Positions 1-41,505 of a DNA stretch of 41,505 nt are shown here, piece by piece. The notes under the pieces were generated by a model. That model saw only the letters and a list, made by a program, of their open reading frames with translations. It searched no databases and was not told the DNA's origin. The DNA comes from a virus: positions 1 through 41,505 of IMG/VR virus record IMGVR_UViG_3300021083_000089; one strand, given 5' to 3'. The position numbers and the translations under genes are program-made. Positions within the stretch are counted from its first letter, which is position 1; each line of letters opens with the position of its first letter.

Positions 1-2
1 AT

Positions 3-107
3 GATGTGCATAATGACAAGATCGTATTAAGTAGCGCCAGTAATGGGTTGTTTTTTATGTCACCAGAGCGGTTTATAGCAGATTTTGAGGAGGTGGGAGA
101 TGAATAA
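3..107 (+). CDS. C-terminal fragment of an unidentified phage protein (5' end outside window)
   Basis: One frame is open from the left edge to a TAA at 105-107. It reads like real protein (DVHNDKIVLSS, then GLFFMSPERFIADFEE near the end) and its stop overlaps the next gene's start. No start is visible, so the gene begins upstream or, if the sequence is circular, across the junction. In that case a GTG at 6-8 would sit 9 nt after an AAGGAAGG stretch at the right edge. Family not recognised. Confidence 0.45.
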   Translation, partial: DVHNDKIVLSSASNGLFFMSPERFIADFEEVGDE

Positions 108-207
108 AGCTATGGCTTTTGCACTAATTATTTGCTGTTTTTGTTTAATGGCTCTTGGAATAAACAATCTAATTAAACCAACATATCACCATGAGGCATG
201 TAAATGA
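100..207 (+). CDS. 35-residue single-pass membrane peptide
   Basis: A strong ribosome binding site (GAGGAGGTGGGAG) lies just before the ATG. The peptide is a short basic start followed by one hydrophobic helix (about residues 4-24, AFALIICCFCLMALGI) and a short polar tail. Its TGA overlaps the ATG of the next gene (ATGA), and its start overlaps the stop of the gene before, so it is translationally coupled on both sides. Too short for family assignment. Small early membrane peptides of this kind are common in phages, but its role is unknown. Confidence 0.55.
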   Translation: MNKAMAFALIICCFCLMALGINNLIKPTYHHEACK

Positions 208-611
208 CCGATAAACCGAAGATGTACCGATCACGAGAAACATTTGAAGCTGTTCAGTATGGAGACATTTACATCACCTATCGATATGGAGAGAATGGGC
301 ATAGCATTCCAGTTGAAGATTTCCACCGCGACTACGAGCCGGTAGAGGAAGCTGATGGCGATGGGTGGCTGCCGATTGATGGGGACACGCCACTAGATAC
401 GCGATTATTATTGTGGTGGACTCCCAAAACCCCCAATAAATACGCTGAGGTCATTATAATTGGAGAAATCAGCTCACACTTTGAAGGGACGTATTTTGAT
501 GGTTATCGTATTAAACGGGAAGGATATGAAGCAGGGTATGCCGATTTAAAACACATTACCCATTGGCGATATCTCCCCGCTGCGCCGCAAATAAAAAAAA
601 CCGAGGATTGA
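204..611 (+). CDS. DUF551-like phage protein
   Basis: The 135-residue soluble acidic protein carries the pattern W-L-P-I-D-G-D-T-P-L-D-T-R-L-L-L-W-W in its middle and HWRYLPAAP at the C-terminus. This is the W..I....P..g..vLl ... HW..LP..P layout of the DUF551 family, whose function is unknown. The start is coupled to the upstream 35-residue peptide through ATGA. A second protein with the same layout is encoded at 40406-40675. The family call rests on the flanking motifs only; the middle of the protein is unrecognised. Confidence 0.6.
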   Translation: MTDKPKMYRSRETFEAVQYGDIYITYRYGENGHSIPVEDFHRDYEPVEEADGDGWLPIDGDTPLDTRLLLWWTPKTPNKYAEVIIIGEISSHFEGTYFDGYRIKREGYEAGYADLKHITHWRYLPAAPQIKKTED

Positions 612-613
612 TT

Positions 614-644
614 ATGCCAGAGATGCTAGATACATCTCTGGCAT
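614..644 (+). terminator. Perfect 12-bp hairpin after the DUF551-like gene
   Basis: Positions 614-625 (ATGCCAGAGATG) and 633-644 form a perfect 12-bp inverted repeat with a 7-nt loop, three bases after a stop codon. Only a weak T stretch follows (ATTTTT about 12 nt later), so it is a poor intrinsic terminator but could attenuate transcription or protect an mRNA 3' end. Confidence 0.4.
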
Positions 645-748
645 TGGCAGTATAGATTTTTGGAATCTGACTGCGGTACATTTAAGCAATGTAGTTAAAT
701 ATTACATTTTATACAATTGAATGTCAACAAAAACCGAGGAGTGATAGA

Positions 749-1111
749 ATGACCAGTGAAGAAGATCAAGCGATATTTATCGGCGAGAGGTTAGGTATTT
801 TTCAACCATGCGAAATGGCATCGATTATACCAGGGCATTTAACCACATGGATTGAGTACAAAAATGATGTTGATGGGGGATATTATGCACTAGAGTATGC
901 GATGAAATGGCTATCATCACTAGAAGGCATACGCGCCATTAAGCAGAAAATGATAGAGCGCGGATATAGCATGTATATTGACTACAACAGCGATAGCAAA
1001 GAATGGTGTTGTGATTTTTTCTTTCCTAAAAAGCATCAAGGGAAACATGGCGCGACAGAAGCCGAGGCCGTACTTGCTGCAACCGAAAAAGCATTGAGGA
1101 GAGAAGGATGA
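749..1111 (+). CDS. Small phage protein, ABA-sandwich-like
   Basis: The 120-residue protein starts after a good ribosome site (CCGAGGAGTGATAGA). Its C-terminal half has an aromatic, edge-strand-like segment (EWCCDFFFPKK) followed by GATEAEAVLAATEKAL. This strand-then-helix ending resembles the phage ABA-sandwich/DUF2591-type accessory proteins, whose role is not established. The 137 bases before it hold a hairpin but no other gene that I can see. The similarity is to the pattern only, so it should be treated as hypothetical. Confidence 0.55.
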   Translation: MTSEEDQAIFIGERLGIFQPCEMASIIPGHLTTWIEYKNDVDGGYYALEYAMKWLSSLEGIRAIKQKMIERGYSMYIDYNSDSKEWCCDFFFPKKHQGKHGATEAEAVLAATEKALRREG

Positions 1112-1563
1112 GGCAGAAACAGCAATTACCAAGCTACCGAATATTCAGGAAAACTAGAAATTGGGGATATGAGTTTTGAATGCGACGTGTTGTCTGATGG
1201 CACCCGTATTATTACTCAAACTGATTTTATGGAAGGAATGGGGATGTATTATAGCGGATGGGTATCTGCTAATAGAACCGATGAAGATATAGCTGCAGAT
1301 ACTCCTCAATTTCTAGCATTTAAAACTTTAAAACCCTTTGTTGACAGGCACTTAGGTGATCTGCAGTCAATAACAGTAGAATATAGAACTAAACGAGGCT
1401 CATTAGCGCGAGGTATCAAGAGGCTAAAGAGGCGCTGGACAATTGGGATTGTCAGTTTGACGATGATGATGAATTTATTGAAGATAAAGAGCTATTTAAG
1501 AAAGCGTATAAAATTGCTGAGATAACGGAGTTAGGAAGAGGATTAACAACTGAAGAACAATGA
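1112..1563 (+). pseudogene. P63C-domain gene remnant, frameshifted and lacking a proper start
   Basis: The frame containing the ATG at 1169 reads SFECDVLSDGTRIITQ, then FLAFKTLKPFVDRHLGD and ITVEYRTKRGSLARG, which matches the N-terminal part of P63C-domain proteins common in phages and plasmids. The family-like segment SGKLEIGD lies upstream of that ATG in the same frame (1142-1168), so the original start has been lost or is unusual. After about 1412 this frame turns into an implausible basic tail. The -1 frame instead gives a convincing acidic sequence (EAKEALDNWDCQF ... ITELGRGLTTEEQ) ending at 1561-1563. A one-base loss near 1414 would explain the break. An alternative is a shortened live gene at 1169-1525 overlapped by a second gene. 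Confidence 0.5.
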
Positions 1564-1567
1564 TATT

Positions 1568-1780
1568 ATGAATGATTGGCTGTATACCTGTACCGAAGAA
1601 GAATATGATGAGTGGTATGATAGTGATGAATACGCCCGTATATCGGACATGGGAGAACGTTACTACCTTAGTTGTGCCAAAGCTCCAAACATTCCTGAAT
1701 TGATTTGCCAGTGCACATGGCCGGAAGGAAGTAAAGAAGAGCTTGCATGGTCAAATGGTTATGGAAGGTGGGGAAATTAA
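1568..1780 (+). CDS. Hypothetical 70-residue acidic protein
   Basis: The protein is rich in Asp, Glu, Tyr and Trp (CTEEEYDEWYDSDEY near the start; CTWPEGSKEEL near the end) and has five cysteines. No family recognised. It is the last gene of the left plus-strand block, and its 3' end overlaps the end of the convergent Gp49-like gene by 4 bp. Its composition suits a small early protein that binds a host partner, but that is only a guess. Confidence 0.5.
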   Translation: MNDWLYTCTEEEYDEWYDSDEYARISDMGERYYLSCAKAPNIPELICQCTWPEGSKEELAWSNGYGRWGN

Positions 1781-2016
1781 AGCTGCTTGTTTAGTATCAA
1801 TGCAACTCCGGGCATTAGGCTTGCAACAGCATTATCATAAGCGGCCTTCTGTGCGGTTTCTTTGTTGTAACCACTCAATTCAACGCTATCTGTTCCGGTA
1901 ATATGAGTTCCATTTAGGAATATAACCTTTGCTGTAGTGGTTATTAATCCACTTTCCACATAGGAGGTTGACGTTACTTTTCCTTTTATGAAATCCGATA
2001 TTTCTTGATCTTGCAT
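1777..2016 (-). CDS. Gp49-like phage protein
   Basis: The 79-residue protein has the order seen in the N4 Gp49/Sf6 gene 66 family: a short helix with an I..fI pattern, a strand pair (TTTAKVIFLNGTHITGTDSV), then an acidic-aromatic stretch and AYDNAVASL. In the family the corresponding part is NGf.v.GeS ... iAyenA. Function of the family is unknown. It is the last minus-strand gene at the left end and follows a hairpin at 2040-2070, so it may be expressed separately or at reduced level. Confidence 0.5.
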   Translation of the reverse strand: MQDQEISDFIKGKVTSTSYVESGLITTTAKVIFLNGTHITGTDSVELSGYNKETAQKAAYDNAVASLMPGVALILNKQL

Positions 2017-2039
2017 TGTATACTCTCAATGTAATTATA

Positions 2040-2070
2040 AACCCGCCAGCTATTTACGTAGTGGCGGGTT
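2040..2070 (-). terminator. Intrinsic-terminator-like hairpin
   Basis: AACCCGCCA (2040-2048) pairs perfectly with TGGCGGGTT (2062-2070). Read on the minus strand, the GC-rich stem is followed by TTTATAATT. It sits between the hendecad-repeat gene and the Gp49-like gene and would end, or reduce, leftward late transcription. Confidence 0.6.
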
Positions 2071-2104
2071 CTGCATTATAACATAAGTATTTTAGCCGTA
2101 AATA

Positions 2105-2962
2105 CTAAGGTCGGTGATGCTTTTGAACTAAAAGTTCCATGCGCAATGCATTTGCCTCTGCTTCAACACGTTTATTATCTGTTGAAATAATAAGGGCTTG
2201 AGTTGTCTTTTCGCCGAGACGGGCTTCACAGCAACATTCTGCAATTTTAGCCTCAAGAGACGCTTTATTTTCAAGAGCTTTATATTGTGTTTCAGCAAAT
2301 CCTTTGAGAATTTCCTTAGTAACGCTTTCAGAAGTCTTGTAAATATCCAACTGCAATTGAGCGAAGTGCGAAGCTTCAGCAGCACGAGTAATTGCTCCAT
2401 CTTGAGCTAGAGAAATCTGAATATCTTTAGCGGCAATAGCATTGGCCGTACCGACAGTGCCAATTAATGTATTGACGGTGCCGAAAGATAGTGTGCTTGA
2501 AAGCGCCGCATCAGAAATAGCTTTTTGAGTCGCAATAGCGGATATAGTTGTCGTATTAAGACCAGAAACAGTGCCATCAGTAACCGCCTTAGTAACAGAT
2601 GTTGCTGTATCAGAAATAGCTTTCTGACTTGCGACGCTAGTTAATGTCGTAGTATTAATACCGGCAACAGCAGAATCTGTAACGTTTTTAATGACGCTTG
2701 TTCCTGTGTCGCTAATCTGCTTCTGAGTTGAAACAGCCGTATCACCAATGGCCTTTTGAGTAGCAACGCTAGTATCGCTAATAGCCTTCTGAGTAGCTGT
2801 GCTGGTTAGATTGTTGTTGTTCAGCACAGAAACAACACCTACAGCATCAGCAGCAAGGATAGAGGCCGTAGATGTTCCGATAGCGTTTAAAATGTGGCGG
2901 CTATTTTCAGCGATATTATTATTAGTAATTAACTCTTCTATTCCGTATGTTTCTTTAGTCAT
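2105..2962 (-). CDS. Hendecad-repeat coiled-coil protein with Cys-rich C-terminal domain
   Basis: The protein has 285 residues. Residues 1-55 carry a short acidic start and an Ala/Val-rich helix. Residues 56-154 are nine consecutive 11-residue units in perfect register (for example ATQKAISDTSV, ATQKAIGDTAV, ASQKAISDTAT, ATQKAISDAAL), with a 33-residue higher-order repeat at 78-110 and 111-143. Eleven-residue periodicity is typical of right-handed or straight coiled coils. The C-terminal third holds a helix, then ECCCEARLGEKTTQAL and a final helical tail. This ending resembles a class of small phage proteins with a CCCE motif whose function is unknown. No signal peptide. It lies beyond the spanins at the end of the late block, so a virion-associated fibrous role is plausible but unproven. 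Confidence 0.6.
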   Translation of the reverse strand: MTKETYGIEELITNNNIAENSRHILNAIGTSTASILAADAVGVVSVLNNNNLTSTATQKAISDTSVATQKAIGDTAVSTQKQISDTGTSVIKNVTDSAVAGINTTTLTSVASQKAISDTATSVTKAVTDGTVSGLNTTTISAIATQKAISDAALSSTLSFGTVNTLIGTVGTANAIAAKDIQISLAQDGAITRAAEASHFAQLQLDIYKTSESVTKEILKGFAETQYKALENKASLEAKIAECCCEARLGEKTTQALIISTDNKRVEAEANALRMELLVQKHHRP

Positions 2963-2965
2963 TTT

Positions 2966-2991
2966 AGGTTTCCTTTTTAAAGTTGAAACCT
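2966..2991 (-). promoter_or_regulatory. Leader hairpin overlapping the ribosome site of the hendecad gene
   Basis: AGGTTTC (2966-2972) pairs with GAAACCT (2985-2991). On the minus-strand mRNA the ribosome site of the gene starting at 2962 (AAAAAGGAAACC) lies partly in this stem, so folding could limit translation. Confidence 0.35.
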
Positions 2992-3009
2992 GAGGTTAAT
3001 CGGCATTGT

Positions 3010-3024
3010 TTGTTTATACAACAA
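3010..3024 (+). promoter_or_regulatory. Inverted repeat, possible operator of the XRE gene
   Basis: TTGTT-TATAC-AACAA is a perfect inverted repeat with a 5-nt centre, 19 nt before the XRE gene's ATG. The centre TATACA could serve as a -10 element. This would suit autoregulation. No convincing -35 is seen. Confidence 0.3.
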
Positions 3025-3042
3025 AGCGCAACCTACGAGCAT

Positions 3043-3249
3043 ATGGAAACTGTCAACGAAAGAGTTGGAAGGAATATAAAAATGATACGCTTATTGCGCG
3101 GATTGTCTAGGGAACAGGTCGCCCGCAATATTGGCGTATCATCACAACAATTATATAAATACGAGAATGGCATTAACGCCTTATCCCCACAGCGTTTAGA
3201 GGATATATCTAAGACGCTTAGCCGTAAGATCTCGGATTTATTTATTTAA
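3043..3249 (+). CDS. XRE/HTH_3-family transcription regulator
   Basis: The 68-residue protein consists of one helix-turn-helix domain of the HTH_3 (Cro/CI) type: RVGRNIKMIRLLRGLSREQVA, then IGVSSQQLYKYENG and SPQRLEDISKTL. It has no dimerisation or peptidase domain, so it is a Cro-like single-domain regulator. The ATG at 3043 is preferred to a TTG at 2983 because the domain begins there and the extra 20 residues look unstructured. The gene stands alone on the plus strand inside the leftward late block. Its 3' end overlaps the convergent o-spanin gene by 8 bp. It may control the adjacent leftward gene or act as a moron-encoded host regulator. Confidence 0.75.
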   Translation: METVNERVGRNIKMIRLLRGLSREQVARNIGVSSQQLYKYENGINALSPQRLEDISKTLSRKISDLFI

Positions 3250-3514
3250 CGTTTTTATAATAATCAACAAGAGCATTATCGTGTATTTTACAGCTATTAT
3301 ACAAAACTTCCAAATCCTTATGTGCTTGTATTAACGTACCTTCAGGCAGCGGATAATGCAACGGCGCGATGTTTGGACATTTAACTAGATTTTCAGCTGA
3401 TAATGTGTTATTGGTCGAGGGAATTGAAATCGCGCACGCCATCAATACTGACATTACAAGCGTGCAACTTATTATATTTTTTAACCAAAGCATCGAGTTT
3501 ATTCTGTACATCAT
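3242..3514 (-). CDS. Outer-membrane spanin lipoprotein (Rz1-like)
   Basis: The 90-residue protein begins with a basic, hydrophobic signal sequence (WLKNIISCTLVMSVL) ending in a lipobox L-M-A-C. The mature chain is short and polar. The first 107 bp overlap the i-spanin gene in another frame, the embedded arrangement typical of two-component spanins, which fuse inner and outer membranes in the last step of Gram-negative lysis. The mature chain has fewer prolines than classical Rz1. Its family is recognised by lipobox and position only. Confidence 0.75.
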   Translation of the reverse strand: MMYRINSMLWLKNIISCTLVMSVLMACAISIPSTNNTLSAENLVKCPNIAPLHYPLPEGTLIQAHKDLEVLYNSCKIHDNALVDYYKNVK

Positions 3515-3728
3515 CGGCCTTTCTCTTTTGTTGTTCTGCTTGATCTGTCACTGCTTTGAGTGCGACACTAGAGCGGGCTTTCTCAAGACTTTCCGCTTTC
3601 TGTTCGGCGTCACGTATGCGCTCTTGGCTGGCCTCATAGCCGTGGTAATATATTACGCCTATAATCCCTAAAATTGCCATGGCGCCCGCAATATAGCGCC
3701 ATCCGCTGAGTAATAGAGTAAGTATCAT
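3408..3728 (-). CDS. Inner-membrane spanin (Rz-like)
   Basis: With the ATG at 3728 (TAATG overlap with the endolysin stop) the protein has 106 residues: an N-terminal membrane helix (about 13-30, IAGAMAILGIIGVIYYHGY) followed by a long charged coiled coil (residues 33-92, SQERIRDAEQKAESLEKARS onward). This is the classic i-spanin layout, with the periplasmic coiled coil bridging to the o-spanin. A longer start at 3773 would add 15 residues inside the endolysin gene and is less likely. Confidence 0.75.
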   Translation of the reverse strand: MILTLLLSGWRYIAGAMAILGIIGVIYYHGYEASQERIRDAEQKAESLEKARSSVALKAVTDQAEQQKRKADDVQNKLDALVKKYNKLHACNVSIDGVRDFNSLDQ

Positions 3729-4135
3729 TAAGCTATATCCTTGAAAAAAACATGATGGTCGCTGGTAAAGCACGGATCTTTACCGATAGCCCATTTAGGT
3801 TCAGGACTTCCTATACGATAATAATAAGTTGCCCCATTGGTTCTATCAGCAAGTGTTTCATCTATTAAGTCTTCTGCAATGTTGGCCGATTTTTGATATA
3901 ATTCGTCACTTTCTTCAATGCTATCAAGATATTCCCTATTCGGGTCGCCTTCATTCCAGCATGAATATTGCCAGGGCTTAACGCATACACCAAGCACAGT
4001 ATCGCCTCTCCAGCTAGGATGGTTTACGCGATTGATAATTGTGCTGCCTACATCTTGCATTCCTTCCAGACCCTCACCTCGAGCTTCACCTAACATAGTC
4101 AATGCAAGTGCGGTTAAATCACTGTTTGGTATCAT
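3728..4135 (-). CDS. Endolysin, SleB-type cell wall hydrolase
   Basis: The 135-residue protein matches the Hydrolase_2/SleB fold. The N-terminal ALTMLGEARGE carries the catalytic Glu (E17), followed by VGSTIINRV, a W/PWQYSCW segment and NGATYYYR ... PKWA near the end. Enzymes of this family cleave the glycan strand of peptidoglycan. There is no signal peptide, so it would depend on a holin. It lies between the holin-like genes and the spanins, overlapping the upstream gene by 4 bp and the downstream start by 1-3 bp, which makes a compact lysis cassette. Confidence 0.88.
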   Translation of the reverse strand: MIPNSDLTALALTMLGEARGEGLEGMQDVGSTIINRVNHPSWRGDTVLGVCVKPWQYSCWNEGDPNREYLDSIEESDELYQKSANIAEDLIDETLADRTNGATYYYRIGSPEPKWAIGKDPCFTSDHHVFFKDIA

Positions 4136-4365
4136 TTTCCTCTTCTCCCTGGCTCGTCATTCGCTTTCATAAATATTGCTGCACCTATGGAGGTGATTAG
4201 CGCTGCCGTACCTATCATAAAACTCTTATAATCAAAATCGTTTTCATTAATCACTATATCGTACCAACTCATTAGATTACCACAAATAAACGACCCCAAG
4301 CCCATCACACGTATGATGCAAGCTGTTTTGTTATCAGATACGGTAATTATATCAGTAAATTTCAT
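4132..4365 (-). CDS. Putative holin with two membrane helices
   Basis: The 77-residue protein has two hydrophobic segments (about residues 15-33 and 49-67) joined by an acidic loop, and a short charged C-terminus (KANDEPGRRGK). This is a class II holin layout. It directly precedes the endolysin (4-bp overlap) and follows another small membrane protein. Holins trigger lysis by permeabilising the inner membrane. The call rests on topology and position rather than sequence family. Confidence 0.6.
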   Translation of the reverse strand: MKFTDIITVSDNKTACIIRVMGLGSFICGNLMSWYDIVINENDFDYKSFMIGTAALITSIGAAIFMKANDEPGRRGK

Positions 4366-4658
4366 TTCTTTGCAAGAACGCTAATAATTGCACCAATGAT
4401 AACTCCAATAAAACTACCTGTACCGGTAACCGCAACAGTCAGAAAATTGAACTTTCCCATCAACCCTGATAAGTCTTGCGCTAAGCTATTCACACGGTTA
4501 ACCGTCGCTTTATCATCAGCAAGATGCGTTTCAAACATGGATATTATGTTTCGTAGATTGGCGTTAGTAGTTGCCTGCTCTTTATAAACAGCCTCTAACC
4601 TTTCAGCTATATCAATATATCCTTCTCGGCGTTCTGTTTTTTCTGGTTTTTTTTTCAT
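4362..4658 (-). CDS. XhlA-like lysis protein (coiled coil plus C-terminal membrane helix)
   Basis: The 98-residue protein has a basic N-terminus, a long amphipathic helix (about residues 14-70) and one C-terminal membrane helix (74-95, LTVAVTGTGSFIGVIIGAI) ending in KK. This is the layout of haemolysin XhlA-type proteins, which work with holins in some phages. It overlaps both neighbours by 4 bp. It could be the holin itself, an antiholin or an accessory protein. Confidence 0.5.
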   Translation of the reverse strand: MKKKPEKTERREGYIDIAERLEAVYKEQATTNANLRNIISMFETHLADDKATVNRVNSLAQDLSGLMGKFNFLTVAVTGTGSFIGVIIGAIISVLAKK

Positions 4659-6825
4659 AATACCACATAGTTATAAATTGAATTATCACCTGATGAACCA
4701 TGAACTGTAAATCCAGTTCCCGGCGTAGGTACAGCTGTAGGATATGATCCTTGTGCTCCTATCTCAGTCCTTAAAGTGAATAATATCACACTGGTTAATA
4801 AAACGCTAGTATCAGCAACCGTTACAGGAGTTACACCTGTAAGCGTAACTGAATTTCGTGATGCGGCAGGATTGTAGCTAGTTACTGATCCATCTTGATT
4901 TGCATAATTTATATTATTTGAATTAATATTCAATAACTGTACTGGTGCGATAAGTGCATCCTTAGTTGCGAGGAAATATCCCCATTCTGCTATGTCGCTT
5001 GGTCCGCCATTAGTGATTGCACCTTGAGCTATGCTTCCACCGGTGATGAAGTATCGTTGTGTCTTTTCAACAAATGATTCCGCCTTTATTGGATCTTGCC
5101 ATTGATTAGCTGCCATATACCCCATTTGGTTATTAGGATAAGAATCGAGAGCCTTGTCCTGTAAATAATTAGGCCAACGTAATGAGACATTGTAACGTAT
5201 AATCTTTCTTACGTCGTCAGTAATGGTGGGGACATTATAATATTCCGCAAAGAACTGGCATTGCAGATTGGGGTACCACGCGACTTCAGTATCATTAATC
5301 CAGGTTGTAATATCTTGCCCATAATAAGAAATAAACAAATTATATGTTGTATTAAATAACGCGAAAACACCATCGGCAATATAAAGGGAATTCGCAAGGC
5401 GGTTGTTTGCCCCGAAGTATCGCCATCAAATCCACATATATAGGCTAAGTCACGATAACCAGATACGACACCACAATTATCCTCTGTGAATTGCACGGCG
5501 TATGCACTGCCGTCATTGGGGTCAACGCCATTCTGGAATACGTATGTTAAAAAGTTTGCTATCTGCGTACTGAGATTAAAATATGCTAGATTATCAATAA
5601 GGGTTTTGTAGGTGAGATAGCCTCCAAATCCATCAGGTTGCGGACTATTTGACCCTAGAAATGTGGTGTCGAGTGTGATAGCAAGATAACGAGCTATAAG
5701 ATTAAATGCAGTTGATGCATAACTATCCGTACTATCTGGCCCCTTGTATGTAATAAAATCATTCTCCGTATCAAACCATAAATATTGTTGACTTGCATAC
5801 GATGTGAAAATGCATAAAAATACCGCCGTCCCATCGGTAACTGTTGATGTTCCAACTGTGTATGATCCGCTATATGGTGGTGTGGAACTAGAAGTTCCGG
5901 CAGTAATGCAACGCCAGATATAGCCACCCGCAATCATCTTCATGCCAAATAAATAAGCACTCGAATCTGCACGATTAATAGCTAGATTAAGAAACATCCC
6001 CTTGATGTGACTTAATATAAGGCTTGAAATTGTAGTGCCTCCGGGCGGGGTGAATGCATTACCAGTGATTAGAGTCTTGTGGCAAACTTGTTGTAGTCCC
6101 ACATTTGCAAAATAATACTCCATACCACCATTTGCAGAATACCTAAACATACCCAAATATTCTTCTTGGCAATAATATTGCAATAAAGCCGTTCCATTAT
6201 AAAATGGTGCATTGGGGTTTGTTGATGTTGGAGCGCTTGACCCTGTATAAAAAGGCCCAGTTCCAATAGTAACAACCAGATAGCAATTTCCCGTAGATGT
6301 GATGAGAATTTGACCATAGTTTACTGCTGTTGTGGCCATCCATGGTGTTGTATTGGGATTATTATAGAATAGCTCTGCAAATGTATCTATACTACCGTCA
6401 ATATCTTGCGGCTTGAAAACGGTCGGGTATGTATTTCCACTAAGTGTAACGGATATGATATTAGATCCATCCGTGCTTGCAGCCCAAACATGTAATTTTT
6501 CTTCATAATGTGGCAACGCCGGGTAATTATTTGACGGCTGACTTTCCATGGTTATAGTTCCATCGGAATTTAACCACCAGTCATAGACGTAATTTGCTTG
6601 TAGTGTTGCGGTAATTGTAGGTATATCAACAAAAGACGAACCTATAACGCCCGTACCGCTCGGAAGAGATATATCAAAACCAACGATAGGAACGCTTGGA
6701 ACGGCTGGCAATTGATCAATCCATCCGTTAAATCCAACACCAACGGGCGCATCAATATATGGGTATCCTATTGGGTCCCCTTCCCATTTTCCATCAGTGA
6801 AGATTCGGTTTTTTATTTGCGTCAT
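4655..6825 (-). CDS. Putative tailspike/receptor-binding protein, split by a frameshift
   Basis: Two overlapping frames form one protein. The upstream frame (from 6825) ends at 5209 with an implausible hydrophobic tail after GDTSG. The -1 frame continues smoothly with ANNRLANSLYIADGVFALFN and runs to 4655. The switch maps to a G4 run (CCCC at 5410-5413 on the plus strand), and the joined product would be about 723 residues. The N-terminal half is rich in beta-strand and Thr/Ser/Gly, as in fibres. The C-terminal half has helical repeats with Trp/Tyr/Asp-rich stretches (for example DTEVAWYPNLQCQFFAEYYN), suggestive of an alpha/alpha-barrel glycanase fold. It lies between fibre and lysis genes. 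Whether the frameshift is a sequencing error, a mutation or programmed is open. Confidence 0.55.
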
Positions 6826-6849
6826 TCTACACTTACCTTAAAATGAACA

Positions 6850-7395
6850 TCAGTTCATACCTATCGAAAGTACTGTTATTATACCAAGCACAGCCCCATA
6901 AATTGATTCACCTACACGCACTTGGCCGCCAACTGGGGCAATTCTAGCTGTGTAATAAGCACACCCCATAAGAGCAGAGCCCAATCCCCATAGTGGGGAA
7001 TGATGACTATAAAGTGATAGTGCCAGAAATACTGGATAGAATAGGAGTCCTCTGATTGTGAAAGCTACAAAGCACCATGTGATAAACTGTCCGGAATTTG
7101 TAGGTATCCCGCAAATTTTTGTAGCAATCCAGTCAATAGGCTTTACACAAACTTCATTTACATACTGCATATTACCGGACAAAATATTAAGGTACTTATT
7201 CCATCCACAAGCAAACCCTATCCACAACCCTATAAAAGCAATGAGAATAATGATAGCTGAATGATCGATAGATTGATTAGGTAATAGCAATGTGGCAATG
7301 CCCATGCCTGCCGCACATGTCATGCGATCAATCATTCCTGATCCACGTAGGGCATTTAATGCGGAAAAAATAGCGATTACTAGTAGATTTATCAT
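6850..7395 (-). CDS. Polytopic membrane protein of unknown function
   Basis: The 181-residue protein has about five hydrophobic segments (roughly residues 2-17, 27-40, 46-66, 104-126 and 131-150, plus a C-terminal one). It has a GSG near residue 18 and a loop with KPIDWIATKICG. No transporter family recognised. It lies between the tailspike and the propeller-like fibre gene, overlapping the stop/start of the latter by one base, so it is expressed late. It might alter the host envelope or act in superinfection exclusion, or be an unusual holin. This is inferred from position only. Confidence 0.6.
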   Translation of the reverse strand: MINLLVIAIFSALNALRGSGMIDRMTCAAGMGIATLLLPNQSIDHSAIIILIAFIGLWIGFACGWNKYLNILSGNMQYVNEVCVKPIDWIATKICGIPTNSGQFITWCFVAFTIRGLLFYPVFLALSLYSHHSPLWGLGSALMGCAYYTARIAPVGGQVRVGESIYGAVLGIITVLSIGMN

Positions 7396-8528
7396 TATAC
7401 AATACTCACTACTTGGGCATATCCGGCATTGGAGCCGTTAGCATATATTGACATGAGGTGCTGCGTATCGAGATTGCAAAGAACAGGTACCTTCGTAGTA
7501 GCTGCCGCAATCTGTACGGCTGTCTTTAATGTAATTGCCGTTCCAGATACCGTACCAACACGCCCTTGGAAATTATTTGACCCATCGATATATCCAAACA
7601 TCATGGAAGTAGCATCTGCATTACACAGTGCATTTGTAAGGTATGTATGCGCTACAGTGTTGACGGTGACGGGAGAGCCAGGCGTTCCTATTGTGGTTCC
7701 TGATACCGTAAAAGCAGCAGCATACGTATTAGTGCCATCACTATAGGCCACACCAAATAATGTAGAGGTGAGCTGTGCAATATATCTTACTTGCAAGTTT
7801 CCCGATGTGGTCACAGTGCCATCAATAATTTGAGGGGTATTTTTAGTAAGGGTCGTGCCGGAAATACTCACTATCACTGCCGTCGGCTCATAGGAATTAG
7901 CACCGTCACCATAAAATACGAGTGCCGCTGTTGATGATATATTACTCACCGAAATAGCAGACTCATTAGTTCCGCTAATCTGGATTGATGTACCTGTAGT
8001 TACAACCGACGCCGCCACAGTCAAGGCCATGACTTGATTAAAATTTACACCATCAGTCCAAGCTAGTATAGCTTGAGAAGAACTTGTTCTATCAATTGAA
8101 CAGGAATCTGCACTTGTTGCTATAACGGGCGCAAGAGCGCCGCCTGATGGTGTTGTTCCAGATACATTAATCACAAAAGCATTAAGAAATCCAGTCGTAG
8201 AAACATTATCTGCCACAATAGCTTGTGTCGAAGAAAGAGCGCACATAGCTATTGGATTCGATCCTTCCATAGTGGTGCCCGTAACGGTTGCTGGCGTTCC
8301 CCATGCAACAGAATCACCTGTGATAGTACCCACGCAGGCAGTGCCATAACTTGTTGTTGCGTCAGTCCAGTAAGCGAGAACTGTCGTAGAGCTGAGTGAA
8401 CACACTTTAGCACGGCCTGCTACAGTAGTTCCTGTAGTCGCCACTGCAGAACCATCCTTAGTGCCATCCCATGTTGCCCATGTTGCAGTAATGCCGCCTT
8501 GAAATTGCGCCATAGGAAAAGTAAACAT
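7395..8528 (-). CDS. Seven-repeat beta-propeller-like tail protein
   Basis: The 377 residues contain seven repeats of about 50 residues. Each has a strand like S-S-T-x-x-L-x-x-Y-x-D-G, a second strand (x-Y-x-A-x-V-x-x-V-S-G-T) and a link such as I-G-T-P. The last four repeats are clearest (LVFYGDGANSY, FGVAYSDGTNTY, MFGYIDGSNNF, MSIYANGSNAGY). Seven such units suggest a seven-bladed propeller, a fold often used for carbohydrate or receptor binding. It sits in the fibre gene cluster. Function as an adhesin or fibre-tip protein is inferred. Confidence 0.6.
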   Translation of the reverse strand: MFTFPMAQFQGGITATWATWDGTKDGSAVATTGTTVAGRAKVCSLSSTTVLAYWTDATTSYGTACVGTITGDSVAWGTPATVTGTTMEGSNPIAMCALSSTQAIVADNVSTTGFLNAFVINVSGTTPSGGALAPVIATSADSCSIDRTSSSQAILAWTDGVNFNQVMALTVAASVVTTGTSIQISGTNESAISVSNISSTAALVFYGDGANSYEPTAVIVSISGTTLTKNTPQIIDGTVTTSGNLQVRYIAQLTSTLFGVAYSDGTNTYAAAFTVSGTTIGTPGSPVTVNTVAHTYLTNALCNADATSMMFGYIDGSNNFQGRVGTVSGTAITLKTAVQIAAATTKVPVLCNLDTQHLMSIYANGSNAGYAQVVSIV

Positions 8529-8536
8529 ATTTCCTC

Positions 8537-10264
8537 CTATGATGCGTATTGGACGTAAGCGCCGCGCATTTTTGTACCATCGGAAACAAAAGTGCAGATA
8601 AGGACACTGGAGAGCGTGGTGCTTATAGTAGGCGCTCCGCTACTATTCCAAATATAATTTGTGCCAAATGCGAGAGTTTTGGCGCTACTTGCGTTCTGAA
8701 TGAACTGAAATACATACGTGCCGCCGTTGACCATGTTGGTTGGATTAGCCAGCGTGGTGTTTTCCGTCATGCTCTGATAGGCAGATTGAGCTGTTGACAG
8801 ATTCCATGCTGTCGAATTTGATGAACTCGTTGTCGAAACACCCGTAAAATTTTGCTGTGCGGTATAGGATTGCACCGTTCCTAGACAAGCCACCGTATCA
8901 GTGACTGCGGGTAAAGTAAGGGTATAGTTCGTACCACTAGAATTAGCCGATGTTAATGTTGTGGCGCCCGTGGACGAACCAAGCAACTTAATATCACTAT
9001 TGGTAAATGTTTGTGCTGCTGTCCATGTATTGGCCGTGCCGATTACCGTAGCGAGCGTGGTAAGCGTTCCTGATGTCGGTAAAGTAACGTTAGTACTGCC
9101 GGTAGTGGTAAGCGTAAGGGGATTAGCCCCTGACGTGACTAGATTACCACCCAACGTAATAGTGCTTGACCCATTATTTACGCCCGTGCCGCCATAAGTA
9201 GCCCCGACAACAGTCCCCTGCCACACACCCGTGGCGATCGTACCGACCGAGGTTAGCGACGATAACGTCGTAACGCCGGTATTTACCAGCGTGCCACTAG
9301 TAGGCAAGGTAACATTAGTATTTCCGCTTGTCGTAAAGAAACAATTATGTGCTGCGGTTCCCTGAGCAAAAACGAATGCTGCTCCAAAATCAGGAATTGT
9401 TCCTACTATTGACGATGCCGGCGCTGTCGCTGATATTGTTGTGGTATTTGTTGTGCCCAGTATTAACTGATCTGTAGTATTCGTTGCGGCTACCGAAGAT
9501 GGTGAAATCGCACCTAAAGCCAAAGTAATTGCTGGGGTTGTAGTAGCATTAGCAACGGTTCCAGATATACCGTTGGCCGTTGCTACAGAAACGGTAGTAA
9601 CAGTTCCAGAACCAGATACCGCCGCCCATGTTGCATCGCCACGAAGAAAATGCGAAGCATCTCCAGTTGCAGGAGCAGGAACCGCCCCCTTTACGCCGCC
9701 GGAACCCGAATCACCTACCATCGTAACATAACCAGCAGCAGCAAGCGTGCCAGTCACCCCGCTAGAAAGAGGTAACGCTGTACAATTTGTGAGTGTTCCA
9801 GATGCAGGAGTTCCAAGAGCCGGAGAAGCTCCAAATGATGTTAGTGAAGATGCGGTTACCGCACTTGCAAGAGTTGTTCCCGTAAGGGTTCCAGCCGGAG
9901 CAACTACAGTATTACCACTTACTGCTGTGATCAACCCCTTTCCATTAACCGTAAGCGTCGGAATGGATGTGGAAGAGCCAAAACTTCCTGTATTTGTATT
10001 AACTGTGGCAAGGGTGGTAGCATTGCCGCTACTAGTTAAATCGCCTGTCAGATTTGCATTAGTGGTAACATGTCCCGCAGTTAAGCTTGCGGCGGTTCCA
10101 GTTAATCCGGTTCCAGCACCATCAAAAACAGTACCTGTTATTGTGGTTCCTGTGATTGCTTCGGGCGTAATGCTTCCAATAATAAAACTATCAAGCGTAC
10201 CAGTTCCAGATGATGTATTGATCGCTTGTCCTGATGGTAGTTGGCTAATCGGTAGGTTGGTCAT
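8537..10264 (-). CDS. Tail fibre protein
   Basis: The 575-residue protein is extremely rich in Thr, Ser, Gly, Ala and Val. Its N-terminus (LPISQLPSG) and repeated blocks (TVNGKGLITAV, SGVTGTLAAAG, GATYGGTGVNN) are typical of phage fibre shafts. NVTLPTSGTL occurs twice (about residues 314-323 and 390-399). The C-terminal 100 residues are less repetitive (for example TYVFQFIQNASSAKTLAF) and may form the receptor-binding tip. The start has a ribosome site (ACAGGATAGAAA) overlapping the end of the preceding 40-residue gene. Confidence 0.8.
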   Translation of the reverse strand: MTNLPISQLPSGQAINTSSGTGTLDSFIIGSITPEAITGTTITGTVFDGAGTGLTGTAASLTAGHVTTNANLTGDLTSSGNATTLATVNTNTGSFGSSTSIPTLTVNGKGLITAVSGNTVVAPAGTLTGTTLASAVTASSLTSFGASPALGTPASGTLTNCTALPLSSGVTGTLAAAGYVTMVGDSGSGGVKGAVPAPATGDASHFLRGDATWAAVSGSGTVTTVSVATANGISGTVANATTTPAITLALGAISPSSVAATNTTDQLILGTTNTTTISATAPASSIVGTIPDFGAAFVFAQGTAAHNCFFTTSGNTNVTLPTSGTLVNTGVTTLSSLTSVGTIATGVWQGTVVGATYGGTGVNNGSSTITLGGNLVTSGANPLTLTTTGSTNVTLPTSGTLTTLATVIGTANTWTAAQTFTNSDIKLLGSSTGATTLTSANSSGTNYTLTLPAVTDTVACLGTVQSYTAQQNFTGVSTTSSSNSTAWNLSTAQSAYQSMTENTTLANPTNMVNGGTYVFQFIQNASSAKTLAFGTNYIWNSSGAPTISTTLSSVLICTFVSDGTKMRGAYVQYAS

Positions 10265-10267
10265 TTT

Positions 10268-10390
10268 CTATCCTGTTGTGAGAGTGTCGCCATTAGATGC
10301 GGTCAAAATATCGCCAGCAGTATCGGTAATCGTATAAATTACGGGAGGTGTATAATGTGCAAATAATAATTTCCTTCGCCTTCTTGTCAT
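10268..10390 (-). CDS. Small 40-residue protein before the fibre gene
   Basis: A good ribosome site (AGGATTTAAT) precedes the ATG at 10390. The product starts with a basic patch (MTRRRRKLLF) followed by a short strand-rich tail (VIYTITDTAGDILTASNGD). Such short basic-start plus tail-like peptides are often found next to fibre genes. It ends 3 bases before the fibre start, so it is likely cotranscribed. Function unknown; possibly a minor virion protein. Confidence 0.55.
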   Translation of the reverse strand: MTRRRRKLLFAHYTPPVIYTITDTAGDILTASNGDTLTTG

Positions 10391-10401
10391 ATTAAATCCT
10401 A

Positions 10402-10773
10402 TTAATTAGCGTTTGCGGCAATTACAACAGTTACGCTGGTAACGCCAGAACCGGCGGAAGGCTGTATATATAGTGGGGCTTGTGCGATTGTTGCAAGGGT
10501 TGCGGAAGAATAAGCGATCGCATTACCGAAATTATCCGTCAATGTAAACCATGATGCGGTTGACGGAGATGTTATTGCTAATGGGTCATTACTTCCCTGT
10601 AGAGTAACCGTGCCGCCAAATGTTCCAAACATATGAACTGTTTTATCTGCCAAACTAGAACATGTCATTACTGAACCCACACTACTCGCTACAAGCGGTG
10701 TCCAGGTTACCACAGACAACCCATTAGCCGTGGGAACAAGTGGATTAGAGGTTGAATTAACTGTTGTTGTCAT
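10402..10773 (-). CDS. Fibre-cluster structural protein
   Basis: The 123-residue protein is beta-rich with the sequence GTFGGTVTLQGSNDP, then W-F-T-L-T-D-N-F-G-N and a hydrophobic C-terminus (VTSVTVVIAANAN). This layout (LQGSnd ... W..L.d..G) is common in small phage surface or fibre-associated proteins. No enzyme motif. It lies in a run of six small fibre-module genes between baseplate and long fibre. Exact role unknown. Confidence 0.55.
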   Translation of the reverse strand: MTTTVNSTSNPLVPTANGLSVVTWTPLVASSVGSVMTCSSLADKTVHMFGTFGGTVTLQGSNDPLAITSPSTASWFTLTDNFGNAIAYSSATLATIAQAPLYIQPSAGSGVTSVTVVIAANAN

Positions 10774-10788
10774 TTTATTAACCTTTTA

Positions 10789-11169
10789 TTAACTTAATTG
10801 ACCCGAAGCCACCCAAACAGTAGGAGCTATTTTTTGTATTCTTGACTTGGCATTGCGTGTTGTAATAGTAAATACACTACCGGGAGATTCTAATGTATCG
10901 CCAGTAATGGCGAGAGTAACAACGCCAGTACCGATATTGTAAATATCGATAAAGCCATTATCGGGGAATGGTACAGAGGAATTTGCCGGAATAGTATAAA
11001 TTTGCGCTGACGAGTTACTCGCTGTAACCGTTCCATAACAATCGGATAGAGCAAATGTATATGCGGTTCCAGTTTGGGAATTAACCGTGGAGGGGATACC
11101 AGTTCCCGGCAATCCCTGTTGTCCAACGGTGATAACTTGTATTTGATCAATCGAACTTGTATCTGTCAT
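10789..11169 (-). CDS. Fibre-cluster structural protein
   Basis: The ATG at 11169 overlaps the stop of the upstream gene (ATGA) and is preferred to the one at 11187; the product then has 126 residues. It includes VITVGQQGLPGTG, like the collagen-like/GLPG collar of fibre proteins, and a beta-rich body with IDIYNIGTGVVTLAI. It probably forms part of the fibre or its attachment; family not identified. Confidence 0.55.
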   Translation of the reverse strand: MTDTSSIDQIQVITVGQQGLPGTGIPSTVNSQTGTAYTFALSDCYGTVTASNSSAQIYTIPANSSVPFPDNGFIDIYNIGTGVVTLAITGDTLESPGSVFTITTRNAKSRIQKIAPTVWVASGQLS

Positions 11170-11519
11170 ACGCTTATACTCACACATCCCTGTAAAATTC
11201 GATTAATAAAACCACCTGAAGAAGTGACCTCTAAATTGTAAAAACCACACTGAGCCGTCAACATAGCCGTAGCACTTCCAGCTAGGAATGGAGTAATTAT
11301 AGCAAGCACTCCATTATTATAATCAAATGTTATGCCGCCGTTTTCGGTCGTAAGAGTGACGAATGGCGTAGGGTATCCTGCTTGCGTAAACATATTTAAC
11401 GCAGCACTTGCCCCGGTCAAGTCAGTCAAATTACCAAGACCGTCTGACAAAACAAACGTCTGTGAAAAGTCCACGCCGATATATATTGTGAGGTCAAATG
11501 TGCCGGGAGTGACTGACAT
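11166..11519 (-). CDS. Conserved phage tail-module protein
   Basis: The 117 residues follow a pattern common to a small phage protein found beside fibre genes: FDLTIYIGVDFSQTFVLSD, then L-T-D-L-T-G-A-S-A, NGGITFDYNNG, and GFYNLEVTSSGGFINRILQG. It is beta-rich with no catalytic motif. It overlaps the next gene by 4 bp. Probably a structural or assembly protein of the fibre network; the exact role is not known. Confidence 0.6.
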   Translation of the reverse strand: MSVTPGTFDLTIYIGVDFSQTFVLSDGLGNLTDLTGASAALNMFTQAGYPTPFVTLTTENGGITFDYNNGVLAIITPFLAGSATAMLTAQCGFYNLEVTSSGGFINRILQGCVSISV

Positions 11520-11520
11520 A

Positions 11521-11919
11521 TTAACTTGTTGATGCTGGCGTTGGTGTTGGCGCAGCTGGCATTACAGGAGCTACAGCAGGAGGGTTCATACTCACACGTA
11601 GCGCGGTAATTTTCGATCGCGTTGTAGCAAGCCATCCGCCATCAGTTCCTAAAATAGCCTCGTCACGGCGACGTGCAGTAATGGTATTTTCAAGAACTAT
11701 TATTTGATTTAAGATAGTGATTGTCGCTGGTGATATTGTTGATGGTTTGCCGATGGGATTGCCGTTTTCGTCAGGTGTAATAGAGCCGCCTATTGCCTGT
11801 ATATTAAACAAATCAGCATGCGCTTCATCAGTTACAGGAACGACATCTTTAGGCATATTGGTTCCATGAATAGCTATATCATAGAAACCACCAGTTGATT
11901 TTGAGTAAAATTTAGACAT
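11521..11919 (-). CDS. Putative tail fibre assembly protein
   Basis: The 132-residue protein starts MSKFYSKSTGGFYD and has a central span (HADLFNIQAIGGSITPDENG) like tail fibre assembly chaperones, a helix with ENTITARRRDEAI, and a Pro/Ala-rich C-terminus. Such chaperones help fibres trimerise and attach. Its location just after the short fibre gene fits. Sequence similarity is by pattern only. Confidence 0.55.
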   Translation of the reverse strand: MSKFYSKSTGGFYDIAIHGTNMPKDVVPVTDEAHADLFNIQAIGGSITPDENGNPIGKPSTISPATITILNQIIVLENTITARRRDEAILGTDGGWLATTRSKITALRVSMNPPAVAPVMPAAPTPTPASTS

Positions 11920-11921
11920 TT

Positions 11922-12578
11922 TTAATACCCAATTGCAAAAATATTAACGTTATAAGGTCCAGAAGAGCTTGCAGCCACGGTTACTACAGATGTGCTTGTT
12001 TCTTGTATTTCTACAGCAACACCAGATGGAGCGGTATTGTTTCCTAAAAAGCATACAAAGCCCCTGGCGATATGATTAGGGAAGGTTGTTGGTAGTGTAA
12101 CCGCCGTACCAGTACCGCCAGCGGCCGCACCGGTTACCCATTGAATAATTATCCCGCTTGGCAACGCCAGATAGCCGCTGTTACCGCTGACCGCATCATA
12201 TAAATCAGGTGACCAATCCGCGCCAGGCGGGGTTGTGGTGTTGCTATTAGTTAGTGACGTATAAACGACACCACCATCAATAACACGATTACCGATAGAA
12301 TATGAAAACGGAGAGCCGCCATTCATTGTTGAAGTAATAAACGGCGGGGTTCCTGTCTGTTGATAGAGCTGGATAGCTGTAGTGATATCATTGAACAGTT
12401 GATTCGTTTGCGCCCTATCAATAGGCAACGCTGACGGGTTGGTTGCTATAGGTAAAGCATAATCCGCACCCCATCCTGTCGTATAGCTGATTGCACCGCC
12501 ACCTGGCGGAGTATCTGGCACAACTGTTAAGTCGCCACCTTCGCCGAAAATCACATCAAAATAGCCTGAAATTGGCAT
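11922..12578 (-). CDS. Short tail fibre with Gp53-like C-terminal domain
   Basis: The 218-residue protein has an N-terminal attachment region (about residues 30-75, with YALPIATNPSALPIDRAQTN and QLFNDITTAIQLYQQTG), as seen in baseplate-proximal fibres. It also has a C-terminal module (about 140-218, SGIIIQWVTG, then VTLPTTFPNHIARGFVCFLG) of the Gp53-like fibre-tip type. It follows DUF2612 in the baseplate operon, the usual place for the first fibre gene. Likely binds the host surface or connects longer fibres. Confidence 0.7.
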   Translation of the reverse strand: MPISGYFDVIFGEGGDLTVVPDTPPGGGAISYTTGWGADYALPIATNPSALPIDRAQTNQLFNDITTAIQLYQQTGTPPFITSTMNGGSPFSYSIGNRVIDGGVVYTSLTNSNTTTPPGADWSPDLYDAVSGNSGYLALPSGIIIQWVTGAAAGGTGTAVTLPTTFPNHIARGFVCFLGNNTAPSGVAVEIQETSTSVVTVAASSSGPYNVNIFAIGY

Positions 12579-12589
12579 AACAAGAACTC

Positions 12590-13249
12590 CTAAATTGCAA
12601 AATTGCCGTTATTAAAATTTACGTTGCTTGTACCAAATCCGAATGGAATTTGACTTGCAGTTATATAATATGAACCCACACCAGCAGGCCGCGGTAGAAT
12701 ATCGAAATTGTTAAATAAAAATGTCATATCGGCAGTAGGTGTGAAATTAAATACATACCTCTGCCGCATATATCCTTGATCTTGCAGAAATGCCACTCCC
12801 ATATTGCCGAACAAATAATCGAGCATCCTGTTTATTTCTGGAACCGTACCACTACTAACGAGTTGAAAATACCGCAAGCGAAGATAAAGACGCGCCATTT
12901 CCGTAGGCATTTGCGTTACAACGCCGCTCGGATTATCAAAATTGTAATTGAAGAAATTACCATTCGTTGCGCCAAATCCAAACACCGTTTCAGTGGGAGG
13001 AGTGGCATTAGAAACAACATTTATAGGTGCACCAAGGATAATTGACCATACCGACAAACCGAAGTCATTAGCCGTAACGAGATCAAAAACATTGGTCAAC
13101 CAGCTTTCCCAAAAATCAGTCTGATTAGTGACTACAAACGTATTAAGCTGATCAAGCAATGATTGAAGGTTAACAGCATCATTGTATTCCCACAAAATCG
13201 CTTTCAGCAGGTCAACACTAAAATCAAACTCTTGTATTGTGTCGGTCAT
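12590..13249 (-). CDS. DUF2612 baseplate protein
   Basis: The 219-residue protein shows the DUF2612 arrangement: an N-terminal helical part (DLLKAILWEYNDAVNLQSLLDQ), a W-rich segment (FWESWLTNVFDLVTAN) and L-S-V-W-S-I-I-L-G, followed by a beta-rich C-terminal half with RLYLRLRYFQL. In related phages this protein follows gpJ and links the baseplate to fibres (gpI-like position). The stop of the J-like gene and the start here overlap by one base. Confidence 0.8.
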   Translation of the reverse strand: MTDTIQEFDFSVDLLKAILWEYNDAVNLQSLLDQLNTFVVTNQTDFWESWLTNVFDLVTANDFGLSVWSIILGAPINVVSNATPPTETVFGFGATNGNFFNYNFDNPSGVVTQMPTEMARLYLRLRYFQLVSSGTVPEINRMLDYLFGNMGVAFLQDQGYMRQRYVFNFTPTADMTFLFNNFDILPRPAGVGSYYITASQIPFGFGTSNVNFNNGNFAI

Positions 13250-14430
13250 TAGGTGATTACCACCGTTATGTATGTCAGCTGAGTTTGTGCGATCTGATTA
13301 GGGTTAATCGTGATAGGAGTATTAGTATATGATACTGGACTCACTAAACTAATCTGGACGTTGCTGATATAATATTGCGGATACTGCGCGGCTAGACCTG
13401 CCATAATTTCAAATGGAGAAACATTACTACCAACGACAAATCCAGCGAATCCAACAACACCGCCAGCGGCGTAGTTAAGAATTGCATTCTGAATATTGGT
13501 TGAATTTCCGTTAGAGGTCGCAACCTTAATCAAAATCCCAATGCCCGTAGGCCTATCAAATGATACTGCATATGTTTGACCACTGACAGGTTCAACAAGA
13601 TCAACTGTAGTGCTACCGTTCCAATTGCAACCACTTGATTTATTTTCTAGCAAAGCGGCCGCCACATCAGTATTGGTTCCACCTTCGACACAAGCATAGA
13701 TCGAATGCGGCAACATGCTGATTGTATCAATTGTTTGCGTTAGATATGAGATATTTTCCAAAAATGATAGACTGGTAACGCCAGGCACCGCATAGAGTGC
13801 AGAAGTAATTGCAACGGGCAATGCTACACCCTGAAATGCAAGCGTATTATCTCTTAATACACGAGTTTTCTGGTCGCTCTGCGTCGCCGTACCAAGTACG
13901 CCAGCCGTGGGGTTTGTAACTGTCTCCCACCCCAAAACACTGCTAACAATAGTAGTAAGAGCGCTAACAGCGCATGGTATCGCCCCATAGACTACACTTG
14001 CAAAATCAGCCGTTGCCGTGCCGCCCACAATGGTAACTGCTTCAGTAGTAGCAAATATATCACCCGCCGCCGTTTGGGCTTGCGAACCCTGTGGAACGAC
14101 TGTACTTGATACGCCTGTCAGTGTAACGCCTGTAACTACCGTTTGTGTTGCTGCTGTACGCTGCATGCCGGTAAGCTGCATGATAGCATCAAGAAACGCG
14201 CCCCCCGCAAGATTAGGATTTATTTGATTTGCAAGTGCAGCATTATTATTGACCATTGCCGTAAGAATAGTAGTTTCAGCATTAATCAAAACACCTTGCG
14301 GAGTGTCTGCTGTAACGATTAGATCGCTACCAAATGCAGCCTGATATTGGGATTGCACAGCGCTTAATATAGACGATGTATCAGGAACTATAACGCCCGT
14401 AGTATCGATGTATTCATACATATCTGTCAT
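13249..14430 (-). CDS. Baseplate J-like wedge protein
   Basis: The 393-residue protein matches the baseplate J family: N-terminal SAVQSQYQAAFGSDLIVTAD, TPQGVLINAETTILT, ANQINPNLAGGAFLDAIMQLTG, then the beta-rich core (GVTLTGVSSTVVPQGSQA and a GDIFATTEAV strand) and the helical C-terminal half (AAGGVVGFAGFVVG). It forms the wedge arms of contractile tail baseplates. Three genes upstream (gp25-like, spike, hub) complete the usual order. Confidence 0.88.
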   Translation of the reverse strand: MTDMYEYIDTTGVIVPDTSSILSAVQSQYQAAFGSDLIVTADTPQGVLINAETTILTAMVNNNAALANQINPNLAGGAFLDAIMQLTGMQRTAATQTVVTGVTLTGVSSTVVPQGSQAQTAAGDIFATTEAVTIVGGTATADFASVVYGAIPCAVSALTTIVSSVLGWETVTNPTAGVLGTATQSDQKTRVLRDNTLAFQGVALPVAITSALYAVPGVTSLSFLENISYLTQTIDTISMLPHSIYACVEGGTNTDVAAALLENKSSGCNWNGSTTVDLVEPVSGQTYAVSFDRPTGIGILIKVATSNGNSTNIQNAILNYAAGGVVGFAGFVVGSNVSPFEIMAGLAAQYPQYYISNVQISLVSPVSYTNTPITINPNQIAQTQLTYITVVIT

Positions 14431-14432
14431 AG

Positions 14433-14780
14433 TTAACCGCTGATTGTGCTAGTGCCGTATTGAGTTGTGATATCTGCTGTATAGGTAAGGATATTATTAG
14501 ATAAAGCCATTGTAATATTACTAACTAATGTAACGCCATCTACCGATTGTAATATACGCAATAAGTATGATTGCCATAATGGAAGATTAGGAACGCCCAC
14601 CCAAACCGATTCGAAATTAGGCATCCCATTCTGTGTAAAATATTCCATTTCCCCGAGCTGTGCCCGTGTCGCAGTCATACATGCCGCCAATATCGCATCA
14701 TTCGCCGTTAGTAAAATAAGGTTGCCATCAGTACCGAGATAAAGGTCATTCGCTGAATTTGTGCCAAATGTCTGAACCAT
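14433..14780 (-). CDS. Baseplate wedge protein, gp25-like position
   Basis: The 115-residue protein starts FGTNSANDLYLGTDGNLILLTANDAILAACMTATR and continues with QLGEMEYFTQNGMPNFES and a C-terminal L-W-Q-S-Y-L-L-R helix. This layout (dGn..l..g..Ai.q........GE......G...f) is that of short baseplate proteins located between spike and gpJ in compact myoviruses, equivalent to gp25/gpW. The assignment rests on pattern and gene order. Confidence 0.65.
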   Translation of the reverse strand: MVQTFGTNSANDLYLGTDGNLILLTANDAILAACMTATRAQLGEMEYFTQNGMPNFESVWVGVPNLPLWQSYLLRILQSVDGVTLVSNITMALSNNILTYTADITTQYGTSTISG

Positions 14781-15400
14781 TAGTATTCTTCCACAGTAAA
14801 CGCAGGGTTATATGCCGAATTTGTGCCAACAGTTAACGATCCTGTCGTAGATACAGATGGCGAATCAAATACTATTGCTGGTGCTGTTAACTTGATTGTA
14901 CCACTTGATATAGCTATTCTGCAAGTTCCATCAATGGTTTGCAGCACAACATTATCGGCATCCTCTTCGTTAATGACCACGCTTTGAAACATCGTATCGG
15001 GGATGAACATGGCATCAGCAAATGTATGTTGCCGGATAGTATTTGGCGGAGATTGCAAATAGGATTGCAGGAAATTTGATATATCGCGGTCATTGGCTTT
15101 AATCCATCCAATGTCACCGGGGTTTATTGGGAAACTGAGTACAAATCCACCACCACCAAGCTGTAAAACTGGTATTGATGCTATTTGCGCCCGTTCAAGC
15201 TGCGTATTAGCCGTAGTGAGCATTACGATAAGTGGCTGTACCAAGGCTCGGTTAGTTTCTCTGTCATACGCAATCACGCGAGCCGGAAGCATGTCATCAG
15301 TACTTTGTAGAGTCTTCGTTATTGCAAGGCTAATAGCTCCATATAGCGTTCCGTCGTTTGCGGTATTGCGCGAAGGGGGGGGAGACGTGTCCATTGTCAT
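14780..15400 (-). CDS. Baseplate spike, Gp138-like
   Basis: The 206-residue protein has the OB-fold N-terminal half of Gp138/gpV-type spikes: LPARVIAYDRETNRALVQPLIV, IASIPVLQLGGGGFVLSFPINPGD, IGWIKANDRDI. This is followed by a beta-rich C-terminal stretch (CRIAISSGTIKLTAPAIVFD) that probably makes the membrane-piercing tip. No HxH iron-binding tip is obvious. It overlaps the hub gene by 4 bp and the next gene by 1 bp. Confidence 0.82.
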   Translation of the reverse strand: MTMDTSPPPSRNTANDGTLYGAISLAITKTLQSTDDMLPARVIAYDRETNRALVQPLIVMLTTANTQLERAQIASIPVLQLGGGGFVLSFPINPGDIGWIKANDRDISNFLQSYLQSPPNTIRQHTFADAMFIPDTMFQSVVINEEDADNVVLQTIDGTCRIAISSGTIKLTAPAIVFDSPSVSTTGSLTVGTNSAYNPAFTVEEY

Positions 15401-16245
15401 GATACATTTGCCGCAGCACGGTTAGGGGCTCTTCCTTGTATTGTTTGAAAAAATGGTTGCTCACGATTCGCAATGTCGTAATCAATTCTATCTACTACAT
15501 ACATACCATTTGATACGGGATTTTCTTCGCTTTGTATAACGATATTCCCGCCGAGATTTATAGTATTATCCATCATCAAAGTAACGAACACACCAAGTTC
15601 TGTTATTTGCGGTATACCAACCATGCCAGTTGCAGCATTAATAATACGCGGTGCGCCAATAAGAGCCTTATCTTCATCAATAACAACCAGATTATTATTA
15701 GACACAAAAGCCTTAATCCCTCCAACGTTATTAAGCTGTTGAATCTGTGCCGCTACTGAACCGGTATGCGAGATATTACTAATATTCTTGTCGGTCGCCT
15801 GGAATAATAACGTTAACCCCAAATCAATGGCAATATTTTGCGCCATAGCAGATAATAACGTAAATGCAGTATAGGTGCGAGCATTTGATTTTGTTGCCGC
15901 AAACGTGTTGGTAAAGCAATCAAGAATTATACCGATATCCGGCGGCTGCATCATTGTACTTTTCCATACGCCACCATCAAATAACGTAAATGTACCGTAA
16001 CTCTCACGCCCTACTTCTAGCGTTAATCTAACATTTGTGCGGTTAGGATTGAGTGGGGAAGTTTGACTAAGGATAAAATTACGTTGTGTTTTCGTCATGT
16101 TGTAGATAGTGCAATTACAACTATTGGATAATGCACTGGCGAATTTTTGTCCTGTTGCTCGAATATACAGCCCATCGAATGTATTGGTGCTATCCGCAAA
16201 GGCTATCGTAACCTTGACTATTCTTTGATCAAAAGCAGAAGTCAT
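15397..16245 (-). CDS. Baseplate hub protein (gpD/gp44-like)
   Basis: The 282-residue protein begins with a beta-barrel-like region (RIVKVTIAFADSTNTFDGLYI). It has the phrase TLEVGRESYGTFTLFDGGVWKS, a helical insertion with AFTLLSAMAQNIAIDLGLTL, and later FVSNNNLVVIDEDKAL, NAATGMVGIPQI and ISYDIA-like strands. These features and its place between the plug and the spike genes fit the hub of compact myoviruses, on which the spike sits. Family recognised by layout. Confidence 0.72.
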   Translation of the reverse strand: MTSAFDQRIVKVTIAFADSTNTFDGLYIRATGQKFASALSNSCNCTIYNMTKTQRNFILSQTSPLNPNRTNVRLTLEVGRESYGTFTLFDGGVWKSTMMQPPDIGIILDCFTNTFAATKSNARTYTAFTLLSAMAQNIAIDLGLTLLFQATDKNISNISHTGSVAAQIQQLNNVGGIKAFVSNNNLVVIDEDKALIGAPRIINAATGMVGIPQITELGVFVTLMMDNTINLGGNIVIQSEENPVSNGMYVVDRIDYDIANREQPFFQTIQGRAPNRAAANVS

Positions 16246-16637
16246 GAAGTATAGCCCTGTGGTGAAAATCTTAATGGTAACGCAGCGTCAGGATTAAAGA
16301 AGGCCGTCGTTATCGGATATGCTGGCGGTACGCGAATAGCCGCCAAATCAACCGCGCTTAAATAAATGAGATTTTGGCTAATTCCAAATAACGTATAATC
16401 AGGGAGCGCGAAGTTTTGCACCAGAATCATAAAGTTTCCGGCCTCTTCATACTGCGCGGGTATGATCAGTCCATTTCCAACGGCTCTAGTGCTATCTAGT
16501 ATATCAACGCCATTTAAATTTAGACTAAATGAGATCGTGCCGTTAGTTGACTTTATCAGAATGTCCCATTGGTTAGAATCGAGCGTAATCTGAAATTCCT
16601 GATTAGGTATAGCTTGTGTCGGTATAATCTGCATCAA
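16242..16637 (-). CDS. Baseplate plug-like protein (DUF6983-like)
   Basis: The 131-residue beta-rich protein starts IIPTQAIPNQEFQITLDSNQ and WDILIKSTNGTISFSLNLNG. It has the later V-G-N-G-L-I-I-P strand and ends in a Pro-rich tail. This is the layout of the small baseplate plug protein found between the Dit-like protein and the hub in Pam3-like phages. It overlaps both neighbours by 4 bp. Confidence 0.68.
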   Translation of the reverse strand: MMQIIPTQAIPNQEFQITLDSNQWDILIKSTNGTISFSLNLNGVDILDSTRAVGNGLIIPAQYEEAGNFMILVQNFALPDYTLFGISQNLIYLSAVDLAAIRVPPAYPITTAFFNPDAALPLRFSPQGYTS

Positions 16638-17173
16638 TTTCCTCCTGCGTAGGAGTTAATGCTATCTATTTGTGCGGGTGTAAGCGTGATATTTGTTGCC
16701 GTGCTCTGCTGCCCCCATTGTTGCGTATTCGTGTCAGTCTGATTAGTAGGCGAATAATTAGCTGGAGCAGGAGAAGGAGAAACCGCAATAGGTGTGATAA
16801 ATATGACTTCCTGAAAATTAAGATGGATTACAATAATATCAAAACCATCTGGCGTTTCTTGGTGCGGCATTTCCGCAATAATCATGTTAGGATAAACAGT
16901 AGTCTTTGTCTGCACATTGAGATTTGTTGCATTAAAAAATGCGGTTCTGATTTGCTGATAATCGGTAGCATAGAATTGAGAGTTGACGATAAGTTGTAAA
17001 TTTATCCGTATTGGATTAATAATATGGTGGTCGCTAAGCATTACCCCAGTTTCTACTGGGTGCTGCATTACTTTTGATGTTTCGAGCACCTCAGCACGTA
17101 TAGGGCGTGAGTTCTGAAACAACTGCACGAACGTTGAATTATCAAAAATACCAACGACATCGAGTGAAGACAT
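16634..17173 (-). CDS. Dit-like distal tail protein
   Basis: The 179-residue protein carries the N-terminal Dit-like pattern: PIRAEVLETSKVMQHPVETGVMLSDHHIINPIRINLQLIV. The HPVE.G...sDH..inP segment is the hallmark. The C-terminal 60 residues are Pro/Gln/Thr-rich and low-complexity. The protein forms a ring at the tube end, on which plug and hub assemble. It starts one base after the tape measure stop. Confidence 0.8.
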   Translation of the reverse strand: MSSLDVVGIFDNSTFVQLFQNSRPIRAEVLETSKVMQHPVETGVMLSDHHIINPIRINLQLIVNSQFYATDYQQIRTAFFNATNLNVQTKTTVYPNMIIAEMPHQETPDGFDIIVIHLNFQEVIFITPIAVSPSPAPANYSPTNQTDTNTQQWGQQSTATNITLTPAQIDSINSYAGGN

Positions 17174-18909
17174 TACGCGTATAACCCATTGTCAGAATTG
17201 GCGGTAACATGATTTAATTGTTTAGATAATTCAGCTGAAATATTGCTCGCTATTTCCGCGCTACTAGTGGCCTGTGTGTGTACGTGGATATCTCCGATTT
17301 TAACGTTTGCTGTATTACTTGCGCCAACAGAAGGAATGGGCGTCATGCCGTATTGTGAAGTGTTTGCCGTTCCTATACTTTGCTGTCCGGCTCCTATTAA
17401 CGCCTGAATTTGCTTATTACTATAAGGATTGCTGCCATTTTCATGCTTTATGATGGCCGCCATTAGGCTTGATCTAATGGCTGGATCGCTTATGTCTAAA
17501 TGTGCGCTTGGATCAAATCCAGTATCTCTGGCAACGGCAGCAATATACGCGGCGGTATTGTTTTCACTACCAGGTGCATACTTAGAGATTATACCATTAA
17601 TGGTATTATTCCCGCGGCCGTTATAAAGCTGCAATTGCTTTGATAATGCATTAACACCTTGTTCCGGTGTATCAAAAACAGCAAATCCTCCAGAACTTCC
17701 AGCCCCTATCCAGCTACGCAAATTACCTGGATTATTATTTCTAAGACCGCGAGTTAGTCCGGGAATCGGAAGATATGGCGCAGCTTGCCCATTGTGAGTT
17801 GCTGCCCAATTTTTATCAGATGCTTCGCGCCCTTCTCCTAGAGAATTATAAACGGCAACAGCACCTCCAACCGCCGCACCCAGAGCGAGGAAAGGAGCGG
17901 CGGCGCCAGCAGCAGCTAAACCGATAGCACCTATCCCACCCACGATAGTAGCAACAGCGCCAACACCAAGGGCAGTAGCAAGTGCAGTTATTCCAATCGC
18001 CAAACTATCAGCAATGTGAGGGTGCTTATTTAAATATTCTGCAAATTCCTGAATTTTTACATTCAACTCTGTCAAATATGGAAGTACGCGCGTACCTAGG
18101 TTAGTAAATACCGTATCTATTGATGTGCCAGTACCTTTTAACGCCTCTTGGAAATCCCTGGCTGCCTGTGCGCCCTTCTCTAATCCCGCTTGTTTTTCCT
18201 TGTTTTTCGTTAATGTTTTCTCGAAATCGGCATCATTCTTGTATATGAAATCTATTTGCCCAGCATCTAGGCCATAATTTTGCTGAGAAAGAAGAGCCTT
18301 TCCACTTGCGCCCTGGTATTGACCTTGCTTCGATATTTCATGAAGGTTTCTATAGTATGTTTCAATATCCGCGACTGGCTGCTTGCGAGAAGCGTAATCT
18401 TGTACAACCCTATTATACTGATCAAGAACCGCACCTTCTTTTCCACCCGCAGCTTGCGATATTGCATCAATAGCCTTTACTGATACAAGGCTTTGACCCA
18501 ATAAATCAGCTTGAACTTTCAGATTTGAATTCGATTGAGCATTGCTAAATATGCCATTACTGACAGCCGCAACTGACACATACGCCGCAGCCGCAGCCGT
18601 AGCTTTTTCAATGATATTAACAAACTCGCTGCCTGTCTTAAGCTTCTCTTTATCCCTGTCAGCCTGTTCTTTTTCGGCCTCCTTCACTGCCTGAATATGC
18701 TTCTTCTGTACTTCCTGAAGGTGTTTTTGCTGCTTCTCTTGGTCAGTTAGGTTTTTACCAACCTTCTTTCCCATAGATTCTTGTAATGCAAGCAGTTCTT
18801 CATTCGTCTTTTTCAGAGCCTTTGTAGCGTCATCTACTTTCTTGGTCGCACTCAGGGCATCATTAGCATCGCCTTTAAATTTGATTACGAAGGTATTTAA
18901 AACACTCAT
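17173..18909 (-). CDS. Tape measure protein with muramidase-like domain
   Basis: The 578-residue protein begins with a Lys/Glu-rich coiled coil (about residues 20-95, NEELLALQESMGKKV onward). It has hydrophobic, Ala/Gly-rich segments at about 300-355 (ALGVGAVATIVGGIGAIGLA) and then a domain at about 385-510 like phage peptidoglycan-degrading domains of the P5/muramidase type (RGLRNNNPGNLRSW, FDTPEQGVNAL, NTINGIISKYAPGSENNT). The C-terminus is Ser/Thr-rich. The tape measure fixes tail length and is ejected; the cell-wall domain would aid DNA entry. The start overlaps the stop of the chaperone frameshift product. Confidence 0.85.
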   Translation of the reverse strand: MSVLNTFVIKFKGDANDALSATKKVDDATKALKKTNEELLALQESMGKKVGKNLTDQEKQQKHLQEVQKKHIQAVKEAEKEQADRDKEKLKTGSEFVNIIEKATAAAAAYVSVAAVSNGIFSNAQSNSNLKVQADLLGQSLVSVKAIDAISQAAGGKEGAVLDQYNRVVQDYASRKQPVADIETYYRNLHEISKQGQYQGASGKALLSQQNYGLDAGQIDFIYKNDADFEKTLTKNKEKQAGLEKGAQAARDFQEALKGTGTSIDTVFTNLGTRVLPYLTELNVKIQEFAEYLNKHPHIADSLAIGITALATALGVGAVATIVGGIGAIGLAAAGAAAPFLALGAAVGGAVAVYNSLGEGREASDKNWAATHNGQAAPYLPIPGLTRGLRNNNPGNLRSWIGAGSSGGFAVFDTPEQGVNALSKQLQLYNGRGNNTINGIISKYAPGSENNTAAYIAAVARDTGFDPSAHLDISDPAIRSSLMAAIIKHENGSNPYSNKQIQALIGAGQQSIGTANTSQYGMTPIPSVGASNTANVKIGDIHVHTQATSSAEIASNISAELSKQLNHVTANSDNGLYA

Positions 18910-19447
18910 TTTTTCTTTGCTCTTTCCATCGCCATATATTCATTGTAATTCGGTATCGCTATGGCTTCCCACAGGATAAACGCATCTTCTACAGTGTAGA
19001 TTGTTCTGAGTTCGTGGAGGGTTGCTTTGTCACTGGCGATGATTGACCCGATGAGGCCATCAATATTTCGGAAATCTTCTCCATCGCATTCTGGACGAAC
19101 CCGGTTAAGAAACTTGAGATCCGCCCGTCTCGAAAAAAACTACAATTATACTCCATCATAGCCATTTCCACAGATGCGAGCGTTTCCCAATCGCCTGTAT
19201 GGTTATTGACCAACGCCTTAGTGCTAAGAGTGATAGTTTTATCACCAACCGCAACGCCAACAAACGACATTAGTTTTAACATTGTTTCTTCGTTGATGGC
19301 GTAGTCTCCAACCTTAGGCAATGCACTGGTGGGATACTTCGAGATAATCTCACGCCCTTGAACGGCAGGGAATTTAGACAGAATAAACTGCCATTCCTTG
19401 CCGTCTGAATCAGTAACTGAAAAATCCTTAGGCTGTAGTAAATCCAT
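18906..19447 (-). CDS. Tail assembly chaperone GT fusion, made by -1 frameshift
   Basis: The ORF starting at 19447 contains T_TTT_TTT in frame (AGT TTT TTT CGA). Slipping back one base there opens a frame that continues as RRADLKFLNRVRPECDGEDF, then IASDKATLHELRTIYTVEDA and a polar basic end, stopping at 18906-18908. The fusion would be about 180 residues. The T part is much more protein-like than the zero-frame tail, and its stop overlaps the tape measure ATG (ATGA), the usual order G, GT, tape measure. In known phages GT recruits tail tube subunits to the tape measure. Confidence 0.78.
18989..19447 (-). CDS. Tail assembly chaperone G
   Basis: The zero-frame product has 152 residues: MDLLQPKDFSVTDSDGKEWQ, a conserved-looking core (FPAVQGREIISKYP, then GDYAINEETMLKLMSFVG), and a Ser/Gln-rich tail after the slippery site at codons 103-105. 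Such G proteins bind the tape measure during tail assembly, and most translation ends in this frame. It is one step downstream of the tube gene, as expected for contractile tails. Confidence 0.75.
   Translation of the reverse strand: MDLLQPKDFSVTDSDGKEWQFILSKFPAVQGREIISKYPTSALPKVGDYAINEETMLKLMSFVGVAVGDKTITLSTKALVNNHTGDWETLASVEMAMMEYNCSFFRDGRISSFLTGFVQNAMEKISEILMASSGQSSPVTKQPSTNSEQSTL
19133..19139 (-). other. Slippery heptamer T_TTT_TTT for -1 frameshifting
   Basis: On the minus strand the heptamer TTTTTTT follows the zero frame as AG T TTT TTT CGA, which fits the canonical X_XXY_YYZ rule. The -1 frame opened here stays free of stops for 78 codons until it overlaps the tape measure start. Confidence 0.75.
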
Positions 19448-19450
19448 ATA

Positions 19451-19897
19451 TTAATTACCAATAATATTTTCAAATGTGAATCCATAAGCCTTAGTCTTCA
19501 TGCGGCCAGCACTTGCGATACTAATGCCGAATTCAGCATTCAATGGTGCGCCGTTGATGAAAGTCTTTGTTGTACCATCAGCATAGCTAGCAGTAAGTGT
19601 GATAGAATCTTGCGCGGAAGCTTTCCCTTTGCCGACGCGATTAGCGGAGAATAGGATACCGAGATTAATATCATCATCAGAATCTGGAATGACATTAATT
19701 ACTACGGGAAGTGGCTGGGCTTTTGACCAGATGATTAAATCACCATTCAGCCCCATTGCACTTTCGGCAATAGCAATAGCACCAATCGCTAAGGGGTCGG
19801 CATCATCAGAAAACTGAGTGATAGCCAATCCACTAGGGAATGTATTAGAGGCGACAATACTAACAACCGCCCCAAAACCTGAAATATTTTGTGTCAT
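19451..19897 (-). CDS. Tail tube protein (DUF3277-like)
   Basis: The 148-residue protein starts ISGFGAVVSIVASNTFPSGLAITQFSDD and has the following order: ADPLAI..IAIAESAMGLNGDLI, PLPVVINVIPDSDDDINL, then FSANRVGKGKA and a final strand set (GRMKTKAYGFTFENI). This is the DUF3277/PhiTE-type tube protein, with the acidic DDDINL loop typical of it. It follows the sheath gene directly. Confidence 0.88.
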   Translation of the reverse strand: MTQNISGFGAVVSIVASNTFPSGLAITQFSDDADPLAIGAIAIAESAMGLNGDLIIWSKAQPLPVVINVIPDSDDDINLGILFSANRVGKGKASAQDSITLTASYADGTTKTFINGAPLNAEFGISIASAGRMKTKAYGFTFENIIGN

Positions 19898-19908
19898 AAT
19901 CTTCTACC

Positions 19909-21411
19909 TTAAATTAAAATGTCAGTTCCTTGGATAAATCGAATGTCGTCATCTTTGCTATAAATAAGCGTATAAACGATCTTGTATTGAGTCAGAGAAT
20001 CAACAACATATGACTGGATAGCAACACCTAACCAATAGCCGCTATTTTGCACTTGCTGCCATGCCGTAGCACTTCCGCTTGCATTAGTTATATAAAGCTG
20101 CTGAAGGGGATCGAGCGGCTTCCCTACGGAAATGGTACCATTGATCAATGCTTGATTGATAACAGCCTGAAGAATTGTAACCACCTGCGCTTTACCGGAA
20201 GCATTAGCTGATACCTTCGCCACACTTAATAGCAACGCCATCAATTGCGCGGAAATAGCATCCTTCAGCCACATTTCATTAGCAAAAACATTCAGGTCAC
20301 GAGGATCAGTTGACAAGCCATACATTACACCGGTCTGATAAAATGAAACGAGCGTTCCGGCCTCCTGAGTTTGCCCATAGTAGTTGATCAACAGTCCGTC
20401 ATATAGATTAGCATTAGCGTCAGTTGTAACCGATGGCGTGAGGTTGAACTGTTGGAACATATAGTTCTGCACGCTATTGATCGCCGTATAGTCAGTAGCA
20501 GCAAGAATCATCGCTGGCACTTGCTCTGGATATTCTGTTGATAATGGTGCGAGCGTGAGGCAGCAGTCACCAATATTAAGCAGCATTGCGCTATACGCAG
20601 AGGCGTTTGCGGCTGATACCGGAATAGTATAAAGGAATTCAATGTTAAGCGTATAATTGTATTCAGCAACCGCAAGGATATACGCGCTTGAAAGCGTGGG
20701 AACGAATGCGAATGAACCAAAGTTATTATCGAGGGCGGCAGATGCAGTAAAGCACGCAACAGCAGTTTGTGCTGCCGATCCATTAGAAAAAATAGCACCT
20801 GTTAACCAGCCAAGAGCAGGAGCAACGTCAGGTGATGACGATGCGGTAACTGCAATAGTATCAACTCCCGTCGCACCAGAAACTAAATCAAAGCAACCGC
20901 GTGTTGCATCGTAAGTTACAACCGCTCCCGTCCATGCGGCACCACCAGCAGAGTATGCCTGAATAACGCCAGTTAGTGTTGTTGCAACAGCCGCAAGAGA
21001 AGCGTCACCCGATAAGTTGATAGATGATAATGTATGGGTAAATCCACCCATCGTTAGGGTTAAATTGCCAGCCGAAATTGCAGTAAATGTAGAAAGTAAA
21101 TAAACAGCAGGAGAGCCAAATATCAATGAAGCTGTCGCAGTATCGGCATTATAATTATAAAAGCTGATAGCCTGTGGTGTTGTAATATTCTTACTCACCC
21201 AGCCGAAATAAAATACAGCCCTCAAATACTCGGTCGATGTTGTGTTGAAGTATGTTCCTACATCAGTTGCATTTGAGAATGTAACTACCTCGCCCGTTGG
21301 AACAAGTGGGTTGCTAGTAAACAAACGCAAGATAAGATCACGCGTTAGTGAAGGCGAGCCAGCACCTACGCCAGATGTTATATCAACATACCGGGTTTGA
21401 GAAATTGCCAT
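19909..21411 (-). CDS. Tail sheath protein (DUF3383-like)
   Basis: The 500-residue protein has the N-terminal segment RYVDITSGVGAGSPSLTRDLILRLFTSNPLVPTGEVVTF, VGTYFNTTSTEYLRAVFYFGWVSKN and later AEYNYTLNIEFLYTIPVS, MWLKDAISAQLMALLL and the C-terminal YKIVYTLIYSKDDDIRFIQGTDILI. This is the DUF3383 type of sheath. The last strand probably donates to the neighbouring subunit, as in other sheaths. It defines the tail as contractile. Confidence 0.9.
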   Translation of the reverse strand: MAISQTRYVDITSGVGAGSPSLTRDLILRLFTSNPLVPTGEVVTFSNATDVGTYFNTTSTEYLRAVFYFGWVSKNITTPQAISFYNYNADTATASLIFGSPAVYLLSTFTAISAGNLTLTMGGFTHTLSSINLSGDASLAAVATTLTGVIQAYSAGGAAWTGAVVTYDATRGCFDLVSGATGVDTIAVTASSSPDVAPALGWLTGAIFSNGSAAQTAVACFTASAALDNNFGSFAFVPTLSSAYILAVAEYNYTLNIEFLYTIPVSAANASAYSAMLLNIGDCCLTLAPLSTEYPEQVPAMILAATDYTAINSVQNYMFQQFNLTPSVTTDANANLYDGLLINYYGQTQEAGTLVSFYQTGVMYGLSTDPRDLNVFANEMWLKDAISAQLMALLLSVAKVSANASGKAQVVTILQAVINQALINGTISVGKPLDPLQQLYITNASGSATAWQQVQNSGYWLGVAIQSYVVDSLTQYKIVYTLIYSKDDDIRFIQGTDILI

Positions 21412-21422
21412 TTTTTAATCCT

Positions 21423-21962
21423 TTAGATACGATAAATGTTATAGATTGCCGTGTTAATTATTGGCGTAGTAGAGGTAATGATTTGGTTGTGAGTAAGGGT
21501 AAAATCAAAGCTAGGATGGGCTTCGTAACGATTATAATCGTCGGTAAAATATGGGTTGCGAACGTCACTAATCCGCAAGATGCCGACGTTAGAAGCCATT
21601 AAAGCGGTTACGGTGGCGTCACTCTGCATGATGTGCGCTATCAGATTGACGATATCGGACGCCGTATATTGCGCTGTGTTGGTCGGATCTTGTATTGATA
21701 GTACGCCCATTTGGAACGTGGTTTCATATACCTGTAATTCTGTATGAATATCAGCACCAGTTATCGAATCGTACACATCGGTACGCTCTGGAAATCCATA
21801 ACGCCTATCTCCAACTTTGAACATATATCCAGTTGGAGTGCTATTAACTCCCTGAGTTCTCGGCTGGAATGACTGCGCTATTGGGGTGTTTGGAATGCCA
21901 GCATTAACCTCGCCCGCAATAATGGTTGCAATGACGAGCGATATTAATTGATTATCTAACAT
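21423..21962 (-). CDS. Neck/tail terminator-like protein (LIC12616-like)
   Basis: The ATG at 21962 overlaps the stop of the preceding gene and gives 179 residues; a longer start is less likely. The protein has an N-terminal helix with LISLVIATIIAGEV, a Pro/Gly-rich stretch (IPIAQS-type), and a beta-rich half (YNRYEAHPSFDFTLTHNQII). In compact myoviruses a protein of this kind sits immediately before the sheath and forms the tail-end gateway. The family call comes from gene order and the YEAHPSFDFTLTH ending. Confidence 0.65.
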   Translation of the reverse strand: MLDNQLISLVIATIIAGEVNAGIPNTPIAQSFQPRTQGVNSTPTGYMFKVGDRRYGFPERTDVYDSITGADIHTELQVYETTFQMGVLSIQDPTNTAQYTASDIVNLIAHIMQSDATVTALMASNVGILRISDVRNPYFTDDYNRYEAHPSFDFTLTHNQIITSTTPIINTAIYNIYRI

Positions 21963-22333
21963 GCTGGACATCCACCTGGTATGCGTACGCAAACTACACC
22001 AGTCCACCCATTAATATGCACCCAATCAGTTTCCGATAAGGCTTGGTAAATTTCGCCAGCAAAATAAAATCGATCGCCCGCCGTATTGCGGTGAATGTCA
22101 TTGACATATTGGGATATGTAGAAAGTCTTTAAGCTTGCCTGAAAATCAAGGCCGTATTGTTCATTTAAATTGCGCGGTATTGCCTGTACACTCCCCATAA
22201 CATTCACAGGGGTTGCATAGGATTCTATGAACATTCCAACTGAATTAATCGAACGGGGCAGATAGCGCACATACTGAAAGGATTGCTTACCGATTATCGA
22301 TAAAGCAGTACCTAACAGATTTTGTGGGATCAT
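21956..22333 (-). CDS. Neck/head-completion protein
   Basis: The 125-residue protein has N-terminal helical [22 protein letters not shown] and a beta-rich C-terminal half (WVHINGWTGVVCVRIPGGCPAC). It lies between an HK97-gp10-like protein and the LIC12616-like protein, where stopper or collar proteins occur. The GCPAC ending, with two cysteines, could bind metal but this is unproven. Family not identified. Confidence 0.55.
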   Translation of the reverse strand: MIPQNLLGTALSIIGKQSFQYVRYLPRSINSVGMFIESYATPVNVMGSVQAIPRNLNEQYGLDFQASLKTFYISQYVNDIHRNTAGDRFYFAGEIYQALSETDWVHINGWTGVVCVRIPGGCPAC

Positions 22334-22860
22334 TATTTTGTATCGTTATGAAATGTTAATGTGGCAATCATATTGCCTGTATCATTTAGGGGCTTAGTGG
22401 ATACGCCGCTAACATCAAGCGTACCTGCCTTTAATCTTGCAGCAACTTCACCAACAGTCTTTCCAGTTATCTGTTTTCCCTGCTGTTTGTATTTTCTTAT
22501 TCCTAGCGTTATTTGTGATAGTGGTGGAGAATCAACCGCTTTGATAGATTCAACAACATCACTTGCCGCAGCTTCGAGAATAACATCCATGCCAGTTTTT
22601 GCGGTAAGATTGCCTTTGACAACCTGCCCTGAAACCTTGTTGATATTCTCTTCCCATTTCTTTTGATTATTGATTATCGCCGGGCGCATGAAAGGCCGCG
22701 CTGGAATTGTTCCCGTACCAAATTCCTGCATTTGGGCCACCTCCGCAACAGGCATACCGCCTGGATATTTTTTATCTTCATACCAGCCCACGCTACCTTG
22801 CATTGTGCCCAGTGCGGATATACGCACTAGCAAATCAGCAAAGGCTTTATTTTCTACCAT
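22333..22860 (-). CDS. Tail completion/HK97-gp10-like protein
   Basis: Start at the ATG at 22860, which overlaps the stop of the DUF4054 gene (GGATGGTAG); 175 residues. It has a helix, then [39 protein letters not shown]. The motif G-W..., ...EFGT...PARPFMRPA is typical of HK97-gp10-like proteins, which join head and tail. The C-terminal part holds a second helix with [15 protein letters not shown]. Confidence 0.75.
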
Positions 22861-23297
22861 CCCCAGCACGCCCTACGAAATGCGGCAAGCTCTGGCCTTC
22901 CGCCAAAATACATACCGCCGACTGCATTAACCTGAAACATGGCAAGAAGTTGTTGACCATATGGCGTGGTCGCAAGCCAATATTGCCACTGATTAGTAAG
23001 CGGAGGCGGTTCAAGGGTGATTGACACCTTGTCAACTGTCGAAGCAGTAAGCACACCTGCAACCGTCCCAGCGGCTATATTGAGCGTGATAGCGCACAGG
23101 TGCGCCGTCATTAAATATAGAGCTTGAATCTGCAAATTCGCGTTGCAATTATTATACCAACTTCCATATTGGTCACTGACATAATTGGTTGCAGCCGCGA
23201 ATTGAGCAGTTATCGTTGCATCAGAAATAGTCGCAATGGTAGCGAATTGGGGGAATTGCGCCCGAAACGCCACTATATCCAGTGTTATTAAGGTCAC
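22854..23297 (-). CDS. DUF4054 head-tail adaptor
   Basis: The 147-residue protein fits DUF4054: [40 protein letters not shown], a [11 protein letters not shown] helix, and a Pro-rich, aromatic C-terminal part ([25 protein letters not shown]). The helical array forms the adaptor ring below the portal. It precedes the gp10-like gene with a 7-bp overlap. Confidence 0.85.
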
Positions 23298-23308
23298 AAT
23301 TTACCCCC

Positions 23309-23701
23309 CTATTCTAACGGCTTATTAGTACCCTTTTTGCCACCAAAGCTTTTAGATTCTGCTTGCACAGATTCGTCAAAATCTTCAGGAGTTTTGGGTG
23401 CTGATTTGTCTCTAACTTCCATACCAGAAGCAACGGCCTTTTCAGGATCAATCTTTTTAGTATCGATCTTGATAAATCCGTTGTTCATATGCGCTAAAAA
23501 AACCTTGTCAGCTTTGAGCAATTCAAGGTCTTCATCGCTAACTTCGGTACGAACACCCATCGGAGTATAAAGCTGCTTATTGGCAACAGCGGAACCGCCA
23601 TTAATTAAGACACTTTTGCGTGATGATGCTTGACCAGCAACATTAACATAAGCATGATAAGTAACATCAGCCGACATTGTAGAATAAACGTGATTAGCCA
23701 T
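23309..23701 (-). CDS. Head-module protein of unknown function
   Basis: The 130-residue protein starts MANHVYSTMSADVTYHAYVN and has the segment TPMGVRTEVSDEDLELLKAD with a charged C-terminal third rich in Lys, Glu and Asp. It lies between the capsid and DUF4054 genes, where small head-decoration or completion proteins are found. The VSDEDLELLKADKVFLAH phrase recurs in phage head-cluster proteins of unknown role. No catalytic features. Confidence 0.6.
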   Translation of the reverse strand: MANHVYSTMSADVTYHAYVNVAGQASSRKSVLINGGSAVANKQLYTPMGVRTEVSDEDLELLKADKVFLAHMNNGFIKIDTKKIDPEKAVASGMEVRDKSAPKTPEDFDESVQAESKSFGGKKGTNKPLE

Positions 23702-23734
23702 AGTATTACCTAAGTTACTGATTTGTATAGTAAA

Positions 23735-24874
23735 TTATATTCCTGTCACGCGATACACGGCGTAAGGACGCTTACATACTACACCGGCAGTTGCCATTGT
23801 ATAGTCTTCTTTGTAACCCTTAGTCATTTGCTGAACGCCCACTACTTGGAATTTAGCAGGAACAACTTGTAACCATGTGCGGTTATCATCAGTTGACAAA
23901 CCATCTTCAACGCTATCAGCATACAGATAGAATACGTTAGCCGAGCCGTTAGCCTGCTCAAACTGAGGACAGCTTTCGATTCTCATATTGCCGTAAGCAT
24001 CTTTCAACCATGTTTTAACGGAGATACCATAATCAGTCGTAACATTCAGATACGGAACGATGTTCGTAGGCAGTACCAGCGTCATCGGCGTCTTATCATT
24101 GATAAGCCCTTGTGACTGGAGAGCTAGGCCCGCAACAGCTAAGCGAATATCCTGAATGATACCTTGGAATGTCTTATCACTCCAAAGAGTCGAAGAGGTT
24201 ACAGGGTCGGTATAAGCGTTGTTGTATGACAGCAAGTTAGGATCGTTTAGCATGCCATAGGTGTTATTATGGCCTGAATTATAACCATAGAACCCGATAA
24301 CGTTACGTTGAATTGCTAAGTTCAGGGTAGCACCATCACGCTTAAGTGCCGCGCTATTTTCCTGAATCCGAGCAGTACGGGCCTCTTCCAAACGACCAAC
24401 CATCATTCCAGCTTCGAATCTAACAACAGTACGTTGTACATAGTTTGGATTCCATGTTGTGAGTGGGGTATTTGAAGTATCGCTATATGGTGTAGTCGTA
24501 CCTGTCATTTCCATTGTGCGGATAATGATCTGCTCGTCTTCCCATGAGCCAATTGTCATAATCCCCGTAAGAAGATCGATCTGACGAACTGCCGTTGCAA
24601 TTGCAACATGACCAGGCATCCAGTTTTGTAGGAACTGTAAAGGAACCGCATTACTCATCGTGGTTACTGGCTGCTGTATAGCATCCATACCGAAGCCATG
24701 CGTAATTTCTCTAGCGTATTTAGGGTGGATACGCGCCATGTGGGCAATCTCATCATAACCACCTACGCCGAAGCTAGATAAGTCTTCATATTCGTCAAGC
24801 GCAAAGTCTGTACCGGCCTTAAGGGCGCGAGCTTTCTCACCATATACATGTGAGTGAATTTCACTGTGTTGCAT
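23735..24874 (-). CDS. Major capsid protein (DUF2184-like)
   Basis: The 379-residue protein has the DUF2184 layout: MARIHPKYAREITHGFGMD, PLQFLQNWMPGHVAIATAVRQIDLLTGIMTIGSWEDEQI, then MVGRLEEARTARIQENSAALKRD and a C-terminal beta-rich part with LYADSVEDG and ATAGVVCKRPYAVYRVTG. DUF2184 proteins are HK97-fold capsids. It follows the decoration and protease/scaffold genes in the standard order. Confidence 0.92.
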   Translation of the reverse strand: MQHSEIHSHVYGEKARALKAGTDFALDEYEDLSSFGVGGYDEIAHMARIHPKYAREITHGFGMDAIQQPVTTMSNAVPLQFLQNWMPGHVAIATAVRQIDLLTGIMTIGSWEDEQIIIRTMEMTGTTTPYSDTSNTPLTTWNPNYVQRTVVRFEAGMMVGRLEEARTARIQENSAALKRDGATLNLAIQRNVIGFYGYNSGHNNTYGMLNDPNLLSYNNAYTDPVTSSTLWSDKTFQGIIQDIRLAVAGLALQSQGLINDKTPMTLVLPTNIVPYLNVTTDYGISVKTWLKDAYGNMRIESCPQFEQANGSANVFYLYADSVEDGLSTDDNRTWLQVVPAKFQVVGVQQMTKGYKEDYTMATAGVVCKRPYAVYRVTGI

Positions 24875-24888
24875 TTTTTTAATCCTTA

Positions 24889-25647
24889 TTAATTAGACAA
24901 TTGAATAGCAGCAATGCTAGAAGCCGCCGCAACGTCATAACGAGTTACGATACATTTAGGAACGAACGTCTTACCAGATGCAGCAACAGCATTACCTGTC
25001 ATTGTCGTGCTCGAAACAGTCGCTTCACCATTAACCGTATACGTACCATTACCACCAGTTCCAGAACCAAGAGCAGTAACCACTGTACCAACGTCAACGC
25101 CAGTACCAGATATTGCTGTACCAACGCGAATTGGAGCGCCGCCAGCAACGAATGCTGAAACTGTGAGTGTGTTTGTCGCAACAACACCAGTAAACGTAGA
25201 TGTGGGGAATACGCTATCAAGAGCACCAGTTGTGTTATCGTAGAAAACAAGATTTCCAACGAGCGCAGTTGAAGCCAAACTCACGAAGAATTGACCGAAT
25301 GTTGCAAGTGCGCCGATTGAATAATCTGGTAAAATCAATGATGGTGAAAGCGCAGTACCAACTCCAGAAGTTCCCCATAATGTTTGTTCGAGTGGATTTA
25401 CTAAAATACCAGCAAATTCAGCAGGAGCAGCACCGCCTACCTGAGCCGTACCAGCAAGCATAGAACTCGCCGAAGGATAAATAGGAGCTGGATTGCCACC
25501 AGATGATTTAGTAAATGCATAACCAATTGATTGCGCCTGACCATTAGAATATAAATTCCATGTTTGAGCGCGAACAGGGCTATCATCAGCCTGATTACCT
25601 ACGATACCGAGAGCGGTAAAAATATTAACTTGTGCTTGAAAAGACAT
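24889..25647 (-). CDS. Capsid decoration protein
   Basis: The 252-residue protein is beta-rich and low in charge. The N-terminal half includes VRAQTWNLYSNGQAQSIGYAF and a Pro/Ala-rich section. Residues about 165-210 hold a GTG-rich loop segment (RVGTAISGTGVDVGTVVTAL, GTGGNGTYTVNG), a short repeat that also occurs in other phage surface proteins. It lies between the protease/scaffold and the capsid genes, where head-decoration or cement proteins occur. Confidence 0.65.
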   Translation of the reverse strand: MSFQAQVNIFTALGIVGNQADDSPVRAQTWNLYSNGQAQSIGYAFTKSSGGNPAPIYPSASSMLAGTAQVGGAAPAEFAGILVNPLEQTLWGTSGVGTALSPSLILPDYSIGALATFGQFFVSLASTALVGNLVFYDNTTGALDSVFPTSTFTGVVATNTLTVSAFVAGGAPIRVGTAISGTGVDVGTVVTALGSGTGGNGTYTVNGEATVSSTTMTGNAVAASGKTFVPKCIVTRYDVAAASSIAAIQLSN

Positions 25648-25656
25648 GATTAATCC

Positions 25657-27018
25657 TTAATTGTTGATGGTTTTAAGAGTGTTCTTCAGCAAGCCAGATT
25701 TCTTGGTCGCGGAAGAATCAGCAGCGAAACCGACTGTTGACACATTGCGATTATGAAGATAACCAGCCAGAACTGCATGTTCGTTACCAGCAGCGCATTC
25801 AATCCCAAGCTTCTTAACACCATATGAAGCAACTTCTGCAAGTGTTTTGTCCGCATGGTCGAACGTTCCGATGTGGGCTGATAACTTACTTGCCAGCGCA
25901 TCGCGCGCACTAACTTCTGCAAGGATTGCTTTAGTGCTACTCTTTTTAAAATCAGCAAGTTCTTTACTTACTTTCTTAAATGCAGCATCCATTCCTTCAG
26001 TTTTCTTAACACCTTCAACTTTTTCATCGCGTTTAATGTCGCTGTCTTTAGTGTCTTTTTTTTCTTCATCATCTTCAAGGTCATCAGCACATTTCATTTG
26101 GCCGTTTTCACCAATTGAAAGGTCATCTTCGGCCTTTTTCTCTTTATCTTCTTCAGCATCTTCTGCTTTTTTCTTTTCCTTTTCTTCTTCCATAGCATCC
26201 TTTGCCATGCGCTTTTCAGCCCAATCCAGAACCTTTTCTAAACGGTCTTCTTTTTTGTTTTCTTCTGCCATTTGCAAATCCTTTGCATCAAATGTTATTT
26301 TAAAATGATCGAGTACAGATACTTCCTTACCCATCCTGCCTTGGTCAACAAGGGCAAGATGATTACCCCTGATGTTTCTTTGAATCGCGTCATACTTAAT
26401 GCCATTCCATACGCCCGATACCATCTCATAAACACAACGATATCCGGCGGATAATTCTTTCTTTCCTGCTTCAATTAATTCAGCAAGATTTTCTGAGAAA
26501 ACCTTGATATTTCCGTATAAAATGCCGTCTTTGTAATAAACAGATTCGCCTATTATTCCCTCAACGCCCTTCTGTTCGGCAGGGGTTAAACCTTCCGTAC
26601 TAGCGCCGAGCATTACATGGTCATTGATAAATGGTACAAGCTTGAATGATTCGAGCGCCTCATACGAAGCAAGCTCCTCTTCAGGGCGATATACATTGTA
26701 GATTTCACCGGGATTAGGTGCGCCAATACTTGCACCTGAGTATGGAAAAACACCAACCTTACTAAGGGGATTGTCTTTGATTTCGTACCATCCGTTAGTA
26801 TCGCTGACACGCTTTGAATCTGTATCACCTGTTGTCTTAACTTCAACATCAGATTTACTACCACCGCGGACTATTCCGCCTTCGCCTTGCGTTTGCGCAT
26901 CCTTACCAGCCTCGCTATAAGCTATGGCCTCGCTTTGCTTTTGAGTATGTCCAGCCTTCACGAGCTCGGCGATATTTGCCGAAATAGTGGCTTCGCTTGA
27001 ACCTTTTCCTAATGGCAT
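25657..27018 (-). CDS. DUF2213 prohead protease/scaffold
   Basis: The ATG at 27018 has a GAGGATTAGA ribosome site and begins [20 protein letters not shown], a motif typical of phage head proteins. Residues about 90-250 form the DUF2213 domain ([72 protein letters not shown]). DUF2213 is linked to prohead proteases. Residues about 265-345 are a highly charged Glu/Lys/Asp coiled coil and the rest is helical, as expected for a fused scaffold. Total 453 residues. Confidence 0.82.
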
Positions 27019-27019
27019 T

Positions 27020-27868
27020 CTAATCCTCAAATTCAATTACTGGCTTTATTCTACATCTACAGTTTATGGCATCGCCCGGTATGCCGCGCTGGCCTGTCTT
27101 TATGTCAATTATTGGCGGGTCATCAAAGCGGTAAACGTTACCATTCATCGCAATATGTTCTTTACGAGGATGATTAGAGCCGCCCGTGTGTAACCACTCG
27201 AACTTTTTTAATCCTGCCGCTTGCAACCTGCCCTTGCTAATATTGTTGTATGCCTTGCGCGTTTGATCATGTGCTATCATCTTTGCGCGGCGTAACGTGA
27301 TACCTTTTTGCTGTTCGAGAAATGGCACCAAGTCAGCCAGCCCTTGACCATTGGTTATTGAGCGCAGTACTGCGCCTTGCACCTGTTCAAGATATTGCAT
27401 TGGTATTGATTTTATGAGCGCTACATTCTCAGCAACCGAAGCTTTGAGAACTTCTCCTATCTCTCCATTAAGTCCTGTAGTCGGGAGCGATAACCCACCT
27501 GTGAGCTGTTGTAAACTGATCTTAACCCCGGACGCACTGGCCTTGTTCGCATCATCAACCATTTCGGTTGCGTAGGTCGTTGCTTTGTCCGAGAATAATG
27601 CCTCGAACTGTTTCTGTAATTCGTTTGAAAATCGCTTGGCTTCGGCAACGATGCTTTTATCATCTTGTGCAAAATACTGTTGCGCTGGTTCTGCATTATA
27701 AAGCTTTCTTACTGCCGACATGGTGGCATTTGTCATTTCTGTGATAAGTCTATCAAGTTTAGTACGGTAACGTATGGCGGAAATAGCACTAGGATTAAGA
27801 GGCGATCCTTGAATCGTTTGAGGTTTATTCGCCCTTATCTTTCGTAGCTGCTTCCTCGTCAACTTCAT
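27020..27868 (-). CDS. MuF-type minor head protein
   Basis: The 282-residue protein ends in a typical gpF/SPP1 gp7 domain: [38 protein letters not shown], then [20 protein letters not shown] and a final [11 protein letters not shown]. The Asn-Cys-Arg-Cys near the end is the family hallmark. It acts at the portal vertex during head morphogenesis. The sequence before its ATG has no Shine-Dalgarno motif; it is made of the AT-rich repeats that also form the plus-strand promoter. This is unusual, because related phages place it directly after the portal. Confidence 0.85.
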
Positions 27869-27870
27869 TT

Positions 27871-27923
27871 TATGATATTATTATGATATTTGTTGTTGAC
27901 TTATGATATTATTATGATATTAT
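27871..27923 (+). promoter_or_regulatory. Rightward promoter with two 20-bp direct repeats
   Basis: The element TATGATATTATTATGATATT occurs exactly twice, at 27871-27890 and 27902-27921, and is itself a doubled TATGATATT. TTGACT (27896-27901) followed after 16 bp by TATTAT (27918-27923) makes a near-consensus promoter for the plus-strand cassette. One repeat lies just upstream of the -35 and the other fills the spacer, so a protein bound there would block RNA polymerase. Confidence 0.7.
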
Positions 27924-27982
27924 CCAGTTACAGGCAGCGAATAACGAGGCCGGAAATTAAAAAGGAATAGAAGGATAAAATC

Positions 27983-28240
27983 ATGACTTTCGTATTTGAC
28001 AATAAAGCCGATATCAATACTGTTAAATTTGTAGTTTCACACAGCAAACAGCTATTAGTTTTTGGTTTTGAAAATGAAAAGGACGCAATAGAATCAGTTG
28101 ACGATTTAAATGCACAGCACAGCCAATTTTACAAAGATGAAAATGGTAATTGGGAAACTACCGATGCAGAATGTCCTGCTTACATTGTGAGCCTTGAAGA
28201 ATTTAAAGAAATCCTTGTTGAAAATGAGTCAATAGCATGA
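27983..28240 (+). CDS. Small acidic protein of the plus-strand cassette (anti-CRISPR-like position)
   Basis: The 85-residue protein starts after a good ribosome site (GAAGGATAAAATC). It is acidic (about 20 Asp/Glu) with a beta-rich N-terminal part (VKFVVSHSKQLLVFGFENEKDA) and a helix at the C-terminus (SLEEFKEILVEN). No family recognised. The gene overlaps the following HTH gene by 4 bp, and both are read against the surrounding head genes. A small acidic protein plus an HTH protein behind a dedicated promoter is the layout of anti-CRISPR/Aca modules. The role is inference. Confidence 0.55.
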   Translation: MTFVFDNKADINTVKFVVSHSKQLLVFGFENEKDAIESVDDLNAQHSQFYKDENGNWETTDAECPAYIVSLEEFKEILVENESIA

Positions 28241-28413
28241 CGTCCGAAGAACTCCAATTTCTCTGTAATAGATATGGTTCGCAAACCGAAGTTGCTAAAA
28301 TCACAGGATACAGCGCGGCCTATATTAACCGTCTGATTCACGGCAAGGATAAAATCACTAATAAAATTGCTTATAATTTTAAAGAAAAATTCCCTGATTA
28401 TTTTATTTCATGA
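28237..28413 (+). CDS. 58-residue HTH protein (Aca-like autoregulator candidate)
   Basis: The ATG at 28237 overlaps the TGA of the acidic gene (ATGA). The product MTSEELQFLCNRYGSQTEVAKITGYSAAYINRLIHG... contains one helix-turn-helix: QTEVAKITG, then YSAAYINRLIHGKDK with the turn at Gly. The remainder is a short helix (KIAYNFKEKF). It is the right size for a single-domain repressor that could bind the two 20-bp repeats upstream. It is too short to have a dimer domain. The 3' end overlaps the convergent portal-extension ORF by 16 bp. Confidence 0.6.
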   Translation: MTSEELQFLCNRYGSQTEVAKITGYSAAYINRLIHGKDKITNKIAYNFKEKFPDYFIS

Positions 28414-28931
28414 AGTTCAATATATTTTTTTAGAGTTGGAAAATTAAAGCCACGCTTTTTAGAATATTTTTCTAACTGTGATGCGCTCACTTTCCCTTGT
28501 TTATCACGCGGTAATGAAGTAATCCCGCTATTCCATTGCTGACGACGATTTATAGTATTTTCCCTTGTCCATTCATTAGCTTCTTTAAGCTCGCTTTCTT
28601 TCAGCTTAAGATTTTTCTTATGATATTCTGTCGAGCTATTGCCATGAGGATTATATCCCTCTGCGCCTTCGTTGTATAAATTGCCGTGAGATATACCCTT
28701 TTTTATATTTTCAATATGAGACTTTATATTTTCAATATGAGATTGATAGGGGGGCTTTGTGGTTTTTGATTCTGATTCTTGTAAATGTTTAGGGGAAACT
28801 TTTTGACCATTAAGCTTTCCACCAGCCCCACCTTTGACGGTATATTCGCCGCCCTCACCTTCTATAAGTAAATGACTTCCGGTTTCTGTTGTTATCCAGT
28901 GCTCTTCAGCATCTTTCCCATCCCTAGAAAT
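28398..28931 (-). CDS. In-frame continuation of the portal beyond its UAA stop (possible readthrough or split domain)
   Basis: After the portal TAA (28932-28934) the same frame stays open for 177 codons. It has no ATG, TTG or GTG usable as a start (only a GTG near the end; the first codon after the stop is ATT). Its sequence is convincing protein: DGKDAEEHWITTETGSHLLI with GGAGGKLNGQKVSP, like the 'W-I-T-...-H-V-L-I ... G-G-K-x-N-G' tail domain of some phage portal or minor head proteins, then LYNEGAEGYNPHGNSS and a basic helical end (KYSKKRGFNFPTLKKYIELHE). Options are stop-codon readthrough, ATT re-initiation after portal translation, or a recent nonsense mutation. Confidence 0.5.
   Translation of the reverse strand: MSRDGKDAEEHWITTETGSHLLIEGEGGEYTVKGGAGGKLNGQKVSPKHLQESESKTTKPPYQSHIENIKSHIENIKKGISHGNLYNEGAEGYNPHGNSSTEYHKKNLKLKESELKEANEWTRENTINRRQQWNSGITSLPRDKQGKVSASQLEKYSKKRGFNFPTLKKYIELHEIK
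28702..28743 (-). repeat. Two 21-bp tandem units
   Basis: A 21-bp unit is repeated twice (28702-28722 and 28723-28743), differing only at the last base. In the portal-extension frame it encodes SHIENIK twice. Being in frame, it keeps the reading frame open. Confidence 0.65.
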
Positions 28932-30425
28932 TTACTGCTGATCATCTTCAAGTTCCTGATCAACTTCTAACTCCATGCCATTGTAACCACTATCTTTATC
29001 TGCAATTAGTCTAGCCCTAACATCTTCGCCGTCAATTGCACCATTAGCAACCTGGGCAGAATCAGCTTGTGCTTTCTTGAGGTTAATATCCGCAAGCTCT
29101 GCCGCCGTCGGGCTATCAACAGGATGCCAGTTTATTTCAGTAGCAAATGGAGGGATACCGAACTTCGGCGCAACTTCCGATCTGATAAGTAATAAATGGT
29201 GACGTTCTACTAATGGCGATAAGTCGTGCTCTTGAATACTTTCAAGCTCTTCGTGATAGCTCGCTTCCTCAAATTCACCTGTTGCATTAAAGCCTTTTGG
29301 TGATGTGCCGAGCAACTTAGTCGCAGGAACTCCAGAAGCCGCCGCAACGATCTGATATTGTGTCATTATCACCGCATCAAGTTCGCTAAGTGATGTATCA
29401 AATTGCTGAATTTCTTCGGTTTCTTTATCAATAAGCTTTGCACCAAAATTATTTTGATATGCAAGCCACAATTCCATTTGCGCGTTGAAGCCTTCTAAAT
29501 CACCAAAAACCTTCGCAGTATCAACTTTAAGCACGGTTAGACGCTTAGTCATCGCAAGCATGGGCGCTTCATTCGCCGTACGCTCTGCCGCATACACACG
29601 TTCCATAATTTGCTGTGTGACAGGTACGCCGCCATACAGATATGTAGGCTTTAAAATATCAGGCAAGCTACCATTGCGGAAAATCACCAAGTGCGAACGA
29701 TGAATACGCTGTGCATTGACACGCCACCATGTCGGCTCATAAAAGTGCATTGATGCAGGATTAGCAACCGCTTCAAAATCAAGCTCTGGTGTGACCCAAT
29801 TGGGATCAATTAAGCTGATACCTTTATAACTACCTTTGCGAATACCGTCAGGATTGAAAGGCTTTTGATAATATTCAGGATCTGGACTATCCACATGGAA
29901 CATTGCAATACGAATTCCAAACACACGTCCTTTCGCAACGAAGTCAACACAATGGCTTTTGATCTTGAATTCTTTATCTTTTTGCCGGATATAATCCAGT
30001 ACTTCAGGCTTTATTTCTTTCCCGTCATTGCTCGTTACTTCATACCCGTGGCGGCAAGCGTCCTTTGCTGGCATTGAACAAGCCTTGCGAATCAACCAAT
30101 GTTGATCAAGCATAGCGCAAGCTTGCCATCCAATGAATCCTTGACCTGCATAGTATTCGAGCAATACTTCCGATACATTTCCTAGATATCCGCCCTGAAT
30201 CTTAAGCGGGATAGGCTGACATAATGCACTATCCATTGCGAACTGCGAACCATCAGGATTGACGGCGGCGAATTCACTGGCGTCCTTCTGAAATGTTTTT
30301 TTCAGAAGATCAAGCTTTCTAACTTCAACAGCATATTCAGCCGTTAATTTATTATGTTCTGGGTTAAAAAATCCGCGCACCGTCTTAACTATAGCGGTAG
30401 TCGATTGTTTTTTAAACCAGTTCAT
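28932..30425 (-). CDS. Portal protein (DUF1073-like)
   Basis: The 497-residue protein has the DUF1073 order: [42 protein letters not shown], then [39 protein letters not shown], and [57 protein letters not shown]. The last motif is the most diagnostic. It forms the dodecameric DNA entry and exit ring. It follows TerL by 25 bases. See the open frame after its stop. Confidence 0.9.
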
Positions 30426-30450
30426 TATATCAATATTTCGTTAATTAAAA

Positions 30451-31974
30451 CTAAAAGAATCCTCTAGCCTTGCTAGATAGCATATCCATTATAGCATCAC
30501 ACATAGGATCAATCTGGTCGTCATGCTTATGGCTATCATCCGCCGCAAACGCTTCGCATTCAGTAATAAAATCACTCAAAAAGGGCGAATCATTCAGAAC
30601 GCACACATGTCCTGATTCTATCCATCCCACCGCATCCATTACACGCGTTAGCTTGTCTTTATTACGTTCGCGCGGTTCAATGGGTATGTTGTGCGCCCGT
30701 TTAATCTCTTGTATTAAACCAGTACCAGAGGATTTATCCTCGATAACCATTTTTCGCAGCGCACCATTTTCTTTAATTGCACTGTGTTTGTTCCAAAACT
30801 CCACAGCTCGTCTTGTGAGGTCTGGGGCTTCCCATTTTCCCCTAAGCATATCGAGGAGATATATTTTTCTATCTTCGCCATATCCCCAGCATTCAAATAC
30901 AGAGTAATCATTGCGCTCTGCCGTTTTTTGTGCGGTGTCTGCATAAATTTTTCGGTATGTTATTTTAGGTAGAATGTCAACGCGGCCAAACCAATGACCT
31001 TTAATGAGATTGCCGCCCATAGTACGCGGCTCTTGCATATATTGAGCATTAAATACAAAGCGCGATATTGCATTACCATCAGGGTCATTACCCATGCCAG
31101 ATTCTAGCGCAAGCATTTCATTGAGCGGGTTTTTGTACTGCCAATATGAAAAACGTCCTTTATCATCTCGTATATCAGATACGACAAGTGATCGTATTTT
31201 TTCTGGTAATTTTTCTATATATTCATCGGTAACTAAGGCAGGTACGGTAACACATTCCCATTCACCTGGCATATTTCCACCCCTGATGAACCCCGTACAA
31301 TCGCCCTCGCATAAGCGTTGCATAACGATGATAACAGGTACATTGGGGTGCGCCTTTCGGCTTTCCACTGTTCCTAAAAGCTGACGATTAGCCGTCTTAA
31401 CCGCTGCCGGACTGTATGCGTCGTCAGCCTTGAGTGGGTCGTCAATAATGATTGCACCTGAGAAACCTTCAACCATGTGGCCAGCTCGGAATCCGGTAAT
31501 TTGGCCGCCAAGTGACACGGCATAAACACCGCCTGCTTTTTTTCCTTCAACGATAACGTTCCATCTTTTTTTTGCTTTTGCATCGCTTGCAATCTCCATA
31601 GGCCATAAGGCCTGAAACTCTTCAGACTGCACCAAATCTCGCGCCGTTTGCGAGTTAAGCAAAACCAGATCGTCACCGCTAGAAATATGTAAAAATCTTG
31701 AACGTGGGTTGAGGGCTAGGCCCCGCGCTATCAGATTGATAACCACCATTTCAGTTTTAGAGCTACCGGGAGGTATATTGATAACGAGATTTTTACATTC
31801 GCCACGCAGTACACGCTCAACAGCATCAGCAATTACGTAATGATGCCAATTAACTTTGAATTTTATTGATTGTCTGTGTTTGAAGAAATACCGGGTAAAA
31901 AATAAATGATCATTCTCACATAGTATCCTGTGAACTTCCTGTTCAGTAGGTTCTGATACTAATCTAGTATTCAT
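30451..31974 (-). CDS. terL: Terminase large subunit
   Basis: The 507-residue protein has an N-terminal ATPase: Walker A-like [10 protein letters not shown] (residues 66-75), Walker [11 protein letters not shown] (about 171-180) and the coupling-type motif [16 protein letters not shown]. The C-terminal nuclease of the RNase H fold shows [16 protein letters not shown] (about 345), [13 protein letters not shown] (about 412) and [12 protein letters not shown] (about 490) with the expected Asp residues. It packages DNA into the prohead. Its start overlaps the TerS stop by 11 bp. Confidence 0.92.
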
Positions 31975-32410
31975 CCTGTGATTTTTTTACCAATTCTTTC
32001 GTGATGCTTTCAGCAACCGTTACAGTGACTACAGCGTTAAGATCTTTTCCATCTTTTCCAGTATGCTCAGATTTATCGATCAACATACCATGTATCTTAG
32101 CTTTACCCATCGTAGCAGCAACAGCCGCCGACGGCTGAAGTACGGTTGTGTGTAGTGCTAATTGCCTCGCCTCTTCAAGCTCTTTTGTCAGTGAATCCAC
32201 AGTAACAGCATGGCGTTTAACGTGTTCTTCTTGTAATATTTTTATCCTGGTGGAAACATGAGGGGTTTCTTTTAGGGTTGATGCTTCTTGCCATATTGAC
32301 TCAGGACTCATGTTTTGAGCGCTGTACGACTGTCTATATGCTTCCGATGCATTACCAATTTCAACAAACTTTTGGCAGAAATTCTCTTGTTTTTGGGTGA
32401 GATCGCCCAT
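31964..32410 (-). CDS. terS: Terminase small subunit
   Basis: The 148-residue protein starts [29 protein letters not shown]. This is the Terminase_2-type HTH region (LT.KQE.Fc..yve.gnaseAYr.aY), followed by a helix with [16 protein letters not shown] and a C-terminal tail with [10 protein letters not shown]. It recognises the packaging site. It lies directly before TerL. Confidence 0.88.
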
Positions 32411-32417
32411 GGATTAT

Positions 32418-32606
32418 CTATTTCGCCTCAATATCAGCAACAGCATCTTTAACATCAGATACCGCGCCAGTTACAACAGATTCGATTGCTGCCAATGTGG
32501 TTTTTAGTTCTCCAATAATCGCAACAATAACACCTTGCTGTGCAGTTAGTGAAGAAGATTGTGCCGTCAATTCATTAATCCGTGCTGTAATTTGTTCTTT
32601 GGCCAT
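32418..32606 (-). CDS. Small coiled-coil protein
   Basis: The ATG at 32606 gives 62 residues: a Lys/Glu/Ala-rich amphipathic helix (MAKEQITARINELTAQSSSL onward) then a hydrophobic segment (VIVAIIGELKTTLAAIESV) and a polar end. A longer start at 32678 has no ribosome site and is less likely. It precedes TerS by 7 bases and is probably cotranscribed. Role unknown; small coiled-coil proteins are found at this position in several phages. Confidence 0.5.
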   Translation of the reverse strand: MAKEQITARINELTAQSSSLTAQQGVIVAIIGELKTTLAAIESVVTGAVSDVKDAVADIEAK

Positions 32607-32702
32607 GATGTTTACATCTTTATGTGGTTTATGACAGTTATGATGAAAAAATGATTCTATTATTTCTTTGATCATCACATAACTATCACATTATTTAATG
32701 GT

Positions 32703-32744
32703 TTCCGCCGATAGAAAAATTAGGATATAAAACTACCGGCGGAA
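32703..32744 (-). terminator. Inverted repeat between the HTH and terminase genes
   Basis: TTCCGCCG (32703-32710) pairs perfectly with CGGCGGAA (32737-32744), separated by a 26-base AT-rich loop. It follows the gene ending at 32822 on the minus strand. No T tract follows the stem in that direction, so it may be a processing or pausing site. The remaining bases between 32679 and 32821 show no gene. Confidence 0.3.
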
Positions 32745-32821
32745 TGCATAATACAGAAAACCTGACTATACTTATAAAGTTATCATAAACCGCACAGGTT
32801 GCACAATATAAATATTACAAA

Positions 32822-33232
32822 TTATAAAATTATTTTCCTGGCAATCAATTCGAGCGCCTTCTTATGCCACAATTCAACGGTACTAGGAGGCATTCCTGCC
32901 ATCAAACCAATATCTTTATAGCTAAATTTATTTGCCTTTGACCAGATAATAGCTTTCCGTATAATCGTTTTACTATCTCTTCCCATTCCAACAATCATCA
33001 ACCAGGACTCTGCTTTTTTCAATGAGTCAATTTGTTTAGCCGTTGGAGGAGTTTTAAAAACCTGAGGTTCTTGATCCTTCTTGTCGTCTGAGTCGTACAA
33101 ATATGAAGGCCAACAAGCTTTACAGTCTAATATGCGTTTTTCTTTATTGGGTAGTTTTCTTTCAGCTATCGCCGCTTCCTCGAATATATCAGCTATTTCT
33201 TGTCTTTTTTGAATTAGCTCTTCAGAAGTCAT
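32822..33232 (-). CDS. HTH protein, DUF6362-like, possible late regulator
   Basis: The 136-residue protein has an N-terminal helix (EELIQKRQEIADIFEEAAIAERKLP), the W/P segment CKACWPSYLYDSDD and a C-terminal helix-turn-helix (KANKFSYKDIGLMAGMPPSTVELWHKKALELI). The DUF6362 family, which has a similar order, is known in phage genomes near terminase genes; its biochemical role is not established. A sigma-like or activator role for the late operon is plausible. The ribosome site is weak. Confidence 0.55.
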   Translation of the reverse strand: MTSEELIQKRQEIADIFEEAAIAERKLPNKEKRILDCKACWPSYLYDSDDKKDQEPQVFKTPPTAKQIDSLKKAESWLMIVGMGRDSKTIIRKAIIWSKANKFSYKDIGLMAGMPPSTVELWHKKALELIARKIIL

Positions 33233-33274
33233 AAACCAGCAATGATGGATTGGGTCGTGCGTACCACAGGTAAT

Positions 33275-33328
33275 GAGTTAAGAATAACATCCGTAATTGA
33301 TTGCTCAATGTGGGAGTTAAGAATAACA
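33275..33328 (-). repeat. Direct repeat of 15 bp in the leader of the HTH gene
   Basis: GAGTTAAGAATAACA occurs at 33275-33289 and again at 33314-33328. On the minus strand TTGACA (33384-33379 region) with a 17-base spacer before CAATAT may serve as promoter of the HTH gene; the repeats lie downstream of it. The 33233-33386 gap holds no gene that I can see. Confidence 0.35.
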
Positions 33329-33386
33329 ACAATACGACCGCAGCACGCAACTCAATATTGCCGCCTGGTTAATTACTTGTCAATCA

Positions 33387-33635
33387 CTATTTTTTCTTCT
33401 TATATGGAGCCTTTAAACTATAAACCTTATCCTTACTGTAAATCAACTGACCATCCTCGATACCCAAAGACTTCGCCGCCTTATGGACACCAACCCTGTA
33501 TGGAGCTTCTGAACCATAACCCCACTTAATGCCATCCTTGCTATACCAAATCATTTTACCTGTCCTTTCCGTGTCATATTTGGTCAATCCACCGCTATCA
33601 ATATTCAACGGATCTAAAACTTCTTCAATTATCAT
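33387..33635 (-). CDS. Hypothetical basic 82-residue protein under operator control
   Basis: The ATG at 33635 is preceded by a strong ribosome site (AGGAGGATATTTT) and a consensus promoter. The product is Tyr/Lys/Gly-rich (ERTGKMIWYSKDGIKWGYGS, HKAAKSLGIEDGQLIYSK) and ends in PYKKKK. No family recognised. It is the first leftward gene after the origin region and its promoter carries the same palindrome as the repressor region at 39947-40007. This suggests an early or lysogeny-regulated gene. Confidence 0.55.
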   Translation of the reverse strand: MIIEEVLDPLNIDSGGLTKYDTERTGKMIWYSKDGIKWGYGSEAPYRVGVHKAAKSLGIEDGQLIYSKDKVYSLKAPYKKKK

Positions 33636-33663
33636 AAAATATCCTCCTATTTTTATATATAAT

Positions 33664-33692
33664 ATTTTACATTATGTGAAATAATATGTCAA
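33664..33692 (-). promoter_or_regulatory. Leftward promoter with palindromic operator
   Basis: On the minus strand TTGACA (33692-33687), 17 bp and TAAAAT (33669-33664) form a near-consensus promoter. The -10 and spacer are overlapped by an operator (33664-33682) that matches the 19-bp palindrome at 39989-40007 in 18 of 19 positions, so a regulator there would repress this promoter. Confidence 0.7.
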
Positions 33693-33701
33693 TAAAAATG
33701 T

Positions 33702-34024
33702 TTTTGCCGTGAAGATGTGAAGGTTTTTGGCCTTTCACACCAATGATGTGACAGTGTTTTTACTATATAAATCAATAACATCTATCACATTTTATCTCTT
33801 TCACGTGAAAAACGGCAAAATTCGCAAACTGGGTTACTTTTCACCTTATCCTTCTATATACCCTATATGCGTCTATATGCTCTATATACTATGTATTATA
33901 CATTTATATAGTATATATGATGTGAAAGCGTGAAATTAGTAGTTAAGTAATTGTTTTTTAACGATAAAATGCTTTCACATCACTTTCACATCAAGCCTTA
34001 TTTTTGCTGTGAAGGTGTGAAACT
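33702..34024. repeat. GATGTGAAAG-like iteron cluster, probable replication origin
   Basis: Copies of GATGTGAAAG or close variants occur at 33714, 33745, 33919 and 34014 and, on the other strand, at 33731-33741, 33972-33981 and 33983-33992, plus weaker ones. TTTCACGTGAAA at 33799-33810 is a perfect palindrome. A near-identical block TTTTTGCcGTGAAGaTGTGAA occurs at both ends of the region (33702 and 34003). It lies just before the primase-helicase gene. No gene seen in the 33636-34094 gap. Phage origins are often iteron sets beside the initiator or helicase. Confidence 0.6.
33854..33887. repeat. Helically spaced CTATAT tract (possible duplex-unwinding element)
   Basis: CTATAT occurs at 33854, 33863, 33873 and 33882, spaced 9-10 bp. 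The surrounding 33841-33920 is almost all A/T. It lies inside the iteron cluster, where origins usually have an easily melted stretch. Confidence 0.4.
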
Positions 34025-34094
34025 AAAATAAATCTTGCATGTTGTTTTAATGCTGGTATCATGGTATTTATATAACCATTATCCGATATTTTAT

Positions 34095-36197
34095 ATGAAT
34101 CACATAGACGGCTTTATTGATGCATTATCCGCTTTCGGGCTGAGTCCTAGGGAATCGGTACGCTATACTGGCGGCGCATCAAACATCGTTAGGTATCATG
34201 TCGAAGGTGACAAGCATAGCCGTAAGAATGGCTGGTATTGGCTCGATAGCGATAACGGCATATCGTTCGGCGCATTTGGAACTTGGCGGGGAAATGTTAG
34301 TGAAAAATGGTGTAGCAAGAAGAAATCAGAGTTCACGCCAGTTGATAAAAAAACGATCTCAAATAAAGAGAAGCAGTACAAGGATGAGGAAACCATCAAA
34401 CAAGTCTCAGCAGCGGCAAGAGCTAATCGTCTATGGGAAGAGTCGTTACCTGCAATAACTCACTACTACATCGAGAAGAAGGGCATTAATCCGCCGACTA
34501 TCCGTATCACTCGTGGCAGACTCTTGATACCAATTACTAAAAATGGACAGATAGTCAATCTACAGATTATCAACCGAGACGGCTTGAAGTTGTTCCTTAA
34601 AGGCGGGGAGATCAAGGGTTGCTATAGTATTATACCCGGGCTAACAAACATAATCTACATTTGTGAAGGGTATGCTACCGCCGTCAGTGTTGCAGAGGCC
34701 ACGGGTTGCATGACGATTGTAGCGTTCAACGATAGCAATCTTGTCCCTGTAGCAAAGGTCATTCGCATGGAATACAAAACTTCTCAAATCATCATTGCGG
34801 CGGATAACGACAAGATGACTGAAGGGAACCCCGGTCTAACGTGGGGAAAGAAGGCGGCTGTCGCTGTAGGTGGTGTGATGATGTATCCGGAGCATGATAA
34901 TGACTTTAATGACCTTCATAGTTTAAAAGGATTGGAAGCGGTAAAGGATGCATTGACAATTCCATCCTCAAAACAAACTCAAACCATGATAGCGCCAGAT
35001 TGGAGATCGTTTTTAATACCTGGCAATGTCAATAAAGCTGATGAGGGCTATCCGTTTCCGTATAAAGAAAAAAGCAAGATGAACGTGTATTTATTCATGA
35101 AAAATTTACATAACATCTTCGCTTACAATGAGTTCAGTGACGAAATTGTGATGATGAAGTCACCTGAATGGAACTATTGTCCTGACTTTATGCCGCGTAG
35201 GGTTAATGAAGAAGATTTTTTTAGGGTAACGGCGCATCTTGAACGTTATGGACTGAGCACGGGAAAGGATGTTGTTTTTGATGCTGTGGTGGCTATTGCG
35301 AAGGAAAACACCATTAATCCGCCGCGTGATTTTTTTAATACCCTTGTTTGGGATAAGGTTCCCCGATTAGACGGTTGGCTAAAAAAATACATGGGTGCGA
35401 ATGATCAACCTGAAAAATACCTCGGACTTGTTGGTAGTAAATGGTTGATCGCAGGGGTATCGCGTATTTTTATGCCGGGGTGTAAGTTTGATTCGGTTCT
35501 AGTTCTTGAAGGCAGTCAGGGTGTTGGAAAAAGTACGGCGCTTCGAACGCTTGCGACGTTTAATGGTGCTGATTATTTTATTGATAGCGTGGGAGATATT
35601 CGTAACAAAGATACGATTATGACGCTTCAAGGAAAGATGATTATTGAGATGCCAGAACTGGCAACCATGCGTAAATCGGATAATGAGGAAATGAAGGCAT
35701 TCTTTAGCCGTCAAGTTGACGAATACAGGCCACCTTACGGTAGGTTGACTATACGTAGGCCGCGCTATGGAATCTATGCGGGAACAACTAACGAGGTATC
35801 TGATGGATACTTGACGGATACTACAGGTAATCGCCGTTATTGGCCTGTGCGCTGTGGTGTGGTGGATAATAACGCGCTTGATCGTGATAAGTATCACCTA
35901 TGGGCGGAGGCAGTTCACCGCTACAAAGATGGTGAAAAAATATGGATGGAAGACGAACAAGTAAAAATATCGATGATAGAACAAGAAAGCAGAATGCAGA
36001 TTGACCCGTGGCAAGATATGATTGAGGGAATGATTAACGGATTGCCTAGCGTTACGATAGATGAAATATGGGAAAAGCTTGGTATTGGCGCGAAAGACAG
36101 AACAAGGCAAAACAGAACGAGAATAAAAACAGTATTGCAGATGCTGGGGTGGTATGAATCAAAAAGAGGAAGTAAAAGAGCATGGAAAAAGAAATAA
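34095..36197 (+). CDS. Toprim-VirE primase/helicase
   Basis: The ATG at 34095 (700 residues) is preferred to upstream starts, since MNHIDGFIDALSAFG begins a natural N-terminus. Middle segments (NIIYICEGYATAVSVAEATG, then IIIAADNDK and EHDNDFNDLH) form a Toprim domain. The C-terminal half is a VirE-type ATPase: Walker A LEGSQGVGKST (about residue 470), then GDIRNKDTIMTLQGKMIIEMPEL and ATMRKSDNEEMKAFFSRQVDEYRPPYGR. The TGNRRYWPVRCG phrase is typical. It would unwind and prime DNA at the adjacent origin. The ribosome site is weak. Confidence 0.85.
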   Translation: MNHIDGFIDALSAFGLSPRESVRYTGGASNIVRYHVEGDKHSRKNGWYWLDSDNGISFGAFGTWRGNVSEKWCSKKKSEFTPVDKKTISNKEKQYKDEETIKQVSAAARANRLWEESLPAITHYYIEKKGINPPTIRITRGRLLIPITKNGQIVNLQIINRDGLKLFLKGGEIKGCYSIIPGLTNIIYICEGYATAVSVAEATGCMTIVAFNDSNLVPVAKVIRMEYKTSQIIIAADNDKMTEGNPGLTWGKKAAVAVGGVMMYPEHDNDFNDLHSLKGLEAVKDALTIPSSKQTQTMIAPDWRSFLIPGNVNKADEGYPFPYKEKSKMNVYLFMKNLHNIFAYNEFSDEIVMMKSPEWNYCPDFMPRRVNEEDFFRVTAHLERYGLSTGKDVVFDAVVAIAKENTINPPRDFFNTLVWDKVPRLDGWLKKYMGANDQPEKYLGLVGSKWLIAGVSRIFMPGCKFDSVLVLEGSQGVGKSTALRTLATFNGADYFIDSVGDIRNKDTIMTLQGKMIIEMPELATMRKSDNEEMKAFFSRQVDEYRPPYGRLTIRRPRYGIYAGTTNEVSDGYLTDTTGNRRYWPVRCGVVDNNALDRDKYHLWAEAVHRYKDGEKIWMEDEQVKISMIEQESRMQIDPWQDMIEGMINGLPSVTIDEIWEKLGIGAKDRTRQNRTRIKTVLQMLGWYESKRGSKRAWKKK

Positions 36198-36415
36198 AAT
36201 TAAAACTAATTGAAAAATATGGAACTATCAAGAATGCTTCCGCTGATATGGGCGTTTCCCAAACCTATCTTTGTGCCGCACTAAAGGGTAGAGCGCATAT
36301 ATCGTTAAATCTGGCGTTCATAATGGAAGAATATTTAGAGTTATCTGCGCTTGAAATTATGCAACAACAATTAATAAATGAGATTAACAAAAGGAGGGAG
36401 AATGAAAGCTCATAA
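36182..36415 (+). CDS. Small HTH protein
   Basis: The 77-residue protein overlaps the primase-helicase by 16 bp. It contains a helix-turn-helix (KYGTIKNASADMGVSQTYLCAALKGRAHIS) followed by a helical C-terminus (LAFIMEEYLELSALEIMQQQL) rich in Glu/Lys/Arg. It resembles Cro-like transcription factors of phages. No obvious regulator site nearby. The role may be gene control in the replication operon. Confidence 0.65.
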   Translation: MEKEIKLKLIEKYGTIKNASADMGVSQTYLCAALKGRAHISLNLAFIMEEYLELSALEIMQQQLINEINKRRENESS

Positions 36416-37217
36416 ATTATTGGAAGCTCTGGATAGTAATGACGGAATTCTCACTGCGGGATGGTTTGAAAATACAGAAGAAAGCGGAGAATATTTTGGA
36501 AAAGTAATTAAAGCATGTAGAGATTTTATATCTGATGCTCATCATTTTTCTATTGGTTATGCTTCTCTAGAAGGTGCAGATGTTTCGATATTGATTGATA
36601 CTGCACGGGATTTTATAAGAAATAATGTTTTTATACTTCCGTATCCTGTAACTTGCTTGACTTTATTATCTGATGGAGCGCCAACAGCTAAAAATAAGAA
36701 TGATCAAATTGTCATTTTAGCCACCCAAGAAAAAATGGGACATCCTATTACTATTAGTCATTTTAGCCAAACAAATGGGATATGGCAGGTAAATATTTTT
36801 GGTTCACTATTTCATGATGGAAAGATAAGCTCGTCAAAATTTATTTTGGAAAAAAGAAGAGATAATATTTTCCAGTATGAAACCGCTACGATAAATACAT
36901 TACTGGCATCAATTATTTTAATACAATCAAAGGGCATAAAGATAGAAACGGTTGCGCCAGATAGCAAGCTGAATAAATCACGCATAAAGAAAGGAAAACC
37001 GCCGTTATTTGAGTATAAAACTATCGAGTTAAGTGGTTTTACATCAAAAAAATCACTAGGTACAGGTAATGGGACTCACGCATCACCACGTCTTCACTTC
37101 CGTAGGGGACACGTTCGAACATTGCCTACGGGTGTAAAAACAGCTGTTCAAGCTTGTGTCGTTGGAAGTAGAGAAAACGGCATAATATCTAAAAATTATA
37201 CAATAGGAGTTAAGTAA
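36402..37217 (+). CDS. Phage/plasmid accessory protein with SPRLHFRRGHVR motif
   Basis: The ATG at 36402 has a perfect ribosome site (AAGGAGGGAGA), so the 271-residue start MKAHKLLEALDSND is preferred to a longer one at 36378. Residues 60-185 are a helical/strand mix (VSILIDTARDFIRNNVFILPYP, CLTLLSDGAP). The C-terminal quarter has THASPRLHFRRGHVRTLPTG then VQACVVGSRENGIISKNY, a recurrent ending in phage/plasmid proteins of unknown function. Basic Arg/His-rich motif suggests nucleic acid binding. No known name. It is not a canonical nuclease or methylase. Confidence 0.6.
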   Translation: MKAHKLLEALDSNDGILTAGWFENTEESGEYFGKVIKACRDFISDAHHFSIGYASLEGADVSILIDTARDFIRNNVFILPYPVTCLTLLSDGAPTAKNKNDQIVILATQEKMGHPITISHFSQTNGIWQVNIFGSLFHDGKISSSKFILEKRRDNIFQYETATINTLLASIILIQSKGIKIETVAPDSKLNKSRIKKGKPPLFEYKTIELSGFTSKKSLGTGNGTHASPRLHFRRGHVRTLPTGVKTAVQACVVGSRENGIISKNYTIGVK

Positions 37218-37445
37218 ATGAACGATAAACCAGAAAACCCACAAGCATTCCCAGTAACTACTGTGCATTATTATGATAATCTTAATGGCATGACATTACG
37301 CGATTATTTTGCTGCAGCTGCGCTAACTGGTATAATATCTGCTGGAGCGGGAACAACAATAGATAGAGACGTAAGAGTATCCTATAAATACGCTGATGAA
37401 ATGCTTAAGCAGCGTGAAAAATCCCAATCAACGGAGTCGCTATGA
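37218..37445 (+). CDS. Small phage protein with GMTLRDYFAA motif
   Basis: The 75-residue protein begins with Pro/Asn-rich text and has LNGMTLRDYFAAAALTGI, a motif widespread in small phage proteins, then a Tyr/Lys/Arg-rich helix (VRVSYKYADEMLKQRE). The role is not known. It starts at the base after the previous gene's stop and overlaps the next start by 4 bp, so it is part of the replication operon. Confidence 0.65.
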   Translation: MNDKPENPQAFPVTTVHYYDNLNGMTLRDYFAAAALTGIISAGAGTTIDRDVRVSYKYADEMLKQREKSQSTESL

Positions 37446-37645
37446 ATTCAAATATAAATATAACGCAACTCAATAATCTAAAAGCTGAACTGCTCGATAC
37501 GATCAACTGGGCGGCTGGCAACCAAAATAGAAACCGCCAAATATCGGGATGGATAAATATTGTCGAGGATGCGATATCGGAGATCAAACATCTTGAACAA
37601 TTGATCATGCCGTTGCGCACGCGACAGCTGTTGATAAATGACTGA
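37442..37645 (+). CDS. Hypothetical 67-residue helical protein
   Basis: The ATG at 37442 overlaps the preceding stop (ATGA). The protein is almost all helical with Asn/Leu/Ile-rich segments (NNLKAELLDTINWAAGNQNR, ISGWINIVEDAISEIKHLEQL). No family is recognised. The coupled starts and stops (37442, 37638, 37762) put it in the same operon as the helicase. Confidence 0.5.
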   Translation: MNSNINITQLNNLKAELLDTINWAAGNQNRNRQISGWINIVEDAISEIKHLEQLIMPLRTRQLLIND

Positions 37646-37769
37646 AATAATATGCGCTAAAGAATATTTCGATGTGATGATGGATATTGCCAAGCAGATC
37701 GATTATGCGGAAAATTATGCTAAATATTGGCTTGCGGACTGGTTAAAAATAGGATTTTGCAATGGCTGA
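37638..37769 (+). CDS. Hypothetical 43-residue protein
   Basis: The ATG at 37638 overlaps the upstream gene by 8 bp and its TGA (37767-37769) overlaps the helicase ATG at 37762. The product includes a hydrophobic/acidic helix (FDVMMDIAKQIDYAENYAKY) and a W-L-A-D-W end. Translational coupling supports it as real. Function unknown. Confidence 0.45.
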   Translation: MTEIICAKEYFDVMMDIAKQIDYAENYAKYWLADWLKIGFCNG

Positions 37770-39153
37770 TATTATACTGCGTCCAGATCAAGAGAAATGC
37801 ATCAAGGATATACAGCGCGTCTTCCGTGATGGCAATAAATCATGCTTACTGCAATTGGCTACAGGTGGTGGCAAGACCTATATATCTGGCAGTATTATTA
37901 AGCGTAGTCAGGCGAAGAAAAAGCGTTGTTGGTTTCTTTGTGACCGCGTGGCATTGATTGACCAAACAATAGATTCATTCCGCAGCCTCGGTATACCGGG
38001 TGTTGGTGTAATTGCCGCAGGATACAAGCCGGATTACAGTCTGCCAACACAAATATGCTCGGTACAGACACTTCTTAACCGTATGTATAAAATACCATAT
38101 GTACCTGATTTAATGGTGCATGATGAAGCGCGGGGGATTGCCGCTGCTGGTTGGTCAAGTATCTATCAATACTATAGCGATTCATACCACCTAGGACTCG
38201 ATGCCACACCAGAGCGCGGAGATGGCAAGTCATTGTCGCCATTCTTCGCGGAGATGGTGCGCGGCCTTTCGATCAAGGAGCTTATCAAGATCGACGCTCT
38301 TGTACCGCCTGTGTGTTATTGTCCAAATACACCTGACTTGTCTGGAATACGTATTAATGCGAATGGTGAGTTCGATCAAGACCAGCTCTCTGACTATATG
38401 GATAGGCCAACTATTACAGGTTCTATCATCGAACATTACATAAAATTAGGATTAGAAAGAAAAGGTTTGCTATTTGCTGTTGATGTTAAGCATTCTGAAA
38501 GTTTAGCTTCCGCCGCCAGAAATCAAGGGATATCTTGTGTCCATCTAGATTCTAATTGTAAAATGTCATATCGTAGGGAGGTTATTTCTGCTTATGAAAA
38601 TGATGAAATTAACCTTCTTTCTAATGTCAATTTATTCTCAGCGGGATTTGATGTTAGGAGCATATCCTATATTGGCGATGGTGCTCCTAAAAATAGTATA
38701 GCACAAGCCATACAACAGCCGGGACGTGGAGCGCGAACCTTCCCCGGAAAAAAGAACTATATCTACGCTGACCACGCAGGGAACATTGACCGACACAATA
38801 TGTTTCCGCATGAGGATAGAGAGTGGAGCCTGGAAGGGCGGAAGAAGCGCAAGAAGAAGGACGAACCAAAAATTGATAAAGTACCGCTTAGGAAATGCCC
38901 TAAATGCCATTGCAGTCATGAACCAGAGCCTAGCTGCCCGGCATGTGGCTATGAATACCCGCCACAAGATAGATCGGTTGAATTCAGAGAGGGTGAGCTT
39001 GTTGAGGTTGAGGAGCGAGTGCCTGTAAAACGATGGAAACTAAGCGAGCAACTGGCGGCGGTGAAGAGTGTTGAAGACTTGAGGGATATAGCACGTAAGA
39101 ATGGATACAAGCCTGGATGGACGTATCATATGAGAAAATTAAAGGGGTTGTAA
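37762..39153 (+). CDS. DEAH-type helicase with zinc ribbon
   Basis: The 463-residue protein has Walker A ATGGGKT (residues 33-39), DEAH-like motif HDEA (120-123) and motif III-like LDATPERGDG. Motif VI region is QAIQQPGRGART. The C-terminal section has CPKCHCSHEPEPSCPACGYEY, a four-Cys zinc ribbon at about 375-397, and a helical end. It is an SF2 helicase of the UvsW/SSL2-like kind. It would help replication, recombination or packaging start. Its ATG overlaps the small gene before it. Confidence 0.88.
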   Translation: MADIILRPDQEKCIKDIQRVFRDGNKSCLLQLATGGGKTYISGSIIKRSQAKKKRCWFLCDRVALIDQTIDSFRSLGIPGVGVIAAGYKPDYSLPTQICSVQTLLNRMYKIPYVPDLMVHDEARGIAAAGWSSIYQYYSDSYHLGLDATPERGDGKSLSPFFAEMVRGLSIKELIKIDALVPPVCYCPNTPDLSGIRINANGEFDQDQLSDYMDRPTITGSIIEHYIKLGLERKGLLFAVDVKHSESLASAARNQGISCVHLDSNCKMSYRREVISAYENDEINLLSNVNLFSAGFDVRSISYIGDGAPKNSIAQAIQQPGRGARTFPGKKNYIYADHAGNIDRHNMFPHEDREWSLEGRKKRKKKDEPKIDKVPLRKCPKCHCSHEPEPSCPACGYEYPPQDRSVEFREGELVEVEERVPVKRWKLSEQLAAVKSVEDLRDIARKNGYKPGWTYHMRKLKGL

Positions 39154-39542
39154 TGAGTGTCGCAGAAACCAACGTATTTAACGCCGTTTGCATAAAAGCC
39201 AGCACCCTATTCGGTAGGCTATTCCGCAACCAGGTCGGGGCAGGATTTGCACTGCACGGAGGTCAATTTATCAAATTTGGCCTGTGCGAAGGAAGTTCAG
39301 ACGGTATAGGATGGCTACCGCTTAAAATAACTCATGACATGGTAGGAAAGACGATAGCTGTATTTACTGGCGTGGAGGTCAAAACGCCCGCAGCCTACGC
39401 GAAGAAAGATCACAACATGAAGTCAGAGCAACGCAACTGGATGGATTTTGTGAATTCACAGGGAGGTTTTGCTTGCTGTGTATGTTCAGAAGAGCAACTC
39501 GAAGAGAAATATCATGATTTTTTGTGGCGCCTTGCCCTTTGA
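39153..39542 (+). CDS. VRR-NUC domain nuclease
   Basis: The ATG at 39153 overlaps the helicase stop (TAATG); this start gives 129 residues. The pattern RNQVGAGFALHGGQFIKFGLCEGSSDGIGW ... GKTIAVFTGVEVKTP ... EQRNWMDFVNSQGGFACCV fits VRR-NUC, an endonuclease domain. Catalytic residues expected at SSDGIGW (Asp) and EVK (Glu and Lys) are present. It may resolve branched DNA during replication. The 3' end overlaps the convergent gene at 39512. Confidence 0.85.
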   Translation: MSVAETNVFNAVCIKASTLFGRLFRNQVGAGFALHGGQFIKFGLCEGSSDGIGWLPLKITHDMVGKTIAVFTGVEVKTPAAYAKKDHNMKSEQRNWMDFVNSQGGFACCVCSEEQLEEKYHDFLWRLAL

Positions 39543-39757
39543 TGCGGGAAGGATGTTTTCAGTAGTGCGGCATTTAGTTCGCGGTATTTACCCGATGGAC
39601 ACACCCCGGCCAGATCGCATACTGTAACAAAATCATTTGATTTTTGAGTTATCCAATTTATAGCTTTAATTTTATCAAGCGCCGGAGCGATTCTAGCATC
39701 ACTGAGGGCTTGATCAAAAACTGCCCTCCACAACCCCATTTCCGGCGTGATATCCAT
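39512..39757 (-). CDS. Small protein partner of the repressor-like HTH gene
   Basis: The 81-residue protein starts 3 bases after the HTH gene's stop. It is helical: MGLWRAVFDQALSDARIA, then AINWITQKSNDFVTVCDLAGVCPSG and a basic end (HQRARRHKKS). The pattern A..W......DF..vC.lAG.dP is seen in small proteins of proteobacterial phages of unknown role. Co-transcribed with the HTH gene, it may be part of the immunity or lysis-lysogeny control. Confidence 0.55.
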   Translation of the reverse strand: MDITPEMGLWRAVFDQALSDARIAPALDKIKAINWITQKSNDFVTVCDLAGVCPSGKYRELNAALLKTSFPHQRARRHKKS

Positions 39758-39760
39758 AAG

Positions 39761-39940
39761 CTAATAATCGTTAGGTTGAACTTTTCCGCCAGTAGCACGT
39801 GCTATCTTTCGCATGGCTTTATGACGGGGCAAACGCGAACCGCGTATATAACTGTACACCGACATGCGCGATATTCCTATCCGTTCGGCTGCTTCCGCTA
39901 TGGTTATATTTTGCTCTGAAATCCATTCTTTGAGTGTCAT
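39761..39940 (-). CDS. 59-residue HTH protein, Cro/CI-like
   Basis: The product MTLKEWISEQNITIAEAAER... has a helix-turn-helix (ITIAEAAERIG, then ISRMSVYSYIRGSRLP) and a short basic C-terminus (KAMRKIARATGGK). There is no ribosome site; the ATG is 6 bases after a TAAAAT -10, so the mRNA is probably leaderless, as for lambda cI. It probably binds the two palindromes upstream. It has no RecA-cleavable domain, so how induction would work is unclear. Confidence 0.72.
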   Translation of the reverse strand: MTLKEWISEQNITIAEAAERIGISRMSVYSYIRGSRLPRHKAMRKIARATGGKVQPNDY

Positions 39941-39946
39941 ATTATT

Positions 39947-39975
39947 ATTTTACTATATGTAAAAATATAATGCAA
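39947..39975 (-). promoter_or_regulatory. PRM-like promoter and operator 2 of the HTH gene
   Basis: On the minus strand TTGCAT (39975-39970), 17 bp, and TAAAAT (39952-39947) precede the ATG at 39940 by only six bases. The element 39947-39965 (ATTTTACTATATGTAAAAA) matches the operator at 39989 in 16 of 19 positions and overlaps the -10, so autoregulation is likely. Confidence 0.6.
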
Positions 39976-39988
39976 TAGTGAATATAAT

Positions 39989-40041
39989 ATTTTACATTAT
40001 GTAAAATAATTGTTGACTAGTATATTCGGGTGGGTTAAAAA
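39989..40041 (+). promoter_or_regulatory. Operator 1 and rightward PR-like promoter
   Basis: ATTTTACATTATGTAAAAT (39989-40007) is a perfect palindrome around one central T. TTGACT (40013-40018), 17 bp and TAAAAA (40036-40041) follow, reading to the gene at 40089. A repressor on the palindrome would block the -35. Operator 2 lies 23 bp to the left. Confidence 0.7.
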
Positions 40042-40088
40042 TAATCTATAGGCAGCGATGCAGTTTTTAATAAAAACAGGATAATGAA

Positions 40089-40406
40089 ATGAAACGCATA
40101 AATAAATCAACCATCAACCGCGATATACAAATCAACCTAGCACGTAAGCACATTATCGCTTATCATGCGGCACGGGAGTTGCTTAATGCTATCGTAAATA
40201 GCATCAGTAGTGATCTGCAAATTATTAGCTTTGATGAGGATATTGAGCGTGGCTTGCATTCTCTGCACGACAATACGCATCACATGCCTGTTGATATTGA
40301 CGGCGCGATACATGATAGCGAGGTTCCTAATTTGTATACCGAGGATGAACAGAGCATTATTGATGATGCTGAGAAAGAAACTCCTTATAAATCGAGTGTA
40401 TTGTAA
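40089..40406 (+). CDS. First gene of the rightward operon, hypothetical
   Basis: The 105-residue protein begins with a basic patch (MKRINKSTINRDIQINLARK) and continues with a helix (HIIAYHAARELLNAIVNSI) and an acidic C-terminal half (FDEDIERG, TEDEQSIIDDAEKE). The start has a ribosome site (AACAGGATA). No family recognised. As the first gene behind PR, it may be a regulator or anti-termination factor, but no motif supports this. It overlaps the next gene by one base. Confidence 0.5.
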   Translation: MKRINKSTINRDIQINLARKHIIAYHAARELLNAIVNSISSDLQIISFDEDIERGLHSLHDNTHHMPVDIDGAIHDSEVPNLYTEDEQSIIDDAEKETPYKSSVL

Positions 40407-40675
40407 TGTGGAGAAACATTAAGAGTGCGCCGAGGGATGGAACCGATATTCTATTGCTTCAGAAAAGCTTATGTAATGGCCATGATGATTATCCTTATTT
40501 TATTAGTATAGCATTTTTTAGTAATGTCCTAATGCATTCCCCGAAAACAAGGGGGGTGTGGCTAGATTTAAATAATCAAGATGATGATGATTATGATAAT
40601 GGCTATGGGGGATTTAAAATATTAAAAAATCCTACTCATTGGCAATCGTTACCTGAAATGATTTTTGAGGATTAG
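40406..40675 (+). CDS. DUF551-like phage protein
   Basis: The 89-residue protein starts MWRNIKSAPRDGTDILLLQK and ends NPTHWQSLPEM. W..I..aPrDGt.iLl and HWqsLPe are the DUF551 signature. Role unknown. It belongs to the rightward operon and shares its layout with the protein at 204-611. The start is coupled (TAATG) to the gene before. Confidence 0.72.
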   Translation: MWRNIKSAPRDGTDILLLQKSLCNGHDDYPYFISIAFFSNVLMHSPKTRGVWLDLNNQDDDDYDNGYGGFKILKNPTHWQSLPEMIFED

Positions 40676-40677
40676 AA

Positions 40678-40800
40678 ATGAACCTAGATAAAATAATAAT
40701 ATACAGTCTAACGGCAATTATGATCATGCTTCCAATAGTATTATCCATATGGGATGACGTGCATAGGCATAAACCAATAACTTATATGACGGGGAAATAA
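40678..40800 (+). CDS. 40-residue membrane peptide
   Basis: The ATG at 40678 lies 2 bases after the previous stop and follows GAGGATTAGAA, a good ribosome site. One membrane helix spans about residues 5-24 (KIIIYSLTAIMIMLPIVL). The rest is polar (DDVHRHKPITYM). Its stop is followed directly by the next ATG (TAATGG). Function not known. Confidence 0.45.
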   Translation: MNLDKIIIYSLTAIMIMLPIVLSIWDDVHRHKPITYMTGK

Positions 40801-40892
40801 TGGACATAGAAGAGCAGCTTAGGGATGATATGTTCCCATCTTTGTGTACGTTTCATTCTCATGTTAAGCATGAATTAAAGTGTAAGGTATAA
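40800..40892 (+). CDS. 30-residue peptide before the ERF gene
   Basis: The ATG overlaps the preceding TAA (TAATGG). The product is MDIEEQLRDDMF plus a Cys/His-rich end (C-T-F-H-S-H-V-K-H-E-L-K-C), a possible metal site. It ends four bases before the ERF ATG. This may be a real small protein or only a leader; its short length prevents a firm decision. Confidence 0.35.
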   Translation: MDIEEQLRDDMFPSLCTFHSHVKHELKCKV

Positions 40893-40896
40893 AATA

Positions 40897-41505
40897 ATGA
40901 CCAATAATCAAGGCGGCAAACATATAGCACAGGCCATTCTGCAAGTATACAGCAAGGTCGGGTACGTGCTGAAATCGGGCTACAATAGTCACCAGAAAAA
41001 CAAATTCGCTGGTGAGGATGATTTTATCAAAACGCTCAGGCCATTTATGATAGAGGCGGGGCTGGTATTCTATCCCACTTCGATAATCGGCGAGTGCAAG
41101 CCTATTGGCACTGAGGAGAAGCCAAAAAACCACGCGGCATATATTTACACCTTCCGAATCCTTCATGCGGAATCGGGAGAGTTTATCGAGGTTGCCGCAA
41201 CAGGAGAAGGAACGGGCAATGATGATAAGTCAAGCTATAAGGCTGCAACGGGGGCATTGAAGTACGCCCTACGGCAAGCGTTTATGATCGAAACGGGTGA
41301 CGACCCAGACAAGGACATTGTGGTTAAGAAGGAGAAAGAGGAGGCCGCAGCCAAAGCTGAGGGGAAGAGAAAAGAGGAAGCTGGATATATCATAGATACT
41401 GGTGGAGATTGGACAGATTACACAAGTGCGGTGCTATTGTTGATCAAGAACTGTACGAGCTTTGAACAATTCAACGCCATACGTATAGCAAATAAGGAAG
41501 GCCTT
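40897..41505 (+). CDS. erf: ERF-family single-strand annealing protein, open at the right edge
   Basis: The frame from the ATG at 40897 stays open to the last base (203 codons, no stop). It carries ERF-family features: HIAQAILQVYSKVGYVLKSG, AYIYTFRILHAESGEFIEV, then ATGEGTGNDDKSSYKAATGALKYALRQAFMIETGDDPD and a charged linker. ERF proteins anneal single strands in recombination-dependent replication. If the window is circular the frame would end nine codons into the left edge, giving about 212 residues. The last gene of the rightward operon in view. Confidence 0.82.
   Translation, partial: MTNNQGGKHIAQAILQVYSKVGYVLKSGYNSHQKNKFAGEDDFIKTLRPFMIEAGLVFYPTSIIGECKPIGTEEKPKNHAAYIYTFRILHAESGEFIEVAATGEGTGNDDKSSYKAATGALKYALRQAFMIETGDDPDKDIVVKKEKEEAAAKAEGKRKEEAGYIIDTGGDWTDYTSAVLLLIKNCTSFEQFNAIRIANKEGL

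What the first reader, a model, noticed from the sequence alone, without database searches (positions are those of the whole stretch)
27871..28413. Plus-strand acidic-protein/HTH cassette with repeat-studded promoter in the head operon: Acr-Aca-like module
Between portal and minor head protein, against the direction of all neighbours, sit a small acidic ORF (85 aa) and an overlapping 58-aa HTH ORF, behind TTGACT-N16-TATTAT flanked and filled by two exact 20-bp repeats. Known anti-CRISPR loci in phages are often a small unrelated protein plus an Aca HTH repressor inserted between structural genes with a dedicated promoter bound by Aca. The sequence shows the architecture; the anti-CRISPR function is inference, and the opposite strand orientation is unlike the Pseudomonas examples. 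An alternative is a toxin-antitoxin-like or superinfection moron.
Basis: partly seen in the sequence, partly recalled or inferred. Interest (0 to 1): 0.8.

Follow-up and report, generated by a model that had tools for sequence, protein, structure and literature searches.

The report
Autoregulated accessory-gene cassette in phage head operon
A phage carries a two-gene add-on (a small acidic protein of unknown function plus what is probably its own on-off switch protein) slotted backwards between two head-building genes; the arrangement is real and looks like a phage accessory-gene insertion, but nothing ties it to anti-CRISPR in particular.

Summary
On the + strand, against the late operon, lie a 21-bp direct repeat in two exact copies, an extended -10 promoter inside it, an 85-aa acidic ORF (pI 4.2) and a 58-aa HTH ORF overlapping by ATGA. 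The repeat far exceeds chance, and the HTH gene shows purifying selection. One near-identical contig carries the same cassette; 104 other portal-minor-head loci do not. In 74 of these, including the two closest (76% portal identity), my ORF calls put portal and head genes in overlap. The cassette is 32.8% GC, while no other late-operon stretch of that length is as AT-rich. It is therefore an acquired moron at a junction that accepts other cargo. The acidic protein has no detectable relative in any library searched, and its model is unreliable. The HTH is a confident 4-helix Cro/C-protein-like fold with no tail that could bind a toxin. Best reading: an autorepressed accessory operon whose effector probably acts on the host or on rival phages. 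A specific Acr-Aca assignment is not supported: no Aca match, and the promoter repeats are direct, whereas every tested Aca family uses inverted repeats (PMC9410906). Interest is moderate: a new ORFan in a familiar kind of module.

The parts
27870..27890 (+). direct repeat copy 1 (two TTATGATATT decamers); candidate operator
   Evidence: exceeds 2000 dinucleotide shuffles
27901..27921 (+). [quoted passage not shown] candidate operator
27896..27923 (+). sigma70-like promoter TTGACT-N16-TATTAT with extended -10 TG
   Evidence: consensus match only
27970..27975 (+). Shine-Dalgarno-like GAAGGA, 7 nt before the ATG
   Evidence: read from sequence
27983..28240 (+). 85-aa acidic ORFan (pI 4.2), candidate effector
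   Evidence: 99% identical in L002; no family, PDB, plasmid, phage or GTDB-contig relative
28237..28413 (+). 58-aa Cro/XRE-type HTH protein, candidate autorepressor; ATGA overlap with the acidic ORF
   Evidence: HTH_3 23.2 bits vs cut-off 23; AlphaFold pLDDT 94, 4-helix HTH; purifying selection between alleles
27020..27868 (-). flanking minor head / Mu F-like gene, 282 aa
   Evidence: PF04233, phrog_324
28414..28931 (-). portal C-terminal extension frame, cut off from the portal by an in-frame TAA here; uninterrupted to the portal in L002, where its distal part is different
28932..30425 (-). flanking portal gene, 497 aa
   Evidence: PF06381, phrog_4660, phrog_146

Best explanation
This is a horizontally acquired accessory operon (moron) at the portal / minor-head junction of a tailed phage, pointing against the late genes. 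A strong extended -10 promoter makes an acidic-protein/HTH mRNA; the HTH start overlaps the acidic stop, so translation is probably coupled. The HTH protein is inferred to bind the repeat decamers that fill and flank the promoter and to switch its own operon down once it accumulates. That gives an early burst or low steady expression, independent of the opposing late transcription. The acidic protein is inferred to act outside virion assembly, on a host or competing-phage target (defence, host takeover or superinfection). Shown: anatomy, insertion, absence from relatives, composition, HTH fold, purifying selection on the HTH. Inferred: operator binding, autorepression, effector role.
For: Cassette held only by one other contig. 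tblastn finds neither protein in 104 other portal/head loci; in 74 of them the called portal and head ORFs overlap and in 84 the gap is at most 60 nt. In L057/L058 (76% portal identity) the head frame begins inside the portal gene. Independent small genes sit at the same junction in L006, L011, L035, L087 and L108, some with HTH-like ORFs, so the site accepts cargo. GC 32.8% vs 43.0 +/- 3.1% in the late operon, no other 545-bp stretch as low. Repeat significance and promoter. The exact decamer occurs only once elsewhere in 41.5 kb, so the regulator looks dedicated. HTH alleles differ at 10 codons with 4 conservative aa changes, neutral P about 0.001. Confident HTH model. The small HTH, its place downstream in the operon and repeats over the promoter parallel Aca10 (65 aa, TTGCAA-N16-TATTCT; PMC9410881).
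Against: No binding or expression data. Dyad symmetry of the repeats is at chance level, unusual for a dimeric XRE repressor. Only two, nearly identical, carriers are known, so conservation of the operator and of the acidic ORF cannot be tested (3 substitutions, one non-synonymous). Whether the phage is temperate is unknown: no tyrosine integrase was found, and the record may be incomplete. Many of the 104 loci are related to each other, so they are not independent observations.
Confidence: 0.62

Rival explanations
1. Acr-Aca locus: the acidic protein inhibits a host CRISPR-Cas complex and the HTH is an Aca autorepressor.
For: Order effector-then-HTH, small size, own promoter and overlapping repeats match acr-aca operons in layout (PMC9410881, PMC9410906). 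Weak AcrIIA15-like hits to the HTH.
Against: No Aca/Acr homology. Direct rather than inverted repeats. Host and its CRISPR-Cas type unknown. Small-ORF + HTH layout is shared with many other modules.
Confidence: 0.12
2. Type II toxin-antitoxin module with toxin first and HTH antitoxin second (HigBA-like order).
For: Gene order and autoregulation fit. Weak hits to HigA models and to plasmid HigA genes (TIGR02607 E 0.04, plasmid tblastn E 0.4). HigA among fold neighbours.
Against: The HTH is 58 aa, essentially the HTH fold with no extra tail to bind a toxin. All hits are far below curated cut-offs. The acidic protein matches no toxin family, and pI 4.2 does not suit an RNA-binding RelE-type toxin.
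Confidence: 0.08
3. The repeat element controls the minor-head/capsid genes as well: the HTH protein acts on the divergent region between acidic ORF and head gene, and the cassette is a late-gene regulator rather than cargo.
For: The repeats start 1 nt before the head-gene ATG, with a weak minus-strand promoter-like site (9/12) across them. I see no Shine-Dalgarno before that ATG.
Against: Relatives run portal to head without any such element, so late transcription by read-through suffices. The minus-strand site is a weak consensus match of a kind that shuffled sequence also gives.
Confidence: 0.06
4. Effector is a superinfection exclusion or prophage-encoded defence protein expressed from the silent prophage (a narrower version of the best explanation).
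For: Orientation against late genes suits expression when they are off. The relative L058 carries CI/Cro-like HTH ORFs, a ParA-like ORF and an acyltransferase-like ORF, by eye.
Against: No integrase, and I saw no CI-like gene in the window. The acidic protein shows no obvious membrane segment.
Confidence: 0.12

Closest known systems
acrIC7-acrIC6-aca10 operon (Aca10; PMC9410881)
   Same: Very small HTH protein (65 vs 58 aa) at the end of a short operon; promoter with N16 spacer overlapped by repeat sites
   Different: No sequence match found; Aca10 binds a 21-bp palindrome, here the repeats are direct; effector unrelated
Phage morons (accessory genes with own promoter inserted between structural genes)
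   Same: Insertion at a conserved structural junction, absent from relatives, atypical GC, own promoter
   Different: Carries its own HTH regulator and runs against the late operon
HigBA-type toxin-antitoxin operons
   Same: First gene small protein, second gene HTH, likely autoregulation
   Different: HTH lacks extra antitoxin length; acidic protein is not HigB/RelE-like; scores far below cut-off
Restriction-modification controller (C) proteins such as C.BclI, C.AhdI, C.Esp1396I
   Same: Nearest fold neighbours of the HTH model (TM about 0.7); small autoregulators
   Different: Foldseek E only 0.04-0.19, 13-20% identity; no R-M genes seen nearby
HTH protein in viral contig L004 (IMGVR_UViG_3300021135_000037)
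   Same: Only non-sister sequence relative of the HTH found in viral contigs: 55% over 31 residues including the recognition helix
   Different: Overlaps an ORF that looks like a divergent repressor and lies upstream of replication-type genes (a Cro-like position); no acidic partner

Membership tests
Acr-Aca operon | HTH protein homologous to a known Aca family | tested here: not met
   No Aca match in Pfam, NCBIfam, PHROGs, PADLOC or by phmmer against PDB sequences, which include solved Aca proteins (Aca1 7C0A and Aca2 7CQ8 named in PMC9410881)
Acr-Aca operon | inverted repeat in the core promoter bound by the Aca | tested here: not met
   Best dyad 8/10 pairs, reached by 128 of 500 mononucleotide shuffles; repeats are direct
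Acr-Aca operon | small non-structural protein upstream of the HTH, same strand, short spacing | tested here: met
   layout only
Acr-Aca operon | effector inhibits CRISPR-Cas | not testable with these tools
   host unknown; needs an assay
Moron | inserted between genes that are adjacent in relatives | tested here: met
   104 portal/head loci lack it
Moron | own promoter, atypical composition | tested here: met
   promoter by consensus only
Moron | own terminator | tested here: not met
   no terminator-like site after 28413; often present in morons but not in all, so weak as a criterion
Type II toxin-antitoxin | homology of either gene to a toxin or antitoxin family above cut-off | tested here: not met
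Type II toxin-antitoxin | antitoxin neutralises toxin | not testable with these tools
   needs co-expression assay

The most novel reading that the evidence does not exclude
The acidic ORFan founds a new anti-defence or host-takeover protein family, controlled by an autorepressor that reads same-face direct repeats (spacing 11/20/11 bp) rather than the inverted repeats used by Aca proteins.
Probability: 0.25. Interest if true: 0.55.

Novelty: new member of a known kind. Interest (0 to 1): 0.4.

Why it matters
Accessory genes with their own repressors are where phages keep counter-defence and host-control proteins. This one has no detectable relatives, so if active it would be a new effector. 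The portal / minor-head junction of this phage group, which repeatedly gains small genes and portal tail extensions, is a place to look for more.

Tried and rejected
Distant relatives of the acidic protein: none in viral contigs beyond the sister contig, GTDB contigs, plasmids, or 754 sampled genomes of two classes; phage hits were spurious (E at least 0.5, tape measure). Its AlphaFold model (pLDDT 57) gave no usable fold match. Profile search with the HTH gave nothing beyond the sister contig and L004. Repeat 21-mer in other viral contigs: only the sister. No Rfam RNA in 27000-29500. The HTH is not a paralogue of the 36182-36415 HTH. Considered and rejected: acidic protein as a conserved head protein; repeats as chance.

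Full report
OBSERVATION. The window is a 41.5-kb linear viral record, 42% GC, with structural genes on the minus strand (portal, minor head, terminase) and replication genes on the plus strand. The acidic ORF is 27983-28240 (85 aa, pI 4.2) and the HTH ORF 28237-28413 (58 aa), sharing ATGA. The repeat is 21 bp, two exact copies 31 bp apart. Each copy holds two TTATGATATT decamers, so four decamers start at 27870, 27881, 27901 and 27912. The spacings 11/20/11 put all four near one face of the helix (inference). The longest exact repeat in shuffles of the same region was 12 nt (2000 shuffles). The promoter TTGACT-N16-TATTAT carries an extended -10 and is the only + strand site of at least 10/12 between about 6.6 and 32.9 kb. 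Repeats overlap both promoter hexamers.

CODING EVIDENCE. One other public viral contig (IMGVR_UViG_3300037098_000001; L002/L005/L030) carries the cassette: acidic 99%, HTH 93%. The flanks are 99% and 98% identical, but the 28407-28788 stretch is replaced by other sequence there. HTH differences are clustered (most of 15 substitutions within 28296-28323), as if a patch came from a diverged homologue. They change 10 codons but only 4 residues, all conservatively (K/R, T/S, A/V, I/V). Random placement of the same changes gives 8.2 residue changes on average, P(<=4) about 0.001, and a stop in 48% of trials. The HTH gene is therefore very probably translated and selected. The acidic ORF has only 3 changes, too few for a test.

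INSERTION. 104 other loci with both portal and minor-head homologues were compared. None has either cassette protein by tblastn. In 74 the called portal and head ORFs overlap; in 84 the gap is at most 60 nt (ORF starts were taken as the first ATG/GTG/TTG, so overlaps may be over-called). In the two closest (L057/L058, portal 76%, head 71%) the head frame starts inside the portal 3' end. The sequence GAGCTTGAAACTGACGAGGAGCAA there corresponds both to the window's portal end and to its head-gene start, so the insert separated and duplicated that overlap (read). The segment inserted relative to L057 runs from the portal extension to the repeats (about 1.06 kb in the window, 1.85 kb in L002) and includes the cassette. 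Other relatives carry other small genes at this junction on the operon strand (L006, L011, L035, L087, L108), some with HTH-like ORFs. I saw no other convincing insert on the opposite strand. GC of the cassette is 32.8%; no other 545-bp stretch of the late operon (43.0 +/- 3.1%) is as low, while some early-region stretches are.

PROTEINS. The HTH matches HTH_3 at the Pfam threshold and models at pLDDT 94 as four helices plus a short C-terminal turn. Fold neighbours are the XRE class at large: C-proteins, CapH, HipB, DdrO, P22 C2, HigA, AcrIIA15. Nothing in it exceeds the HTH domain, unlike antitoxins that need a toxin-binding part. The only non-sister relative found lies in what looks like a Cro position in L004. 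The acidic protein has no relative in any library and no reliable model. The predicted alternation of strands and two helices is indicative only.

MECHANISM. The layout points to an autoregulated accessory operon: transcription from the strong promoter, coupled translation, then HTH binding to the decamers that occlude -35 and -10. This is the logic shown for Aca1, Aca2 and Aca10 (PMC8434428, PMC9410881, PMC9410906), and also for HigA-type autorepressors. The exact decamer occurs only once more in the genome, inside the portal extension frame, so the regulator appears dedicated to this operon. What the acidic protein does is not shown. The pattern (acquired, non-structural, absent from relatives, independently transcribed) favours a target in the host or in rival phages.

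WHY NOT ACR-ACA BY NAME. Two features that define the class were tested and not met: Aca homology and a core-promoter inverted repeat. The working analogy stands; the membership claim does not. The toxin-antitoxin reading suffers from the missing antitoxin tail and missing toxin match. The late-gene-control reading lacks positive evidence.

VERDICT. Real, acquired, probably autoregulated, effector unknown. A new member of a known kind of module, interest moderate.

Noticed in passing
28932-28934 (minus strand), portal stop: The portal ends at an in-frame TAA where the sister contig L002 has GAA and continues to a 927-aa portal; the 172 codons after the TAA stay open here. Could be a real truncation or an assembly error.
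   Followed up: partly
28414-28931 vs L002:6442-7734: Portal C-terminal extensions are exchangeable: shared first 50 residues, then different tails; L002's holds two related KWITxxGxH-type units and a marginal ParB_N-like match (E 0.057). L009/L027 portals reach 1004 aa.
   Followed up: partly
L006:6037-7959, L015:1579-3354, L017:7482-9257: Minor head proteins of 591-640 aa end an extra internal segment with ...HNCRC at a conserved CRC motif, which looks like an intein in the minor head gene.
   Followed up: no
2983-3249 (+): Second plus-strand HTH gene (88 aa) at the far end of the minus-strand late genes, weakly like the HTH of Wolbachia phage WO regulators (Wmk model 47 bits, far below cut-off 300).
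   Followed up: no
28296-28323: Patch of the HTH gene strongly diverged between the two carriers inside otherwise 99% identical DNA, suggesting gene conversion from an unseen homologue.
   Followed up: partly
27866-27890: The minor head gene starts directly at the repeats with no Shine-Dalgarno sequence visible.
   Followed up: no
L135 (L058 record, IMGVR_UViG_3300035170_000032): Closest fuller relative carries Cro- and CI-like HTH ORFs, a ParA-like ORF and an acyltransferase-like ORF (by eye), no tyrosine integrase found: possibly a phage-plasmid.
   Followed up: no
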